Shown: one piece after another, positions 1 to 64,000 of the stretch
How the letters are laid out: every line of letters begins with the position of its first letter
Numbering within the stretch: position 1 is the first letter of the stretch
Source: Gemmatimonadaceae bacterium
GTDB taxonomy: Bacteria > Gemmatimonadota > Gemmatimonadetes > Gemmatimonadales > Gemmatimonadaceae
NCBI GenBank assembly: GCA_019694735.1
Contig: JAIBBJ010000024.1
Coordinates: forward strand, 1 to 64,000
Direction: 5' to 3'
DNA: 64,000 bases
The notes under the pieces: generated by a model
Told to the model about the DNA's origin: nothing
Databases searched by the model: none
Seen by the model: the letters and a program-made list of their open reading frames with translations, nothing else
Translations under genes and position numbers: made by a program

Positions 1-243
1 TTCGAGCGTGCCGAGATAGTGCGTACGACCGTTGATCACGCGGGTCTCGGTGATCGTCGCCGCGTGGCGGAGGGCATCGAGCTCGAGCTGGAAGGCCGAG
101 AGGACGGCGATGCGCGGCCGCGCCGGGGCCGGGGCGGCGGGCGACGGGGCGGGACGCGCGCAGGAGGTCAGCGCGGCGATCGCCAGCGGTGCGGTTCGCA
201 GGAGGGCGGTGCGACGGTGGGCGGTGCGCAGGAGGGCGGGCAC
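1..243 (-). CDS. Nucleoside phosphorylase/nucleosidase-type lipoprotein (5' part only)
   Basis: The first 81 codons of a minus-strand gene that leaves the window at base 1. Translation from the GTG at 243 gives a basic, hydrophobic leader ending in a lipobox-like LTSC, then an Ala/Pro linker, then RIAVLSAFQLELDALRHA. That last stretch resembles the N-terminal beta strand of the PNP/UDP phosphorylase superfamily (MTA/SAH nucleosidases begin with I-x-I-x-x-A-x-x-x-E). The family cleaves or phosphorolyses purine nucleosides. Most members are cytosolic, so a lipoprotein form would act in the periplasm or at the outer membrane. The frame stays open from 243 to the window edge. GTG is chosen because no ATG precedes the leader. 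It diverges from the M14 peptidase gene across about 130 bases. The family call rests on a short stretch and is tentative. Confidence 0.55.
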   Translation of the reverse strand, partial: MPALLRTAHRRTALLRTAPLAIAALTSCARPAPSPAAPAPARPRIAVLSAFQLELDALRHAATITETRVINGRTHYLGTLE

Positions 244-376
244 GGGGCGGGCGGCGAGGGGACGGCGCAGGCGCCTTGAAGATGCCGAGCCGGAGCCGGG
301 GCCGCACGGGTCCAGCGCCCCCGGGCCGGACCGCGTAGACTTGGACCCGCACCCCTTCACCTGGGAGTCCCCCACG

Positions 377-3154
377 ATGTCCTGGCGCTCCGTCCGACAC
401 GCGCTGGCGTTCGCCGCCGTGCTGGCCCTGCCCCTCGCGGCGCAGCAACGCCTCACCTCCCCCAAGGACTTCTTCGGCCACGAGATCGGCGCCGACTACG
501 TCCTCCCCAACTACACCCAGTTCACCGCCTACTGGCAGAAGCTCGCGGCCGAGTCCGAGCGGATGGAGCTCGACACGATCGGCCTCACGGCCGAGGGCCG
601 CCCGCAGCTGATGGCGATCGTCTCGAGCCCGGAGAACCTCCGCAACAAGGAGCGCTATCGGCGGATCGCCGAGCGGCTCGCGCGCGCCGAGGGGCTCACC
701 GAGGCCGAGGCGCAGCAACTGGCCAAGGAGGGGAAGGGCATCGTCTGGATCGACGGCGGCCTGCACGCGACCGAGGTGCTGGGCGCCCAGCAGCTGATCG
801 AGACCAACTGGCAGCTCGTCTCGCGCACCGACGAGGAGACGACGCGGCTGCTCAACGACCTCATCATCGTGATGGTCCACGCCAATCCGGATGGCATGGA
901 ACTCGTGAGCAACTGGTACATGCGGGAGCAGGACCCGCGGAAGCGCAACATGAACATCCCGCGCCTGTACCAGAAGTACGTCGGGCACGACAACAACCGC
1001 GACTTCTACCTCGTCGCGCAGCCCGAGTCGGAGAACATGAACCGGGTGATGTACATGGAGTGGTACCCCCAGGTGATGTACAACCACCACCAGACGGGGC
1101 CCTCCGGAACGGTGATGTTCGCGCCGCCGTTCCGCGACCCGATGAACTACAACCTGCACCCGCTCATCCGCACCGGGCTCGACGTGGTCGGCAGCGCGAT
1201 GCACAACCGGTTCGTGCTCGAGGGGAAGGGTGGCGTCGTGATGCGCTCGACGACCGGCTACTCCACGTGGTGGAACGGCGGCCTCCGCACCACCGCGTAC
1301 TTCCACAACATGATCGGCCTCCTCACGGAGACCATCGGCAACCCGACACCGGTCGAGATCCCGTTCGTGCCCGACCGCCAGCTGCCGCAGGCCGACGTCC
1401 CGCTGCCGGTGAAGCCCGGCGTCTGGCACTTCCGGCAGTCGATCGACTACTCGGTGACCGCCAACTACGCCGTGCTCGACCTCGTCTCGCGCAACAAGGA
1501 CCATTTCCTCTTCAACATCTGGAAGATGGGGCATGACCGCATCGAGGCCGGCAACCGCGACAGCTGGACGGTCTGGCCGCGCCGCATCGAGGCGATCCAG
1601 GCCCAGATGGCGGCGGAGAACCGCGCGCGCCAGGTGAGCAACGCCACCGGCCCGGTCGCGGGCGGCGGGTTCGCCGGCGCGGGCCAGGCCCGCAGCGGCG
1701 AGAGCGCGCAGGCGCTGATGGCGCAGCTGAACGCGCCCGACCGGCGCGACCCGCGCGCGTACATCGTCCCGTCGGACCAGCCGGACTTCCCGACCGCGGT
1801 GCGCTTCATCGTCGCGCTCCAGAAGAACGGCATCGATGTCGAGCGCGCGCGCACGGCCTTCGCGTACAACGGCCGGCAGTATCCCGCCGGTTCGTACGTC
1901 GTGCGCACCGGGCAGGCGTTCGGTGCCCACGTGCTCGACATGTTCGAGCCGCAGGACCACCCGGACGACTTCCGCGTCCCGGGCGGCGCCCCGACCCCGC
2001 CGTACGACAACGCCGGCTGGACGCTCGCGATGTCGATGGGCGTGAAGTTCGACCGCGTGCTCGACGCGCTCACCGGGCCGTTCGAGAAGGTCGCGCCGAC
2101 GAACCGCGTGACGCCGATGGCCGGCACCGTCGCCAGCGGCTCGACCTGGGCGCTCTCCGGCGCCACCAACGACGCCTTCATCGCCGTCAACCGCCTCCTG
2201 AAGGCCGGCGCCACCGTCAGCCGCAAGGAGGACGGGACCTGGATCATCGCCAACAACGGCACCTCGCGCCCGATCGTCGAGCGCGCCGCCCGTGAGCTCG
2301 GCCTGACCTTCACCGCCGGCAGCGCCACCGGCGCCACGCCCGTGAAGGCGATGCGCGTCGGCCTGTGGGACCGTTACGGCGGCTCGATGCCGTCCGGCTG
2401 GACCCGCTGGCTGCTCGAGCAGTACGAGTTCAGCTACTCGATGGTGTACGCGCAGGACATCGACGCCGGCAACCTGAACGCGAAGTACGACGCGCTGATC
2501 TTCGTGGACGGCGCCATCCCGGCCCCGCCCACCGGCGGCCAGGGCGGGCGGCGCGGCGGCGGCGGGTTCGGCGTGGTCTTCGACACCGCCTCGCTCCCCC
2601 CCGAGTACCGGCGCACGGTCGGCAACATCACGCCCGAGCGCTCGATCCCGAACCTCCGCACCTTCGCCGAGAACGGCGGCATCATCATCACCATCGGCAG
2701 CTCGACCAACATCGCCGAGCACTTCCGGCTCCCCATCTCGAACCACCTCGTCGAGGAGGCCCCGAACGGCGCGCCGACGCCGCTCGGCAACAACAAGTTC
2801 TACGTCCCGGGGTCGCTGCTCGAGGTCGCGGTGGACAACAAGCAGCCGGCCACGGTCGGGATGGGGCAGCGGGCGATCGTGTTCTACGACAACAGCCCGA
2901 CGTTCCGCCTGCATCCCGACGCGCTCGCGAAGGGCGTGCGGCCGCTGATGTGGTTCGACACCGCGACGCCGCTCCGCTCCGGCTGGGCGTGGGGCCAGAA
3001 CTACCTCGACGGCGGCGTGGCCGCCGCCGACGCGCAGGTCGGTCGGGGCACCGTGCGGCTCATCGGGCCCGAGGCGCTCTTCCGCGGGCAGCCGGCCGGC
3101 ACGTTCAAGCTGGTGTTCAACGGGCTCATCGGGGCGAACAAGCCCACGATGTGA
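377..3154 (+). CDS. Secreted M14-family zinc carboxypeptidase
   Basis: A 925-residue exported metallopeptidase. Residues 1-23 form a signal peptide (basic start, hydrophobic core, cleavage near LAAQQ). The catalytic domain follows. Zinc ligands are seen as H130 and E133 in GGLHATEVLG and His in MYNHHQTG near 237-238. N207-R208 in NNRDF matches the substrate-carboxylate-binding Asn-Arg of carboxypeptidase A. The C-terminal 450 residues form a large extra region with a Gly/Arg-rich stretch near residue 720, typical of the long M14 proteins of Gemmatimonadota and Bacteroidetes rather than the roughly 300-residue classical enzymes. The frame is open from base 32, but ATG 377 is chosen because it directly precedes the signal peptide. 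The gene stands alone and ends in a strong double hairpin. It probably trims peptides outside the inner membrane; the substrate is unknown. Confidence 0.9.
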   Translation: MSWRSVRHALAFAAVLALPLAAQQRLTSPKDFFGHEIGADYVLPNYTQFTAYWQKLAAESERMELDTIGLTAEGRPQLMAIVSSPENLRNKERYRRIAERLARAEGLTEAEAQQLAKEGKGIVWIDGGLHATEVLGAQQLIETNWQLVSRTDEETTRLLNDLIIVMVHANPDGMELVSNWYMREQDPRKRNMNIPRLYQKYVGHDNNRDFYLVAQPESENMNRVMYMEWYPQVMYNHHQTGPSGTVMFAPPFRDPMNYNLHPLIRTGLDVVGSAMHNRFVLEGKGGVVMRSTTGYSTWWNGGLRTTAYFHNMIGLLTETIGNPTPVEIPFVPDRQLPQADVPLPVKPGVWHFRQSIDYSVTANYAVLDLVSRNKDHFLFNIWKMGHDRIEAGNRDSWTVWPRRIEAIQAQMAAENRARQVSNATGPVAGGGFAGAGQARSGESAQALMAQLNAPDRRDPRAYIVPSDQPDFPTAVRFIVALQKNGIDVERARTAFAYNGRQYPAGSYVVRTGQAFGAHVLDMFEPQDHPDDFRVPGGAPTPPYDNAGWTLAMSMGVKFDRVLDALTGPFEKVAPTNRVTPMAGTVASGSTWALSGATNDAFIAVNRLLKAGATVSRKEDGTWIIANNGTSRPIVERAARELGLTFTAGSATGATPVKAMRVGLWDRYGGSMPSGWTRWLLEQYEFSYSMVYAQDIDAGNLNAKYDALIFVDGAIPAPPTGGQGGRRGGGGFGVVFDTASLPPEYRRTVGNITPERSIPNLRTFAENGGIIITIGSSTNIAEHFRLPISNHLVEEAPNGAPTPLGNNKFYVPGSLLEVAVDNKQPATVGMGQRAIVFYDNSPTFRLHPDALAKGVRPLMWFDTATPLRSGWAWGQNYLDGGVAAADAQVGRGTVRLIGPEALFRGQPAGTFKLVFNGLIGANKPTM

Positions 3155-3172
3155 CCGGTGCGGGATGCGGGG

Positions 3173-3239
3173 GGCGACGGGGTGGGGCCATCGGCCCCAC
3201 CCCGTCGCCGTTCCCCCGGTGCCGAATCCGGGGGAACGG
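3173..3239. terminator. Tandem overlapping hairpins between convergent genes
   Basis: Two near-perfect inverted repeats. The first has a 17-bp stem (3173-3189 with 3193-3209) and a 3-base loop. The second has a 12-bp stem (3208-3219 with 3228-3239) and an 8-base loop. They share bases 3208-3209. They lie between the stop of the M14 gene and the stop of the acyl-CoA dehydrogenase, so they can serve as a bidirectional terminator. Neither has a U-tract. Confidence 0.75.
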
Positions 3240-3248
3240 CACCGGATG

Positions 3249-4415
3249 CTACTTCAGGATGCCCTTGGCGATCGTCGAGAGCTGCATGTTCGACGTCCCC
3301 TCGTAGATCGTGCCGATCTTCGCGTCGCGATAGAACTTCTCCACCGGGTAGTCCTTCGTGTACCCGTAGCCGCCGAAGAGCTCCACGCAGAGCGAGGTCA
3401 CCCGCTCGCACACCTGCGACGAGAGGAGCTTCGCCATCGCGCCGGCCTGCGCGATGTCCTCGCCCGCGTCCTTGAGGCGCGCGGCGTTGTAGACCATCAG
3501 GCGCGCGGCCTCGAGCTCCGTCGCCGCCTGCGCGACCTGGAACTGGATCCCCTGGAACTCGGCGAGCGGCCGCCCGAACTGCTGCCGCTCCTTGAGGTAC
3601 GCCACCGCGGCGTCGAGCGCGCCCTGCGCGATGCCGATCATCTGCGCGCCGATGCCGACCCGCCCCTCGTTGAGCGCCTGGATCGCGAACCGGTAGCCCT
3701 GACCGACCGGGCCCAGGACGTCGGCGTCGGGGACGAAGACGTCCTCGAGGATGAGCTCGGTGGTGCTGGAGGCGCGGATCCCGAGCTTGTCCTCCTTCTT
3801 GCCGACGCTGAACCCCGGCGCGCTGCGCTCCACCACGAACGCGGTGATCCCCTTGTAGCCCCGCGCGGGATCCACCGTCGCGAAGAGCACGTAGAGCCCG
3901 GCCTCGGCGCCGTTGGTGATCCAGAGCTTCCGGCCGGTGAGCCTCCAGCCGCCGTCGGTCTTCACGGCGCGCGTCCGGAGCGCGAACGCGTCCGAGCCGC
4001 TGGAGGCCTCGGACAGGGCGTACGCGCCGACCGTGTCCCGGCAGAGGCGGGGCATCCACCGCGCGAGCTGCTCCGGCGTCGCCGCCGCCAGCAGCGGGTT
4101 GGCGACGAGCGTGTTCTGCACGTCGACCATGATCGCCGACGCCGCGTCGACCTTCGAGATCTCCTCGACGGCGATCGTCACCAGCATCACCGTGCCTCCG
4201 GCGCCGCCGTGCGCCTCCGGCGCCTGGATGCCCATCAGGCCCATCTCGAAGTAGGCCTTGATGAGCGCGGGGTCGAGTTTCGCGTCCCGCTCCATCTGCT
4301 GGACGCGCGGCGCGACCTCGCCGCGGGCGAACTCGGCGACGGCATCGCGGAACGCGCGCTCGTCGTCGGAGAGCATCGTGAGGGCGGGGCGGGCGGAGCC
4401 GGGGGCGTTCGACAT
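3249..4415 (-). CDS. Acyl-CoA dehydrogenase
   Basis: A 388-residue FAD flavoenzyme of the standard acyl-CoA dehydrogenase length. It introduces the alpha-beta double bond in acyl-CoA and passes electrons to electron-transfer flavoprotein. The N-terminal helical domain (about residues 15-125) is followed by the central beta domain, with YALSEASSGSDAFALRTRA matching the conserved FAD/substrate signature near 150-170 and LWITNGAEAG after it. The C-terminal helical domain carries QFGRPLAEFQGIQFQ, and the end has CVELFGGYGYTKDYPVEKFYRD followed by IYEGTSNMQ. The Glu of YEGT sits where the catalytic base of short/medium-chain enzymes lies. It starts at an ATG. About 100 bases separate it from the gene upstream. 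Chain-length preference (butyryl-type or branched short chain) cannot be decided by eye. Confidence 0.95.
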   Translation of the reverse strand: MSNAPGSARPALTMLSDDERAFRDAVAEFARGEVAPRVQQMERDAKLDPALIKAYFEMGLMGIQAPEAHGGAGGTVMLVTIAVEEISKVDAASAIMVDVQNTLVANPLLAAATPEQLARWMPRLCRDTVGAYALSEASSGSDAFALRTRAVKTDGGWRLTGRKLWITNGAEAGLYVLFATVDPARGYKGITAFVVERSAPGFSVGKKEDKLGIRASSTTELILEDVFVPDADVLGPVGQGYRFAIQALNEGRVGIGAQMIGIAQGALDAAVAYLKERQQFGRPLAEFQGIQFQVAQAATELEAARLMVYNAARLKDAGEDIAQAGAMAKLLSSQVCERVTSLCVELFGGYGYTKDYPVEKFYRDAKIGTIYEGTSNMQLSTIAKGILK

Positions 4416-4520
4416 CGGGCGCGGGATCGGGGGGAGCTGCGGGGCGCTGCGGGGCGCTGCGCAGGCGCGCGTGACCCCTCCAATGTAGCATCGGCCGACC
4501 GGGCCGACGCCCCCGGCCGC

Positions 4521-5681
4521 CTACGCCACGAGGATCGGCTCGGCCGCTTCCTCCGCCGGCCGCGCGAACAGGTACCCCTGCAGCAGGTCCGCGCCGAGCG
4601 CCACCAGGGCGTCGCGCTCCTCGTTCGTCTCGACCCCTTCCGAGATGACCCGGATGCCGAGGTCCTTGCAGAGCCCGTACATCGCCCCCACCACGCGCTG
4701 TTTCGTCACGTGCCGGTGGATCCCCGACACCAGTGCGCGGTCGAGCTTCACGAAATCGGGGGAGAGGTGCGTGAAGCTCGCGAGCCCGGCGTATCCCGTG
4801 CCGAGGTCGTCCACCGCGAGCCGGTAGCCCAGCGCCCGCAGCGCCTGCACGAACGGCCCGATGTCCCCGAGGTGGTCGAGCGAGGCGCGCTCCGTCACCT
4901 CCAGCACGATCCGGCTCGCGTGCGCGGCCAGCGGACTGCCCTGGCCGTGCAGCGACGGGTCGAGCAGGTCGTGCGGGTGCACGTTCACGAAGAGCAGCAG
5001 TCCGTCGCGGATCGAGGTCGCGTCGCGGGCGATCAGCGTGTAGATCCGCCGCGAGAGCTCCGTCTGCCGCCCGAGCAGCCCCGCCACCTCGAAGAGCGCC
5101 TGTGGGGTCCGCATCGAGCCCTCGCCGGAGCGCACCAGCGCCTCGAACCCGACCGTCGTCCGCGCCGCGAGCGAGACGATCGGGTGGTACACGAGGTGCA
5201 GCTGCTCCAGCGCGCGCGTGAGCGCCGCATTCAGCATCGCGTGGTCGTGCACCGGCAGGTTCGACTGCTGCAGCGCGAGCGCCTCGCGCTTCACCCGCGC
5301 GAGCTCGGCGAGCAGGGTGGCCCGATTCACCGCCTTGAGCAGCTCGGCGCTGGCGACCGGCTTGAGGAGATACCGGTGCGCACCGTGGTGCATCGCCTCG
5401 ATCGCGGTCGCGAGCGTGGGACCTCCGGTCATCATGATCACCGGGATGTCGGGGTCGCGCTCGCGCGCGGCGCGCAGGACGTCGATCCCGGTCATCCCCT
5501 GCATCTGGATGTCGGACACGACCACGCTGTAGCGCGCATCGTCGAGCGCATGGACCGCGGCTTGGCCGTCGGGCACCGCGGTGACGGCGAATCCGCTGCG
5601 CTCCAGCACGAGCGCCGTCGCGCGCAGCACGGCGGCGTCGTCGTCCACGAGGAGGACCCGCCTCGCTTCGTTCATCAGCAT
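4521..5681 (-). CDS. Response regulator with EAL domain (c-di-GMP phosphodiesterase)
   Basis: A 386-residue REC-EAL fusion. Receiver domain (1-120): acidic pocket D13-D15, phospho-acceptor D57 in VVSDIQM, T85 in MMTGG and K107 in LLKP. EAL domain (about 160-378): E180-A-L, N233 in VNVHP, E261/E264 in LEVTE, the D291-D292 pair in VDDLGTGY, K312, E348 in SEGVET and Q368 in QGYLFARP. These are the metal-binding and catalytic positions of active c-di-GMP phosphodiesterases, so hydrolysis to pGpG is expected, gated by phosphorylation. No histidine kinase lies nearby, so it is an orphan regulator. The frame is open back to 5741, but the receiver fold begins right after the methionines at 5681 and 5675. 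A GTGAC-4-GTCAC inverted repeat lies upstream at 5744-5757. Confidence 0.93.
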   Translation of the reverse strand: MLMNEARRVLLVDDDAAVLRATALVLERSGFAVTAVPDGQAAVHALDDARYSVVVSDIQMQGMTGIDVLRAARERDPDIPVIMMTGGPTLATAIEAMHHGAHRYLLKPVASAELLKAVNRATLLAELARVKREALALQQSNLPVHDHAMLNAALTRALEQLHLVYHPIVSLAARTTVGFEALVRSGEGSMRTPQALFEVAGLLGRQTELSRRIYTLIARDATSIRDGLLLFVNVHPHDLLDPSLHGQGSPLAAHASRIVLEVTERASLDHLGDIGPFVQALRALGYRLAVDDLGTGYAGLASFTHLSPDFVKLDRALVSGIHRHVTKQRVVGAMYGLCKDLGIRVISEGVETNEERDALVALGADLLQGYLFARPAEEAAEPILVA

Positions 5682-5762
5682 CGGGGTGGGGCAGTGGGGG
5701 AGGGGCGCCCTCACTAACCCCGTTCCCCGCGGAAAGATCATCCGTGACCTGCGTCACATGGC

Positions 5763-5797
5763 GGCGGGGCGGCGCACCATCGGTGCGCCGCCCCGCC
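5763..5797 (-). terminator. Hairpin terminator after metH
   Basis: A perfect 16-bp GC-rich stem (5763-5778 with 5782-5797) with a 3-base ATC loop, 32 bases beyond the metH stop. There is no T-run on the minus strand, so this is a strong hairpin without the classical U-tract. Confidence 0.65.
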
Positions 5798-5828
5798 GTT
5801 CCCTCCCGTGCGGCGCCACCTCCGCCGG

Positions 5829-10582
<4,754 letters not shown>

Positions 10583-10605
<23 letters not shown>

Positions 10606-10885
10606 GGGCCGCCACCGCAGGCACCCCCACCCCCGATACCTCCACCACCTTGGACCGGGACGCTGCCCCGGCCACGATCCGCACCGCCCGGCGCGGGACC
10701 CCGAGGGCCTCCGCGAGCACCGCCACCACCGCCTCGTTGGCGGCCCCGTCCACCGGCGCCGCGTGCACCCGGACCTTGAGTGCATCGCCGTGGCGGCCGT
10801 CCACCCCGGCGCGCGCGGCGCGCGGCTGCACCCGCACCGCGAAACGGACCGTGCCGTCCCGCTCGGTCACCGGGAGGGTGCTCAC
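10583..10885 (-). CDS. yggU: DUF167/YggU family protein
   Basis: A 100-residue protein of the DUF167 family, small alpha/beta proteins of unknown function usually encoded beside yggT. It contains the family core VRVQPRAARAGVDG, LKVRVHAAPVDGAANEAVVAVLAEALGVP and VRIVAGAASRSKVVEV, where the PPVDGKAN-like motif and the GxxSRxK motif are diagnostic. It starts at a GTG that overlaps the YggT stop by 4 bases (GTGA), so the two are translationally coupled. Its last codons contain the metF promoter. The C-terminal extension GVGVPAVAALAIRSSG is not part of the family core. Confidence 0.88.
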
Positions 10886-11469
10886 AGCAATCGGAGGACC
10901 GCGCCCTCGAGCAGCGACAGCAGGAACCACGCGATCAGCGGGCTGAGGTCCAACTGCCCCGCGGACGGGAGCGCCTGCCGCAGCGGGCCGAGGAACCACT
11001 CCGTGCAGCGGTGCGCGAGGCGCCCGGCGGCGCTCCAGCTCCCGCCGGTCCAGCTCAGGATCACGCGCACGAGCAGTGCCAGCTGCAGCACCCCGAAGGT
11101 GCCGCGCACCGCGAGCGAGACGAGGCCGCGTGCGCCCGCGTTGCTCGCGAAGTACACGGAGACCAGCACGTCGCGGACGAACCCGATCACGAAGAGCGCC
11201 CCCGCACCGGTGACGAGGATCGCGAGCACGCCCCACCACGGGATCGCCGCCGCCGACACGCCGAGGCGCGGGAGCCGACGGTCGAGCGGGGCCAGCAGCG
11301 GGTCCACCGACCGGCGCACGAAGCGCGCGGCCGTGCCGAACGGCTGGATGCGGCGCGTCCGCACGCCCCAGGCGAGCGCCGCGAGGGCTGCGCCGAGCAC
11401 GAGCAACGTCAGCGTCGCCGTGCGGAGGACGGTGACGAGCACGTCGAGCATCGCGACGAGGTCGCGCAT
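10882..11469 (-). CDS. yggT: YggT-family integral membrane protein
   Basis: A 195-residue membrane protein with several hydrophobic segments: residues about 12-34, 75-100, 117-140 and 178-195. The C-terminal half contains LLVRVILSW and a later FLGPLRQALPSAGQLDLSPLIAWFLL, close to the YggT signature in which a Pro-rich loop precedes 'DxSPxxA'. YggT proteins are linked to osmotic tolerance and to organisation of division or membrane assembly; the exact role is unsettled. The ATG at 11469 overlaps the stop of the aldehyde dehydrogenase by one base (TGATG), and the gene's own stop overlaps the yggU start. The three genes therefore form one translationally coupled minus-strand unit. Confidence 0.85.
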   Translation of the reverse strand: MRDLVAMLDVLVTVLRTATLTLLVLGAALAALAWGVRTRRIQPFGTAARFVRRSVDPLLAPLDRRLPRLGVSAAAIPWWGVLAILVTGAGALFVIGFVRDVLVSVYFASNAGARGLVSLAVRGTFGVLQLALLVRVILSWTGGSWSAAGRLAHRCTEWFLGPLRQALPSAGQLDLSPLIAWFLLSLLEGAVLRLL

Positions 11470-13043
11470 CAGGCGCGGCCCTTCCGCGTGAGCACGAGCC
11501 GCAGGGTGCCGACGAGGCCGCTCAGCCGGCCGGCGAGCGTCGGGGCGTGCGAGAGGCGCGTGAAGGCGTCCATCGCGTCGAGGTGTCCGGGCAGGTATGG
11601 GAACCACCACGGCTGCCGCCAGCGCGCGAACCGGTCGTCGACGACCGGCGTGCTCTTCACGCAGTCCTCGAGGGCCTCGAGCCCGTGATGGCGACCGAGG
11701 CCGCTCGCCTTCACGCCGCCGGTCGCGATGTCGGCCATGCCGACGACGTTCACGGCATCGTTCACCTGGATCGAGCCCGCCTCGAGTCGGCGCGCGAGCG
11801 CGACCCCGCGGGCGGCGTCGCCGGTCCACACGCTCGCCGAGAGGCCGTAGCTCGTCGCGTTCGCCCGCCGCACCGCCTCGTCGGCGTCGCGCACGGCGAC
11901 CACGGGGAGGAGCGGGCCGAAGGTCTCCTCCTGCATGACGCGCATGTCGTCGGTGACGCCGGTGATCAGCGTCGGCGGGAAGAACCCGTCGCCGGCGGGT
12001 ACCGGGGCCTGCGCGACGATCCGCGCGCCCTTCGCGAGGGCGTCATCGAGCTGCGCCCGGATGGTCGCCACGGCGTGCGGCCGCACCAGCGGCCCCACCT
12101 CGGTGGCCGCCGACTTCGGGTCGCCGACGACGAGGCCGCCCACCGCGCGCGCCGCAGCGGCGACGAAGGCGTCGAACACCGGTTGCTCGACGAAGATGCG
12201 CTTCGGCGAGACGCAGTTCTGCCCGCCGTTGAAGAAGCGGTTCCAGACGATCCCATCGGCGGCGAAGCGCAGGTCGGCGTCGGCGAGGACGATCGCCGGG
12301 TCGCTGCCGCCGAGTTCGAGGGCGCACGGGATGAAGCGCTCGGCGCACGCCACGGCGACCTTCCGGCCGACCGCGGACGAACCGGTGAAGACGATGCGGT
12401 CCACCCCCGAGCGCACGAGTGCCGCGCCGGTGACGCCGTCCCCCGGCACGACCTCGAAGACCCCGGCGGGGAGTCCGGCCTCGCGGAGCAGGTCCTGCAG
12501 CAGCATCGCCGCGCCCGGCGTGAACTCGCTCGGCTTGAGCACGACCGCGTTGCCGGTGACGAGCGCCGGCATCGCGCCGCTCACCGGCATCCAGAACGGG
12601 TAGTTCCAGGGCGCGATGATGCCGATGACGCCGTAGGGGCGCCGCTCGACCCGTGCGCGCTTCCGCCAGAAGGCGAGGTTGCCCACGCCGCGCCAGCGCG
12701 GTCGGAGGAACCGCGGTCCCTCCCGCGCGTAGAAGCGGGCGAACTCGAGCGAGACGGTGACATCCGCGGCCATCGCGTCGATCAGCGGCTTGCCGAGCTC
12801 GCGGGTGATGGCCTCGGCGACGGCGCGCCGGCGGGCGAAGAGCAGGTCGTGGAAGCGATCGAGGACGGCGGCCCGGTCCGCCGGGGCGCGGGCGGCCCAG
12901 TCGGCCTGTGCGGCGCGCGCGCGCGCGACCGCGGCGGCGACCGCGGCATCGTCGGTCGTCTCCCAGTTCCGGAAGACATCGCCGGTCACCGGGTCGCGCG
13001 ACTCGCTGCGGCGTCGGGGCGGGCTCTGCGTCGAGGCATCCAT
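11469..13043 (-). CDS. NAD(P)-dependent aldehyde dehydrogenase
   Basis: A 524-residue soluble ALDH-superfamily enzyme oxidising an aldehyde to the carboxylate. It has N147 in IAPWNYP, the cofactor-fold motif FTGSSAVGRKV (219-229), the general base E243 in LELGGSDP and the catalytic C277 in GGQNCVSPKRI. Near the C-terminus EETFGPLLPV and GLSASVWT are conserved. Substrate is uncertain; succinate-semialdehyde-type and general fatty or aromatic aldehyde subfamilies are both possible. ATG 13043 is used because the conserved fold starts shortly after; the open frame extends further upstream but lies antisense to the ECF sigma gene. A near-perfect palindrome lies 6 bases before the start codon. The C-terminal 45 residues (after the conserved core) are basic and hydrophobic, an extension beyond the usual ALDH end. 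Confidence 0.95.
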   Translation of the reverse strand: MDASTQSPPRRRSESRDPVTGDVFRNWETTDDAAVAAAVARARAAQADWAARAPADRAAVLDRFHDLLFARRRAVAEAITRELGKPLIDAMAADVTVSLEFARFYAREGPRFLRPRWRGVGNLAFWRKRARVERRPYGVIGIIAPWNYPFWMPVSGAMPALVTGNAVVLKPSEFTPGAAMLLQDLLREAGLPAGVFEVVPGDGVTGAALVRSGVDRIVFTGSSAVGRKVAVACAERFIPCALELGGSDPAIVLADADLRFAADGIVWNRFFNGGQNCVSPKRIFVEQPVFDAFVAAAARAVGGLVVGDPKSAATEVGPLVRPHAVATIRAQLDDALAKGARIVAQAPVPAGDGFFPPTLITGVTDDMRVMQEETFGPLLPVVAVRDADEAVRRANATSYGLSASVWTGDAARGVALARRLEAGSIQVNDAVNVVGMADIATGGVKASGLGRHHGLEALEDCVKSTPVVDDRFARWRQPWWFPYLPGHLDAMDAFTRLSHAPTLAGRLSGLVGTLRLVLTRKGRA

Positions 13044-13048
13044 CGTAC

Positions 13049-13065
13049 GGAAATGTGACACTTCC
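13049..13065. promoter_or_regulatory. Candidate operator palindrome at the ALDH/ECF divergence
   Basis: GGAAATGTGACACTTCC is a 17-bp dyad with mismatches only at positions 5/13 and the centre (GGAA-n-TGTnACA-n-TTCC). It lies 6 bases upstream of the ALDH start and about 115 bases upstream of the ECF sigma gene. TGT-n-ACA half-sites are common for many repressors. No candidate regulator can be named. Confidence 0.45.
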
Positions 13066-13179
13066 CTCCCATCGCGGGTACTGGAGGATGTGACGGCCAA
13101 CGCGATGGATGGTGCGATCCCCGGTGGGGCAGCGTGGCGCGGGACGGCGGCGGCGGGGCATACTCCCCGGACCTCGCTC

Positions 13180-13740
13180 ATGTCCGAGACCCCACCCGGC
13201 TCCTCCATCGATCCGACGCTCCCGCTGCGCGCCAAGGCGGGGGACCGGCAGGCGTTCGCCCAGCTCGTGGACGTGATGTACCCGCGGTCGCTCCGGTTCG
13301 CCCTCCATATGGTCGGCAACCGCGAGGACGCGGAGGAGGCGGTGCAGGACGCATTCGTGCGCGTCTGGCACAACCTCCATCGGTTCCGGGACGATGCGCG
13401 CTTCGAGCCCTGGCTCTTCCGCATCCTCGCGAACCGGTGCCGGAGCCTCATGGAGAAGCGGCGGCGGCACCAGGCGGTGGTCCAGTACGGGGACGTACCG
13501 GAGCGCGGCAGTGCACCCCGGGCCTCGGACGACCGAGACTGGACGGAGGAGATCCACCGGGTCCTCGCGACCCTCCCGGCGGAGCAGCGGGAAGCGTTCC
13601 TGCTCCGGCATGTCGAGGACATGGCGTATGAGGACATCGCCGCGATCACGGGCGTCGGACTCAGTGCGCTGCGGATGCGAGTCAAACGGGCGTGCGACGT
13701 GTTGCGCGCGCGCCTTTCCGAGGTGATACGCGATGAGTGA
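13180..13740 (+). CDS. ECF-family RNA polymerase sigma factor
   Basis: A 186-residue sigma factor with only regions 2 and 4. Region 2 (about 25-92): FAQLVDVMYPRSLRFALHMVGN, then EDAEEAVQDAFVRVW and FEPWLFRILANRCRS. Region 4 (about 122-180): LATLPAEQREAFLLRHVEDMAYEDIAAITG, then a helix-turn-helix with GLSALRMRVKRA. ECF factors redirect polymerase to a small regulon in response to envelope or extracellular signals and are normally held by a cognate anti-sigma factor encoded next door. The next gene starts inside the last 8 bases of this one (ATGAGTGA) and encodes a single-pass membrane protein, the expected location for that partner. It heads a tight four-gene run to 16177. Confidence 0.95.
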   Translation: MSETPPGSSIDPTLPLRAKAGDRQAFAQLVDVMYPRSLRFALHMVGNREDAEEAVQDAFVRVWHNLHRFRDDARFEPWLFRILANRCRSLMEKRRRHQAVVQYGDVPERGSAPRASDDRDWTEEIHRVLATLPAEQREAFLLRHVEDMAYEDIAAITGVGLSALRMRVKRACDVLRARLSEVIRDE

Positions 13741-14359
13741 TGGGCAGGATGTGGTGATTCGTCGGGTGGCGGAGACGCTGCGGTCGGCGCCGGAGGCGGT
13801 GCCGGATCCGCGGGCGGTCGCGCGCCTGCTGTCGGCGGCGTGGGAGACCCCGCGTCCGACGGGGATCCGGAGGTGGTTCGGCGCCTGGCGGATGCCGGCG
13901 CTCTCAGGGCTCGGCGCCTCGGCGGTGGCGGCGGCCGCGCTGCTGATGGGGTTCGTGGTGCGTGGCGCGGTGCGCGAGCGGCCTTCGCAGGAGCCCGCCA
14001 TGGCGACCGGGGAATTCCCCGTGCCGGGCGGCGGCACGCCGAGCGCGGGCGTGCCGGTCGTGCCGGCGGCCGCGGTGACGGGCGAGGCCGCGCTCGTGCC
14101 GACGCAGTTCGTGCTGGACCGGCCCGACGCCCACGCCGTGGCGCTCGTGGGGGACTTCAACGACTGGCAGGGGGGCGAAACGCCCCTGACCCGGCTCGAG
14201 AGCGGGGTGTGGACCGCGACGGTCCCGCTGCCGCCCGGCCGGCACGTGTACGCCTTCCTCGTGGACGGTACATTGGTGGTGGCCGACCCGCGCGCCCCGA
14301 AGTCGGGGGACGCGGACTACGGTCGCGAGGGTTCCGTCGTGATGGTCTTCGCCCGATGA
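13733..14359 (+). CDS. Single-pass membrane protein with periplasmic CBM48-like domain; candidate anti-sigma factor
   Basis: A 208-residue protein. Residues 1-53 form a hydrophilic N-terminal part ending in a basic stretch (RRWFGAWR), consistent with a cytoplasmic location. A transmembrane helix spans about 55-76. A Pro/Ala/Gly linker runs 80-120. Residues 122-208 form an E-set glycogen-binding domain (AMPK1-CBM/CBM48 type): ALVGDFNDWQ, then GVWTATVPLPPGRHVYAFLVDG. W145 and W160 are typical ligand-stacking positions. It overlaps the ECF gene by 8 bases. There is no HxxxCxxC zinc anti-sigma motif, so an anti-sigma role is inferred only from position and topology. If correct, the carbohydrate-binding-like domain would be the periplasmic sensor. 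Alternatively, it may be a structural partner of the two exported proteins that follow. Confidence 0.8.
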   Translation: MSDGQDVVIRRVAETLRSAPEAVPDPRAVARLLSAAWETPRPTGIRRWFGAWRMPALSGLGASAVAAAALLMGFVVRGAVRERPSQEPAMATGEFPVPGGGTPSAGVPVVPAAAVTGEAALVPTQFVLDRPDAHAVALVGDFNDWQGGETPLTRLESGVWTATVPLPPGRHVYAFLVDGTLVVADPRAPKSGDADYGREGSVVMVFAR

Positions 14360-15015
14360 GACAGCTTCGTAGTGCCACTACGATCGCCGCGCTGGTGCTC
14401 GCCAGCGCAACCGCCGCCGCGGCGCAGCAGCCGCGGCCGGTGGCGCTGTCCATCGCCGATGCGAGGACCCGCCAGGCCGTCGAGCGCGAGATCGCGCGGG
14501 CCGAGGCGCGGGGGCTGCCGACGCAGCCACTGGTCGCGAAGGCGATGGAAGGTGTCACGAAGCAGGCCTCCGGGGAGCGGATCCAGGCGGCCGTCGCATC
14601 GTTGGCGAAGCGCCTCGAGCAGGCGCGAGTCCTCCTGGCTCCCTCGACGTCGGCCGCGGAGATCGCCTCGGGCGCTGATGCGCTCGCGGCGGGCGTCCCC
14701 GGCGCGGCGTTGAAGCAGATCCGTGCGGCCTGGCCGGCCGATCGGAGCGTCGTGATGCCCCTCGACGTGATGACCGAGCTGGTGGCCCGCGGGATCCCGG
14801 CGAAGCACGCCCTCGAGCAGATCACCGCCCTGATGTCGCGCGGCGCCACGCCCGCGCAGATCGCCTCGCTGGGATCGTCGGTCAATGCCGACGTCGCGGC
14901 GGGCCTGGCGCCGGACGCGGCGCTGGAGGTGCGGGCCCGCGGGGTGATGTCGCTCCTTCCGTCACCTGCTGCCGCGGCCAGCTCCGCTCCCGCTGGTGTG
15001 AGGCCCCCGCGGTGA
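14356..15015 (+). CDS. Exported protein of unknown function
   Basis: A 219-residue protein I do not recognise. A signal peptide occupies about residues 1-24 (ends ATAAAAQQ). The mature part is Ala-rich and predicted mostly helical: a basic segment with ARTRQAVEREIARAEARG, then several amphipathic repeats such as LVAKAMEGVTKQASGERIQAAV, ALAAGVPGAALKQI and LVARGIPAKHALEQITALMSRGATPAQIASLG. The 'aRGiPakhAleqi' units look like short helical-hairpin repeats. The ATG overlaps the stop of the upstream gene (ATGA), and the downstream barrel gene begins 1 base after its stop, so it belongs to the ECF operon. It is probably periplasmic and could link the membrane CBM48 protein with the outer-membrane protein encoded next. 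Confidence 0.8.
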   Translation: MRQLRSATTIAALVLASATAAAAQQPRPVALSIADARTRQAVEREIARAEARGLPTQPLVAKAMEGVTKQASGERIQAAVASLAKRLEQARVLLAPSTSAAEIASGADALAAGVPGAALKQIRAAWPADRSVVMPLDVMTELVARGIPAKHALEQITALMSRGATPAQIASLGSSVNADVAAGLAPDAALEVRARGVMSLLPSPAAAASSAPAGVRPPR

Positions 15016-15016
15016 C

Positions 15017-16177
15017 GTGATCCGCCGCGCGGCGCTGGGGGTCCTCGTCGTCCTCGCGACGCGCGGCGCGGCCGCGCAAGCGCTCCCCGAACTCCGCTTC
15101 GACGCGGGGTACGCGAGCGTGCGCCAGCCGGGCTTCCTGGCCTCGGACACGGTGCGCGCGGTGGACGCCGCGCTGCTCGCCCTCTTCTGGCGCCGCCCGG
15201 CCGATCGCTGGACCCTCTACTCCAGCGCGAACGTCACCTACGCGCGCGACTCGCTCGCGGCCGCGCAGGGCGTGATGGCGCTCGTCCTGCCGTGGATGGA
15301 CCGCGAGCACCTGCGCACCGACGTCGGCGCCGCCGGTGCGACCTTCTCGCTCCGCTCAGCGGGCCGGGGCGGGAACGGCAACCTCTTCGCCCGGCAGCAC
15401 TACGTCGACGACGCGTGGGGTGGGTGGGGCGGCGCGGCGTGGGGGCTGACGGCGCGCGACGGGCGGAAGAGCGCCTCGATCGCCGCGGACGTCGGGGCAT
15501 GGGCGCGCTGGCGCTTCCTGTTCGGCTCCGCCTCGTATGCGCGGCTCTCCTCCGAGGACCTGCCGCTGCTCTACGCCTCCGGCGGCACGAGTTCGCCGTA
15601 CGCGACCTCGTACGAGTTCGAGGACGTGCAACTCGTGCTCACGGCCCGACGGGGGCCGCATGAACTCGCCGCGTCGTACACCGCGCGCCGCGCGGTCGCC
15701 GGCACCGACGACGGTGCCGTCGCGCTCTCGGTGAACGGGCAGCTCCAACTGTCCGACCGGCTGGCCTTCCTCGCGAGCGCCGGCCGGCAGCTCTCCGACC
15801 CGATGCGCGGCCTGCCCGAGGCCGACATCGTCACGGCCGCGCTGCGCGTGAGCCTCGGCCCGAAGCCGCTGCCGGTGATGGAGCGCGCCTCGCTCGCCGA
15901 GGCCCGCGTGATCGCGCGGGCCGGCGGGGGCGGCGAGCTGGTCGTGCGGGTGGCGGCGCACGACACCCTTGCGGTCGAGGTCGCGGGCGACTTCTCGGCG
16001 TGGCGCCCGCTCCCGCTCGCGCGGGAGGGGGACTGGTGGGTGGTGCGCGTGGTGCTGCCGCCGGGCAAGTACCGCATCGGCGTCCGGGCCAACCTCGGGC
16101 CCTGGCGCGCGCCACGCAACGTGGCGCGGGTGCGGGACGACTTCGGCGGCGAGTCGGGCCTGATCGTGGTACCTTAG
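15017..16177 (+). CDS. Exported beta-rich protein with C-terminal CBM48-like domain
   Basis: A 386-residue protein starting at GTG, 1 base after the previous stop. Residues 1-20 form a signal peptide ending AAAQ. Residues about 25-285 alternate aromatic and polar residues in short strands (WTLYSSANVTYARDSL, LFGSASYARLSSEDLPLLYA, LVLTARRGPHELAASYTARR), the pattern of an outer-membrane beta-barrel. Residues about 300-386 form a second glycogen-binding E-set domain: LAVEVAGDFSAWRPLPL, DWWVVRVVLPPGKYRIGVR. The same domain ends the candidate anti-sigma protein two genes upstream, so the operon encodes two of them in different compartments. The ligand may be a polysaccharide or a protein; CBM48-like domains do both. 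The outer-membrane location is inferred, not proven. Confidence 0.78.
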   Translation: MIRRAALGVLVVLATRGAAAQALPELRFDAGYASVRQPGFLASDTVRAVDAALLALFWRRPADRWTLYSSANVTYARDSLAAAQGVMALVLPWMDREHLRTDVGAAGATFSLRSAGRGGNGNLFARQHYVDDAWGGWGGAAWGLTARDGRKSASIAADVGAWARWRFLFGSASYARLSSEDLPLLYASGGTSSPYATSYEFEDVQLVLTARRGPHELAASYTARRAVAGTDDGAVALSVNGQLQLSDRLAFLASAGRQLSDPMRGLPEADIVTAALRVSLGPKPLPVMERASLAEARVIARAGGGGELVVRVAAHDTLAVEVAGDFSAWRPLPLAREGDWWVVRVVLPPGKYRIGVRANLGPWRAPRNVARVRDDFGGESGLIVVP

Positions 16178-16248
16178 CGGACGGCCGGGCAGGGGGCAGG
16201 CGCAGGCCGGACAGGGCCGCAGGGACAGACCGAACCCAGGAGCCGATC

Positions 16249-17550
16249 GTGACGTTCACCACCCGTCGTCAATTCATGGCCGGCCTCGGCGCCGCCACCG
16301 CCGCGCTGCCGATGCTCTCGGAGCGCGCCGCCGCGCAGATCCTCAAGGCGGAGGTGATCGCCGGCGACCGCACCCCGGCCGAGCTCGCCGACGACGAGGG
16401 CTACTGGATGCAGATCCAGCGCGCCTTCGATGCGGACCGGGCGATGATCAACCTGAACAATGGCGGCATCTCGCCGACGCCGACCCACGTGCTGGAGCAG
16501 ATGATCCGCGACCTGCGGTTCGTCAACGAGCTGCCGGTGGAGCACAACTGGCGGATCCTCGAGCCGCGGATGGAGAGCACGCGCCGCGAGCTCGCGAAGG
16601 AGTTCGGCTGTGACCCCGAGGAGATGGCGATCACGCGCAACGCCTCCGAGGGGCTCGAGATCATGATCCTCGGGCTCGACCTGCAGCGCGGCGACGAGGT
16701 CCTGATCACCAACCAGAACTACGGGCGGATGATCACCACGTGGCAGCAGCGGGAGCGCCGCGAGGGGATCGTCCTCAAGCAGGTCAGCTTCCCGGTGCCG
16801 CTCACCGACCCGAAGGTGCTGGTGCGGACCCTCGAGGCGGCGATCACCCCGCGGACGAAGGTCATCGAACTGACGCACATCACGAACCTCACCGGCCAGA
16901 TCCTGCCGATCCGTGACGTCGTGCGGATGGCGCGGCCGCGCGGGATCGAGGTCTTCGTGGACGGCGCGCACGCGTTCGCGCACTTCCCGTTCAAGCGCGA
17001 CGACCTCGAGTGCGACTACTACGCGACCTCGCTGCACAAGTGGATGCACGCGCCGATCGGCGCCGGCTTCCTCTACGTGCGCAAGGAGCGGATCGCCAAG
17101 CTCTGGCCGCTGATGGGCTCCGACGCGTCGCGCGTGGGCAACATCCGGAAGTACGAGGAGATCGGCACGCACCCGCAGGCGAACTTCAACGCCGTGTCGG
17201 TGGCGATCAACTTCCATCGCGGCATCGGCGCCGAGCGCAAGATCGCGCGGCTCCGCTACCTGCGCGACCGCTGGGCGAAGGCGCTGCTCGCCGACAGCGA
17301 CCGCGTGAAGGTCCTCACCGAGCTCGGGCCGGACAAGGCGGGCGCGATCGCGATGTTCAACGTGGACGGCATCGAGCCGGGCGCGCTCGGCGGGTGGTTG
17401 CTCGCCAACCACCGCATCGTCAGCACGCCGATCGTGCACCCCGAGTTCAAGGGCATCCGGGTGACGCCCAGCATCTACACGAGTCCGGACGAGATCGACA
17501 CGTTCGTCGACGCGGTGAAGGTCGCGATCCGGCGGGGCATCACGGCGTGA
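16249..17550 (+). CDS. Tat-exported class V aminotransferase-fold PLP enzyme
   Basis: A 433-residue protein. The N-terminus has TTRRQFMAGLGAATAALPML, a twin-arginine signal with cleavage near ERAAAQ, so the folded enzyme is exported with its cofactor. The rest is a fold-type I PLP enzyme of the isopenicillin-N-epimerase/cysteine desulfurase-like group: INLNNGGISPTPTHV at the start, ITRNASEGLEIMILGLDLQRGDEVL, VFVDGAHAFAH with the PLP-ring Asp, and the Schiff-base lysine in YATSLHKWMHAPIG. The GTG at 16249 is chosen because an AGGAG Shine-Dalgarno lies about 8 bases upstream and the Tat signal starts there. The reaction is unknown; related enzymes are epimerases, desulfurases or lyases. It overlaps the EVE gene by 4 bases. 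Confidence 0.9.
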   Translation: MTFTTRRQFMAGLGAATAALPMLSERAAAQILKAEVIAGDRTPAELADDEGYWMQIQRAFDADRAMINLNNGGISPTPTHVLEQMIRDLRFVNELPVEHNWRILEPRMESTRRELAKEFGCDPEEMAITRNASEGLEIMILGLDLQRGDEVLITNQNYGRMITTWQQRERREGIVLKQVSFPVPLTDPKVLVRTLEAAITPRTKVIELTHITNLTGQILPIRDVVRMARPRGIEVFVDGAHAFAHFPFKRDDLECDYYATSLHKWMHAPIGAGFLYVRKERIAKLWPLMGSDASRVGNIRKYEEIGTHPQANFNAVSVAINFHRGIGAERKIARLRYLRDRWAKALLADSDRVKVLTELGPDKAGAIAMFNVDGIEPGALGGWLLANHRIVSTPIVHPEFKGIRVTPSIYTSPDEIDTFVDAVKVAIRRGITA

Positions 17551-18020
17551 ACCACTGGCTGCTCAAGTCGGAGCAGGACGTCTTCTCGTTCGACGACCTG
17601 CTCCGCGCCCCGCGGCGCACCACGCACTGGGACGGGGTCCGGAACTACCAGGCGCGCAACACGCTCCGTGACCTGATGAAGATGGGCGACCGCTGCTTCT
17701 TCTATCACTCGAACTCCGACCCCACCGGCATCGCGGGGATCTGCGAGGTGGTGAAGGAGGGCTACCCCGACCACACCGCCTTCGACCCGAGGGATCCGCA
17801 TCACGACCCCAAGTCGGTGCGCGAGGCGCCCACCTGGTTCATGGTGGACGTGAAGGCGGTCGCGGCGCTGCCACGCATCCTCACGCTCGAGGAGCTGAAG
17901 CGCGTGAAGGGACTCGAGCGGATGGTGCTGCTCCAGCGCGGCAGCCGGCTCTCGGTGCAGCCGGTGACCGCGAAGGAATGGGCCATCATCTGCCGGCACG
18001 CGGGTGTGCCCGCGGTGTGA
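17547..18020 (+). CDS. EVE-domain protein (thymocyte nuclear protein 1-like)
   Basis: A 157-residue single-domain protein. It begins NHWLLKSEQDVFSFDDL, the classic EVE start (WLxKSEP), followed by THWDGVRNYQARNTLRDLMKMGDRCFFYHSNS, IAGICEVVKEGYPD and YTWF-like TWFMVDVK, and ends in RLSVQPVTAKEW. EVE is a PUA-like fold that binds modified bases such as modified cytosine in DNA or RNA. Stand-alone EVE proteins are found widely in bacteria; proposed roles include reading base modifications in restriction and in RNA metabolism. It starts at a GTG overlapping the aminotransferase stop by 4 bases, an odd pairing with no obvious shared pathway. No restriction or modification genes lie nearby. Confidence 0.93.
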   Translation: MNHWLLKSEQDVFSFDDLLRAPRRTTHWDGVRNYQARNTLRDLMKMGDRCFFYHSNSDPTGIAGICEVVKEGYPDHTAFDPRDPHHDPKSVREAPTWFMVDVKAVAALPRILTLEELKRVKGLERMVLLQRGSRLSVQPVTAKEWAIICRHAGVPAV

Positions 18021-18078
18021 GCCGCGTGTGAGCCGGATGTGAACCGCGCGCGGGGTCGCGCGCCACGGCCGTCCCGCC

Positions 18079-19548
18079 TCAGTCGGTCGACAGCTCCCGC
18101 CCGAGGCGCACGACCGCGGCGACGAGCGCCGCGAAGTCGTCGTCGCCGGAGCGATGGTTGGTGATCGCCACCCGGATCGCGAAGCGTCCGCGGATCGTCG
18201 TGCCGCTCGGGGCGGCGATCCCCCGCTCCTGCAGTTCGATCAGGATCGCGCGGTTGAGCGCATCGCGCGCCGCATCGTCGCGCCCGGCGGCGGCGTACCG
18301 GAAGTTCACGATGTTGAGCGGGACGGGGGCGAGCAGTTCGAGCGTCGGCTCCGCGCGCACCAGCGCCTCGAGGTGCCGCGCCTGCGCCACGTTCCGCGCG
18401 ATGTGCGCGCCGAGCAGGTCGGTGCCCACGGCGCGGAACTGCATCCACGCCTTCAGCGCCTTGAAGCTCCGCGTGAGCTCGATGCCGCGGTCGGCGAAGA
18501 AGATGCCGGTCTGCGCCATCAGCCCCCGGGTCTCGCTCGCGAGGTAGGCGGCCTGCATGGAGAAGGTGCGCACCAGCGCCGCGTCCTCGCGGGTCAGCAG
18601 CACCGCGATGTCGAACGGCAGGTAGCCCCACTTGTGCAGGTCGAACGCGAGCGAGTCGGCGCGCCCCATCCCGCGCAGCTGCGGCTGCAGGGACGGCGCG
18701 AGCGCGGCCATCGCGCCGAACGCGCCGTCCACGTGGAACCAGCATCCCTCGCGCGTGGCCAGGTCGGCGAGCGCGTCGAGGTCGTCGGTCGCCCCGGTCT
18801 GCACCGTCCCCGCCGTCCCGATGATGCAGCAGGGCCGCAGCCCGGCCGCGCGGTCCTCGGCGATCATCGCTGCCATCGCGGCGGGGTCCACCGAGAAGTC
18901 GTCGCGCACGGGGACGCGGCGGAACGCGGTGTTGCCGAGGCCGAGGAGCTCGCAGGCCTTCTTGAGCCACCCGTGCACCTCGGTGCTGGCGTAGACCACC
19001 AGCCGCGGGTGTGCGCCGCCGTGTCCCTCGGCACGCACGTCGTAGCCTGCGCGCTCCTGCCGCGCGACGGCGAGCCCCATCACGTTCGCCATCGTCCCGC
19101 CGCTGAGCAGGATGCCGCCGCTCCCCTCGGGGAAGCCCATCAGCTGGGCGCACCAGCGTACGACCTGCCGCTCCACGAGCACCGGCGACTGCTCCAGCCC
19201 GCCCACGTTCGGGTTCATCACCGACGACAGGAAGTCCGCCATCGCCGCCTGCGGCGTGCCGGTGCCCATGACCCAGCCCCAGAAGCGCGGGTGGATGTTG
19301 CCGTTGGGGAAGGGGCGCACGAGGCGCACGAAATCGTCGTACGCCTGCGCATCGCCGACGCCCGTGCGCGGGAGGGGCTCGTCCGTCAGCGCGTGGCGCA
19401 CCTCCGCCGGCATCGGGCGCCAGGCGGGCCGCGTCCGCACGTCCCGGAGGTAGTCCAGCGAGTCGTCGAGCATCCGGTGGGCCAGGGCACGGTAGGCCTC
19501 CCAGTCGGACGGGTCGAGCGGCGGGAGCGGGTCGGAGGGAGTCGTCAT
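18079..19548 (-). CDS. Group II pyridoxal-phosphate-dependent decarboxylase
   Basis: A 489-residue PLP decarboxylase of the aromatic-L-amino-acid/glutamate decarboxylase group. It shows HPRFWGWVMGTGTPQAAMAD near the N-terminus, GILLSGGTMANVMGL (PLP-phosphate loop), H192 in YASTEVHGW, D274 in WFHVDGAFGA, and the Schiff-base lysine K306 in LAFDLHKWGYLPFD. The length matches the family (470-500). It removes CO2 from an amino acid to give an amine; substrate (tryptophan, tyrosine, DOPA or an aliphatic residue) cannot be assigned. The ATG at 19548 is chosen because it sits just before the first conserved helix. It lies 52 bases downstream of the kinase-permease fusion on the same strand, so it may be co-transcribed with it. 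Confidence 0.93.
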   Translation of the reverse strand: MTTPSDPLPPLDPSDWEAYRALAHRMLDDSLDYLRDVRTRPAWRPMPAEVRHALTDEPLPRTGVGDAQAYDDFVRLVRPFPNGNIHPRFWGWVMGTGTPQAAMADFLSSVMNPNVGGLEQSPVLVERQVVRWCAQLMGFPEGSGGILLSGGTMANVMGLAVARQERAGYDVRAEGHGGAHPRLVVYASTEVHGWLKKACELLGLGNTAFRRVPVRDDFSVDPAAMAAMIAEDRAAGLRPCCIIGTAGTVQTGATDDLDALADLATREGCWFHVDGAFGAMAALAPSLQPQLRGMGRADSLAFDLHKWGYLPFDIAVLLTREDAALVRTFSMQAAYLASETRGLMAQTGIFFADRGIELTRSFKALKAWMQFRAVGTDLLGAHIARNVAQARHLEALVRAEPTLELLAPVPLNIVNFRYAAAGRDDAARDALNRAILIELQERGIAAPSGTTIRGRFAIRVAITNHRSGDDDFAALVAAVVRLGRELSTD

Positions 19549-19600
19549 GCCGGAAACATGCGCGATCGCCGCCGGCCGGACGACATCCGGGGCCCGCGCG

Positions 19601-22600
19601 TCAGTCCCCGCGCATCGCGACCATCGGGGCCGTGCGTCCGGCACGGCGTGCGGGGAGCGAGGACGCGGCGAGTCCGGCTGCCGCGACGGCAAGCGCGGCG
19701 GTACCCCAGACCGGTGGGTCCATCGGGTCGAGGCCGAAGAGCACGGAGGACATGTACCGCGTGAGGGCCCACCCGAGGGCCAGTCCGATGAGGAGGGCCG
19801 GTACGAGCAGCGCCCCGCCGCTCCGCAGCACGTCACGCGCGAGGCGCGCCGGCGGCGCGCCCAGCGCCGCTCGCAGGCCGAACTCACGGCGGCGCTGCTC
19901 CACCGTGTAGTGCAGCAGCCCGAAGAGCCCGGCGACCGCGAGGACCAGCGCGACCGTGGCGAGCGCGGAGAAGAGCGCGAAGACGAAGCGCGGCCACCCT
20001 ACGCTGGCCTGCATGACCTCCTGCATCGGGCGGACGCGCGCGATCGCGACACCCGGGTGAACCGCGCGCAAGGCGCGGTCGACCGCACCGGCGACCGCCA
20101 TCGGGTCGTCGCTCACCGTCCGGACGACCAGGTAGAGCCCGGTCGCTCCCGGCTGCCGCTGGGCGAAGGTCCAGTACGCCTCCGGTCGCGGGCGCTCGAC
20201 GGGTCCGAAGTTCCGGATGTCGCTCACCACTCCGATGATCTCCTGCGGCTCGTCGCCGATGAGGAACCGCTGGCCCAGCGGATCGCGGTCGCGGAAGTCC
20301 CGCGCGACGAGCGCCGCGTTGACCACCACCTTGGGTGGGCCGTCCGTCGCGACCATCTCGCGTGCGTCGGGAAGGCGACCGGCGAGCAGCCGCTGGCCGG
20401 TGGCAGCGAAGAATCCCGGCGTGATGTTGCGGGTCTCGACGAGCGGGCGCTGCGCGAGCGGCACGTCCGCACTCCCCTCGTAGCGCACCCACGCATTCCA
20501 GCCCCACTCCTGGTAGGGCAGTTGCGAGATGGCGCCGGCGGCGCGCACGCCCGGCAGCGCCGACACCGCCTCGAGTGCCGGCGCGAGGAACCGGTCGGCG
20601 GGCTCCCGGCCGGGGAAGTCGGTGGGGGAGACCCGCACGTGCAGCGTGAGCAGCCCGGCGGGCTCGAATCCCGGATCGCCGCGGATGATCCGCACGAAGC
20701 CCTTCAGCACGAGCCCCGCCGCGATCAGCAGTGCGAGCGCGAGGGCGCCCTCCGCCACGACGAGCGCACCGAGCGCGCGATGCTGATGGCGCCCGCCGGC
20801 GGCCTGCCCGCCCCGCAGCGCGTCGGCGGGGACCGTGCGCGCCGCCTGCCATGCCGGGGCGAGCGACCCCGCGAGCGCGGCGAGCAGCGAGACGCCGCCC
20901 GCGGCTGCGATCACGCGCAGGTCCACGCGCGCGTCCGCGAGCTGGACGATGCGCTCGGCACCGAGCAGGACGATGCCGCGCACCACCGCGATCGCGAGCG
21001 CGACGCCGAGTCCCCAGCCTCCGGCGGCGATGATCGCCGACTCGACGAGCACCGGCCGCATCACCTCCCATCGGGACGCGCCGAGGGCCGCGCGCACGGC
21101 GAGCTCCGCGCGTCGCCGGATGCCGCGCGCGAGCAGCAGGCTCGAGACGTTGAGCCCGGCGATGGCGAGGACCACGAGGGTGGAGACGAGGAGGAGCAGC
21201 AGCGGGGCGCGCAGCGTCACGCTCGCGTCGGCCGGCAGCGCGCGCACGTGGACGCTCGCGCCCTCCAGCGCCGGGAAGCGCTCGACGATCCCCGCGAAGC
21301 GTCGCTGGAGCGCCTGCTCGGCCGCCGCCGCGCTGACGCCCGGGGCCAGGCGGGCGACGGCGCGCAGGTAGTTGCTCGTGCGCGCCTCGCGATCGCGCGG
21401 CGTGAAGCGGATCGGCACCCAGAGGTCCCCATCGTAGATGCTCCCGGCGTTCGGGATCCGGAAGCGCGGCGGGAGGACCCCGACGATCTCGTGGGCGACG
21501 CCGTCGATCCGCAGCGGCGTGCCGATGACGCCCGGATTCGCGCCGAACTGCTCGCGCCAATAGTCGTGGCCGACGACGACGACGGGCGCGGAGCCGAGGT
21601 CGTCGTCGGCTGGCGTGAGGAGGCGACCGTGCTGCGCGGTCACGCCAAGCGTGCCGAACAGCGCGCCGGTGACGCGCACCGTGTGGACGGGCGCGATGCG
21701 GTCGCCGACGGCGACGAGCGACGAGGTGGAGGCGAAGGCGCCGAAGCCGGCCAGGGTGGGGTCCTCCGCGAGGTCGAGCGCATTCGGCGCGGAGTGCGGC
21801 TGGTCGAGCACGCCGCGCACGGAGCGGAAGACCGATACGAGGCGGTCCGGCTCGCGGAACGGCAGCGGCGCGAGCATCACGGCGTCCACGACGCTGAACA
21901 CGGATGCGACGCTCGCGATGCCGAGGGCGAGGCAGAGCAGGCAGGCCGAGAAGAGGGCGGGCGTGCGCGCGAGCGCGCGCCAGCCGTGGCGGAGCTCGCG
22001 GCGCAGCGCGCCCGCCGGATGGCCTCCGCCCGCTGCCGCCGACGCGCGGTCGCCGCCCGGTCCGGCCGCGAGCAGCGACGGGGAGGTCAGCACGCGGAGC
22101 AGCTCACGCGCGCCGGCCGGCCGCTCCGCCGGATCCTTCGCGAGGCAGCGCAGCAGCAGGGCTTCGAGGGCAGGGGGGACATCGGCGCGCCTGGTGCGGA
22201 TCGAGGGTGGTGCGTCCGACAGGTGCGCGCGGGCGAGCGCCGAGGGCGTGGCGCCATCGAACGGTGGCGCACCCGCGAGCAGCTCGTAGCCCACGACGCC
22301 GAGCGCATAGAGGTCCACGCGGTGGTCGGCGGCCGCGTCACCCGCGAACTGCTCCGGCGCCATGTAGCGCGGTGTCCCGAGCGAGTAGCCCTCGAGGGTG
22401 AGGTCGGTCGGCGTGCGCAGCGGGACGGGGCGGCCGGGGCCGCCGCGGCCCAGGGCCTTGGCGATCCCGAAGTCGGCGACGACCGCGGCGCGGCCGGTGA
22501 GGAGGATGTTGCCGGGCTTGATGTCGCGGTGGGCGACGCCGGCCGCATGCGCGCACTCGAGCGCCCGCGCGACGTCCGCGAGCACGGCGACCGCCTCGCG

Positions 22601-22948
22601 CACCGACAGCGGTCCGCGGCGCAGGCGGTCCGCGAGCGACTCGCCCCGCACGAGCGGCATCACGAAGTACGGCGTGTCGCCGACGGTGCCGGCGCTCAGG
22701 AGCGGGACGATGCCGGGATGCTGGAGCGTCGCGAGCACGGCGATCTCGCGCTCGAAGCGGTCGCGCGCCTCCCCGGTGGTCAGATGGCGCGCGATCCGCT
22801 TGATGACGACGCGCCGGTCGAGCTGGCGCTCGGTGCCGACGAGCAGCTCCGCCATGCCGCCGGCCCCGAGCGGTGCGAGGGCGTCGTAGCGGTCGGCGAG
22901 CGCCTCGGCGAAGGCGCGGAGTTCGACGTCGGCGATGGCGTGCGTCAT
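19601..22948 (-). CDS. Fusion of Ser/Thr protein kinase with MacB/FtsX-type (ADOP) permease
   Basis: A 1115-residue protein joining two families. Kinase domain, about 20-290: Gly loop LGAGGMAELLVG, K50 in VVIKRI, HRDIKPGN (140-147), DFG (159-161), APE (197-199) and a Thr-rich activation loop, so it should be active. From about 315 a permease of the 'acidobacterial duplicated orphan permease' type follows: a short juxtamembrane part (LRHGWRALARTP), TM1 about 333-358, a large MacB-like periplasmic domain (LDPSD-type ADDDLGSAPVVVVGHDYW and later VRVTG, WVPIRFTPRD), then further TM clusters and a second periplasmic domain, ending in a final TM group with RRREFGLRAALGAPP. No ATPase is encoded nearby. 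The fusion puts the kinase in the cytoplasm next to the permease. It starts at ATG 22948. Confidence 0.93.
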   Translation of the reverse strand: MTHAIADVELRAFAEALADRYDALAPLGAGGMAELLVGTERQLDRRVVIKRIARHLTTGEARDRFEREIAVLATLQHPGIVPLLSAGTVGDTPYFVMPLVRGESLADRLRRGPLSVREAVAVLADVARALECAHAAGVAHRDIKPGNILLTGRAAVVADFGIAKALGRGGPGRPVPLRTPTDLTLEGYSLGTPRYMAPEQFAGDAAADHRVDLYALGVVGYELLAGAPPFDGATPSALARAHLSDAPPSIRTRRADVPPALEALLLRCLAKDPAERPAGARELLRVLTSPSLLAAGPGGDRASAAAGGGHPAGALRRELRHGWRALARTPALFSACLLCLALGIASVASVFSVVDAVMLAPLPFREPDRLVSVFRSVRGVLDQPHSAPNALDLAEDPTLAGFGAFASTSSLVAVGDRIAPVHTVRVTGALFGTLGVTAQHGRLLTPADDDLGSAPVVVVGHDYWREQFGANPGVIGTPLRIDGVAHEIVGVLPPRFRIPNAGSIYDGDLWVPIRFTPRDREARTSNYLRAVARLAPGVSAAAAEQALQRRFAGIVERFPALEGASVHVRALPADASVTLRAPLLLLLVSTLVVLAIAGLNVSSLLLARGIRRRAELAVRAALGASRWEVMRPVLVESAIIAAGGWGLGVALAIAVVRGIVLLGAERIVQLADARVDLRVIAAAGGVSLLAALAGSLAPAWQAARTVPADALRGGQAAGGRHQHRALGALVVAEGALALALLIAAGLVLKGFVRIIRGDPGFEPAGLLTLHVRVSPTDFPGREPADRFLAPALEAVSALPGVRAAGAISQLPYQEWGWNAWVRYEGSADVPLAQRPLVETRNITPGFFAATGQRLLAGRLPDAREMVATDGPPKVVVNAALVARDFRDRDPLGQRFLIGDEPQEIIGVVSDIRNFGPVERPRPEAYWTFAQRQPGATGLYLVVRTVSDDPMAVAGAVDRALRAVHPGVAIARVRPMQEVMQASVGWPRFVFALFSALATVALVLAVAGLFGLLHYTVEQRRREFGLRAALGAPPARLARDVLRSGGALLVPALLIGLALGWALTRYMSSVLFGLDPMDPPVWGTAALAVAAAGLAASSLPARRAGRTAPMVAMRGD

Positions 22949-23066
22949 GTCCCTGTGAGGGGGACGCAGGCCGGAGGGTTCGGATCGCGCCGACCGGCCG
23001 GGACGACCCGTCAGCGGCAGGGGATGGGCCGCATCGCCCGGTCCCGGCGTGCCGCGCCGCGGATGT

Positions 23067-23855
23067 TCAGATCAGCCCGGCGAGCATCGCGATGCCGCTG
23101 CCGAGGCCGATCGCCACGACGGCGCGCCGCACCCACGTCTGCCCCACGCGCTGCGCGAGCAGCGAGCCGCCGATGCCGCCCGCCGTCGCGCCGACGGCCA
23201 TCGCGAGGGCGATCGGCCAGTGGACGATCCCGCTCGCGGCGAAGACGAGCACGGCGACGAGGTTCATCAGGCCGCCGCCCCAGTTCTTCAGGCCGTTCAT
23301 CTGGTGGATGTTCGTGAGCCCCATCAGGCCGAGGGCCGCGAGCATCAGGATCCCGGCGCCCGCGCCGAAGTAGCCGCCGTAGACCCCGACGAGCAGCTGG
23401 TAGAGCAGGTAGGGTGCAGGCGGGGGGGCGAGCGTCCCGTCGGCGAGGGCGATCGAGCGGTGCGGCGCGTGCTCGCGGAGCAGCCGCAGCACGGGCTGCT
23501 GGAGCATGAAGAGCGCGGTCGCGCCGAGGATGAGCCAGGGGACGATCTGCTCGAACCGCCGCTCGGGGGTGCGGAGCAGGAGCAGCGCGCCGATCACGCC
23601 ACCGAGGAGGCTGGGCACGGCCCACACGCGCGCCCAGCGCCGGGCGCCCCGCAGCTCGGCCCGGTACCCCCACATCGAGGCCATGGTGCCGGGCCAGAGC
23701 GCCACGGTGGACGTGGCGTTGGCGGCCACGGGCGGGACGCCGAGCGCGACGAGGGCCGGGAAGGTCACCAGGGTGCCGCCGCCGGCGACGGCGTTGATGG
23801 CCGCGCCAGCCGCCGCCGCGAGGGCGACCAGGGGGAGGAGCAGGGGGGAGTCCAA
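23067..23855 (-). CDS. TauE/SafE-family (sulfite exporter-like) membrane permease
   Basis: A 262-residue membrane protein with about eight hydrophobic segments in the two-repeat layout of the family. The first repeat has AAAGAAINAVAGGGTLVTFPALVALGVPP with NATSTVALWPG; the second has LLVGVYGGYFGAGAGILMLAAL and TNIHQMNGLKNWGGGLMNLVA. Family members export sulfite, sulfoacetate or other small organic anions, or import them; the substrate is unknown. The start is uncertain: TTG 23855 (just before DSPLLLPLVALAAAAG) is used because the first membrane segment begins there. The open frame extends further up but with poor membrane character. It diverges from citrate synthase across about 160 bases. 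Confidence 0.85.
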   Translation of the reverse strand: MDSPLLLPLVALAAAAGAAINAVAGGGTLVTFPALVALGVPPVAANATSTVALWPGTMASMWGYRAELRGARRWARVWAVPSLLGGVIGALLLLRTPERRFEQIVPWLILGATALFMLQQPVLRLLREHAPHRSIALADGTLAPPPAPYLLYQLLVGVYGGYFGAGAGILMLAALGLMGLTNIHQMNGLKNWGGGLMNLVAVLVFAASGIVHWPIALAMAVGATAGGIGGSLLAQRVGQTWVRRAVVAIGLGSGIAMLAGLI

Positions 23856-24015
23856 TGCCGGGGTGGGGGTCTGCGTAAGAATAGCCGAGACTGCTGGAAC
23901 GGGGCACTTCGCCGACGCTCCGCGGCTATCTTTCACACAGGATCCGGCCGGCGCCGGATCCCACGGCCGGCGCGCTGCCACGGCCGCGATCACCCCCCTC
24001 TGCAGGTACCATCCG

Positions 24016-25347
24016 ATGGCTGACGCGACGACGCCCCCCGCGGGCCCGCATCTCGAGATCAAGGACTCGCGCACGGGGAAGGTCTACTACGCCCCGATCA
24101 CCGACGAGACGATCCGCACCGCCGACCTGAAGCAGATCAAGGTGAATCCCGACGACTTCGGGATCATGGGCTACGACCCGGCGTTCATGAACACCGCGTC
24201 GTGCCGCTCGGCCATCACGTTCATCGACGGCGACAAGGGCATCCTGCGCTACCGCGGGATCCCGATCGAGCAGCTCGCCGAGAAGTCGAACTTCCTCGAG
24301 GTGGCGTGGCTGCTGCGCAAGGGCGAGCTGCCGACGCAGAAGGAGTACGACGAGTTCCAGTACCACATCACGTACCACACGTACGTGCACGAGAACATCA
24401 AGCGCTTCATGGAGGGCTTCCGCTACGACGCCCATCCGATGGCGATGCTGACGGCCGGCGTCGCGGCGCTGTCGTCCTTCTATCCGACCTCGAAGGACAT
24501 CCACAACGAGAAGGAGCGCGACATCGCGTTCATCCGCCTGCTCGCGAAGATGCCGACGCTGGCGGCCTTCGCGTACCGGCACGTGAAGGGGCTGCCGTAC
24601 GTCTATCCCGACAACTCGCTGTCCTACGCCGAGAACTTCCTCTCGATGATCGCGCGGATGTCGGAGCCGAAGTACGAGGCGAACCCGGTCTACGCGCGGG
24701 CGATCGACATCCTGTTCATCCTGCACGCGGACCACGAGCAGAACTGCTCGACCAACGCGGTCCGCGCGGTGGGTTCGTCGCACGTGGACCCGTACTCGGC
24801 GGTCGCGGCCGGCGTGGCGGCGCTGTACGGCCCGCTGCACGGCGGGGCCAACGAGGCGGTGCTCCGGATGCTCGAGGAGATCGGCGATGTCAAGAACATC
24901 CCGGCCTTCATCGACCAGGTGAAGAGCGGCAAGGGCGCGGCGCGCCTGATGGGCTTCGGCCACCGCGTGTACAAGAGCTACGACCCGCGCGCGAAGATCG
25001 TGAAGTCCCTCTGCGACGACGTGCTCCGCGTCGCCGGGCTCACGAAGGACATGGAGATCGCGCTCGAGCTCGAGCGGATCGCGCTGTCGGACGACTACTT
25101 CATCTCGCGCAAGCTCTACCCGAACGTGGACTTCTACACCGGGCTGATCTACCGCGCGATGCACTTCCCGACCGACTACTTCACGGTGCTCTTCGCGATC
25201 GCCCGCACCGCGGGGTGGATGTCGCAGTGGGAGGAGCTGCTGCTCGACAAGGAGCAGAAGATCGCCCGCCCGCGCCAGATCTACACCGGCTTCGCGGAGC
25301 GGCCGTACACCTCGAAGGTGGATCTCACGCACAAGATCAAGAAGTGA
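24016..25347 (+). CDS. gltA: Citrate synthase
   Basis: A 443-residue type II citrate synthase condensing acetyl-CoA and oxaloacetate in the TCA cycle. The catalytic triad is visible: His in FILHADHEQNCSTN, His in YGPLHGGANEAVL, and Asp in PNVDFYTGLIY. MGFGHRVYKSYDPRA is the conserved CoA/oxaloacetate loop. The N-terminal strand domain (about residues 1-55, DFGIMGYDPAFMNTASC) is typical of the hexameric, NADH-sensitive type. It starts at ATG 24016, with poor Shine-Dalgarno. It faces away from the TauE gene and is followed by a 17-bp perfect terminator hairpin, so it is probably monocistronic. Confidence 0.98.
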   Translation: MADATTPPAGPHLEIKDSRTGKVYYAPITDETIRTADLKQIKVNPDDFGIMGYDPAFMNTASCRSAITFIDGDKGILRYRGIPIEQLAEKSNFLEVAWLLRKGELPTQKEYDEFQYHITYHTYVHENIKRFMEGFRYDAHPMAMLTAGVAALSSFYPTSKDIHNEKERDIAFIRLLAKMPTLAAFAYRHVKGLPYVYPDNSLSYAENFLSMIARMSEPKYEANPVYARAIDILFILHADHEQNCSTNAVRAVGSSHVDPYSAVAAGVAALYGPLHGGANEAVLRMLEEIGDVKNIPAFIDQVKSGKGAARLMGFGHRVYKSYDPRAKIVKSLCDDVLRVAGLTKDMEIALELERIALSDDYFISRKLYPNVDFYTGLIYRAMHFPTDYFTVLFAIARTAGWMSQWEELLLDKEQKIARPRQIYTGFAERPYTSKVDLTHKIKK

Positions 25348-25367
25348 GCCGGTGACGGGGGATGTGT

Positions 25368-25405
25368 CGGAAGGGGGCGCGGCCAGGTGGCCGCGCCCCC
25401 TTCCG
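25368..25405. terminator. Strong hairpin terminator after gltA
   Basis: A perfect 17-bp stem (25368-25384 with 25389-25405) with a 4-base AGGT loop, followed on the plus strand by ATTT. It lies 20 bases after the gltA stop and before the next plus-strand gene. Confidence 0.8.
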
Positions 25406-25457
25406 ATTTCCCGGTCCGCCGGCCACCGTGCGGCATGGGCTCCGTCCAGACCCGACC

Positions 25458-26924
25458 GTGACGAGCTCCGCTGGCGGCCGCTGCGCCGTGGCGGCGCTGG
25501 TCCTGGCCGTTGCCGTGGCCCCCGCCCTCGCTGCCCAGGAGGTCGCTGGGCGCCTGCTCCGCGAGGACGGCGTGACGCCGGCGTCCGGCGTGCTCGTGCG
25601 AGTCGTGCGCGCGTCGGACGGGCGCACGGTCACCACCGTCACCACCTCGGCCACCGGCGAGTACCGTGCAGCGGTGGGCGTGGACTCGGTGCGGCTGTTC
25701 GCGCTCCGCGTCGGCATGCGTCCCGTCGAGCTCGGTGCGCTTCGCCTGCGGACCGGTGAGCGCCGCGAGCTGGCGGGCGTGCTAGCGTCCGAGGTGTTCG
25801 AACTGCCGGCCGTCCGGTCGCGCGCGCGGGACCGCTGCGGGCCGCGCGAGGGGCCCGAGGCGCGCCTCGCCGCGAGCGCCTTCGAGCAGGCGCGAACCGC
25901 GCTCGAGCTCGTCCGCGCCGCGGGAGGCGACACCACGCGGCGCGCGCGTGTGCGCACGGTCCGCACCCGCTGGTCCGCAGGAGAGGAGCGCGTGCTCGAG
26001 GTGCGCCGGCGCGAGGTCGAGACCGGTCGCCTGGAGCTCGCGTTCACCCCTGCCGACACGCTGTACGACAGCGGCTTCGTGAGGCAGGCCCGCGACGGCA
26101 CGACCACCTATCGCGCACCCGGCCTCGACTTCTTCATCCATCCCCGATTCCTCGAGGAGCATTGCATCGTCCTCGTCGGTTCGCCCGACGGTGACGAGAC
26201 CCGCGTCGGCATCGGGTACCGACCGTCACGGACGCGTCGCGGCGTCGTGCAGGTCGAGGGCGTGCTGTGGCTGCAGCGCGCTGGCGCGGAGCTCGAGCGC
26301 GTGGAATTCGCATATGCCGGCCTGCCGGGTCTCGAGACGTCGGTCCGGCCCGGGGGATGGCTCGAGTTCGTCGCGCTCGCGAGCGATCGGTGGGCGCTGG
26401 TGCGGTGGGAGATCCGGATGCCTCGCGTCGGCGAGGCGCTCGTGCTGTCGCGGCGCCGCTCCGACGACGTCCTGTTCCGGGAGATCACCGAGGTCGCGAC
26501 CACCGCGGGGGAGGTGCTCGAGATCACGGGTGCCACCGGCCTCGACTTCTCCGCCGCGGCCATCGACTCCGTGGACGCGGATGGTGCGCTGGTGCTGCAC
26601 GCCGATCATCCTCCTCCGTCAGCCGCGCCCTGCGAGGCGACGGACGGACAGGCCTTGCTGCATGGACGCGTGGAGATCCTGCGGTCCGGGGACTGGGCGC
26701 CCGGCACGGGTGTCCTGTCGTGGCGCCGGCCACATGATGCCGCCGATCGAGGGGAGGTCCCGCTCGCGGGGGACGGGCGATTCCGGATGTGTGGCGTGCC
26801 GACCGGCCTTCCCATACGGATCGCGCTGCGGACCGGGGATGGCGGTGTCGCCGTGCTCATGGTGCGCGTCCCACGCGAGCGGACCGTGGGGCGGCTCGTC
26901 CTGCGGTTCAGCGCGGAGGAGTAG
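25458..26924 (+). CDS. Secreted protein with carboxypeptidase-regulatory-like domain
   Basis: A 488-residue exported protein. A signal peptide covers about residues 1-27 (VAALVLAVAVAPALAAQ). Residues about 28-105 form a carboxypeptidase-D regulatory-like beta-sandwich: VAGRLLREDGVTPASGVLVRVVRASDGRTVTTVTTSATGEYR. The remainder is a long Arg/Glu-rich beta-rich region with no recognised family, and the C-terminal 90 residues again look like a transthyretin-type sandwich (LHGRVEILRS ... GEVPLAGDGRFRMCGVPTGLPIRIAL). Such domains often sit in surface or TonB-linked proteins of Bacteroidetes and Gemmatimonadota. No barrel is present here. The GTG at 25458 directly precedes the signal peptide. The gene stands alone after the gltA terminator. 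Confidence 0.8.
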   Translation: MTSSAGGRCAVAALVLAVAVAPALAAQEVAGRLLREDGVTPASGVLVRVVRASDGRTVTTVTTSATGEYRAAVGVDSVRLFALRVGMRPVELGALRLRTGERRELAGVLASEVFELPAVRSRARDRCGPREGPEARLAASAFEQARTALELVRAAGGDTTRRARVRTVRTRWSAGEERVLEVRRREVETGRLELAFTPADTLYDSGFVRQARDGTTTYRAPGLDFFIHPRFLEEHCIVLVGSPDGDETRVGIGYRPSRTRRGVVQVEGVLWLQRAGAELERVEFAYAGLPGLETSVRPGGWLEFVALASDRWALVRWEIRMPRVGEALVLSRRRSDDVLFREITEVATTAGEVLEITGATGLDFSAAAIDSVDADGALVLHADHPPPSAAPCEATDGQALLHGRVEILRSGDWAPGTGVLSWRRPHDAADRGEVPLAGDGRFRMCGVPTGLPIRIALRTGDGGVAVLMVRVPRERTVGRLVLRFSAEE

Positions 26925-26987
26925 GCGCGCGCGGCCCGACATCGCAGGGCCCGCCGCGGGACCGTTCGCGGACCGCCGACTCCGGGG

Positions 26988-27785
26988 TCAGCGGCCCTCG
27001 CGGCTCCGACACACCGTGCGCACCGGACACCCACCGCACCGCTTCACCCGCGCCGTGCAGACCAGCGCACCGAGCTCCATCAGTGCCTGGTTGTGCGTCC
27101 AGGTCGCGGTGCCGGTGCGCGGGAGCGTCGCCTCGGCGATCGCCCAGATGTGCTTCTGGTCGCGCGGCCGCTTGGGATGGAGCCGCGGCGCGAAGACGCG
27201 CGTGAGCACGCGCGCGACATTGGTGTCCACGAGCGCCGCGCGGCGCTCGAAGGCGAAGGTCGCGACCGCGCCCGCGGTGTAGGCGCCGATGCCGGGGAGG
27301 CGCCGCAGCGACTCAGGCTCGGCTGGCAGGAGCGCCGCGGTTGCCGCGTCCGCGCGCACGCGATGCCCGGCGTCCGCGGCCTCCGGAGGCGCGTCGCCCC
27401 ACGCGCGGGGTCCCTCGCGCACCACCGCCCGAGAGAGCTTGTGCAGGTTCCGCGCGCGGGCGTAGTAGCCGAGGCCGGCCCACGCCTCCAGCACCTGCGA
27501 CTCGCGCGCGGCCGCGAGGTCGTGGAGCGTGGGGAAGCGCTCGAGGAATCGTCGCCAGAACTCGAGCACGCGCGACACCTGCGTCTGCTGGAGCATCAGC
27601 TCCGACACGAGGATGTGGTACGGGTCGCGTGTGCGGCGCCACGGGAGGTCGCGCGCGTTCCGCCGGTACCACGCGCGGAGCCGCCGGCCGAACTCGCGGA
27701 GCTCCGCGGCATCGAGCCGCGGGCTGGCGCGGCGCGGGCGGCGCCGCGGGCCGCGCCGCGTGCCGACGTTCAGTGCGGCTCCCAC
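26988..27785 (-). CDS. mutY: A/G-specific adenine DNA glycosylase, short form with an insertion
   Basis: A 265-residue MutY-type glycosylase that removes adenine mispaired with 8-oxoG. It has the helix SELMLQQTQVSRV with the catalytic Glu (E62), the helix-hairpin-helix LRRLPGIGAYTAGAVATFAF, catalytic D187 in LVDTNVARVL, and a 4Fe-4S loop C243-x6-C250-x2-C253-x5-C259. Two oddities are seen. About 25 extra residues (roughly 128-153, Ala/Asp-rich) sit between the YYARARNLH helix and the HhH. The protein also ends at the cluster, lacking the NUDIX-like 8-oxoG-recognition domain of canonical MutY (about 350 aa). It starts at GTG 27785, overlapping the upstream transporter gene by 16 bases; no other start is available in frame nearby. 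Confidence 0.9.
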   Translation of the reverse strand: MGAALNVGTRRGPRRRPRRASPRLDAAELREFGRRLRAWYRRNARDLPWRRTRDPYHILVSELMLQQTQVSRVLEFWRRFLERFPTLHDLAAARESQVLEAWAGLGYYARARNLHKLSRAVVREGPRAWGDAPPEAADAGHRVRADAATAALLPAEPESLRRLPGIGAYTAGAVATFAFERRAALVDTNVARVLTRVFAPRLHPKRPRDQKHIWAIAEATLPRTGTATWTHNQALMELGALVCTARVKRCGGCPVRTVCRSREGR

Positions 27786-28414
27786 GTCGGCGTCGCCGAG
27801 AAGAGCCCGCCTTCCACGATGAGCTCGCGCGCCAGCAGCAGGCCGAACGCGATGCTCAGCGTCCCGGCGGCGAGGCGGATGCCGGTCTGCAGCCGCTCGA
27901 CCCGCGCGCCCACGTAGAGCGCCGGCGCGGCGAGGATCACCGTCACGGCCACCATCCCGGCGACCGTGCCGAGCCCGAAGACCAGCAGGTAGGCGAGCGC
28001 GGCGGCGGTGCCGCGGATCGTCGCGAGCACGAGGAGCGCCACCGCGGCGGAGCCGGCCAGGCCGTGCACGAGACCCACGAGGAACGGGCGCACGGCCGGG
28101 CGCTCCGCCGGCGCATCGGTCCGCGCGCGCAGGTTCGTGTACCCGAGGAGGATCAGCATGAGCGCGACCGCGAACTCGAGCGCGAGCCCGAGGCGCGGCG
28201 GGATCACCAGCCTGAACGCGACGATCGCGCCGCCCACCACGAGCAACGTCAGCGTGTGGCCGATGCCCCAGAGCGCCCCGACCCACGCCGCACGCCCGAG
28301 CTTCCGCTCGCGCGCCACGATCGCCGTCACCGCCACGACATGGTCCGCGTCGGTGGCGTGGCGGAGCCCGAGGAGCGCGCCGAGCGCGATGGCGGTGAGG
28401 GCGTCGGGGAGCAC
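27770..28414 (-). CDS. HoxN/NiCoT/UreH-like nickel-cobalt-type transporter
   Basis: A 214-residue membrane protein with about six helices. The first helix bears LRHATDADHVVAVTAIV, the NiCoT signature RHAxDADHI that binds Ni2+ or Co2+, and a second conserved piece GLVHGLAGSAAVALLVLATI follows mid-protein. It is shorter than classical HoxN/NixA (about 330 aa) and resembles the UreH/small NicO group. Nickel would serve hydrogenase or urease, cobalt would serve cobalamin; neither hydrogenase nor urease genes are in the window, while cobalamin-dependent MetH is. The ATG at 28414 is the natural start before the first helix. Its 3' end overlaps mutY by 16 bases. Confidence 0.85.
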   Translation of the reverse strand: MLPDALTAIALGALLGLRHATDADHVVAVTAIVARERKLGRAAWVGALWGIGHTLTLLVVGGAIVAFRLVIPPRLGLALEFAVALMLILLGYTNLRARTDAPAERPAVRPFLVGLVHGLAGSAAVALLVLATIRGTAAALAYLLVFGLGTVAGMVAVTVILAAPALYVGARVERLQTGIRLAAGTLSIAFGLLLARELIVEGGLFSATPTWEPH

Positions 28415-28460
28415 GGCGGAAACCTAACGGCGGGGGCGCACCGCGGCGCCCGGGTCGCCC

Positions 28461-29105
28461 TCAGCGGCGCGCGTCGTACGCGCTGAAGTGCGCCACGAGC
28501 ATCCGCTTCGCCTCGGCGATCGCCGCGTCGCGGACCGCGGGCTCGAGCCGGCAGGCGAGCTGCATCTGCGCATGCACCGTCGCCACCGACACCATCGCCG
28601 ACACCTGACGCTCGGCCGGCGTGGACCGCGGGTAACGGAGCGCGAGGAACTTGGTCACGTGCCCCACGAGCGCCGAGTTCATGGTGTCCTTCACGGCCGG
28701 GCAGTGGCGCATCACGGCTTCCTGCACCGCCGGGAACGCCGGTGTCCCGAGCACGAAGCGCAGCTGCGCCGAGAGCACCCGCTCGAAGAGCTCCTCGGCC
28801 GGGATGTGCGCCAGCTCGAGGGGCATGGCCTCCTCGTTGGTGCGGCTCACGAGCTCGGAATACCGGACCCCGAGGGCCTCGACGATGGCGTCCTTGTTCG
28901 GGAAGAAGTGGTAGAGCGACCCCACGCTCGATCCCGCCCGGTCCGCGATCGCCTGCATGGACGCCCCCTCCACCCCCACCTCGGCGAACACCGTCTCGGC
29001 GGCATCGAGGATCTGCTCGACCCGGCGCTGCCCACGCTCCTGCTGGGGGGCGCGGGCGGCCATTGGGGTCGCGGCCTCTGGCATCGGCGTGGGGGTCGGC
29101 GTCAT
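28461..29105 (-). CDS. TetR-family transcriptional repressor
   Basis: A 214-residue TetR regulator. The DNA-binding domain is at about 26-75: QRRVEQILDAAETVFAEVGVEGASMQAIADRAG, then SSVGSLYHFFPNKDAIVEAL, the characteristic recognition helix and YHFFPNKD turn. The remaining helical part (80-214) is the ligand-binding/dimerisation region. It diverges from a TolC-MFP-RND operon, and the 141-base interval contains TAGAGG/CCTCTA inverted repeats placed inside and just after the operon's promoter, so local repression of the efflux genes, and of itself, is the simplest model. The start is ATG 29105; the N-terminal 20 residues are a Pro/Thr-rich leader and a later Met at residue 8 or 15 is also possible. 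Confidence 0.93.
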   Translation of the reverse strand: MTPTPTPMPEAATPMAARAPQQERGQRRVEQILDAAETVFAEVGVEGASMQAIADRAGSSVGSLYHFFPNKDAIVEALGVRYSELVSRTNEEAMPLELAHIPAEELFERVLSAQLRFVLGTPAFPAVQEAVMRHCPAVKDTMNSALVGHVTKFLALRYPRSTPAERQVSAMVSVATVHAQMQLACRLEPAVRDAAIAEAKRMLVAHFSAYDARR

Positions 29106-29134
29106 GGCTGGAAAATAGAGGAGAACGACTAGTA

Positions 29135-29163
29135 TTGACAAGTAGAGGAAACCCTCTAATACT
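29135..29163 (+). promoter_or_regulatory. Promoter of the RND efflux operon
   Basis: TTGACA (29135-29140), a 17-base spacer and AATACT (29158-29163) form a near-consensus vegetative promoter. The local sequence is AT-rich compared with its surroundings. Confidence 0.8.
29143..29158. promoter_or_regulatory. TetR operator 1 (TAGAGG-4-CCTCTA)
   Basis: A perfect inverted repeat TAGAGG / CCTCTA with a 4-base spacer, sitting exactly between the -35 and -10 boxes of the efflux promoter, the usual place for a TetR-type repressor. AGTATT (29131-29136) and AATACT (29158-29163) extend the dyad outward. A further TAGAGG half-site lies at 29116-29121. Confidence 0.75.
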
Positions 29164-29173
29164 GTACCTCGTA

Positions 29174-29191
29174 CTAGAGGCATGTCTCTAG
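29174..29191. promoter_or_regulatory. TetR operator 2 (CTAGAG-6-CTCTAG)
   Basis: A second perfect inverted repeat, CTAGAG / CTCTAG with a 6-base spacer, just downstream of the expected transcription start. It carries the same TAGAG half-site as operator 1. Confidence 0.7.
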
Positions 29192-29246
29192 AAATGACTT
29201 CATTCCCTGAGCGGAATGCGGTCGCCACCCACTCTCCGCGGTTCCG

Positions 29247-30593
29247 ATGCCCCGCCGCAGAATCCTCCCAGCGCTCCTCGCCCTGACGCTGCCGCTCGCC
29301 GCCCGCGCCCAGTCGCGCGCGCTCGACGGCTATGTCGCCGAGGGGCTCCGCCAGAACCTCACCCTCCGGCAGCAGGCGATGGCCACCGAACGCTCCGCCG
29401 CGGCCGTCCGGGAGGCGCGCGGCAACTTCCTCCCGAGCGCGACCCTCAATGCCCGCTACACGAACTTCAGCGGCAGTGGCGTCGATTTCGGCCAGTTCAT
29501 CAATCCGGTCTTCGCGACGCTGAACCAGTTGACGGGGACGAACCAGTTCCCGACCGACGTGAACGTGCGGCTCCCGCTGCGACAGGAGACGACGGTCCGT
29601 CTCGCCCAGCCCGTCTTCCAGCCGGCGATCCTGTTCGGCGTGCGGGCCGCGGACGCCGCGCGCGACGCGCAGGTCGCGACGCAGGAGGCGACGGCGGTCG
29701 CGGTGGCCGCCGAGATCCGCGGGGCCTACCTGCAGCACGCGAAGGCGCGCCGCCTCGCCGAGCTGCGCGCGGCGACCCGTGCCTTGCTCGAGGAGCAGGT
29801 ACGCGTGATGACGCGACTCATCGAGGCCGGCCGCGCGACGCCTGATGCGCTCTCGCGTGCGCGCGCCGAGCTCAGCGAGGCGATCCAGCTGCAGGCGGAG
29901 GCGGAGCAGCTCGTCCAGGCGTCGGCGCAGGCCTTCAACCTGATGCTCGCCCGGCCGCTCACCGATGCGATCGTCCTCGACGGCGACACGCTCGGATTCG
30001 GCGAGCTCCCGTCGCTCGAGGCCGCGATCGACGCTGGCGGGGCGCGTCGCCCGGAGCTGCGTGCGCTGGGGGCCGCCGAGCGCGCCGCCACCGCGCAGCG
30101 CCGCGCGGTGCAGTCGAACCACCTGCCGACCCTTGCCGTCGCGCTCGACTACGGCTTCCAGGGGAACGAGTACCGCTTCACCGCCGAGGACGACTTCACC
30201 TCGGTCTCGCTGGTCGCGAGCTGGAGCCTCTTCAATGGCGGCAAGGATGCGGCGCGCGCGGAGCAGGCGCGCTACGAGGCGCGGCGCCTCGCGCTGCAGG
30301 GGGACGAGGCGCGGCGCGGCGTCGAGCTGCAGGTGCGGCTCGCGTGGCAGGCGGCGGTCGTCGCCCGCACGGCGATCCGCACTGCCGAGGACCAGCGCGC
30401 GGCCGCCGTGCGGACGCACGAGCTCGTGTCCCGCCGCGCCGAGGAGGGCCTCGCGTCGCCACTCGAGCTGAGCCAGGCGCGCACCCAGATGACCGCGGCG
30501 GAGCTCAACGCCGTGCTGACCACCTACGACTACTACCTGCGGCGCGTCGAGCTCGATCGCGCGGCCGCGCTCTACCCGAGGGCCATGCCGTGA
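29247..30593 (+). CDS. TolC-family outer-membrane efflux protein
   Basis: A 448-residue outer-membrane factor that forms the exit duct of a tripartite efflux pump. A signal peptide covers residues 1-21 (ending ARAQ). Two TolC repeats follow: LDGYVAEGLRQNLTLRQQ begins the first helical coiled-coil, and ATLNARYTNFSGSG with VRLAQPVFQP marks the first pair of barrel strands; the second repeat runs from about 260 with LPTLAVALDYGFQGNEY and VSLVASWSLFNGGKDAARAEQAR. These are typical of the family. It is the first gene of an operon with a promoter and TetR sites upstream, and its stop overlaps the next start by 4 bases. Confidence 0.94.
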   Translation: MPRRRILPALLALTLPLAARAQSRALDGYVAEGLRQNLTLRQQAMATERSAAAVREARGNFLPSATLNARYTNFSGSGVDFGQFINPVFATLNQLTGTNQFPTDVNVRLPLRQETTVRLAQPVFQPAILFGVRAADAARDAQVATQEATAVAVAAEIRGAYLQHAKARRLAELRAATRALLEEQVRVMTRLIEAGRATPDALSRARAELSEAIQLQAEAEQLVQASAQAFNLMLARPLTDAIVLDGDTLGFGELPSLEAAIDAGGARRPELRALGAAERAATAQRRAVQSNHLPTLAVALDYGFQGNEYRFTAEDDFTSVSLVASWSLFNGGKDAARAEQARYEARRLALQGDEARRGVELQVRLAWQAAVVARTAIRTAEDQRAAAVRTHELVSRRAEEGLASPLELSQARTQMTAAELNAVLTTYDYYLRRVELDRAAALYPRAMP

Positions 30594-31723
30594 GTCGCCG
30601 ACCCGTGCACCTCCACTCCAGCGTGCCGGCCCGTGCCGCGCGCGCGCGCGCCGCTGGCGCCTCCCTCCTCGCGTTCCTCGCGCTCGCGGCCTGCGGCGGG
30701 GCCGACGTGGCGCCGGCCGCCGAGGCGGTCACCGCCATCCCGGTACGCATCGCGACGCCGGAGTTCCGCCGCGACCTGCCGGCGATCGTGCTGACCGGAC
30801 CGCTCGGCGCGAAGGAGGAGGTGCCGCTCGCCTTCAAGATCGGCGGCGTCGTCACGCGCGTCGCGGTCGAGGTCGGCGATCAGGTGACCGAGAATGCGGT
30901 GCTCGCCGAGCTCTCGCTCGCCGAGATCGACGGCCAGGTGCTCGCGGCGCGCGAGGGGCTCGCGAAGGCGCGGCGGGACCTCGCGCGCGCCGAGAAGCTG
31001 TACGCCGATTCCGTGGTGACGCTGAGCCAGCTCGAGGATGCCCGCACGCAGCGCGACGTCGCCGAGGCACAGGCGACGGCGGCGGAGTTCAACCGGCAGT
31101 ATGCGGTGATCCGCGCCCCCGCCACGGGGACGGTGCTGCGCCGGCAGCTCGAGGCAGGTCAGCTCGTGGGCGCCGGGATGCCGGTGCTCGTGTTGCGCAC
31201 CGACCGGAAGGGGCTTGTGCTGCGGGCGGCGGCCCCCGATCGCGATGCGGTGCGGATCCGTGAGGGAGAGGCCGCTGCCGTCGAGTTCGATGCCTTCCCG
31301 GGCGAGCGGTTCCGCGGGTCGATCGAGCGCATCGGCGTCGCCGCGAACCCGATGACCGGCACCTATGAGGTGGAGGTCGCGGTGGAGCCGGCGCGCGGGC
31401 GCCGGCTGGTGAGCGGCCTCATCGGCCGGGCGACGCTCCGGCCGCGCGCCGCCTCGCCGCTGCCGTTCATCCCCGCCGAGGCGCTGCTGGAGGTGAGCGG
31501 CAGCGCGGCCACGGTGTTCGTGCTCGACGCGGACGGCGCGACCGTCCGGCGCCGCGCGGTGCGCGTGGCGTTCCTCGACGGCGCCTCGGCCGCGATCGCC
31601 GACGGCCTGGACGCCGCGGCACGCGTCGTCACCGCCGGGGCGACCCGCGTGGCCGACGGCACGAAGGTGACCGTGGTGACGGGCACGCCGGCATCGCCGT
31701 CGGCGCCGGAGCGTGCCCCGTGA
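30590..31723 (+). CDS. RND efflux periplasmic adaptor (membrane-fusion lipoprotein)
   Basis: A 377-residue adaptor starting at a GTG that overlaps the TolC-like stop (GTGA). The N-terminus ends in LALAAC, a lipobox, so it is anchored as a lipoprotein. The barrel-sandwich (lipoyl-like) motif is split by a coiled-coil hairpin: VPLAFKIGGVVTRVAVEVGDQV and, after the hairpin with LAKARRDLARAEKLYADSVV, YAVIRAPATGTVLRRQLEAGQLVGAG. A beta-barrel domain and a membrane-proximal domain complete it. It bridges the inner-membrane pump encoded next and the TolC protein encoded before. The stop overlaps the pump start by 4 bases. Confidence 0.94.
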   Translation: MSRRPVHLHSSVPARAARARAAGASLLAFLALAACGGADVAPAAEAVTAIPVRIATPEFRRDLPAIVLTGPLGAKEEVPLAFKIGGVVTRVAVEVGDQVTENAVLAELSLAEIDGQVLAAREGLAKARRDLARAEKLYADSVVTLSQLEDARTQRDVAEAQATAAEFNRQYAVIRAPATGTVLRRQLEAGQLVGAGMPVLVLRTDRKGLVLRAAAPDRDAVRIREGEAAAVEFDAFPGERFRGSIERIGVAANPMTGTYEVEVAVEPARGRRLVSGLIGRATLRPRAASPLPFIPAEALLEVSGSAATVFVLDADGATVRRRAVRVAFLDGASAAIADGLDAAARVVTAGATRVADGTKVTVVTGTPASPSAPERAP

Positions 31724-34700
31724 AGGTCGCCGCGTTCTCCGTCCGGAACCGCCAGTTCACGCTGGTGGCCTTCTTCGCGATGCTGGCGATGGGGGCCTAC
31801 TCGATCCTCTCGATCCCGCGGGCCGAGGATCCCTCATTCCCGCTGCCGCTCTACCCGATCATCGTCGTCTACCCGGGCGCCAACCCGACCGACCTCGAGC
31901 AGCTCGTCGTGGACCCGATCGAGGACCGCATCCGCGCCCTCGATGACCTCGTGAGCCTCAAGACGAGCATCGAGGACGGGCTCGCGGCGATCCTCCCGGA
32001 GTTCGATGTCGCGGTGGATGCCGACCGGAAGTACGACGAGGTGGTGCGCGAGATCAACGCGTTGCGCGCCACGCTCCCGCAGGACCTCGCACGGCTCGAA
32101 GTGAAGAAGATCTCGCCGACCGACGTGAACGTGGCGCAGTTCGCGCTCGTCTCCGAGACGGCTCCGTACGCCGAGCTCGACAAGCATGCACGCGCCCTGC
32201 GGGACGAGCTGGCGCGCCTGCCGGGCGTGAAGGCCTCCGAGACGTGGGGCTACCCTGACCGCGAGGTGCGCGTCGCGGTGGACGCCGGCCGCCTGGCCGA
32301 GCTGCGGATCCCCCTCACGACGGTGCTGCAGGCGATCGGCGGCGAGAGCGTCAACATCCCGGGCGGGAGCGTGGACGCCGGGCGCCGCCGGTTCAACGTG
32401 CGGACCAGCGGCAGCTACCGCTCGCTCGACGAGGTGCGCGAGACGGTCATCGGCGGGGCGCCCGGCGCGACGGTGCGCGTCGGCGACGTCGCGGACGTCA
32501 CGTGGGACTACGAGGAGCTGACCTCGTCGGCACGGCTCGACGGGAAGCGGGCGGTCTGGGTGGTGGCGAACATCCAGGACCGGCAGAACATCATGGCGGT
32601 GCGCGACCGGATCTGGGCGGCGGGCGACGCGTACCAGCGCGAGCTCCCGGCGGCGATCGCGCTCGAGCGTCCGTTCGACCAGTCGGCGAACGTGCGGATG
32701 CGGCTCTCCCGCCTCGGCACCGATTTCCTGCTGGCGATCCTCCTCGTGCTGCTCACGCTCCTGCCGCTCGGGTTCCGGGCATCGGGCATCGTGATGGTGA
32801 GCATCCCGCTCTCGCTCGCGATCGGCGTCACCGCCCTGAAGGCGGTCGGCTACACGATCAACCAGCTCTCGATCGTCGGGTTCGTGATCGCACTCGGCCT
32901 CCTGGTGGACGACTCGATCGTGGTGATCGAGAACATCGCCCGGTTCCTGCGCGAGGGACGGTCGCGTGCCGAGGCGGCGATCGAGGCGACGCAGCAGATC
33001 TTCGTGGCGGTGCTCGGCACCACCGCCACGCTCATCTTCGCGTTCCTGCCGGTGATGATGCTGCCCGGCACGGCGGGGAAGTTCATCCGCTCGATGCCGA
33101 CGGCGGTGGTGCTGACGATCCTCGCGTCGCTGCTCGTCTCGCTGACGATGATCCCCTTCCTCGCCAGCCTCTTCCTCAAGGAGGAGGAGGATGAGCACGG
33201 CAACGTCTTCCTGCGGGCGCTGAACCGCGGCATCGACCTCACGTACGGCCGTTGGCTGCACCGGGCGCTCGCGTACCCGTGGCGGACGCTCGCCGTGGCC
33301 GTGGTGCTGTTCGCGGGCGCGGTGGCGCTCGTACCGTCGATCGGCTTCTCGCTCTTCCCCAAGGCCGGCACGCCGCAGTTCCTCGTGACCGTCGCGGCGC
33401 CGGACGGGTCGTCGCTCGCCGTGACCGACTCCGCGGTGCGCGTGGCCGAGCGCGCGGTGATGGCGCGGCCCGAGGTGCGGGCGACGTACGCCAACGTCGG
33501 CCGCGGCAACCCGAAGATCTACTACAACATCAACTCGCAGTCGGAGCGCACCACGTACGGCGAACTGTTCGTGCTCCTGCACGACTACGACGCCGAGCGC
33601 ACGCCGGCGATGCTCGACACCCTGCGTGCGGCGTTCGACGCGTATCCCGACGCGCGGATCGAGGTGAAGGAGTTCGAGAACGGCCCGCCGATCGACGCAC
33701 CGATCGAGATCCGCGTGCGCGGCGAGGACCTCGACTCGCTCCGCGCGATCGCGGCGCGGCTGGAGGCGCTGATCGCCGCCGAGCCGGGGACGCGCGACGT
33801 GGTGAACCCGCTGCGCGTGAGCCGCACCGACCTCGCGCTCCGGCTCGATCGCGCGAAGGCCGGCCTCCTCGGCGTGCCGACGGCCGAGATCGACCGCACC
33901 GTCCGCTTCGGCCTCGCGGGGCTGCCCGCCGGCCGGATCCGCGACTCCGACGGCGAGGAGTACCCGGTCACGCTCCGGCTCCCCGGCGCGGCGCGGAAGG
34001 ACGCCAGTGCGCTCGACCGGCTGTTCGTCTCGTCGGTCACGGGCGCGCAGGTGCCCCTCCGCCAGCTCGCCGCCTTCGACTTCCAGGCCTCGGCGCCGCT
34101 CATCCAGCACTGGGACGGGCAGCGGGCGGTCACGGTGACCTCGCAGGTGCGCACCGGCTACAATACCGACCGCGTGACGCGGGCGATCCTGGCTCGGCTC
34201 GACTCCTTCCCGCTGCCCAGCGGATACCGGATCGAGGCGGCGGGCGAGATCGCGAGCCGGGAGTCGAGCTTCGGCGGGCTCGGCAATGCGATCCTCATCG
34301 CGACGTTCGGCATCCTCGCGATCCTCGTGCTCGAGTTCCGCACCTTCCGCGGGATGCTCATCGTCTCGAGCGTGATCCCCCTCGGGGTGATCGGGGGGCT
34401 CGTCGGGCTCTGGTCCACCGGCTACACGCTCAGCTTCACCGCGGTGATCGGCTTCGTGGCGCTCATCGGCATCGAGATCAAGAACTCGATCCTGCTGGTG
34501 GATTTCACGAACCAGCTGCGCGAGCAGGGCCTCGGCCTCCGAGAGGCGATCGAGAAGGCCGGCCGCATCCGCTTCGTCCCGATCGTGCTGACCTCGGCGA
34601 CCGCGATCGGCGGCCTGCTGCCGCTCGCCGTGCAGGGGAGTTCGCTCTATTCGCCACTGGCGGTGGTGATCATCGGCGGGCTGGTGAGCTCGACCCTGCT

Positions 34701-34806
34701 GTCGCGGCTCGTGACCCCCGTGCTGTACGAGCTGCTGCCGCCGATGCCGCAGGATGTGGGGGCGCCGGCCGCCGACGCGCGCCCGGCACCGCTGCCGGCC
34801 GTGTGA
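31720..34806 (+). CDS. RND-family inner-membrane efflux pump (AcrB-like)
   Basis: A 1028-residue proton-driven exporter of normal RND length. TM1 (about 10-30) is followed by the porter domain (VVYPGANPTDLEQLVVDPIE), a TM2-6 block (FLLAILLVLLTLLPLGF to SLTMIPFLASLFL) with GLLVDDSIVVIENIARFLREG, the characteristic signature carrying the Asp pair for proton transfer, and the second half repeats the plan (ending GLVSSTLLSRLVTPVLYELL). It starts at GTG 31720 inside the adaptor's stop. Substrates cannot be read from sequence; local TetR control suggests a response to an organic compound. It resembles the 'HAE1/MexF-like' multidrug branch more than metal exporters (no CusA Met pairs seen). Confidence 0.96.
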   Translation: MKVAAFSVRNRQFTLVAFFAMLAMGAYSILSIPRAEDPSFPLPLYPIIVVYPGANPTDLEQLVVDPIEDRIRALDDLVSLKTSIEDGLAAILPEFDVAVDADRKYDEVVREINALRATLPQDLARLEVKKISPTDVNVAQFALVSETAPYAELDKHARALRDELARLPGVKASETWGYPDREVRVAVDAGRLAELRIPLTTVLQAIGGESVNIPGGSVDAGRRRFNVRTSGSYRSLDEVRETVIGGAPGATVRVGDVADVTWDYEELTSSARLDGKRAVWVVANIQDRQNIMAVRDRIWAAGDAYQRELPAAIALERPFDQSANVRMRLSRLGTDFLLAILLVLLTLLPLGFRASGIVMVSIPLSLAIGVTALKAVGYTINQLSIVGFVIALGLLVDDSIVVIENIARFLREGRSRAEAAIEATQQIFVAVLGTTATLIFAFLPVMMLPGTAGKFIRSMPTAVVLTILASLLVSLTMIPFLASLFLKEEEDEHGNVFLRALNRGIDLTYGRWLHRALAYPWRTLAVAVVLFAGAVALVPSIGFSLFPKAGTPQFLVTVAAPDGSSLAVTDSAVRVAERAVMARPEVRATYANVGRGNPKIYYNINSQSERTTYGELFVLLHDYDAERTPAMLDTLRAAFDAYPDARIEVKEFENGPPIDAPIEIRVRGEDLDSLRAIAARLEALIAAEPGTRDVVNPLRVSRTDLALRLDRAKAGLLGVPTAEIDRTVRFGLAGLPAGRIRDSDGEEYPVTLRLPGAARKDASALDRLFVSSVTGAQVPLRQLAAFDFQASAPLIQHWDGQRAVTVTSQVRTGYNTDRVTRAILARLDSFPLPSGYRIEAAGEIASRESSFGGLGNAILIATFGILAILVLEFRTFRGMLIVSSVIPLGVIGGLVGLWSTGYTLSFTAVIGFVALIGIEIKNSILLVDFTNQLREQGLGLREAIEKAGRIRFVPIVLTSATAIGGLLPLAVQGSSLYSPLAVVIIGGLVSSTLLSRLVTPVLYELLPPMPQDVGAPAADARPAPLPAV

Positions 34807-34891
34807 CCTGGAGCACCAAGGCGACGCGGGCACGGTCCGTCCGGACGGTGCGCCGCTGGCGTCCGGGGCCGGACCGCACAGATTTCCGTCC

Positions 34892-36292
34892 GTGCGCGCG
34901 CGATCCGTCCTTCGACACGGCCTTGCCGTTCTGTTCCTCGCGGTGGTGCCGGGTGCCGCCGACGCACAGGGCGAACGCGCGGCCGACTCCGTCCGTGCGA
35001 AGGAGATCCACGATCGCGCGATCAGCGACCTGCAGGCGGCGCGCTACGACAGCGCGATCGTGCGGTTCCGTGAGGCGATCCGCATCCGGGCCACGATCGG
35101 CGACTCCGTCGGGCTGGCTCGGTCGCTGAACAGCATCGGCACCGCGAACTTCCAGGTCGGCCAGTACGAACTGGCGATCGACCGCTTCGTGAGTTCGCTT
35201 GCGATCCGGCGTGCCCTCGCCGATTCCGCGGGGATGGCCCGCGTGCTGACGAACCTCGGGGCCACCTATCAGGACCTGAACCAGACGACGCGCGCCCTCG
35301 AGACGGTCCGCGAGGCGGTCGCGCTCGCCGAGCGCGGCGGCGACCGCCTCGTGCTCGCCTACGCGCTGACGACGCTCGCGGCGCTGACCAGCGAGCAGGG
35401 GGACCAACCGGGGGCGATGGCGCTCATCGGCCGTGCCCGCGAGCTGTACCGTCCCTCGCAGGGGCTCGGCACGGTGCAGGACTCGATCGAGGGCTGGCGG
35501 TTCACGACCCGGCCGCTCGGGCTCGCGCTCGTGCGGTCCGGCGCCGCCGACCGTGGCCTGCCGATGCTCGAGGCGCTGGTGGACAGCATGGCCGCGTCGC
35601 CCGGGGCGACGCGCGGGGAGGCGTGGGCCCGGATCACGCTCGGCGAGGCCTATGCCACGCTGGGGCGCCTCGACGATGCGCGGACGCAGTACGAGCGGGG
35701 CCTCGCGATCACGCGCCCGTCCTCGCAGCGCCCGCTGGCGCTGCAGGCGCTCCGCGACCTCGGCGACGTGGAGACGCGGGCCGGCAGGCCGGCGGTCGCG
35801 CTCGCGCACCTCCACGGCTACCTCGCGCTGCGCGACACGCTCTTCAGCGAGGTCGCGCTCCAGCGGCTCGCCTCAGCGGAGTCGCGCCTCGAGATGGATC
35901 GGCTGGTCGAGGCCGGCCGGTCGCAGGAGGCGCGGATCGCGCGGCAGCGCGTCATCGCCGCCCTCGGTGCCGTGATCCTCGTGCTCGCCGGCATCGCCGT
36001 CGCCCTGCTGGTCCACTACAATCGGCTCGGGCGCCGCCGCGAGGCCGAGCTCGCGCGCACGAACGCCGAGCTGCGCACGGCGCTCGATGACGTGCGGACC
36101 CTGTCGGGGCTCATCCCCATCTGCGCGAACTGCAAGAACGTGCGCGACGACCGTGGCTACTGGGAGGCGGTGGAGACCTACGTCACCAACCGCTCCGACG
36201 CGATGTTCTCGCACAGCATCTGCCCGAACTGCGGGCCGAAGCTCTACGGCGACGAGTGGCATCAGCACACCGGTGAGGCGCCGCATCCCTGA
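34892..36292 (+). CDS. TPR membrane protein with C-terminal CxxC/CxxC domain
   Basis: A 466-residue exported or membrane protein. Signal peptide about 1-25; then five or more tetratricopeptide repeats from about 35 to 320 (e.g. SLNSIGTANFQVGQYELAID and RVLTNLGATYQDLNQTTRAL); a single TM helix at about 354-376 (ALGAVILVLAGIAVALLVHY); a coiled coil at 378-405; and a C-terminal cysteine domain, C411-x2-C414 ... C444-x2-C447, with the motif CKNVRDDRGYWEAVETY and FSHSICPNC. The cysteine domain is a recurrent, poorly described output module of bacterial sensor proteins and probably binds zinc. The layout is TPR periplasmic, CxxC domain cytoplasmic. GTG 34892 is chosen because it begins the signal peptide. 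It lies 85 bases after the RND gene, so co-transcription is possible. Confidence 0.85.
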   Translation: MRARSVLRHGLAVLFLAVVPGAADAQGERAADSVRAKEIHDRAISDLQAARYDSAIVRFREAIRIRATIGDSVGLARSLNSIGTANFQVGQYELAIDRFVSSLAIRRALADSAGMARVLTNLGATYQDLNQTTRALETVREAVALAERGGDRLVLAYALTTLAALTSEQGDQPGAMALIGRARELYRPSQGLGTVQDSIEGWRFTTRPLGLALVRSGAADRGLPMLEALVDSMAASPGATRGEAWARITLGEAYATLGRLDDARTQYERGLAITRPSSQRPLALQALRDLGDVETRAGRPAVALAHLHGYLALRDTLFSEVALQRLASAESRLEMDRLVEAGRSQEARIARQRVIAALGAVILVLAGIAVALLVHYNRLGRRREAELARTNAELRTALDDVRTLSGLIPICANCKNVRDDRGYWEAVETYVTNRSDAMFSHSICPNCGPKLYGDEWHQHTGEAPHP

Positions 36293-36325
36293 ACGCCGCG
36301 CTGGCGGGCGGTCCCGGCTGCGCCG

Positions 36326-37606
36326 TCAGCGCACCGTGCGGGTCTTCCGCTTCAGGAAATCCATCAGGATGAACTGCCCGAGCGTCATGGTGTTCGTGAA
36401 GTAGGCCCGCCCGCGCGTGATCGCGCTGACCATCTTCACGAACTCCACCAGCGCGCGGTCGCGCGCGAGCATGAAGGTGTTCACCGGAATCCCCGACTTC
36501 CGGCAGGCCGCCACCTCGGTGAGCGTCTCCTGCAGCACGAACGCGTCGAGCCCCATCGAGTTCTTGTAGATCCGGCCGTCGGGCATCGTCAGGGCGCTCG
36601 GCTTCCCGTCGGTGATCATCACGATCTGGCGCATGTCCTTCCGCTGCGCCATCAGGATCCGACGGGCCAGCTTGAGCCCCTCGGCGGTGTTGGTGTGGTA
36701 GGGGCCCACCTGCGCCTTCGCCAGCGCGCCCATCGGGATCTCCTCCGCCGAATCGTGGAAGAGCACCACCTTGATGGTGTCGCCGGGGAACTGCGTGCGG
36801 ATGAGGTGCGTCAGGGCGAGCGCGACCTTCTTCGCCGGCGTGAAGCGGTCCTCGCCGTAGAGGATCATCGAGTGCGAGCAGTCGAGCATCAGCACGGTCG
36901 CGCAGCTCGACCGGTACTCGCTCTGGCGCACCATCAGGTCGCCGTAGTCGAGGTCCATCGGGACGTCGAGCGAGCCGGTGCGCAGCATCGCGTTCCGCAG
37001 CGTCTCGGTCACGTCGAGGTTGAGCGCGTCGCCGAACTCATACGGCTTGCTCCACGCGTCCGCCTCGATGCCGGTCGCGAGCCATGGCGTGTCGTGGGAT
37101 CCGAAGCTCGACCTGCCGATGCCGCCGAGGATGCCCCGCAGCGACTTGTAGCCGAGGAAGTCGATGCCCTTCGACGTGAGGTCGAACTGCACGTCCTGCG
37201 CGGCCGCCTGCGCGAGGCCGCCCGGGCCGAAGACGGACTGGTGCCCCGCCGGCGCCTGCGGCGCCTGGTCGGTCTTGAGGAACCCCTCGGCGATCAGGCG
37301 CTGCACGATGTCGTCGAGGAGCTTCGACAGCTTGGCCTCGGAGACCTCGTCACCGTCACCGCGGAGCGCCTCGAGCATCTCCGGCGTGAACTGGCCGCTC
37401 TGGATCAGCGCGTCGAGGATCGCCTGCTTGAGCGCCGAGAGCGAGCGGTCGGCGTCCTCGCCGGTCTCGCCCCAGTACGGATGGTGCTGCGCGCCGCCCG
37501 CGAACCCCGACTGCAGGAGGAAGTCCGCGAGGCCGTCGAGCAGCGCCTGCAGGTCCACCGCGTCGGCGGATTCAGGGCTGAAGCGCTTGTAGGTGTGGAA
37601 TCGCAT
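36326..37606 (-). CDS. VWA-domain protein, partner type of MoxR ATPases
   Basis: A 426-residue cytosolic protein. The N-terminal half is helical ([21 protein letters not shown], then [11 protein letters not shown]), with two acidic helices. A von Willebrand A domain at about 235-425 has MIDAS D242-C-S244-H-S246 (MLDCSHSM), T in YHTNTAEG and the second Asp in VMITDGKPS, so metal binding should be intact. VWA proteins of this group act with MoxR/ChlI-type AAA ATPases as chaperones that insert metals or assemble complexes. The MoxR-type partner here lies 5 kb away at 42935-44398, both minus strand, with an unrelated plus-strand block between. It ends near a convergent TPR gene and starts 13 bases from the Ca2+/Na+ exchanger gene. 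Confidence 0.9.
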
Positions 37607-37618
37607 GGACGCGCCTCC

Positions 37619-38593
37619 TTACCGGCCCAACACGAGGAGTGTCAGGTAGGTTCCGTACGCCGCCACCAGGACGCCGCCCTCCGCGCGGCTCACGGTGAAC
37701 CGGCTCCGCATCATCGGGAAGAGCGCCAGGGAGAGCCCGAGCATCCAGACGAAGTCGGACCGCAGCATCGCGTCCGAGACGACGATCGGCCGGAGGAGGG
37801 CGCTGGTCCCGAGGATCCCGAGGATGTTGAAGATGTTCGAACCGATCACGTTGCCGAGGGCGATCTCGCCCTCGCCGCGGCGCGCCGCCATGAGCGAGGT
37901 CGCCGCCTCCGGCGCCCCGGTCCCGGCGGCGACGATGGTGAGGCCGATGATCCGCTCGGTGAGCCCCGCGGCGCGCGCCAGTGTGACCGCGCCCCGCAGG
38001 AGGACCTCGCCGCCGACCACGAGCATGGCGACCCCGACGGCGATGAGCAGCAGCGCCCGGCCGAGCGGCGCGTCGCCGTCCAGGACCTCCTTGCGCTCCA
38101 CCTGCTCCGCCAGGTCCGCCGCCTCCTCGCCCGTCACCTCGGTCCGGCCGATCCGGACGAGATACGCCGTGAAGAGGCCGATCGCCACGACGAAGAATGT
38201 GCCTTCCAGGCGGTCCAGCCTCCCGTCCCGGGCCAGCAGCAGCAGCTGGAAGCTGGCGAGGAACATGAACGGCCACTCGAGCCGCACCGCCCCGGCGTGC
38301 ACGCGCATCGGCCGCACCAGTGCGGTCAGCCCCAGCACCGCGCCGATGTTGAAGATGTTCGAGCCGACGACGTTGCCGACGCCGAGGTCCGCCGCGCCGC
38401 GCAGCGACGACGCGACGCTGACGGTCAGCTCGGGAAGCGACGTGCCCATCGACACGATCGTCAGGCCGATGACGGCCGGCGAGATGCGCATGCGGCGGGC
38501 CACCGTGACCGCACCGCGCACCAGGAGGTCGGCGCCCGATCCGAGGATCGCGATGCCGATCACCACGAGACCGAACGGGAGGAGGAGGGCCAT
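37619..38593 (-). CDS. Calcium/sodium exchanger (YrbG/CaCA family)
   Basis: A 324-residue membrane protein of the Ca2+:cation antiporter superfamily. It contains two inverted alpha repeats, each with five TM helices: ISPAVIGLTIVSMGTSLPELTVSVASSL with VGNVVGSNIFNIGAVLG, and RIIGLTIVAAGTGAPEAATSLMAARR with LGNVIGSNIFNILGILG. The GTSxPE and G(S)N(I)F(N) motifs, with two acidic residues, are the ion-binding core. The two repeats are separated by an acidic cytoplasmic loop (residues about 150-180). ATG 38593 is chosen as the start; one more ATG, four codons upstream, exists at 38605. The gene lies between VWA and MarR genes on the same strand. Confidence 0.93.
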   Translation of the reverse strand: MALLLPFGLVVIGIAILGSGADLLVRGAVTVARRMRISPAVIGLTIVSMGTSLPELTVSVASSLRGAADLGVGNVVGSNIFNIGAVLGLTALVRPMRVHAGAVRLEWPFMFLASFQLLLLARDGRLDRLEGTFFVVAIGLFTAYLVRIGRTEVTGEEAADLAEQVERKEVLDGDAPLGRALLLIAVGVAMLVVGGEVLLRGAVTLARAAGLTERIIGLTIVAAGTGAPEAATSLMAARRGEGEIALGNVIGSNIFNILGILGTSALLRPIVVSDAMLRSDFVWMLGLSLALFPMMRSRFTVSRAEGGVLVAAYGTYLTLLVLGR

Positions 38594-38653
38594 GCCCGAA
38601 ATCAAGCGCAGGGGCGGCGAGCCGCCAGCCGTGGATGCCGGCTCGCGGCGAGC

Positions 38654-39175
38654 CTAGCCGACCGACTCGCGATCCATGTCCACGGCGAGCTCCGTCAGCA
38701 CAGCGACGACGAGACGGACCTCCTCCGGTGACCGTGCCCCGAGCGACCGCAGCACCGATCCTTCGATCGTGTCCGGGTCGTGCCGTCGATAGCGTTCGCC
38801 CTGCGGCGTGACTCGGATCTGCACGCGGCGCCGGTCGTTCGGATCATATTCGCGCGCCAGCAGGTCCATCGCCTCGAGCCGACCGAGCGCCGAGGAGAGG
38901 GTGCCCGGGTCCACGTGGAGCAGCTGCGCGAGCCGGCCCGCCGAGAGGCCGGGGTTCTCGCCCACGAGCCGCAGGATGATGCGCTGGGAACCGGTCACGC
39001 CGAGGTCGCGCTGCATGCGCCGGGACCGGCGCTCCATGGCGTGGTTCAGGCGCCAGAGCAGGCGCAGGAACTCGAGGCTGGGGTCGGGCTCCTGCTCCGC
39101 ACGGATGGGTGGCTCGACGACCGGTTCCGGCGGACGTGCCGAGGTGGGCCTCGGCGAGAGGGTCGGATGTCGCAT
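38654..39175 (-). CDS. MarR-family transcriptional regulator
   Basis: A 173-residue winged-helix regulator. After a Pro-rich N-terminal extension (1-30), the MarR fold runs from about 35: RLLWRLNHAMERRSRRMQRDLGV, recognition helix LSAGRLAQLLHVDPGTLSSALGRLEAMDLLAR, wing DPNDRRRVQIRVTPQGERYR. The long N-terminal extension is unusual. It diverges from an MFS exporter gene, and a perfect 18-bp palindrome lies in the 66-base gap, so it probably represses both genes until an effector binds. The start ATG at 39175 is 21 bases from the palindrome. Confidence 0.93.
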   Translation of the reverse strand: MRHPTLSPRPTSARPPEPVVEPPIRAEQEPDPSLEFLRLLWRLNHAMERRSRRMQRDLGVTGSQRIILRLVGENPGLSAGRLAQLLHVDPGTLSSALGRLEAMDLLAREYDPNDRRRVQIRVTPQGERYRRHDPDTIEGSVLRSLGARSPEEVRLVVAVLTELAVDMDRESVG

Positions 39176-39195
39176 GGTCGCTATCTAGCACGCGG

Positions 39196-39213
39196 TACTT
39201 GGAATTCCAAGTA
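39196..39213. promoter_or_regulatory. MarR operator palindrome
   Basis: TACTTGGAATTCCAAGTA is a perfect 18-bp dyad in the short gap between the divergent MarR and MFS genes. MarR proteins typically bind 16-20 bp palindromes in exactly this position. It is 29 bases before the MFS start. Confidence 0.8.
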
Positions 39214-39241
39214 TCCGCCCGGGATACCTTTCGGGCACCCG

Positions 39242-40477
39242 ATGGCCGCCGCGTCCCCGCCCCGCCCCCGCAACCCGTTCCGGCTCCTCGCGACCTACCG
39301 GAACTTCCGGCTGTTCTGGGTGGGGCAGACCATCTCGCTCGTCGGCTCCTGGATGCAGACCGTCGCGGTGGGGTGGACGGCCCTGGAGCTGACGAACGAC
39401 CCGTTCATGGTCGGGCTCGTCTCCGCGGCGAACACCTTCCCGATCCTGCTCCTCTCGCTGCCCGGCGGCCTGGTCGCGGACCGCAACAGCAAGCTTCGCG
39501 TGGTGCGCCTCGCGCAGTTCCTGATGCTCGGGGAGGCGGCGGCGTTGTGGGCCCTCGCGGCCACCGGGCACCTGACCATCGGATGGCTCATCGCGCTGGC
39601 GCTCGTGGGCGGCGTGCTCGGCGCGTTCGAGATCCCGGCCCGCCAGAGCCTCATGGTCGAGCTGGTGGGGAAGGCCGACCTCGCGCCGGCGATCGGGCTC
39701 AACTCGATGGGCTTCAACCTCGCGCGGGTGCTCGGACCGAGCGTCGCCGCGCTGGTGATCGCCCGGCTCGGTGTCGCGTGGACGTTCGGCCTGAATGCGC
39801 TCAGCTACCTCGCGGTGCTGCTCGGCCTCGCGCTGATCCGACTCGAGGAGCGCCGCGCGGCCGTCCGTCCGGGCGAGAGCGCGCTCGACGGCATGCGCGA
39901 CGCGGTGCGCCACGTCCGCGCGACGGAGCCGCTCCCGATCCTGCTGGCCATCGCCACCATCTTCTCGGTGCTCGGCGTGCCGATCATCACCCTGCTGCCG
40001 GTCGTCGCGCGCGACCAGCTGCACCTCACCGCCGACGGCTACGGCGGGCTGATGGCCATGCTCGGCCTCGGCGCGGTCGCCGGGGCGCTGTCCATCGCGG
40101 CGACTGGAGGCGGGGTGGAGCGCGGCCGGCTCTTCCGGCGCGCCAGCTTCGCATTCCCGCTGTTGCTGATCGTCTTCGGCTTCGTGCACACGCCGTGGGT
40201 GAACGGCCTCCTGCTCCTTGCGATCGGCTTCACGATGATCCTCAACAACGCGCTCGTGAACGCGCGGTTGCAGGAGCTCGTGCCGGACGCGCTCCGGGGG
40301 CGCGTGCTCTCGCTCTACGTGATGGTGTACGTCGGCGGATCCCCGATCGGGAGCTTCGTCGGCGGATGGGTCGCGCGGCAGTGGGGGGTGGACTGGGCCA
40401 TCGGCGGCGGCGCGGCGCTCATGCTCACCTTCGCGATCTGGGCCTTCCGGGCGCACCCCAGGCTCACTGCACACTGA
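39242..40477 (+). CDS. MFS exporter of the EntS/MFS_3 type
   Basis: A 411-residue major facilitator with twelve predicted helices. RNFRLFWVGQTISLVGSWMQTVAVGWTALELTNDP is the characteristic N-terminal start of the enterobactin-exporter-like MFS_3 group. LPGGLVADRNSKLRVVRLAQ is the loop 2-3 signature (GGxxADRxxRR), and ARLQELVPDALRGRVLSLY is the matching conserved loop in the C-terminal half. Exporter of small molecules or siderophores; the substrate is unknown. ATG 39242 is the start after the divergent promoter region. Its neighbour is the MarR gene with the palindromic operator, which suggests substrate-induced expression. Confidence 0.93.
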   Translation: MAAASPPRPRNPFRLLATYRNFRLFWVGQTISLVGSWMQTVAVGWTALELTNDPFMVGLVSAANTFPILLLSLPGGLVADRNSKLRVVRLAQFLMLGEAAALWALAATGHLTIGWLIALALVGGVLGAFEIPARQSLMVELVGKADLAPAIGLNSMGFNLARVLGPSVAALVIARLGVAWTFGLNALSYLAVLLGLALIRLEERRAAVRPGESALDGMRDAVRHVRATEPLPILLAIATIFSVLGVPIITLLPVVARDQLHLTADGYGGLMAMLGLGAVAGALSIAATGGGVERGRLFRRASFAFPLLLIVFGFVHTPWVNGLLLLAIGFTMILNNALVNARLQELVPDALRGRVLSLYVMVYVGGSPIGSFVGGWVARQWGVDWAIGGGAALMLTFAIWAFRAHPRLTAH

Positions 40478-40578
40478 GCGCGCAGATACTCGTGCGGCCC
40501 GACTGTCTGGGCCGCCGGACAAGGTGGCCTGCGCGGTGCCTGCCGGGTAGATAACGGTTCCCTCGGCCCGGAGGCCCA

Positions 40579-41772
40579 TTGCCGACCGACTGGACCGTCG
40601 TCGCCGCCGGCATCGCCTGGCCGCTCACCCTCGTGCTCGCGTGGGCCCTCGGCGAGGTCGCGCGGCGCTGGCTCCGCATCCCGCGGATCAGCACGTACGC
40701 GATCACGGGGTTCGTGCTCTCCCTTCCGGGCGTGGGGCTGCTGCGCGGCGCGCCGGACGACCAGGTGCTGCTGCTCGCGCACGTCGCGCTGGGGCTCGTG
40801 CTCTTCGAGGCGGGCTACCGGATCAACCTGCGGTGGTTCCGGGCGAATCCGTGGATCGCGCTCACGGCGGCCCTGGAGGCCATCCTGACGTTCGCGGCGG
40901 TGGAGTGGGTGGCGACCGCTGGTGGCCTCGCGCCCCTCGAGGCGCGCCTCACCGCGACGCTCGCGATGGCGACGTCGCCGGCCACGATCGTGCGGGTCGT
41001 CAACGAGCTGCGGAGCTCGGGGCAGGTGACCGAGCGGATCCTCCACCTGTCCGCCCTCAACTGCGCGCTCGCCGTGCTCGCGTTCAAGGTGACCGTCGGG
41101 CTCGCCCCGGGTGGACCCGACGCGACCGTGATGGATGCGACGCGCGACGTCATCTGGGTGCTCCTCGGGTCCATCCTGCTCGGCGTGCTGATGGGCGCGC
41201 TGGTGCCGGCGGTGCTCGCCGCGGTGCGCCGCACCGGACAGGACAGCACGCTGGCCTATGCGCTCGCGGTCATCCTGCTCGTCGCACTCGACCGGGCGCT
41301 CGGGCTCTCGCCCGTGGTCGCGACGCTGGCGCTCGGCGTCGTCTCCCGGAACCGGCGGGTGTTCCTGTCGCCGTCCGAACGCGGTTTCGGTGCGCTGGGC
41401 GCGATGCTCGCGGTGCTGCTCTTCGTGTTCATCGCGGTCGTCGTCGAATGGCACCAGCTGCGGGCGGGCTTCGCGCTCGGCAGCGCGCTCGTCGCCGCCC
41501 GCCTGCTCGCCAAGGTCGCCGCGAGCTCCGCCCTGGCGGTGCTGTCGGGGACCTCATGGCGGAAGGGGGCGCTCACCGGCGTCGCGATGGCACCGATGTC
41601 GGCCGTCGTGATCCTCGTGCTCGAGGAGACGCACGCACGGGGCCTCGCACTCCTCGACACGCTCGCCCCGCTCGCCGCGGCGTCGCTCCTCGTCGAGCTC
41701 GCCGGTCCCATCCTCGTCGGCCGCGCGCTGCGCGCCGCGCACGAGGTGGAGCGCCCGGAGGTGGCGGACTGA
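40579..41772 (+). CDS. Cation/proton antiporter (CPA2-like)
   Basis: A 397-residue membrane protein with about twelve hydrophobic helices, akin to the Na+/H+ exchanger domain of KefB/CPA2 proteins. It has LRIPRISTYAITGFVLSLPGVG at helix 1-2 and VALGLVLFEAGYRINLRWF, typical of the family. The paired ion-binding motif seems to be ATSPATIVRVVNELRSSG at the discontinuous-helix region rather than the Asp-Asp of NhaA. No RCK/TrkA-N domain is attached. Start is TTG 40579, with a GGAGG Shine-Dalgarno 5-10 bases upstream. Its stop overlaps the next ATG by one base (TGATG), linking it to the ligase gene. Confidence 0.85.
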   Translation: MPTDWTVVAAGIAWPLTLVLAWALGEVARRWLRIPRISTYAITGFVLSLPGVGLLRGAPDDQVLLLAHVALGLVLFEAGYRINLRWFRANPWIALTAALEAILTFAAVEWVATAGGLAPLEARLTATLAMATSPATIVRVVNELRSSGQVTERILHLSALNCALAVLAFKVTVGLAPGGPDATVMDATRDVIWVLLGSILLGVLMGALVPAVLAAVRRTGQDSTLAYALAVILLVALDRALGLSPVVATLALGVVSRNRRVFLSPSERGFGALGAMLAVLLFVFIAVVVEWHQLRAGFALGSALVAARLLAKVAASSALAVLSGTSWRKGALTGVAMAPMSAVVILVLEETHARGLALLDTLAPLAAASLLVELAGPILVGRALRAAHEVERPEVAD

Positions 41773-42899
41773 TGCCGCTCGGACCCTTCACCGCCTCCGA
41801 GCCGCTCACCATGGGCGTCGAGCTCGAGCTGCAGCTGGTCTCGCTGAGCGACTTCGACCTCGCGGCCGCGAGCCCGGACCTGCTCGACCTGCTCGCCCGC
41901 GCTCCGTTCCCGGGGAGCGTGACCCCGGAGATCACCGAGTCGATGCTCGAGATCGCGACCGGCGTGCACCGCGACCATGCGGCGATGCTGGCGCAGCTCA
42001 CCGCGATCCGCGACACTCTCGTCCGTGCCGGCGACCGCCTCAACATCGGCATCGGCGGCGGCGGGACGCACCCATTCCAGCTCTGGGCGGACCGCCGGAT
42101 CTTCCGCAAGCCGCGCTTCCGCGAGGTCTCCGCGCTCTACGGGTACCTGAGCAAGCAGTTCACCGTCTTCGGCCAGCACGTGCACATCGGTTGCGCCGAC
42201 GGGGACGAGGCGCTCTTCCTGCTCCACGCGCTCCACCGCTACGTGCCGCACTTCATCGCGCTGTCGGCGTCGTCGCCGTTCGTGCAGGGCCGCGATACCC
42301 TCTTCCAGTCGGCCCGGCTCAACAGCATCTCGGCGTTCCCCCTCTCGGGGCGTGCGCCATTGCTGCTCTCGTGGGAGCGCTTCACCGAGTACTTCGCGCG
42401 GATGGAGCGCACGGGGGTCGTGAAGTCCATGAAGGACTTCTACTGGGATCTCCGGCCCAAGCCCGAGTACGGCACGATCGAGCTCCGCCTCTGCGACACG
42501 CCGCTCACGGTCGAGCGCGCCGCCGCGCTCGCGGGCTACCTCCAGGCGGTCTGTGCGATGCTCCGCGACCGGCCCGATGCGGTGCCGACGGACGACGACT
42601 ACCTCGTCTACGGCTACAACCGGTTCCAGGCCTGCCGGTTCGGCCTCGACGGGACGGTGATCATCGGGCCGGCGGCCGATGCCGTGCCGATCCGGGAGGA
42701 CGTGCTCACCACGTTGCGACAGGTCGCGCCCTACGCGGCGGCCCTCGGTGCCGAGGGGGCGATGGACCTCGTGTACCGCATCACACACGAGGGATCGGAC
42801 GCCACCACGCTGCGCCGTGCGTACGAGGCGCGCGGAGTGATGGAGGGTGTCGTGGACGGCGCGTTGGCGCGGTTCCGCGCGGGGGAGCCGGTCGCCTGA
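41772..42899 (+). CDS. Carboxylate-amine ligase, YbdK-like (GCS2 family)
   Basis: A 375-residue member of the GCS2/YbdK family, related to plant-type glutamate-cysteine ligase: it joins an amino acid amine to a carboxylate using ATP. It begins with MGVELELQLVS (Glu-x-Glu, Mg/ATP), then TPEITESMLEIATGVH, GGGTHPF and HVHIGCADGD; YGTIELRLCDT and YRITHEGSDATTLRR fall toward the end. In E. coli YbdK shows weak gamma-glutamylcysteine synthetase activity; the natural substrate is unclear. It is translationally coupled to the antiporter gene (TGATG), a pairing often seen for osmolyte or redox defence genes but not proof. Confidence 0.9.
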   Translation: MPLGPFTASEPLTMGVELELQLVSLSDFDLAAASPDLLDLLARAPFPGSVTPEITESMLEIATGVHRDHAAMLAQLTAIRDTLVRAGDRLNIGIGGGGTHPFQLWADRRIFRKPRFREVSALYGYLSKQFTVFGQHVHIGCADGDEALFLLHALHRYVPHFIALSASSPFVQGRDTLFQSARLNSISAFPLSGRAPLLLSWERFTEYFARMERTGVVKSMKDFYWDLRPKPEYGTIELRLCDTPLTVERAAALAGYLQAVCAMLRDRPDAVPTDDDYLVYGYNRFQACRFGLDGTVIIGPAADAVPIREDVLTTLRQVAPYAAALGAEGAMDLVYRITHEGSDATTLRRAYEARGVMEGVVDGALARFRAGEPVA

Positions 42900-42934
42900 C
42901 CGCCGCGGGGCCGGTGCCGGGCGGCGGTCAAGCC

Positions 42935-44398
42935 TCACTCGTCGAAGTCGACCCCGTCCTGCGGGCGGCCCTGCTTCCGGCGCGCCGAGCGCCCGTACTG
43001 TCCGCCCTCCGAGCGCGAGAGCTTCCGGCGGGCGACGAGCGCCTCGAGCACCAGTTCGCAGCCGACCACGGCATCGTGGTCATCGCCGGCGCCGAGTCCG
43101 CTCGCGATGACGATCTCGATGAGGCCCGGCACGGTCGCGAAGCCCGTCCGCGCGACGGCCGCGCTCGCGTCGTCGCTCACCTGCAGCATCTGGCCGCGGT
43201 CGAACCACATCACGATGCCGTCGAGGTCGAGGGTGTCGCCGCGCTCGGCGAGCGTCGCGTCGGCGGCGCGCCGGATGAGCTCGCGCGCGATCGCCGCACC
43301 GCCGACGAGCTCGCCCTCGTATTCGAGCTCGATCTTGCCGGTGATCGCCGGGAGCGCGGCGTAGATGTCGGCGAGCCGCGGCACGATCGCCGGCTCGCCC
43401 AGCCGCACGGCGCGCCGCTCGGCGTTCGAGACGACGTTCTCCAGCAGCGTGATCGAGAGCCGCTGCGAGACGCCCGAGCGCTGGTCGATCCGCTTGTCGC
43501 CGCGCGCCTCGAACGCCACGCGCTCGGCCACTTCGGCCACCAGCGCCGGGAGCCGGAGCGGCAGCCCGCCGCGCGCGGTCCAGGCCTCCTGCGCGGTGAT
43601 CGTCATCGCCAATCCCACCGAGCTCGGATAGTGCGTGATGATCTCCGAGCCGATGCGGTCCTTGAGCGGCGTGATGATCTTCCCGCGCGCCGTGTAGTCC
43701 TCGGGATTGGCCGTGAACGCGAGCACGACGTCGAGCGGCAGCCGGACCGGATAGCCCTTGATCTGCACGTCGCCCTCCTGCATCACGTTGAAGAGGCCCA
43801 CCTGCACCTTCCCGGCGAGGTCGGGGAGCTCGTTCAGCGCGAAGAGGCCGCGGTTGGCGCGCGGCAGCATGCCGTAGTGGATCGAGAGCTCGTCGGAGAG
43901 CAGGTGCCCGCCGCGCGCCGCCTTGATCGGGTCGAGGTCGCCGATGAGGTCGGCCACGGTGACGTCGGGCGTCGCGAGCTTCTCGACGTACCGCTGGTCG
44001 GGGGCGAGCCACGCGATCGGCGTGTCGTCGCCGGCATGGGCGAGGCGGTCGCGGCCGAACTTCGAGATCGGCCGGAAGGGATCGTCGTTCGTCTCGCTCC
44101 CCGCGATCACCGGGATGACCGGGTCGAGCAGCGTCGTCAGCGCGCGGAGGATGCGGCTCTTCGCCTGCCCGCGGAGCCCGAGCAGGATGAAGTGGTGCCG
44201 GGACAGCAGCGCGTTGACGATCTGCGGCATCACGGTGTCCTCGTACCCGAGGACGCCCGCGAAGAGCGGCTTCCCGTCGGCGAGGCGGGCGAGGAGGTTG
44301 GCGCGGATCTCGTCGCGGACGGAGCGGCCGCGCATCGCGGGCGCCCCGTGCGGGGAGGTCTTGAGCGCGCCGAGCGTGGTGGGGAGGTGCTGGGACAT
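42935..44398 (-). CDS. MoxR/ChlI-type AAA ATPase
   Basis: A 487-residue AAA+ ATPase. The Walker A is an atypical GLRGQAKSR (74-82), and the downstream GDLDPIKAARGGHLLSDE, PRANRGLFALNELPDL and VLAFTANPEDYTARGKIITPLKDRI correspond to Walker B, the ChlI-type insert and sensor/arginine finger. The family acts as a metal-insertion or assembly chaperone with VWA proteins; a VWA protein is encoded at 36326-37606. Its ATG overlaps by 1 base the stop of the molybdopterin oxidoreductase gene (TGATG), so the two are expressed together. The last 40 residues are basic (RRKQGRPQDG). The start is set by ATG 44398 and the conserved N-terminal part. Confidence 0.93.
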   Translation of the reverse strand: MSQHLPTTLGALKTSPHGAPAMRGRSVRDEIRANLLARLADGKPLFAGVLGYEDTVMPQIVNALLSRHHFILLGLRGQAKSRILRALTTLLDPVIPVIAGSETNDDPFRPISKFGRDRLAHAGDDTPIAWLAPDQRYVEKLATPDVTVADLIGDLDPIKAARGGHLLSDELSIHYGMLPRANRGLFALNELPDLAGKVQVGLFNVMQEGDVQIKGYPVRLPLDVVLAFTANPEDYTARGKIITPLKDRIGSEIITHYPSSVGLAMTITAQEAWTARGGLPLRLPALVAEVAERVAFEARGDKRIDQRSGVSQRLSITLLENVVSNAERRAVRLGEPAIVPRLADIYAALPAITGKIELEYEGELVGGAAIARELIRRAADATLAERGDTLDLDGIVMWFDRGQMLQVSDDASAAVARTGFATVPGLIEIVIASGLGAGDDHDAVVGCELVLEALVARRKLSRSEGGQYGRSARRKQGRPQDGVDFDE

Positions 44399-46488
44399 CA
44401 GCTGGCCAGTCGGATCTCGACGAGGTTGTCGTAGAAGACGGGGCCGGCCCCCATGTCGGTCAGGAGCTGGCTCGTCGTGGCGTTCACGTTGCGGCCGTCG
44501 GGGGAGAGCTTCGCCCACCAGATGCCCGGGGCCCACGCGACGCCTTCGCGGATGCCCTCCCGAACGCGGGCGGTCGCGCGGAAGTGCCCGCGGTCGTTCT
44601 CCACCACCACCGCCTGGCCCTCGGCGATGCCGCGCCGCTCCGCATCGCGCGGGTGCAGCGCGACCTCGGGCTCACGCGCGGCCCGCAGGAGCGGTCCGAC
44701 GTTCGCGAAGCTCGAGTTGAGGAACTGGTGCGCCGGCGAGGAGATGAGGGTGATCGGGTAGCGGGCCGCGAGCGCCGGCACCCGCTCCGGGAACTCGTGC
44801 GGGGGCGTGAAGTCGGGCACCGGGTCGAGCCCCATCGCGAGCATCCGCTCCGAGAAGAACTCGCACTTCCCGCTCGGCGTGCGGAAGCCACCCGCCGCGA
44901 ACGGCGCGTAGGGGCGCGGCACGTCGAGGCGCACCCAGCCGTCCCGCTGCAGCGTCTCCCAGGTCACGGTGCGCATCTTCGGGTCGGGCGACGCGAGCGC
45001 CTGGTGGATCATCGTCTCGTCGTCCTCGCGCAGGCAGGGATGGTCGAGTCCCATGCGTGCCGCGAGGCGCCGGAAGATCTCGGTGTTCGGCAGCGCCTGG
45101 CCGAGCGGCGCGATCGCGGGGCGGTTCAGCGACGCGTAGAGGTGGCCGTAGCTCCAGTGCAGGTCGAGATGCTCGAGCTGGGTGGTCGCCGGCAGCACCC
45201 AGTCCGCGTAGTCGCACGTGTCGGTGCGGAAGTGCTCCAGCACCACCGTGAAGAGGTCCGCGCGCCCGAGGCCCTCGATCACCGCGAGATAGTCGGGTGC
45301 GACCGCTGCCGGGTTCGAGTTGTAGACCACGAGCGCGCGCACCGGTGGCCCGCCGACCCCGGCGTCCGGCGCCCGCAGCGCCTGGCCGAGCAGCGACATG
45401 TTGATCGTGCGCGTGCCCGGCGGGATGAGGTCGGGGCGCTGCACGGCCGCCTTGTCGAGCGCGAAGTTGCCGCTCGCCGAGAGCATCACGCCGCCGCCCG
45501 GATGCCGCCAATGGCCGACCACCGCCGGAAGGCACGCGATCGCGCGCACGGCCATCGCACCGCCACCGTGCCGCTGGAGTCCGTAGTTGAGCCGCACGAA
45601 TGCCGCCTTCGAGCGCCCGTACTCGCGCGCCAGGCGCACGATCGCGTCGGCGTCGATCCCGGTGATCGCGCTCACCCGCGCTGGCGGGAACTCCGCGACC
45701 CGGGCCTTGAGCTGCTCGACGCCCAGCGTGTGGCGCGCGAGGTAGTCGTCGTCCTGCATCCCTTCGCCGAAGAGCACATGCATCATCCCGAGTGCGAGGG
45801 CCGCGTCGGTGCCGGGCCGGATGCCGATCCACTCGTCGCACTGCTCCGCCGTGCGCGTGCGGATCGGGTCGATGCAGATCACGCGCGCGCCGTTCGCGCG
45901 CGCCGCCGTCACCTTCGGCCAGAGGTGCGGGTTCGACGTGAGCGTGTTCGTGCCCCAGAGGATCACGAGGTCCGCGAGCGGCAGCGCCTCGGCGTCCGCG
46001 CCGATGCTGGCGCCGACGGTCATCCGCATCCCCATCATGCCTGCGGTCGCGCAGATCGTCCGGTCGAGCTGCGAGGCGCCGAGCACATGGAAGAACCGGC
46101 GGTCCATCGACTCGCCCTGCAGCAGCCCCATCGTGCCCGCGTACGAGTAGGGCAGGATCGCCTGCGGGCCGTCGGCGGAGTGCCGGATCGCATTCAGCCG
46201 GGCCGCGATCGCGTCGAGCGCCTCGTCCCACGTCGCCTCGACGAACTCGCCGCGTCCCTTCGGGCCCACGCGCCGCAGCGGCGTGAGCACGCGCTCGGCG
46301 TGGTAGGTCCGCTCGAGGTAGCGGTTCACCTTCGTGCAGAGGAACCCCTGCGTGAAGGGATGGTCGGGGTCGCCCTGGATGCGGACCGCGCGCCCCTGCT
46401 CGACCGTGACGAGCGTGGCGCAGGTGTCGGGACAATCGTGCGGGCACGCGCCACGAACGATGGTGGCGGCGGTCGGATCGTGCGTCAC
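44398..46488 (-). CDS. Molybdopterin-dependent oxidoreductase (formate dehydrogenase/anaerobic dehydrogenase-like)
   Basis: A 696-residue enzyme with a 4Fe-4S cluster (C15-x3-C19-x3-C23 ... C51, in RGACPHDCPDTC) and a bis-MGD Mo cofactor. Conserved blocks: ATWDEALDAIAARL, SYAGTMGLLQGESMDRRF, LVILWGTNTLTSNPH, VICIDPIRTRTAEQCDEWIGIRPGTDAALALGMM, and the C-terminal domain LISSPAHQFLNSSF and NATTSQLLTDMG. It resembles the large soluble, subunit-less oxidoreductases often annotated as 'anaerobic dehydrogenase' or YoaE-like. No beta (FeS) or gamma (cytochrome) subunits and no FdhD are nearby. There is no Tat signal at the N-terminus, so it is cytoplasmic. The substrate is unknown. It forms a pair with the AAA ATPase gene. 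Confidence 0.93.
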   Translation of the reverse strand: MTHDPTAATIVRGACPHDCPDTCATLVTVEQGRAVRIQGDPDHPFTQGFLCTKVNRYLERTYHAERVLTPLRRVGPKGRGEFVEATWDEALDAIAARLNAIRHSADGPQAILPYSYAGTMGLLQGESMDRRFFHVLGASQLDRTICATAGMMGMRMTVGASIGADAEALPLADLVILWGTNTLTSNPHLWPKVTAARANGARVICIDPIRTRTAEQCDEWIGIRPGTDAALALGMMHVLFGEGMQDDDYLARHTLGVEQLKARVAEFPPARVSAITGIDADAIVRLAREYGRSKAAFVRLNYGLQRHGGGAMAVRAIACLPAVVGHWRHPGGGVMLSASGNFALDKAAVQRPDLIPPGTRTINMSLLGQALRAPDAGVGGPPVRALVVYNSNPAAVAPDYLAVIEGLGRADLFTVVLEHFRTDTCDYADWVLPATTQLEHLDLHWSYGHLYASLNRPAIAPLGQALPNTEIFRRLAARMGLDHPCLREDDETMIHQALASPDPKMRTVTWETLQRDGWVRLDVPRPYAPFAAGGFRTPSGKCEFFSERMLAMGLDPVPDFTPPHEFPERVPALAARYPITLISSPAHQFLNSSFANVGPLLRAAREPEVALHPRDAERRGIAEGQAVVVENDRGHFRATARVREGIREGVAWAPGIWWAKLSPDGRNVNATTSQLLTDMGAGPVFYDNLVEIRLAS

Positions 46489-46603
46489 CGTGATGAACTC
46501 CGGCTCGACGAGGATTCGTCCAACCTAATGTCCTCACGCCACTTGCGGTGGGAGAGCTCCTAAATGCTTTGATTCCAATAGTTTACCTTGACAGTAGCTG
46601 GAC

Positions 46604-46626
46604 GACTCCGGCACGTGTCCGGAGTC
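46604..46626. repeat. Perfect inverted repeat GACTCCGG-7-CCGGAGTC
   Basis: An 8-bp perfect dyad with a 7-base loop (CACGTGT). The surrounding bases repeat GTCCGG/CCGGAC several times to about 46673, and the tract ends in another dyad, TGTCC...GGACA. Confidence 0.7.
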
Positions 46627-46719
46627 GGACTGCCCGTCCGGCGGTCCGGCCCTCCTGTCCAGCATCCGGACAAGTGTGCCAAGCGGTTGTGGGAGAACGA
46701 CTTAGTCGAGACTGCCGGA

Positions 46720-46748
46720 TTGACCGAAACGCTGTACTCACTTATAGT
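46720..46748 (+). promoter_or_regulatory. Promoter of the small lipoprotein gene
   Basis: TTGACC (46720-46725), a 17-base spacer and TATAGT (46743-46748) match the vegetative consensus at ideal spacing. It lies about 75 bases before the lipoprotein start. Confidence 0.75.
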
Positions 46749-46823
46749 TCGTGCGCCGTGCGCTGTCTGCGAACGTTTCGCGAGCGCTCGCACTCACCCC
46801 ACTGCATCTCTGGAGATTTTCCG

Positions 46824-47012
46824 ATGAAGAAGCTCGCGATCGTTGCCACGCTCGTGCTGTTCGCCGCCTGCGCCAAGAAGGAGGAGGCTGCGCCGGCCGC
46901 TGAGGCCACCGCCGCCACGCCGGCCGCCGCGACGACCACGGACACGGGCGCGATGATGGACACGACGAAGCACGACTCGACGGCCATGAAGGCCGACACG
47001 ACCAAGCACTAA
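46824..47012 (+). CDS. Small Thr/Lys-rich lipoprotein
   Basis: A 62-residue protein. The N-terminus MKKLAIVATLVLFAAC is a textbook lipoprotein signal with lipobox, giving a mature protein of about 47 residues. The mature part begins AKKEEAAPAAEATAATPAAA and ends in two similar units, MDTTKHDSTAM and KADTTKH. It resembles very small, disordered lipoproteins of unknown function, comparable in size to Lpp-like or entericidin-like proteins but without the heptads. Its own strong promoter (46720-46748), GGAG Shine-Dalgarno and hairpin terminator suggest a well-expressed single gene. Confidence 0.8.
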   Translation: MKKLAIVATLVLFAACAKKEEAAPAAEATAATPAAATTTDTGAMMDTTKHDSTAMKADTTKH

Positions 47013-47035
47013 GCTTCGGTCCTGCAGGAACACAG

Positions 47036-47063
47036 AACGCGCGGCCCGATCGGGTCGCGCGTT
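47036..47063 (+). terminator. Hairpin terminator after the small lipoprotein
   Basis: A 13-bp stem with one G-T pair (47036-47048 with 47051-47063; effectively a 4-base loop) starts 24 bases past the stop codon. It is followed by CGTCGTT, so the T-tract is weak. Confidence 0.7.
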
Positions 47064-47106
47064 CGTCGTTCCGGGAACATCGGCGCCGCCGTCGCGCGCC
47101 GCGCGG

Positions 47107-48060
47107 TCAGTAGGTGATCGGCTCCACGGTCGCCGCCACCGCCCCGCGATCATCGCGCGCCGTCACGACGGAGCCGGGCGACAGCTCACGCCGCACCATC
47201 GCGATCGCAAGCGGCCCGCGCCCGGCGGCGTCCGTCACGCTGCGGACGTCCCCCACCTCGCCGCCTGCGGCGTCGAGCACCCGCATCCCGGGGCGCAGCG
47301 GCTGTGTGCTGGCGAGCCATCGCAGCTGACGGTTCACGTGGCCACGGAAGTGGATCCGCGCGACGACCTCCTGGCCCGTGTAGCACCCCTTGTTGAACGA
47401 GATCGCGCCGAGCGCGTCGAGCAGCGCCTCCTGCGGCAGCGTCTCCGCATCCATGTCCACGCCCCAGCGCGGCATGCCGCGTGCGATCCGGTCCGCCTCG
47501 ACTGCGGTCGCCGGGGCCTCGGCGATGCCGGCGGCCCGGAGCGCCTCGCGCAGCACCGCGATCCGGCCCGCCGACGCGAAGAGGTCGAATCCCGGCGAGC
47601 GGTGGTCGGTCGCGCGCACGACGTGGACCGCATCCTCCGGCGCGCCGAGCGTCAGGCCCCCCAGCGGCACGAGCCCCTCGAGCGCCGGGGCGGCGTCCAG
47701 GGACCCGAGGGCCGCGGCCGTGGCGCGGGCCGCGCCGTCGCCGCGCACGGCGAGGCAGCCCGACTCGGCCGTCACCACGGCGTACCGCGCGAGCCGCGGG
47801 TTCACGAACTTGCGGATCATCGTCGTGAATCCCTCCGCCGCCGCCGCATCCGCATCGACGAGCAGGTCCGTCCCGCGGTCGAACACGCGGCAGAGCGCGA
47901 GCACCTTGCCCTTCGGCGTGAGCGCCGCGGCGTACTGCCCTGCGAACGGGCCGAGCGCGGCGATGTCGTTCGTGAGCAGTCCACCGAGCGCGGCCTTCGC
48001 GCCCGTCCCCGCGAAGGTCATCCGCATCCGGTCGCTGCGGTCATGCCACGCCAGCGTCAT
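47107..48060 (-). CDS. ygfZ: YgfZ/GcvT-like folate-binding protein
   Basis: A 317-residue protein of the YgfZ/IBA57 family, aminomethyltransferase-fold, tetrahydrofolate-dependent helpers of Fe-S cluster assembly and repair, including that of MiaB. It has the diagnostic motif NKGCYTGQEVVAR (K-G-C-Y-x-G-Q-E, the redox/THF Cys) near residue 225, preceded by IARGMPRWGVDMDAETLPQEAL. Its ATG overlaps the HAD gene's stop by 4 bases (ATGA), so the two are coupled. Nearby enzymes with Fe-S clusters (GlcF, MutY, Mo-oxidoreductase) would be beneficiaries. Confidence 0.92.
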   Translation of the reverse strand: MTLAWHDRSDRMRMTFAGTGAKAALGGLLTNDIAALGPFAGQYAAALTPKGKVLALCRVFDRGTDLLVDADAAAAEGFTTMIRKFVNPRLARYAVVTAESGCLAVRGDGAARATAAALGSLDAAPALEGLVPLGGLTLGAPEDAVHVVRATDHRSPGFDLFASAGRIAVLREALRAAGIAEAPATAVEADRIARGMPRWGVDMDAETLPQEALLDALGAISFNKGCYTGQEVVARIHFRGHVNRQLRWLASTQPLRPGMRVLDAAGGEVGDVRSVTDAAGRGPLAIAMVRRELSPGSVVTARDDRGAVAATVEPITY

Positions 48061-48746
48061 CGGCGGCGCTCCGACCCGGTGCCGAGCAGCGCGCGGACGC
48101 GCTCGGGGGTCAGGTCGGCGAGGGTCTCCACCCACGCATCGCCCTCGATGGCCTCGTGGGGCGGGATCGCGCCGACGCCGACGCTCGCGAGCCCCGCGGC
48201 GCGCGCGCCGCGCAGGCCCACCACGTGGTCCTCGACCGCCAGCGCGCGCAGCTGCTGGCCGGGGAAGAGCTGGCCGACCCGTGCGAGCGCCGCGAGCCAC
48301 GGCTCGCGTGCGGGCTTCGCGGGCTGCACGTCCTCGCACGCGACGATGGGACGGAAGAGCCCGTCGAGGTCGGCGAGGCCGAGCAGGAACTCCACCTCGC
48401 GGCGCGTGGCGCGGGTGACGAGCGCGACGCGCGCGTGGGTCGCGAGCCGTTCGACCGCGGCGCGCACGCCGGGGGTCAGCGGCAGTCCCTTGCCGACGCG
48501 GATGGCGAAGGTGCGCTCGGCGCGCAGGCGGCCGAGTTCGACGGCGGTCTCATCGTCGGGTGCGCCGGCGGCGCGTCGGGCGCGCCGGACGGCCTCCTCG
48601 GTCGGGTAGCCAGCGGCCTGCGCCAGGATCGCGTCGGTGGCGACGATCCCCTCGACCGCGAGCGATTCCGTGAGCGCGACCCGCCGGGCACTCATCGTCT
48701 CGACGAGGACCCCTTCGAACTCGATCAGCAGGACCGGGACTTCCAT
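48057..48746 (-). CDS. HAD-superfamily protein with substituted catalytic aspartates
   Basis: A 229-residue protein with the fold of a beta-phosphoglucomutase/phosphatase-like HAD hydrolase: motif II VALVTRATRREVEF, motif III ACEDVQPAKPAREPW with the conserved Lys, motif IV ALAVEDHVVGLRGARAAGL. Motif I reads LIEFEGVLVET: the usual D-x-D is replaced by E9-x-E11, so the phosphoaspartate nucleophile is missing. It may be inactive, a regulatory binder, or a rare Glu variant. It starts at ATG 48746, 10 bases after glcF, and its stop overlaps ygfZ. Beside glycolate oxidase, an ancestral phosphoglycolate phosphatase role is a natural guess, but the Glu substitution speaks against normal catalysis. 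Confidence 0.87.
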   Translation of the reverse strand: MEVPVLLIEFEGVLVETMSARRVALTESLAVEGIVATDAILAQAAGYPTEEAVRRARRAAGAPDDETAVELGRLRAERTFAIRVGKGLPLTPGVRAAVERLATHARVALVTRATRREVEFLLGLADLDGLFRPIVACEDVQPAKPAREPWLAALARVGQLFPGQQLRALAVEDHVVGLRGARAAGLASVGVGAIPPHEAIEGDAWVETLADLTPERVRALLGTGSERRR

Positions 48747-48756
48747 GGTCCGCAGT

Positions 48757-50013
48757 CTAATCGCGCCCCGCCCCCCGGGCGTAGCCCTCGTCCAGCAACT
48801 CGACAGGATGGCGCGCGGACACCCCGCTCCCGCTGCGGACGAGCCCGCCGCCGATCTGCATCAGGCAGCCCGGGTTCCCCGTCGCGACGACCTGCGCCCC
48901 CGACTCGGCGATGCGCGCCAGCTTCGGCGCGAGCACGCGCGACGAGACGTCGGGCATCACGAGGTTGTAGATGCCCGCGCTCCCGCAGCACTGGTCGCTG
49001 TCGGCGAGCGGGACCAGCGCCACCTGCGGCGCGGCGCGGAGCACGGCGAGCGGCGGCTGCACGACGCGCTGGGCATGCTGCAGATGACAGGGGGCATCGT
49101 ACGCGACCCGCACGCGCGGCCCGTCCGCCGTCGCGGGCAGGACCGGGGCCGCGGCTGCGAGCACCTCGTGGGCGTCGCGCACCTTCGCGGCGAAGGCCGC
49201 CGCGCGCGCCGACCACGCCGGGTCGTCGGCGAGGAGGTGCCCGTACTCCTTGCACATCGCGCCGCAGCCGGCCGAGTTCACGACGATGGTGTCGGCGCCG
49301 CTGCGCTCGAACGCGGCGATGTTGTCGCGGGCGAGCACCTGTGCGGTCGCGCGGTCGCCGGCGTGCGCGTGCAGCGCGCCGCAGCAGCGCTGGCCTGGCG
49401 CGTCCCGCAGCGCGTGCCCGGTCGCGATCAGCACGCGCTCGGTCGCGCGGTTCACGCTGGCGAACAGCCCCTCCATCACGCAGCCCGTCAGGAGCGCGGT
49501 GGTGCCGCGCGCGCCGTCGCCCTCCGGGGTCCACACGCGCGCGGCTGGCCGTGCCGTGGACGCCAGCATCGCGAACGGCATGCCGAAGCCCGCCGGCAGC
49601 ACACGCGCCAGCAGCGCGGCCAGTCCGCTGCCGCGTGCGAGGCGCGCGAACGCGAGGGCCGGCCGGAGCAGCCACTCGCGCGCGAACACCGCGAGCACCA
49701 GGCGCGCCACGAACGGGACCGGCCGCGCCTTGGCCAGGCGCGCGCGCGTCTCCTCGAGCAGCAGGCCGTACGGCACGCCGCTCGGGCACGCCGTCTCGCA
49801 GCCGCGGCACCCGAGGCAGGCATCGAGGTGCGCGGTGATGTCGCGGTCGTCGGCGCGCACGGTGCCGTCGGCGAGCGCCGCCATCAGCAGCACGCGGCCG
49901 CGGGGCGAGTCGTTCTCGTCCTCGAGCGCGAGGTACGTCGGGCACGCGGGGAGGCAGAAGCCGCAGTGCACGCAGGCATCGAGCCCTTCCCGGAGTTCCT
50001 GGTCGCGGTTCAC
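48757..50013 (-). CDS. glcF: Glycolate oxidase iron-sulfur subunit
   Basis: A 418-residue subunit with two [4Fe-4S] ferredoxin motifs at the N-terminus (C14-x2-C17-x2-C20-x3-C24, and C66-x2-C69-x2-C72-x3-C76) and two CCG-domain repeats (GQRCCGALHAHAG; DSDQCCGSAGIYN). These are the standard features of GlcF. It accepts electrons from GlcD/GlcE and passes them to the quinone pool. It starts at a GTG that overlaps the glcE stop by 4 bases (GTGA). It is the third gene of the glcD-glcE-glcF operon and is followed by the HAD-like gene after 10 bases. Confidence 0.96.
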   Translation of the reverse strand: MNRDQELREGLDACVHCGFCLPACPTYLALEDENDSPRGRVLLMAALADGTVRADDRDITAHLDACLGCRGCETACPSGVPYGLLLEETRARLAKARPVPFVARLVLAVFAREWLLRPALAFARLARGSGLAALLARVLPAGFGMPFAMLASTARPAARVWTPEGDGARGTTALLTGCVMEGLFASVNRATERVLIATGHALRDAPGQRCCGALHAHAGDRATAQVLARDNIAAFERSGADTIVVNSAGCGAMCKEYGHLLADDPAWSARAAAFAAKVRDAHEVLAAAAPVLPATADGPRVRVAYDAPCHLQHAQRVVQPPLAVLRAAPQVALVPLADSDQCCGSAGIYNLVMPDVSSRVLAPKLARIAESGAQVVATGNPGCLMQIGGGLVRSGSGVSARHPVELLDEGYARGAGRD

Positions 50014-50942
50014 GTCGGGTCGCCGAGCAGGCCGGGGTTGAGGATGCGGGCGGGGTCGAAGCGGTCGCGGAGTCGGCTCGCGAGGGCGTCCCATCGCCAG
50101 CCGGTGAGCCGGGGGGCCGGCGCCAGCCGTGCGCGGATGGTGGACCACGCCGCGGCCTCGAGCTCGGTCACCGCGCCGAGCGAGCCGACGGCCGTGCGTG
50201 CCTCGCGGACGAGCGCCGCGTTGCCGCCGAGCCGGACGAGATGGGTCGCGCCGGGCGCGCCGATGGCCGCCGCGTCCGCGGCCTCGACGGCGACCACGCC
50301 GAGCGGCGCGAGCGGGCCGCGCGTGAACGCGGCGAGCCGCGAGGTCGCGGCCTCGGTGGCGGGGCATGCCACCGCGAGCGTGACGTCCACGGCCGGCCGC
50401 GCCCGCAGCCGCAGGTGCAGGCGCGTGATCACCGCGAGCGTCCCCCACGCGCCGGTCACGGCGCGCGTGAGGTCGAAGCCGGCGACGTTCTTCACCACGC
50501 GGCCGCCCGCGCGCACGATCCGGCCGGTGCCGTCCACGCACTCGACGCCGAGGACGAGCTGGCGCGGACGCCCGAGGCGCTCGGCGAACGGGCCCGTCGT
50601 CGCGGTCGCGATCGTCGCGCCGACCGTGCCGTGGTCGTCGCCCCAGGGCAGGAGCGGACACCACTGACCGTGCGCGGCGGTCGCCGCGTCGAGTTCGGCG
50701 AGTGTGGTCGCGGCGCCGACGCTGATGGTGAGGTCGGCGGGGGTGTAAGCCTCGATGCCCCGGAACGCACCGAGGGAGAGGTGCTCGGCCTCGCGCACCG
50801 GATGCCCGGCGTCCATCCAGGTCGCGGCGCCCGCGATGCGCAGTCCGCGCCGTGCTCCGCTGGCGGACGCCGGTGCGCCCGCGCGGGCGCGCACCAGCGC
50901 CGCGAGCGCCTCCACGGTCGCCGGGCGATGGTCCGCGCTCAC
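50010..50942 (-). CDS. glcE: Glycolate oxidase FAD-binding subunit
   Basis: A 310-residue FAD-binding (PCMH-type) subunit. TPADLTISVGAATTLAELDAATAAHGQWCPL, GATIATATTGPFAERLGRPRQLVLGVECVDGTGRIVRAGGRVVKNVAGFDLTR (FAD cradle) and the C-terminal FDPARILNPG are typical of GlcE. It supplies part of the FAD site in the GlcDEF complex, converting glycolate to glyoxylate. It starts at a GTG overlapping the glcD stop by 4 bases, and its stop overlaps the glcF start likewise. Confidence 0.95.
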   Translation of the reverse strand: MSADHRPATVEALAALVRARAGAPASASGARRGLRIAGAATWMDAGHPVREAEHLSLGAFRGIEAYTPADLTISVGAATTLAELDAATAAHGQWCPLLPWGDDHGTVGATIATATTGPFAERLGRPRQLVLGVECVDGTGRIVRAGGRVVKNVAGFDLTRAVTGAWGTLAVITRLHLRLRARPAVDVTLAVACPATEAATSRLAAFTRGPLAPLGVVAVEAADAAAIGAPGATHLVRLGGNAALVREARTAVGSLGAVTELEAAAWSTIRARLAPAPRLTGWRWDALASRLRDRFDPARILNPGLLGDPT

Positions 50943-52357
50943 GGCAGGCCTCGCGCCGCGGGCGCCGCATGCCATTCGCGGCAGCTGTGCACCGGCACCA
51001 CCTTGCCGGGGTTGGCGCGCCGGGCGGGGTCGAAGACGTCGCGCAGCGCGCACATCGCGTCGAGCGTGTCGGCGGTGAAGAGCCGCTCCATGTACGGCAG
51101 CTTGTCGAGTCCGACGCCGTGCTCGCCGGTGATCGTCCCGCCGGCCGCGATGCAGGCCGCCATCACCTCGCCCATCGCCGCGTGCACGCGCGCGGCCTCG
51201 TCGGCATCGTGCGCGTCGTACGGGATGTTGGGGTGCAGGTTGCCGTCGCCGGCGTGGAAGACGTTGCAGATGCGCACGCGGTGGCGCGCCCCGATCGCCG
51301 CGATCGTGTCGAGGAGTTCGGCGAGCCGCGTGCGCGGCACCACCGCGTCCTGCACCACGAGGTGCGGCGCGACGCGGCCCATCGCGCCGAACGCCTTCTT
51401 GCGCCCCTGCCAGAGCCGCGCACGTTCGGCCGGGTCGGTCGCCGTGCGCACGCCGCGCGCCCCGGCCGCACGGCAGAGCGCCTCCACGGCCGCGGCATCG
51501 TCGTCGAGGCCGGCCGCGGCGCCGTCCACCTCCACGAGCAGCACCGCCGCCGCGTCGCGCGGATAGCCGGCGGCGTAGATGCTCGACTCCACCGCCTCGA
51601 TGGTCGGCCGGTCCATGAGTTCGAGCGCCGCCGGGAGGATCCCGGCGGCGATGATGCGCGAGGTCGCATCGGCGGCCGCGCGCACGGTCGTGAAGTCGGC
51701 GAGCAGTGTGATCACGCGCTCGGGGTCCGGCGTGAGCCGCACCGTGACGTCGGCGACGACGCCGAAGCAGCCTTCGCTCCCGATGAAGGCGCCGAGGAGG
51801 TCGTAGCCGGGGGCCTCGTCACCGCGATCGAGGATCACGACCTCGCCGTCCGGCAGCACCACGGTCGCGCGCAGCACGTGGTCGAGCGTGACGCCGTACT
51901 TCAGGCAGTGCGGCCCGCCCGCGTTCTCGGCGACGTTGCCGCCGATCGTGCACGCGGCCTGCGACGACGGGTCGGGCGCGTAGTGGAGGCCGTGCGGCGC
52001 CGCGGCGCGCGTGAGGAGCGCGTTCACCACACCGGGCTCCACCGTCGCGGTCCGCGCCTCCGGGTCGAGCGCCAGGATCCGCTTCAGCCGGTGGAGCCCG
52101 AGGAGCGTGACACCATCGGCGAGCGCGCCCCCGGAGAGGCCGGTGCCGGCACCGCGGGCCACGAACGGCGCGCCGTGGGCGGCGAGCGCACGCACGACCG
52201 CGATGAGCTCGTCGCGGGCGCCGGGGAACACCGCGAGCGCCGGCGCGCGGCGCAGGCCGGGCAGCGCGTCGGAGCGGTAGGCGAGGAGCTGCGACGCGCG
52301 CTCGAGGACGTGCGCGTCGCCGACGATCCTCCGGAGCTCCGGGCCGAGCGGGGTCAC
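50939..52357 (-). CDS. glcD: Glycolate oxidase catalytic subunit
   Basis: A 472-residue FAD-linked oxidase of the GlcD family. GAPFVARGAGTGLSGGALADG and TIGGNVAENAGGPHCLKYGVTLDHVL form the FAD-binding cradle, and the C-terminal cap carries CNVFHAGDGNLHPNIPYD with TITGEHGVGLDKLPYM, the substrate-binding histidines. It oxidises glycolate (and D-lactate) at the membrane. It opens the glcDEF operon with GTG 52357, just after the terminator of the upstream sigma gene. The order D-E-F matches E. coli, but without glcG or the GlcC regulator. Confidence 0.97.
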   Translation of the reverse strand: MTPLGPELRRIVGDAHVLERASQLLAYRSDALPGLRRAPALAVFPGARDELIAVVRALAAHGAPFVARGAGTGLSGGALADGVTLLGLHRLKRILALDPEARTATVEPGVVNALLTRAAAPHGLHYAPDPSSQAACTIGGNVAENAGGPHCLKYGVTLDHVLRATVVLPDGEVVILDRGDEAPGYDLLGAFIGSEGCFGVVADVTVRLTPDPERVITLLADFTTVRAAADATSRIIAAGILPAALELMDRPTIEAVESSIYAAGYPRDAAAVLLVEVDGAAAGLDDDAAAVEALCRAAGARGVRTATDPAERARLWQGRKKAFGAMGRVAPHLVVQDAVVPRTRLAELLDTIAAIGARHRVRICNVFHAGDGNLHPNIPYDAHDADEAARVHAAMGEVMAACIAAGGTITGEHGVGLDKLPYMERLFTADTLDAMCALRDVFDPARRANPGKVVPVHSCREWHAAPAARGLP

Positions 52358-52372
52358 GACCGCAAAGCTACA

Positions 52373-52408
52373 CGAAGGGGGCCCGGATTCGCATCCGGAC
52401 CCCCTTCG
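52373..52408 (-). terminator. Hairpin between the sigma gene and glcD
   Basis: A 16-bp stem interrupted by one C-A mismatch (52373-52388 with 52393-52408) around a 4-base TCGC loop. It lies 51 bases past the sigma-factor stop and 15 bases before the glcD start, so it can end the sigma transcript, or attenuate read-through into glcD. Confidence 0.65.
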
Positions 52409-52458
52409 ACCCTCGCCGCGCGATCACCGGGCGCGCGACGAGCGGCTGCGTCCCGCGG

Positions 52459-53352
52459 TCAGGTGATCGCCCAGAACCCGGCCAGCGACCGGCCCTCGGG
52501 CGACGTGCGGAGCTTGTCGAACGCGCGCTCCCGGATCTGCCGGATGCGCTCGCGCGTCACGCCCATCAGCTCGCCGATCTTCTCGAGCGTCATCGCCTCG
52601 GCGCCCTCGTCGAGCCCATAGTACAGGTTGAGGATCTTGCGCTCGCGCGGCGTCAGGTACTTCCGGAAGACGTTGTCGATGCACTCGCGCATGAGCTTGA
52701 AGTCCGTGCGCTCCTCGATCTCGATGCCGTCGCCGCCGGCGAAGCGCTCGCCGAGCGTGCACGCCTCGCGGTCGGAACGGTCCACCGGGGCATCGAGCGA
52801 CAGTTCGGTGGAGGACATCTGCTTCGCGGCGCGGACCTGCTCCGGCGTCTCCTCGAGCAGGCGGCCGATCTCATGGTCGGTCGGGTCGCGCTTGAGCACC
52901 TGCGCGAGCACGGTCTCGGCGCGCGAGAGCCGGATGAGCTGCGAGTTCTGGTTGAGCGGGATGCGGACCGAGCGCGTCTGCTCGGCGAGCGCCTTCAGCA
53001 CCGCCTGGCGCACCCACCACACGGCATACGAGATGAACTTGACGCCCTGGTCGGGGTCGAACTTCCGGACCGCCTTGAGCAGGCCCTCGTTGCCGATGGC
53101 GACGAGCTCGGAGAGGTCGAGCCCGTGGCCCTGGTACTTCTTCACATAGCTGATCACGAACCGGAGGTTCGCCGTGACGAGTCGTTCGGCGGCTGCCTCA
53201 TCGCCCTTCTGGGCGAGACGGGCCAGGCGCCGCTCCTCGGCGGCGTCGGTGATCAGCGGGAGCTTCTGGATGTCCGAGAGGTACTGGTCGAACGCGGAAG
53301 AGGGTGAGGAACGGAAGTAACCTTTCGATCGGGACTCGGTCGCGTGCTGCAT
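52459..53352 (-). CDS. RpoD/RpoS-type primary-like sigma factor
   Basis: A 297-residue sigma-70 factor with regions 1.2 (SAFDQYLSDIQKLPLITDAAEERRLARLAQKGD), 2 (ANLRFVISYVKKYQGHGLDLSELVAIGNEGLLKAVRKFDPDQGVKFISYAVWWVRQAVLKALAEQ), 3 (VRIPLNQNSQLIRLSRAETVL) and 4 (LTPRERKILNLYYGLDEGAEAMTLEKIGELMGVTRERIRQIRERAFDKLR). It lacks region 1.1 and the non-conserved insert, so it is shorter than a typical RpoD and resembles a group 2 (RpoS-like or HrdB-related) factor, or the compact primary factor of this phylum. ATG 53352 is chosen; a GTG two codons upstream is possible. The gene sits alone with a terminator on each side. Confidence 0.95.
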   Translation of the reverse strand: MQHATESRSKGYFRSSPSSAFDQYLSDIQKLPLITDAAEERRLARLAQKGDEAAAERLVTANLRFVISYVKKYQGHGLDLSELVAIGNEGLLKAVRKFDPDQGVKFISYAVWWVRQAVLKALAEQTRSVRIPLNQNSQLIRLSRAETVLAQVLKRDPTDHEIGRLLEETPEQVRAAKQMSSTELSLDAPVDRSDREACTLGERFAGGDGIEIEERTDFKLMRECIDNVFRKYLTPRERKILNLYYGLDEGAEAMTLEKIGELMGVTRERIRQIRERAFDKLRTSPEGRSLAGFWAIT

Positions 53353-53538
53353 ACCCACCCCATACCCGCGTGTTGAAGGGAGATTGGCGCCCCGCTCGGG
53401 GAGCCGAACCCGCTACGCATTCAGGGACGTGCGTGACCGGCGCGAACCTGCCGGACGGCCAAGGCTAAAGGCGGTCCGTCGGAACGGTCAACAGCCAAGA
53501 ACCGTGCCAAGGCGACACTTTGGCGTCGTCAAGGCGCC

Positions 53539-53561
53539 ATCCCGTTGGAGGTCAACGGGAT
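53539..53561 (-). terminator. Hairpin downstream of aroB
   Basis: A 9-bp perfect stem ATCCCGTTG / CAACGGGAT with a 5-base loop, 9 bases past the aroB stop. There is no T-tract on the minus strand. The following roughly 185 bases to the sigma gene have no open frame and hold several further short dyads. Confidence 0.6.
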
Positions 53562-53569
53562 ACGGCTGT

Positions 53570-54664
53570 TCACAATGTTTCCAGTGCCCGGAGCACGTCC
53601 GCGTCGGGGACCCGGACGCCGTACGCGGTCTCGCTGCCTGCCATCTCGCCCAGGGCGCGCGGGAGCGCGTATTCGACCTGGCCGGCGCGCGCCTTCTTGT
53701 CGGTGCGCGTGGCGGTGATGACCTCGGCCGGGCTGATGCCCGCCGGGAGCCGGACGGGGAGCCCGGCGGCGTCGCAGACGGTCGCGATCTGGTCGGCGAG
53801 CCCGCGTGGCGCGAGGTGGAGCCGCTCGGCGATGATCGCCTCCGTCACCATGCCGATCGCCACGGCCTCGCCGTGCGACACGCCGTACGCCGTCACCTGC
53901 TCGATCGCGTGCGCGACGGTGTGGCCGAAGTTGAGGATCTTCCGCAGACCGCCCTCGCGCTCGTCCTGGCGCACCACCTGCACCTTGATCTCGATCGAGC
54001 GGCGGACAAGGTGCAACTGCGTCGCCTCGTCGGGGCTCCCGGTGTCGAGGATCTGCCGCAGGTTCGCGGCGATCCAGCCGAAGTAGGCGGGGTCGGCGAT
54101 GACGCCGTGCTTGATCGCCTCGGCGAGTCCCTGCCGGAGCTCCCGTGGCGGCAGCGTCGACAGGAGGCGCGGGTCGGCGAGCACCAGCACGGGATGGTGG
54201 AAGGCGCCGACCAGGTTCTTGCCCGCCGGGGTGTCCACGCCCGTCTTGCCGCCGATCGAGGAATCGATCATCGCGAGGAGCGAGGTCGGGACGTGCACGA
54301 GGGGGATGCCGCGGAGGAACGTCGCGGCCACGAAGCCCGCGAGGTCGCCGGTGACGCCGCCGCCGAGCGCGACGAGGACGGTGTCGCGGCCGCATCCGGC
54401 GGCGACCAGCTGGTCGCTCAGGACGCCCCACGTCTGGCGGGTCTTCTGGGCCTCGCCGGCGGGGAAGGTCAGGAGGAGCGGCGCCGGCGTCGTGCTGCCG
54501 AAGGCGGCGATGGCGGGCGCGCCGTAGAACTGGGCGACCGCCTGGTCGGCGATGATCGCGACGCGGTGGCCGGGCACGCGCTGGGCGACCCGCTGCCCCA
54601 GCGAGGCGAGGCCGCCCGGGACGACCTCCAACTGCGCGCCGTGCAGGGTCAGCCCGACCGGCAC
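53570..54664 (-). CDS. aroB: 3-dehydroquinate synthase
   Basis: A 364-residue NAD+- and Zn2+-dependent enzyme, the second step of the shikimate pathway. DTVLVALGGGVTGDLAGFVAATFLRGIPLVHVPTSLLAMIDSSIGGKTGVDTPAGKNLVGAFHHP is the hallmark cofactor- and substrate-binding block. RQGLAEAIKHGVIAD holds the zinc Glu, and LNFGHTVAHAIE and VSHGEAVAIGM hold the two zinc His. Length is normal (about 360). It starts at GTG 54664, one base after the adenosyltransferase stop, so the genes are likely in one operon, although the pathways are unrelated. A 9-bp hairpin follows. Confidence 0.97.
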   Translation of the reverse strand: MPVGLTLHGAQLEVVPGGLASLGQRVAQRVPGHRVAIIADQAVAQFYGAPAIAAFGSTTPAPLLLTFPAGEAQKTRQTWGVLSDQLVAAGCGRDTVLVALGGGVTGDLAGFVAATFLRGIPLVHVPTSLLAMIDSSIGGKTGVDTPAGKNLVGAFHHPVLVLADPRLLSTLPPRELRQGLAEAIKHGVIADPAYFGWIAANLRQILDTGSPDEATQLHLVRRSIEIKVQVVRQDEREGGLRKILNFGHTVAHAIEQVTAYGVSHGEAVAIGMVTEAIIAERLHLAPRGLADQIATVCDAAGLPVRLPAGISPAEVITATRTDKKARAGQVEYALPRALGEMAGSETAYGVRVPDADVLRALETL

Positions 54665-54665
54665 G

Positions 54666-55217
54666 TTACCAGGTCACCTCGCCCGCGCCGGCCCGCTTGT
54701 TCGCCACACGGGCGAGCACGAAGAGCAGGTCGGAGAGGCGGTTCAGGTAGACGATGACGATCTGCGGCACCTCGGCCTCGCGCTGCAAGTGGATCACGGC
54801 GCGCTCGGCGCGGCGGCAGGTGGTGCGGGCGACATGGAGCGCCGCGGCCTTCGGCGTGCCGCCGGGCAGGATGAACGCCTTCAGCGGCTCCAGTTCGCCC
54901 TCGCCGTCGTCGATCGCCTGCTCGAGCTGTGCGATGCGCGCGTCGGAGATCCGGGCCTTCTCCAGCTGCTCGCGCATCTTCTCGAGGTCGGGCGTCGCGA
55001 GCAGCGCGCCGAGCGCGAAGAGGTCGCGCTGGACCGGCGCGATGACCTCGTCGATGCGCGGCATCATCTCGATCGACCGGGCGAGCCCGAGGACGGCGTT
55101 GAGCTCGTCCACGGCGCCGTAGGCCTCGACGCGGGGATGGTCCTTGGCGACGCGTCCGCCGCCGAAGAGGCCGGTGTCGCCGTCGTCGCCGGTCTTCGTG
55201 TAGATCTTGAGGGTCAT
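54666..55217 (-). CDS. Cob(I)alamin adenosyltransferase, PduO type
   Basis: A 183-residue ATP:corrinoid adenosyltransferase. It shows KIYTKTGDDGDTGLFGGGRVAKDHPRVEAYGAVDELNAVLG at the N-terminus (ATP site TKxGDxGxTxLxxGxRVxK), FILPGGTPKAAALHVARTTCRRAERAVIHL in the middle, and VIVYLNRLSDLLFVLARVAN at the end. These are the PduO/MMAB signatures. It makes adenosylcobalamin for mutases or eliminases. The window also encodes the methylcobalamin enzyme MetH. ATG 55217 starts the protein. It lies 9 bases before the kinase gene's stop. Confidence 0.95.
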   Translation of the reverse strand: MTLKIYTKTGDDGDTGLFGGGRVAKDHPRVEAYGAVDELNAVLGLARSIEMMPRIDEVIAPVQRDLFALGALLATPDLEKMREQLEKARISDARIAQLEQAIDDGEGELEPLKAFILPGGTPKAAALHVARTTCRRAERAVIHLQREAEVPQIVIVYLNRLSDLLFVLARVANKRAGAGEVTW

Positions 55218-55226
55218 CGCCGGAAT

Positions 55227-56228
55227 CTAACGCGGTCCGGTCGACCCCTCCGGAAGGGTGGAGACCGCCCCGGTGGCCCGGGTGGACGGGCGGTAGGTCT
55301 CGGGGAAGAGCTCCGCGAGATGCGCCTGGAGCCGCTCCGGGGAGCCCGGCGTCCCGCGGGCCGCGCACCACTCGTCGAGCCGGCGCCCGAGCAGGGCGGC
55401 CGATGGGCGCTCGGCGGGGCCCTTGGCGATCGCGTCCGAGATCATGGCCTGGATGCCGGGGTCCGCGTCCGGGAGCCGGAGCGACAGGTCCGGACTCGGG
55501 CCGAGCACGACCTCATCGAACGCCGCCATCGTCTCGTCCTCCGTGAAGAGGGAGCGAAGGGCGAAGAGCTCGAACAGGACCACGCCCATCGAGAAGACGT
55601 CGGAGCGGGCATCGAGGTCCGAGCCCATGAGCTGCTCGGGGCTCATGTAGTGCTTCTTCCCCAGCAGCACCTGCCGGTTGGCGGAGGGGTCGACCATGGT
55701 GCGCGCCTTCGCGATGCCGAAGTCGCCGAGCTTCACGTGGCCGTCCCAGGTGAGCATCACATTCCCCGGGGAGACGTCGCGGTGCACGATGTCGAGCCGG
55801 TGGCCGCCCTCATCCACGAAGTGGTGGGCGAAGTCGAGGGCGCGGCAGACGCGGCTGGCGCAGTACGCGGCGACGTCGGGTGGCATGGGCAGGCGCCGCG
55901 CGCGGTGCGTGTTGATCAGCGTCCGGAGCGAGATGCCCTTGATCAGCTCCATGGCGATGAAGAGCGTCCCCTCGTGGTCGCCGAGCTGGTAGATCTGGAC
56001 GATGTTGCCGTGCACCAGGTTGGCGGAGAGCTTGGCCTCGTCGATGAAGAGCTGGCGCCACTCGGGGTGCCGGGCGAATCGCTCGTGGATGATCTTCAGC
56101 GCCATCCGCTTGGTGAACCCGGCGGAGCCGATCTGCTCGGCCTCGTGCACGGTGGCCATCCCGCCCCGCGCGATCTCGCGGAGCAGGCGGAAGCGGCTGA
56201 CGACGAGCAATTCCTGTCCGGGTCCCAT
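55227..56228 (-). CDS. Soluble Ser/Thr protein kinase
   Basis: A 333-residue Hanks-type kinase. Gly loop ARGGMATVHEA, K45 in MALKII, D151 in IVHRDVSPGNVML (HRDVSPGN, typical of myxobacterial/PknB-like kinases), D169 in LGDFGIAK, and MSPEQL. No TM helix, PASTA or TPR domain is attached; after the kinase domain only about 50 residues of Pro/Ser-rich tail follow. It probably signals in the cytoplasm. It diverges from the reductase gene across 62 bases. A second, membrane-bound kinase is encoded at 19601-22948. Confidence 0.94.
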   Translation of the reverse strand: MGPGQELLVVSRFRLLREIARGGMATVHEAEQIGSAGFTKRMALKIIHERFARHPEWRQLFIDEAKLSANLVHGNIVQIYQLGDHEGTLFIAMELIKGISLRTLINTHRARRLPMPPDVAAYCASRVCRALDFAHHFVDEGGHRLDIVHRDVSPGNVMLTWDGHVKLGDFGIAKARTMVDPSANRQVLLGKKHYMSPEQLMGSDLDARSDVFSMGVVLFELFALRSLFTEDETMAAFDEVVLGPSPDLSLRLPDADPGIQAMISDAIAKGPAERPSAALLGRRLDEWCAARGTPGSPERLQAHLAELFPETYRPSTRATGAVSTLPEGSTGPR

Positions 56229-56290
56229 GGCGTGCGGTGGTGAGGGTGGGGGCCGTTGTCCAGCGGCCGGGCGAGGGTGATTTTTATAGG

Positions 56291-57310
56291 ATGCGAACCC
56301 ACGAACTCCGCGATCTCTCCATTATCGGCGCGGGACCGGCCGGACTTTTCTCCCTGTTCTACGCAGGCATGCGCGGCGCGACCGCGCAAGTCATCGACGC
56401 CCTCCCGGAGCCGGGTGGCCAGCTGGCCGCGCTCTACCCCGAGAAGCTGATCTTCGACGTGGCCGGCTTCCCCCGTGTGCTGGCCAAGGACCTGGTGGCG
56501 AACCTGCGCCAGCAGGCCGGCCAGTTCGGGCAGCCCATCCACTGCGGCCAGCGGGTGGTGGGGCTGGAGGAGGCGGACGGCGTCTTCACCCTAGTGACCG
56601 AGACCGACCGCTTCCCGTCACGAGCGGTGATCATCGCCGCCGGGATCGGTGCCTTCGCGCCGCGTAAACTGCCGCAGGCGTGTGCGGAGCCCTGGTACGG
56701 CCGCGGGATCGACCCCGTGGTCCGGTCGCCGCAGGACTACGCCGGCAAGCACGTGGTGATCATCGGCGGCGGCGACTCGGCGTTCGACTGGGCGCACCAG
56801 CTCGAGGGGGTGGCCCGGAGCATCCGGCTGGTGCATCGGTCGGACCGGTTCCGGGCGCACCAGGCGACGGTCGACCAGGTCCTCGCGTCGGCGGCGGCGG
56901 GCCGGAGCGCCGTCCACACCTTCCACGAGCTCGCCGACGTGGTCGCCGAGGGCGACCGGCTGGTGGCGCTCGACCTGAAGGACATCAAGGCGAAGACGAC
57001 CACGCGGGTGCCGTGCGACGTGGTGCTGCCGATGCTCGGCTTCGTCTCCGACATGGGCGCGCTGCTCGACTGGGGGCTGACGGTCGAGAAGGACGAGATC
57101 CACGTCTCGCAGACCATGGAGACCGGCCGGCCGGGCCTCTGGGCGGTCGGCGACGTGAACACCTATCCGGGGAAGCTGAAGCTGATCGCGACCGGGTTCG
57201 CGGAGGCGTGCATCGCGGTGAACCAGGCCGTGCACTGGGTGTATCCGGACAAGAAGGTGAATCCGGGCCACTCCTCCAACCTGGCCGTCTTCGGGCAGAA
57301 GGACGACTGA
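56291..57310 (+). CDS. Ferredoxin/flavodoxin-NADP+ reductase-like flavoprotein (YumC type)
   Basis: A 339-residue thioredoxin-reductase-like flavoprotein without the redox CxxC. N-terminal FAD motif LSIIGAGPAGLFSLFYAGMRG, EPGGQLAALYPEKLIFDVAGFP, a second nucleotide-binding motif VVIIGGGDSAFDWAHQL for NADPH, and the C-terminal ETGRPGLWAVGDVNTYPGKLKLIATGFAEACIAVN. That pattern fits the YumC/FNR2 group, which reduces ferredoxin or flavodoxin with NADPH. The start is ATG 56291, only a few bases after an AT-rich TTTTTATAGG, so the Shine-Dalgarno is atypical (AGG touching ATG). The next gene starts 5 bases after its stop, a tight spacing with the TamA-like gene although the functions look unrelated. 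Confidence 0.92.
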   Translation: MRTHELRDLSIIGAGPAGLFSLFYAGMRGATAQVIDALPEPGGQLAALYPEKLIFDVAGFPRVLAKDLVANLRQQAGQFGQPIHCGQRVVGLEEADGVFTLVTETDRFPSRAVIIAAGIGAFAPRKLPQACAEPWYGRGIDPVVRSPQDYAGKHVVIIGGGDSAFDWAHQLEGVARSIRLVHRSDRFRAHQATVDQVLASAAAGRSAVHTFHELADVVAEGDRLVALDLKDIKAKTTTRVPCDVVLPMLGFVSDMGALLDWGLTVEKDEIHVSQTMETGRPGLWAVGDVNTYPGKLKLIATGFAEACIAVNQAVHWVYPDKKVNPGHSSNLAVFGQKDD

Positions 57311-57314
57311 GTCG

Positions 57315-59567
57315 ATGCTGCGGCGCCACGGCGTCCCCGCGGTCCTGGCGCTGCTCGTCGCGGCGTCGAGCGCGGCCCGCGCGCAGGAGACGCGTTGCGA
57401 GCGCGGTGACGTCGAGGTCCACGCGCTGACGTTCAGCGGCAACGCGGCCTTCGACGACGCCACGCTCGCGGCGGGCATCGTCACCACCCCGTCGTCGTTC
57501 CTGCGGCGGTTGTTCCGCTTCGGCGGCACGCGGCGCTGCCTCGACCGGCGCGAGTTCCCGGCCGACCGCCTCCGGCTCATCGTCTGGTACCGGAACCACG
57601 GCTTCGCGGACGCGACGGTGGACACCGTGGTGACGCCCCTGTCGCGGAACCGGATCGAGGTGCGCTTCGCGATCACCGAGGGCGCGCCGGTGCTGGTGGA
57701 CACGGTGCGCTTCGAGGGGATGGACGCGGTCCCCGAGCGCGTGGCGCTGCTGCGCGGGCTGCCGACGCAGGTCGGCGGGCGCTTCGACCGCTACGCCAAC
57801 CGCGCGACGAAGGACACGCTCGCGCGGCGGCTGCGTGACGGCGGCTACCCCGAAGCGGAGGCGTTCCTCGGCTACGATCTCCGCACCGAGGCGCGGCGGG
57901 CGACGGTGGTGTTCTCCGTCGTGCCGGGGCCGCGACGGCGGATCGGCGCGGTGCGCCTCGAGCGGGCCGGCCGCGGCGGCACGCCCCCGCAGGTGACCGA
58001 GGCCGCGGTCCGACGGCTGGCCGGGCTGGAGCCCGGCCAGCTGTATCGCGAGAAGGACCTCGAGCGCGCGAAGCGCACGCTGTACCAGGCGGAGGCGTTC
58101 ACGCAGGTGGAGGTGCAGCCGGGGGCGGCGCGCGAGGACTCGACGCTCACGGTGGACGTCGCGGTCACCGAGGGCTTCATGCGGTCGGCGCGCCTTGGCG
58201 GCGGCTGGGGCACGCTCGACTGCTTCCGCGCCACCGGGGAGCTGACCGAGTACAACCTGTTCAAGACCGCGACGCGCCTCGAGATGCGCGGCCGGCTCTC
58301 GAAGATCGGCATCGGCGCGCCGATCGACGGGGCGCCGGACCTCTGCAGCCGCGCGGTCCGCGAGGACCCGTACAGCGACTCGTTGAACTACTACGTGAGC
58401 GCCACGCTCAGCCAGCCGTCGCTGCTGCGGGCGAGCTTCGTGCCGACGCTCTCGCTCTACTCGGAGCGCCGCTCCGAGTTCAAGGCGTTCCTGCGCACCG
58501 CGCCGATCGGCGCCGCGCTGGCGCTCAACCGCGCCCTGCCGCGCCGCACGCACTCGCTCGGCTACAGCATCGAACTCGGGCGCACCGATGCGCAGCCGGC
58601 GCTCTTCTGCGCCGTCTTCCAGGTGTGCGTCCTCGCCGACCAGGACGCGCTGCGAAGGCTGCAGCGCGTGGCGGTGGTGAGCGCGGGGTCCGGCTACGAG
58701 CGGACGGACAACCCGCTCGACCCGTCGCGCGGGCTCTCGGGCCGCGCCGACGTGCGCTACGCGTCGCGGTTCACCGGCTCCGACAGCACCATCCAGTTCG
58801 CGCGCCTCTCCGCCGACGGCGCCTACTACGTGCCGCTCACCAACGACGTCGTGCTCGCGGTGCGCCTGCGCCTCGGCGGCGTGGTCGGGCCGACGCTCGC
58901 GCTGGACGAGGCCGACCGCTATGTGCCGGCGCAGGAGCGGCTCTTCGGCGGTGGGCCCACCACGGTGCGCGGCTTCCGGCAGAACGAGCTCGGCCCCGCG
59001 GTCTACATCCCCGAGGCCTACGACACCATCTCCGTCGCGACCGGGCTGCCCGTCTCGAGCATCGCCGCGGGCGACACGGTGTACTTCCGCTCGGCCGACA
59101 CGGTGCAGAACCGCGCCGTGCCGACCGGCGGCAACGCGATGCTGATCGGCAACATCGAGCTGCGCATCGCGAGCCCGGTCTTCCCCGAGCTGCTACGCTG
59201 GGTGGCGTTCGTGGACCTCGGGCGCGTCTGGAACCGCGGCGCCGGCACCGAGCGGCTGCGCTTCACGGCGCTGGCCGCGACGCCGGGCATCGGCATCCGC
59301 GTGCGCACGCCCATCGGCTACCTCCGCGCCGACCTCGCCTACAACGACTACCGGCGTCCGGCGGGCGCTGCGTACTTCGATGCGCCGCTCGCGGACGGCG
59401 GCCAGCTCTTCTGCGTGAGCCCGGGGAACACGCTGCGCATCGTGCGGACCGCCGGCGGCGCGCTCGCGCAGGAGGCGGGCAGTTGCCCGAGCGGCTTCCG
59501 CCCGCCGCGGCCGGGGAATTTCCTGAGCCGGCTCACGCCGTCCATCGCCATCGGGCAGGCGTTCTAG
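57315..59567 (+). CDS. Omp85-family outer-membrane protein (TamA/BamA-like)
   Basis: A 750-residue Omp85 protein. Signal peptide about 1-24 (SSAARAQ). Three or four POTRA domains (about 28-290): VEVHALTFSGNAAFDD, VLVDTVRFEGMDAVPE, RRIGAVRLERAGRGG with YREKDLERAKRTLYQAEAFTQVEVQPG. The C-terminal barrel (about 300-750) has the diagnostic RLFGGGPTTVRGFRQNELGP (the conserved VRGF/Y loop L6 motif) and GGNAMLIGNIELRIASPVFPELLRWVAFVDLG. Only one base separates it from the tamB-like gene, so it is most likely TamA, acting in outer-membrane protein or lipid transport, rather than essential BamA. The last residue is Phe, the expected beta-signal end. Confidence 0.94.
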   Translation: MLRRHGVPAVLALLVAASSAARAQETRCERGDVEVHALTFSGNAAFDDATLAAGIVTTPSSFLRRLFRFGGTRRCLDRREFPADRLRLIVWYRNHGFADATVDTVVTPLSRNRIEVRFAITEGAPVLVDTVRFEGMDAVPERVALLRGLPTQVGGRFDRYANRATKDTLARRLRDGGYPEAEAFLGYDLRTEARRATVVFSVVPGPRRRIGAVRLERAGRGGTPPQVTEAAVRRLAGLEPGQLYREKDLERAKRTLYQAEAFTQVEVQPGAAREDSTLTVDVAVTEGFMRSARLGGGWGTLDCFRATGELTEYNLFKTATRLEMRGRLSKIGIGAPIDGAPDLCSRAVREDPYSDSLNYYVSATLSQPSLLRASFVPTLSLYSERRSEFKAFLRTAPIGAALALNRALPRRTHSLGYSIELGRTDAQPALFCAVFQVCVLADQDALRRLQRVAVVSAGSGYERTDNPLDPSRGLSGRADVRYASRFTGSDSTIQFARLSADGAYYVPLTNDVVLAVRLRLGGVVGPTLALDEADRYVPAQERLFGGGPTTVRGFRQNELGPAVYIPEAYDTISVATGLPVSSIAAGDTVYFRSADTVQNRAVPTGGNAMLIGNIELRIASPVFPELLRWVAFVDLGRVWNRGAGTERLRFTALAATPGIGIRVRTPIGYLRADLAYNDYRRPAGAAYFDAPLADGGQLFCVSPGNTLRIVRTAGGALAQEAGSCPSGFRPPRPGNFLSRLTPSIAIGQAF

Positions 59568-59568
59568 C

Positions 59569-62500
59569 ATGATCGGCCGCCGCCGCCTGGTCGTCCTCTG
59601 GAGCGCCGTGCTGATGCTCGTCATCGCCGCGGGGGCGATCGGCGCGTTCGTGGCCGCGACACAGGGCGAGGGCGGCCGCGACTTCCTCCGGCGGGTCGCC
59701 GAGGCGCAACTCGGCCGCGCCGTGCAGGGCCGCGTGCACCTCGGGGCGCTCAGCGGCTCGTTCATCACCGACCTGACGGTGGACTCCCTCGAGATCCGCG
59801 ATCCCGACGATTCGGTGTTCGCGGCGACGGGGACGCTCCGGGTGACCTTCGACCCGCGGGACCTCATCGACGGCCGCCTCTTCGTCCGCTCCGTGGAGGC
59901 CGCACGACCGCGCGTGCACTTCCGGCGCGACTTCGAGGGCCGCTGGAGCACGGAGCGGATCTGGCCGCGCAGGGAGGGCCCGCGGCGTGCCCGTTCCCGG
60001 GCGAGCTTCGGGTCGCTCCTCGTGCTCGAGCAGGTCGCGGTGCGCGACGGCGAGTTCGCGATGACGATGCCCTGGGCGCCCGCGGACACGCTGCGCGGCG
60101 CGGCGCGCGAGGCGGCGATCCGCGCCGCGCTCGCCGATACGCTCGCCGAGACGCGCCGCGCCGACGGCCGCCGCTTCACGCGCACCTGGCGTTGGCGGCA
60201 CCTGCAGGCCGACCTCCCCCGGCTCCGGCTGCTCCATCCCGACTCCAGCGGCCGCCACTTCGACGTCGCGCGACTCGACGCGATGGAGTCCTACCCGCCG
60301 TTCGCCTTCCGCGACCTCCAGGGCGACGTCCGATGGCTCGGCGACTCGCTCTGGTTCACGCTGCCGCGATTCCGGCTCACCGGCTCCGTGGGGCGCGCGG
60401 AGGGCAAGGTCTGGTGGGGACACGGGGGCGGGATGCATTACCGCATCCACGTGGACGGCGACTCGGTCGCGCTCGCCGACGTCGCGTGGATCTCGCCGTC
60501 GCTGCCCACGGAGGGGAGCGGCGTGATGACGCTCGACATCCGCGACCGTCCCGGCGTGGACATCATGGAGTACGCGATCTCGGGGATGGACGTCCGCGCG
60601 CACCGCTCGCGCGTGCGCGGCCGCATGACGTGGGTGATCGGTGGCCCGGTGCCGGTGCTCGAGGACGTGGACCTCGAGGGCGCGCCGATCGACTTCAAGC
60701 TCATCGAGCGCTTCAACCAGGGCCCGATGGCCTACCCGTTCGCGGGCCAGATCGTCGGGCGGCTGCGCGGCCGCGGCGGGCCGCTCAACCGCTGGGTGGT
60801 CGACGACGCACGCGTCCTCTTCCGGGACGGCAACGTGCCGGGCGCCGTCGCGCAGGGCCGCGCGCATGGCGAGCTCGACATCCTCGATCCCGCGTACACG
60901 GTGTTCCGCGGCTTCACCGTGGAGCTGGACTCGTTCGACCTGCGCACCATGCAGGCGCTCAACCCCGACTTCCCGCTGCTCCGCGGCACCGTCGGCGGCA
61001 TCGCGCGCCTCGACTCGTCGTGGCTCGACGTGCGCTTCTCGCAGGCCGACCTCGTCCACCGCGACAGCACGCACGCCGTCTCGCGCTTCGCCGGCAGCGG
61101 CCGGCTCACGTCGGGCGAGATCGAGATGGCGTACGACGTGGACCTGCAGGCGCAGCCGCTCAACTTCACCACGCTCGCGGTCTCCTTCCCCGAGGTGCCG
61201 CTGCGCGGCGACTGGTTCGGGCCGCTGCGCGTGAAGGGGACGCTGCACGACCTCGTGATGCGCTCCGAGCTCGAGGGCGATGCGGGGCGGCTGGCGATGG
61301 ATGCGACGCTCGACGCCGAGGAGCCGGGCTACCGGTTCAACGGCAAGCTCGACCTGATCGCCCTCGATCCGTCGGTGGCGCTCGGCGATGCCCGGCTCCC
61401 CGCCGGCGAGCTCACGGCCTCGGTCTCGGGCGACGTGCAGGGTGACTCCCTCGCGAACCTGGCCGGGCAGGCGGTCGTCGGTGTGGACCGCTCGACCCTC
61501 GCCGGCGTGCGCCTCTTCATCGGCGACGCCCGGCTGCGGATGGGCGACGGCCTGCTGCGGCTCGACACGCTGCACCTCGAGACCACGGTCGTGCAGGTGG
61601 ACGCCGGCGGCGCGCTGGGGCTGCACGCGGGCCGGCGCGACTCGCTCACGCTCACCGCGCGCCTCGACTCCCTCGGCGGCCTGCGCCGCTGGCTCTCCAG
61701 CGAGGGCGCGGACTCGCTCGTCGGGACCGTGCACGTGGACGCCGTCGCCCGCGGCTGGCTCCGCGACTTCGGGCTCGATGCCGCGCTCGACGGCGAGCGC
61801 CTGATCGCGGGGCTCGCGAGCACCAAGGTCGTCACCGGCAGCGCGGAGCTGGCGCACTTGCCCGACGCGCCCGCCGGGACGCTCTCGCTGGCGCTCGACT
61901 CGCTGCGGGCCGCCGGCTTCGCGATCGACCGGTTCTTCTCCAAGGCCACGCTCGACGGCTCCGGGCGCGCGGTGATCGACGCCGACCTCACGGGAGCCGC
62001 CGGGACGCGCGCGGTCGGGCGCGCGCGCGTGGGCCAGGCCGGCGACACCGTGCAGGTCCTGTTCGACTCGCTCGGCCTGCGGACCGCGACGCGGTCGTGG
62101 TCGCTCGCCGCGCCGGCGGCCTTCACGTTCGGCGCGCCGGGCTTCGGCGTGGACTCGTTCGTCGTCCGCGGCGACTCGGGGGCGGTGCTGCGCCTCACCG
62201 GTCGCCTCCCGGCCGAGGGCGACCTCGACCTCCGGTTCCGCGCGCGCGGCTTCCCGGTGGCCGACATCGCCGAGCTGCTGCAGGCGTCGGGCCAGCAGGC
62301 GGGAGCGATCGACCTGGATGCGCAGCTCGTGGGCACACGGCGCGCGCCGGTGCTCGAGGCGACCGGCGCGCTCACGCAGGGGCTGATCGCCGGCGTGCGG
62401 CTGGACACGCTCACGCTCACGGCCTCGGGCGTCGCCGACGCGCTGCGCCTCACCGCCACGCTCGGGTCCGTCGGACGGCCGGTGATGGTGGCCGAGGGCA

Positions 62501-64000
62501 GCTTCCCGTTCGCCCTCGGCCTCGACGGCTCGCCGTCGGGGATGCGCGACGCCGGACCGGTCGAGGGCAGCGTGCGCTCCGACACGGTCAGCCTGCGGAT
62601 GTTCGAGGGCTTCGTGCGGCGCGGCGCGGGCGACCCGGGGAACTTCGCCCTCAACCTCGACCTCACCGGCACCTGGGGCCGCCCGCGCCTCGAGGGCGAC
62701 CTCGCGGTGCGCGACGGGCGGCTCGCCTTCGCGCCCCTCGGCGCGGTGCAATGGCGCGACCTCACGGCGGACATCGGGCTCGTCGGGGACAGCGTGGCGG
62801 TCCGCCGGCTCACGGTGAACTCCGACCGGCCCGGGGACCGCAAGGGGCGCGCGTCGGTCTCCGGGTGGGTCAAGTTCACCGACCTCGACAATCCCGCGTT
62901 CGACCTCACCGCGCGCGCCTCGCGCTTCAACGCCTACAACGTCCGGGATGTCGCGGACATCGACGTCTCCGATTCGCTGCGCGTGAACGGCACGTTGCGC
63001 GCGGCGACGCTGCGCGGCGCCCTGACGGTGGATCACGCGACGATCGCGATCCCCGAGATCGCGACCAAGGACGTGATCTCGCTCTCCGAGTTCGACCGGT
63101 TCGGGCTGGTGGACACGACGGCGCTGCTCGACCGCCGCCTCGCGCCGACGGCGCCGCCGGTCTTCATCGACAACCTCACGGTGCGCGCCGTGCCGGTGCG
63201 GATGGGCCGCGACGTCTGGCTGCGCTCGGCCGAGGCGAACATCAACCTGGGCGGCGAGGTCTCGATCACGCGCGCCCAGGCGGGGCGCGGCGGACGCGCC
63301 GGCGAGGCGCAGCTCGCGCTCACGGGGTCGCTGCGCACCGTGCGCGGCACCTACGAGCTCGCGATCGGCCCGGTGCGGCGGACCTTCGAGGTGCAGGAGG
63401 GCTCGATCGACTGGTTCGGCGACCCGGACTTCGTCTTCGACCCGAGCCTCGACATCTGGGCGCAGCACACGGTGCGGCAGTACAGCAAGCAGGGCGCGCA
63501 GCCCGATGTCCGCGTGCGGGTCAACATCGGTGGCACGCTCAACGAGCCCACCGCCGCGCTGACGACGCCGGACTCGCTCCGCGTGCGGCAGGCGGACCTC
63601 ATCAGCTACCTCGTCACCGGCGGCCCCAGCTTCGAGATCGGCGGCCGCAACGGGAACTACACGTCCACCGCGACGCGCATCCTCATCAGCTCGCTCGGCG
63701 GTGTGCTCGGCAGCAAGGCCGGCGGCCTGTGCGACGACGCGCGCGTCTCGACCGCCCTCGCCGACAACACGTCGCTGACGCTCAAGGGCGGCACCGCCGC
63801 GGCGCTCGAGGGCGCGCGCTTCAACTGCGGGAAGCAGGTCGGGCGCAGCGCATTCGTCCGCCTCGACGCCGGGCTCTGCCAGGTGGGCCAGTTCGTGCAG
63901 GGCAACTCGAGCCTCAACGCGGCAGCGTTCGCCAACTCGATCGGCGTCAAGCTCGACTACCTGCTCCGCCAGGGCTACACCGTCTCGGCCGGCGTCGAGC
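59569..64000 (+). CDS. tamB: TamB-like AsmA/DUF490 translocation protein (3' end outside window)
   Basis: At least 1477 residues, still open at 64000. An N-terminal uncleaved anchor (RLVVLWSAVLMLVIAAGAIGAFV) is followed by a very long beta-helical/taco region with many short repeats ('LxLDTL', 'SLxGxL', 'RGSWxxPRLEGxLxVRDG'). The C-terminal DUF490 part (from about residue 1180) has RGSLRTVRGTYELAIGPVRRTFEVQEGSIDWFGDPDF and LTTPDSLRVRQADLISYLVTGG, typical of TamB. The protein bridges inner and outer membranes, probably conducting phospholipids. E. coli TamB is about 1260 residues; this one is longer. The ATG is 1 base after the TamA-like stop. Confidence 0.93.
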   Translation, partial: MIGRRRLVVLWSAVLMLVIAAGAIGAFVAATQGEGGRDFLRRVAEAQLGRAVQGRVHLGALSGSFITDLTVDSLEIRDPDDSVFAATGTLRVTFDPRDLIDGRLFVRSVEAARPRVHFRRDFEGRWSTERIWPRREGPRRARSRASFGSLLVLEQVAVRDGEFAMTMPWAPADTLRGAAREAAIRAALADTLAETRRADGRRFTRTWRWRHLQADLPRLRLLHPDSSGRHFDVARLDAMESYPPFAFRDLQGDVRWLGDSLWFTLPRFRLTGSVGRAEGKVWWGHGGGMHYRIHVDGDSVALADVAWISPSLPTEGSGVMTLDIRDRPGVDIMEYAISGMDVRAHRSRVRGRMTWVIGGPVPVLEDVDLEGAPIDFKLIERFNQGPMAYPFAGQIVGRLRGRGGPLNRWVVDDARVLFRDGNVPGAVAQGRAHGELDILDPAYTVFRGFTVELDSFDLRTMQALNPDFPLLRGTVGGIARLDSSWLDVRFSQADLVHRDSTHAVSRFAGSGRLTSGEIEMAYDVDLQAQPLNFTTLAVSFPEVPLRGDWFGPLRVKGTLHDLVMRSELEGDAGRLAMDATLDAEEPGYRFNGKLDLIALDPSVALGDARLPAGELTASVSGDVQGDSLANLAGQAVVGVDRSTLAGVRLFIGDARLRMGDGLLRLDTLHLETTVVQVDAGGALGLHAGRRDSLTLTARLDSLGGLRRWLSSEGADSLVGTVHVDAVARGWLRDFGLDAALDGERLIAGLASTKVVTGSAELAHLPDAPAGTLSLALDSLRAAGFAIDRFFSKATLDGSGRAVIDADLTGAAGTRAVGRARVGQAGDTVQVLFDSLGLRTATRSWSLAAPAAFTFGAPGFGVDSFVVRGDSGAVLRLTGRLPAEGDLDLRFRARGFPVADIAELLQASGQQAGAIDLDAQLVGTRRAPVLEATGALTQGLIAGVRLDTLTLTASGVADALRLTATLGSVGRPVMVAEGSFPFALGLDGSPSGMRDAGPVEGSVRSDTVSLRMFEGFVRRGAGDPGNFALNLDLTGTWGRPRLEGDLAVRDGRLAFAPLGAVQWRDLTADIGLVGDSVAVRRLTVNSDRPGDRKGRASVSGWVKFTDLDNPAFDLTARASRFNAYNVRDVADIDVSDSLRVNGTLRAATLRGALTVDHATIAIPEIATKDVISLSEFDRFGLVDTTALLDRRLAPTAPPVFIDNLTVRAVPVRMGRDVWLRSAEANINLGGEVSITRAQAGRGGRAGEAQLALTGSLRTVRGTYELAIGPVRRTFEVQEGSIDWFGDPDFVFDPSLDIWAQHTVRQYSKQGAQPDVRVRVNIGGTLNEPTAALTTPDSLRVRQADLISYLVTGGPSFEIGGRNGNYTSTATRILISSLGGVLGSKAGGLCDDARVSTALADNTSLTLKGGTAAALEGARFNCGKQVGRSAFVRLDAGLCQVGQFVQGNSSLNAAAFANSIGVKLDYLLRQGYTVSAGVE

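Follow-up and report, generated by a model that had tools for sequence, protein, structure and literature searches.

A Hanks-type Ser/Thr kinase joined to a complete ADOP permease in Gemmatimonadaceae: a candidate membrane receptor kinase

What does a protein kinase do in one chain with an orphan permease that has no ABC ATPase nearby? This question is raised by one gene in the window (the whole 64,000-nucleotide stretch of Gemmatimonadaceae DNA analysed here). A first-pass annotation had described it as a kinase followed in the same frame by a duplicated permease, and the frame, Pfam and NCBIfam analyses agree exactly with its coordinates, strand and single frame. It runs without interruption from its ATG to the stop codon, giving a protein of 1115 residues in which the kinase (residues 17-288) comes first, followed by a brief disordered linker and the entire ADOP permease (residues 315-1114). 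The AlphaFold2 model (mean pLDDT 91) consists of the kinase, a disordered segment (297-308), a helix (311-327), eight long membrane helices and two periplasmic domains (Table 1). When the whole chain was searched with Foldseek, YbbP of E. coli was the top match (9ge6_A, E 1.1e-18), followed by structures of PknB and MacB.

Table 1. Position of the fusion gene in the window and of the parts of its protein
Feature	Coordinates	Strand	Residues	Basis or remark
Kinase-ADOP fusion gene	19601..22948	-		1115 codons + stop; orthologous frames in L018, L019, L099
PknB-like Ser/Thr kinase domain	22085..22900	-	17-288	Pfam PF00069, PknB structures, catalytic residues
Variable linker	22019..22084	-	289-310	Disordered 297-308; pN/pS, pLDDT under 50
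Helix 311-327	21968..22018	-	311-327	Directly ahead of TM1; ADOP model starts here; NCBIfam and AlphaFold2 model
TM1	21872..21961	-	330-359	
Periplasmic MacB-type domain no. 1	21221..21871	-	360-576	MacB_PCD and model
TM2-TM4	20816..21220	-	577-711	
Coupling helix no. 1	21086..21112	-	613-621	Motif ELAVRAALGASR; separate helix in model
TM5	20681..20794	-	719-756	
Periplasmic MacB-type domain no. 2	20003..20680	-	757-982	Pfam and model
TM6-TM8	19637..19999	-	984-1104	
Coupling helix no. 2	19865..19891	-	1020-1028	Motif REFGLRAALGA; ADOP and MacB alignments, model

The fused frame in relatives

The rarity of the architecture and the draft state of the genome (226 contigs) could point to an assembly or frameshift artefact. 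However, an uninterrupted frame of the same type was found in five other Gemmatimonadaceae proteins (L018, L019, G070, G017 and G154), two of them at the same locus. Identity to the window protein is 64% in L018, 62% in L019, 59% in G070 and 44% in G017, while G154 carries a kinase-ADOP fusion with a different permease. L018 keeps the fusion together with citrate synthase, a TauE-type protein and a PLP-dependent decarboxylase; in G070 the synteny is partial (citrate synthase, TauE and the fusion), with an IS481-type element just downstream. Separately deposited assemblies thus contain the same fusion, and further fusions occur in two phyla. Based on the fused frames in relatives and the synteny, we reject the artefact reading, whose probability we consider negligible.

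Separate genes in close relatives, named in the first-pass annotation as evidence that would speak against a true fusion, were also looked for, and the close relatives have the same fusion. Within the stretches examined around the unfused sister permeases, no kinase match was found beside them. The permeases most closely related to that of the window protein lack a kinase; the two of them that were scanned also lack the N-terminal domain perm_prefix_1.

The neighbours at the locus are 77-93% identical, whereas the fusion is only about 60-64% identical and therefore evolves fast. No conserved partner gene was recognised at the fusion locus among the relatives compared. Among the neighbouring frames that were scanned, a subset of those present (TauE, the decarboxylase and a CarboxypepD_reg-like protein), there was no PadR. 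Two relatives that share the locus carry a free-standing Ser/Thr kinase gene beside citrate synthase (L018:2046-3686 (-) and L131:3960-5504 (-)); the matching place in the window holds a different gene (25362-26924).

Kinase and permease parts of the protein

The Pfam Pkinase model matched residues 23-284 with 142.7 bits, and the glycine loop (LGAGGM), K50, E68, HRDIKPGN, DFG, APE, D212 and R276 were all found. In a structural search, whose list is filled by the kinase domain and leaves the permease unaddressed, the kinase part matched PknB of M. tuberculosis with Z 33.1 and an rmsd of 1.7 over 256 residues. The complete Hanks kinase reported in the first pass is thus borne out in its motifs, and by motifs and predicted fold it would be classed as Hanks-type and PknB-like. 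The six proteins of its kinase clade (F1, described below) all share K50, E68, HRD, DFG, D212 and R276; the APE motif reads SPE in some of them, and the glycine loop is variable, with a degenerate form in L100. The model for PASTA kinases (NF033483) reached 240 bits against a cut-off of 450, over the kinase part only, and PASTA repeats were absent in the Pfam scan. Matches of PADLOC models to the window protein (PD-T4-6 and others) were dismissed as generic, being confined to the kinase domain. A second Ser/Thr kinase in the window (55230-56321 (-)) has the catalytic loop HRDVSPGN instead of HRDxKxxN.

The NCBIfam ADOP model TIGR03434 matched residues 315-1114 with 690 bits (cut-off 622.3), covering positions 1-802 of its 803. 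As in the ADOP family, where each chain has two FtsX/MacB_PCD units, Pfam MacB_PCD and FtsX each matched two stretches of the protein. Both coupling helices lie at the position of the MacB coupling helix and align in sequence with its segment REIGIRMAVGA, so that fold and coupling helices place the permease with type VII (MacB/YbbP). The motif of the first helix is kept in 56 ADOPs. It says little about the fusion specifically, because unfused permeases carry it as well.

The genome has 41 matches to ABC ATPases (ABC_tran), but the 88.6-kb contig holds none of them, in agreement with the earlier remark that no ATPase is encoded nearby. The permease could nevertheless work as a type VII-like mechanotransmitter driven by an ATPase whose gene lies elsewhere, with the fused kinase phosphorylating either the permease or the docked ATPase. 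The MacB-type motif in both coupling helices, the 41 candidate ATPases and the resemblance to YbbP, which works with the ATPase YbbA (PMC12646458), are all consistent with this. On the other hand, the contig has no ATPase and unfused permeases share the coupling motif. We regard this reading as a whole as unlikely, yet as an alternative that has to be kept in mind. Phosphorylation of a partner ATPase, which the first pass had also suggested, may thus still apply.

Within the fusion, constraint is strongest on the kinase (pN/pS 0.28-0.48; all pN/pS values here are approximate because synonymous sites are near saturation). In residues 289-320, which include the linker, pN/pS was about 0.8-1.4, and no constraint on the sequence was detectable. 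This bears on a second idea, namely that the kinase stands in for the absent ATPase and energises or drives the permease; the first pass had suggested that it might drive events through the periplasmic domains. MacB's own ATPase domain sits N-terminally, and the kinase would be an ATP-using cytoplasmic domain at that same position on an orphan permease. The data do not fit well with such a role: the linker is unconstrained and predicted to be disordered, both MacB-type helices that dock the ATPase are retained unchanged, and a single kinase would face two docking sites. Moreover, no fusion-specific Ser/Thr residues were found on the cytoplasmic face of the permease, and we know of no type VII permease that is driven by a kinase. 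We therefore consider direct driving very improbable, and this half of the earlier proposal was not upheld.

Alternatively, the permease might have lost its own function and serve as a mere membrane anchor with a signal-free periplasmic part. Among the folded parts, constraint is indeed weakest on the first periplasmic unit. However, purifying selection acts on every part of the permease (pN/pS 0.38-0.70), the match to the ADOP model is complete, and different kinases have been joined to whole ADOPs and not to simple anchors. An anchor-only role is thus improbable in our opinion.

A survey of kinase-ADOP fusions

The first-pass annotation had called for a survey of such fusions across Acidobacteriota and Gemmatimonadota. 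We searched 148 Gemmatimonadaceae genomes, 150 and 200 Gemmatimonadota genomes and 149 and 247 Acidobacteriota genomes, together with nine genomes reached through loci and a scan of genome contigs. In total 23 distinct fusions were found. Their kinases belong to two clades, F1 with six fusions, each of them from Gemmatimonadaceae, and F2 with 17, which come from both Gemmatimonadota and Acidobacteriota. Fusions were present in at least 5/148 Gemmatimonadaceae, at least 8/150 Gemmatimonadota and at least 3/149 Acidobacteriota genomes; these counts are lower bounds because the top few candidates per genome were scored.

The F1 proteins have the kinase-permease architecture of the window protein, whereas the F2 proteins (L115, L128, L159, L160, L162, L167, L185-L187, L204-L206, L246, L259 and L262-L264) are built as HTH-kinase-permease. 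Their N-terminus is a Cro/C1-type HTH, for which Pfam HTH_31 scored above the cut-off in one protein and below it in others. F2 kinases have HCD in place of HRD in the catalytic loop, and given this difference F1 and F2 may be regulated differently. We found 18 HTH-kinase modules, and in 17 of them the chain continues into an ADOP. The only one seen without it, L256 (G435:C1:1853985-1855013), has a frame that stops shortly past a masked run of N. At least seven HTH-kinase-ADOP proteins are encoded in one genome (G223). In another (G235:C92, L207:3818-9951) such a fusion adjoins, on the same strand, an unfused ADOP of the permease clade of the window protein. In the Acidobacteriota fusion L187 (G253:C1:1423105-1426269) one TAA interrupts the match near the C-terminal end, which is either a recent break or a sequencing error.

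In the kinase tree F1 (100/94) and F2 (100/100) formed separate clades, although the bootstrap was not fully settled. On this ground we rejected a common origin for all the fusions. In the permease trees neither the F1 nor the F2 permeases formed a single clade, the F2 result coming from a FastTree tree with long branches. In AU tests, a single clade of F1 permeases was rejected when L154 was included (p = 2e-9), but not when only L100 was added (p = 0.077); in the case of L100, one origin followed by losses may be the explanation instead. Because the kinase clades are monophyletic while their permeases are not, kinase modules have probably been joined to different ADOPs more than once. Judged from the trees, the joins have at least two separate origins, and they occur in two phyla.

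The receptor-kinase reading and known systems

Some ordinary ADOPs (L117, L124 and L127) have perm_prefix_1 at about residues 14-72, immediately ahead of the ADOP model. In the window protein perm_prefix_1 (NF038403) gave no match, and none was reported in the fused proteins examined, in which the kinase occupies this N-terminal slot. We infer that perm_prefix_1 is the published HAAS signalling domain, which always lies in gene neighbourhoods with a PadR-like regulator and is found fused to FtsX/MacB_PCD proteins, among others (PMC11237479). HAAS has been proposed to signal to PadR regulators, as an alternative to two-component signalling (PMC11237479).

Our best reading, to which we give a probability of about 0.5, is that the window protein is a membrane receptor kinase with the ADOP part as periplasmic sensor. 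The two periplasmic MacB-type domains, borne on an eight-helix pseudo-dimeric permease of YbbP/MacB type, would sense a condition of the envelope or the extracellular space. The PknB-like kinase is tethered at the N-terminus, on the cytoplasmic side; a change in the membrane part would alter how active or how clustered it is, and it would then phosphorylate soluble targets. Since the variable linker makes tight mechanical coupling unlikely, the signal would pass by clustering or direct contact.

Several observations favour the receptor kinase. The kinase sits in the perm_prefix_1 slot, it is intact and under stronger constraint than any other part, and a second kinase lineage, F2, adds an HTH and is nearly exclusively paired with ADOPs. 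The pairing, moreover, probably arose repeatedly. By analogy, Bce modules provide a precedent, as their separate sensor kinase is under the control of a permease that is likewise broadly of type VII (PMC10314905). Against the receptor kinase count the failure to recognise a conserved neighbour gene and the retained coupling helices, which leave room for an ATPase in trans. Sensing through the periplasmic domains had been offered in the first pass together with driving of the permease, and it is the better-supported half: the kinase in the slot of a putative signalling domain and the DNA-binding HTH of F2 both point to a signalling role.

The recurrent joins suggest that orphan permeases act as sensors that relay outside signals inward. 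To our knowledge no ADOP has an assigned function, and the families are large, with tens of strong matches in single Acidobacteriota genomes. We tentatively extend the idea to the whole class, without giving it even odds: ADOPs might be ATPase-free periplasmic sensors rather than transporters, with exchangeable cytoplasmic outputs, namely HAAS-type for PadR, a Ser/Thr kinase in F1, and an HTH with a kinase in F2, whose proteins would then be putative transcription factors that sit in the membrane and carry a kinase of their own. A fused kinase that can be assayed would provide a direct read-out on ADOPs: dependence of its activity on the periplasmic domains would make the sensor role testable.

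Kinase and permease are each known already, as is the notion that MacB-type proteins can bear signalling domains. In the open-access papers that we searched, with most subscription papers outside their scope, neither the fusion of a Ser/Thr kinase with an ADOP or MacB-type permease nor the HTH-kinase-permease form was found to be described. Such fusions probably sit in sequence databases under automatic names. If the receptor reading is true, they would represent a new receptor type among bacterial Ser/Thr kinases.

Compared with known systems, the protein resembles the ADOP family through its complete match to TIGR03434 above the curated cut-off. The ADOP model has no kinase, however, and the ordinary members examined have perm_prefix_1 or no N-terminal domain where the window protein has a kinase. 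It shares the structural likeness to YbbP (of YbbAP-TesA) and then MacB, both type VII ABC systems, and with MacB also the coupling-helix motif. These systems have an ATPase (YbbA or MacB's own domain) and no kinase, whereas the window gene has a kinase and no ATPase nearby. With PknB-type receptor Ser/Thr kinases it has in common the kinase fold and motifs, and a cytoplasmic kinase joined to a membrane part and an outside part; PknB, in contrast, has one membrane helix and PASTA repeats instead of eight membrane helices and two MacB-type periplasmic domains. The likeness to Bce modules (BceAB-BceS; PMC10314905) is a functional analogy only, that of a permease-controlled kinase. The window protein is not a Bce module, as its Ser/Thr kinase is Hanks-type and lies in the same chain and its contig lacks an ABC ATPase, whereas Bce systems use a separate histidine kinase and a dedicated ATPase. 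Finally, like HAAS-PadR proteins with FtsX/MacB_PCD (PMC11237479), it has an N-terminal cytoplasmic domain of putative signalling function before a MacB-type membrane part, but this domain is a kinase in place of HAAS.
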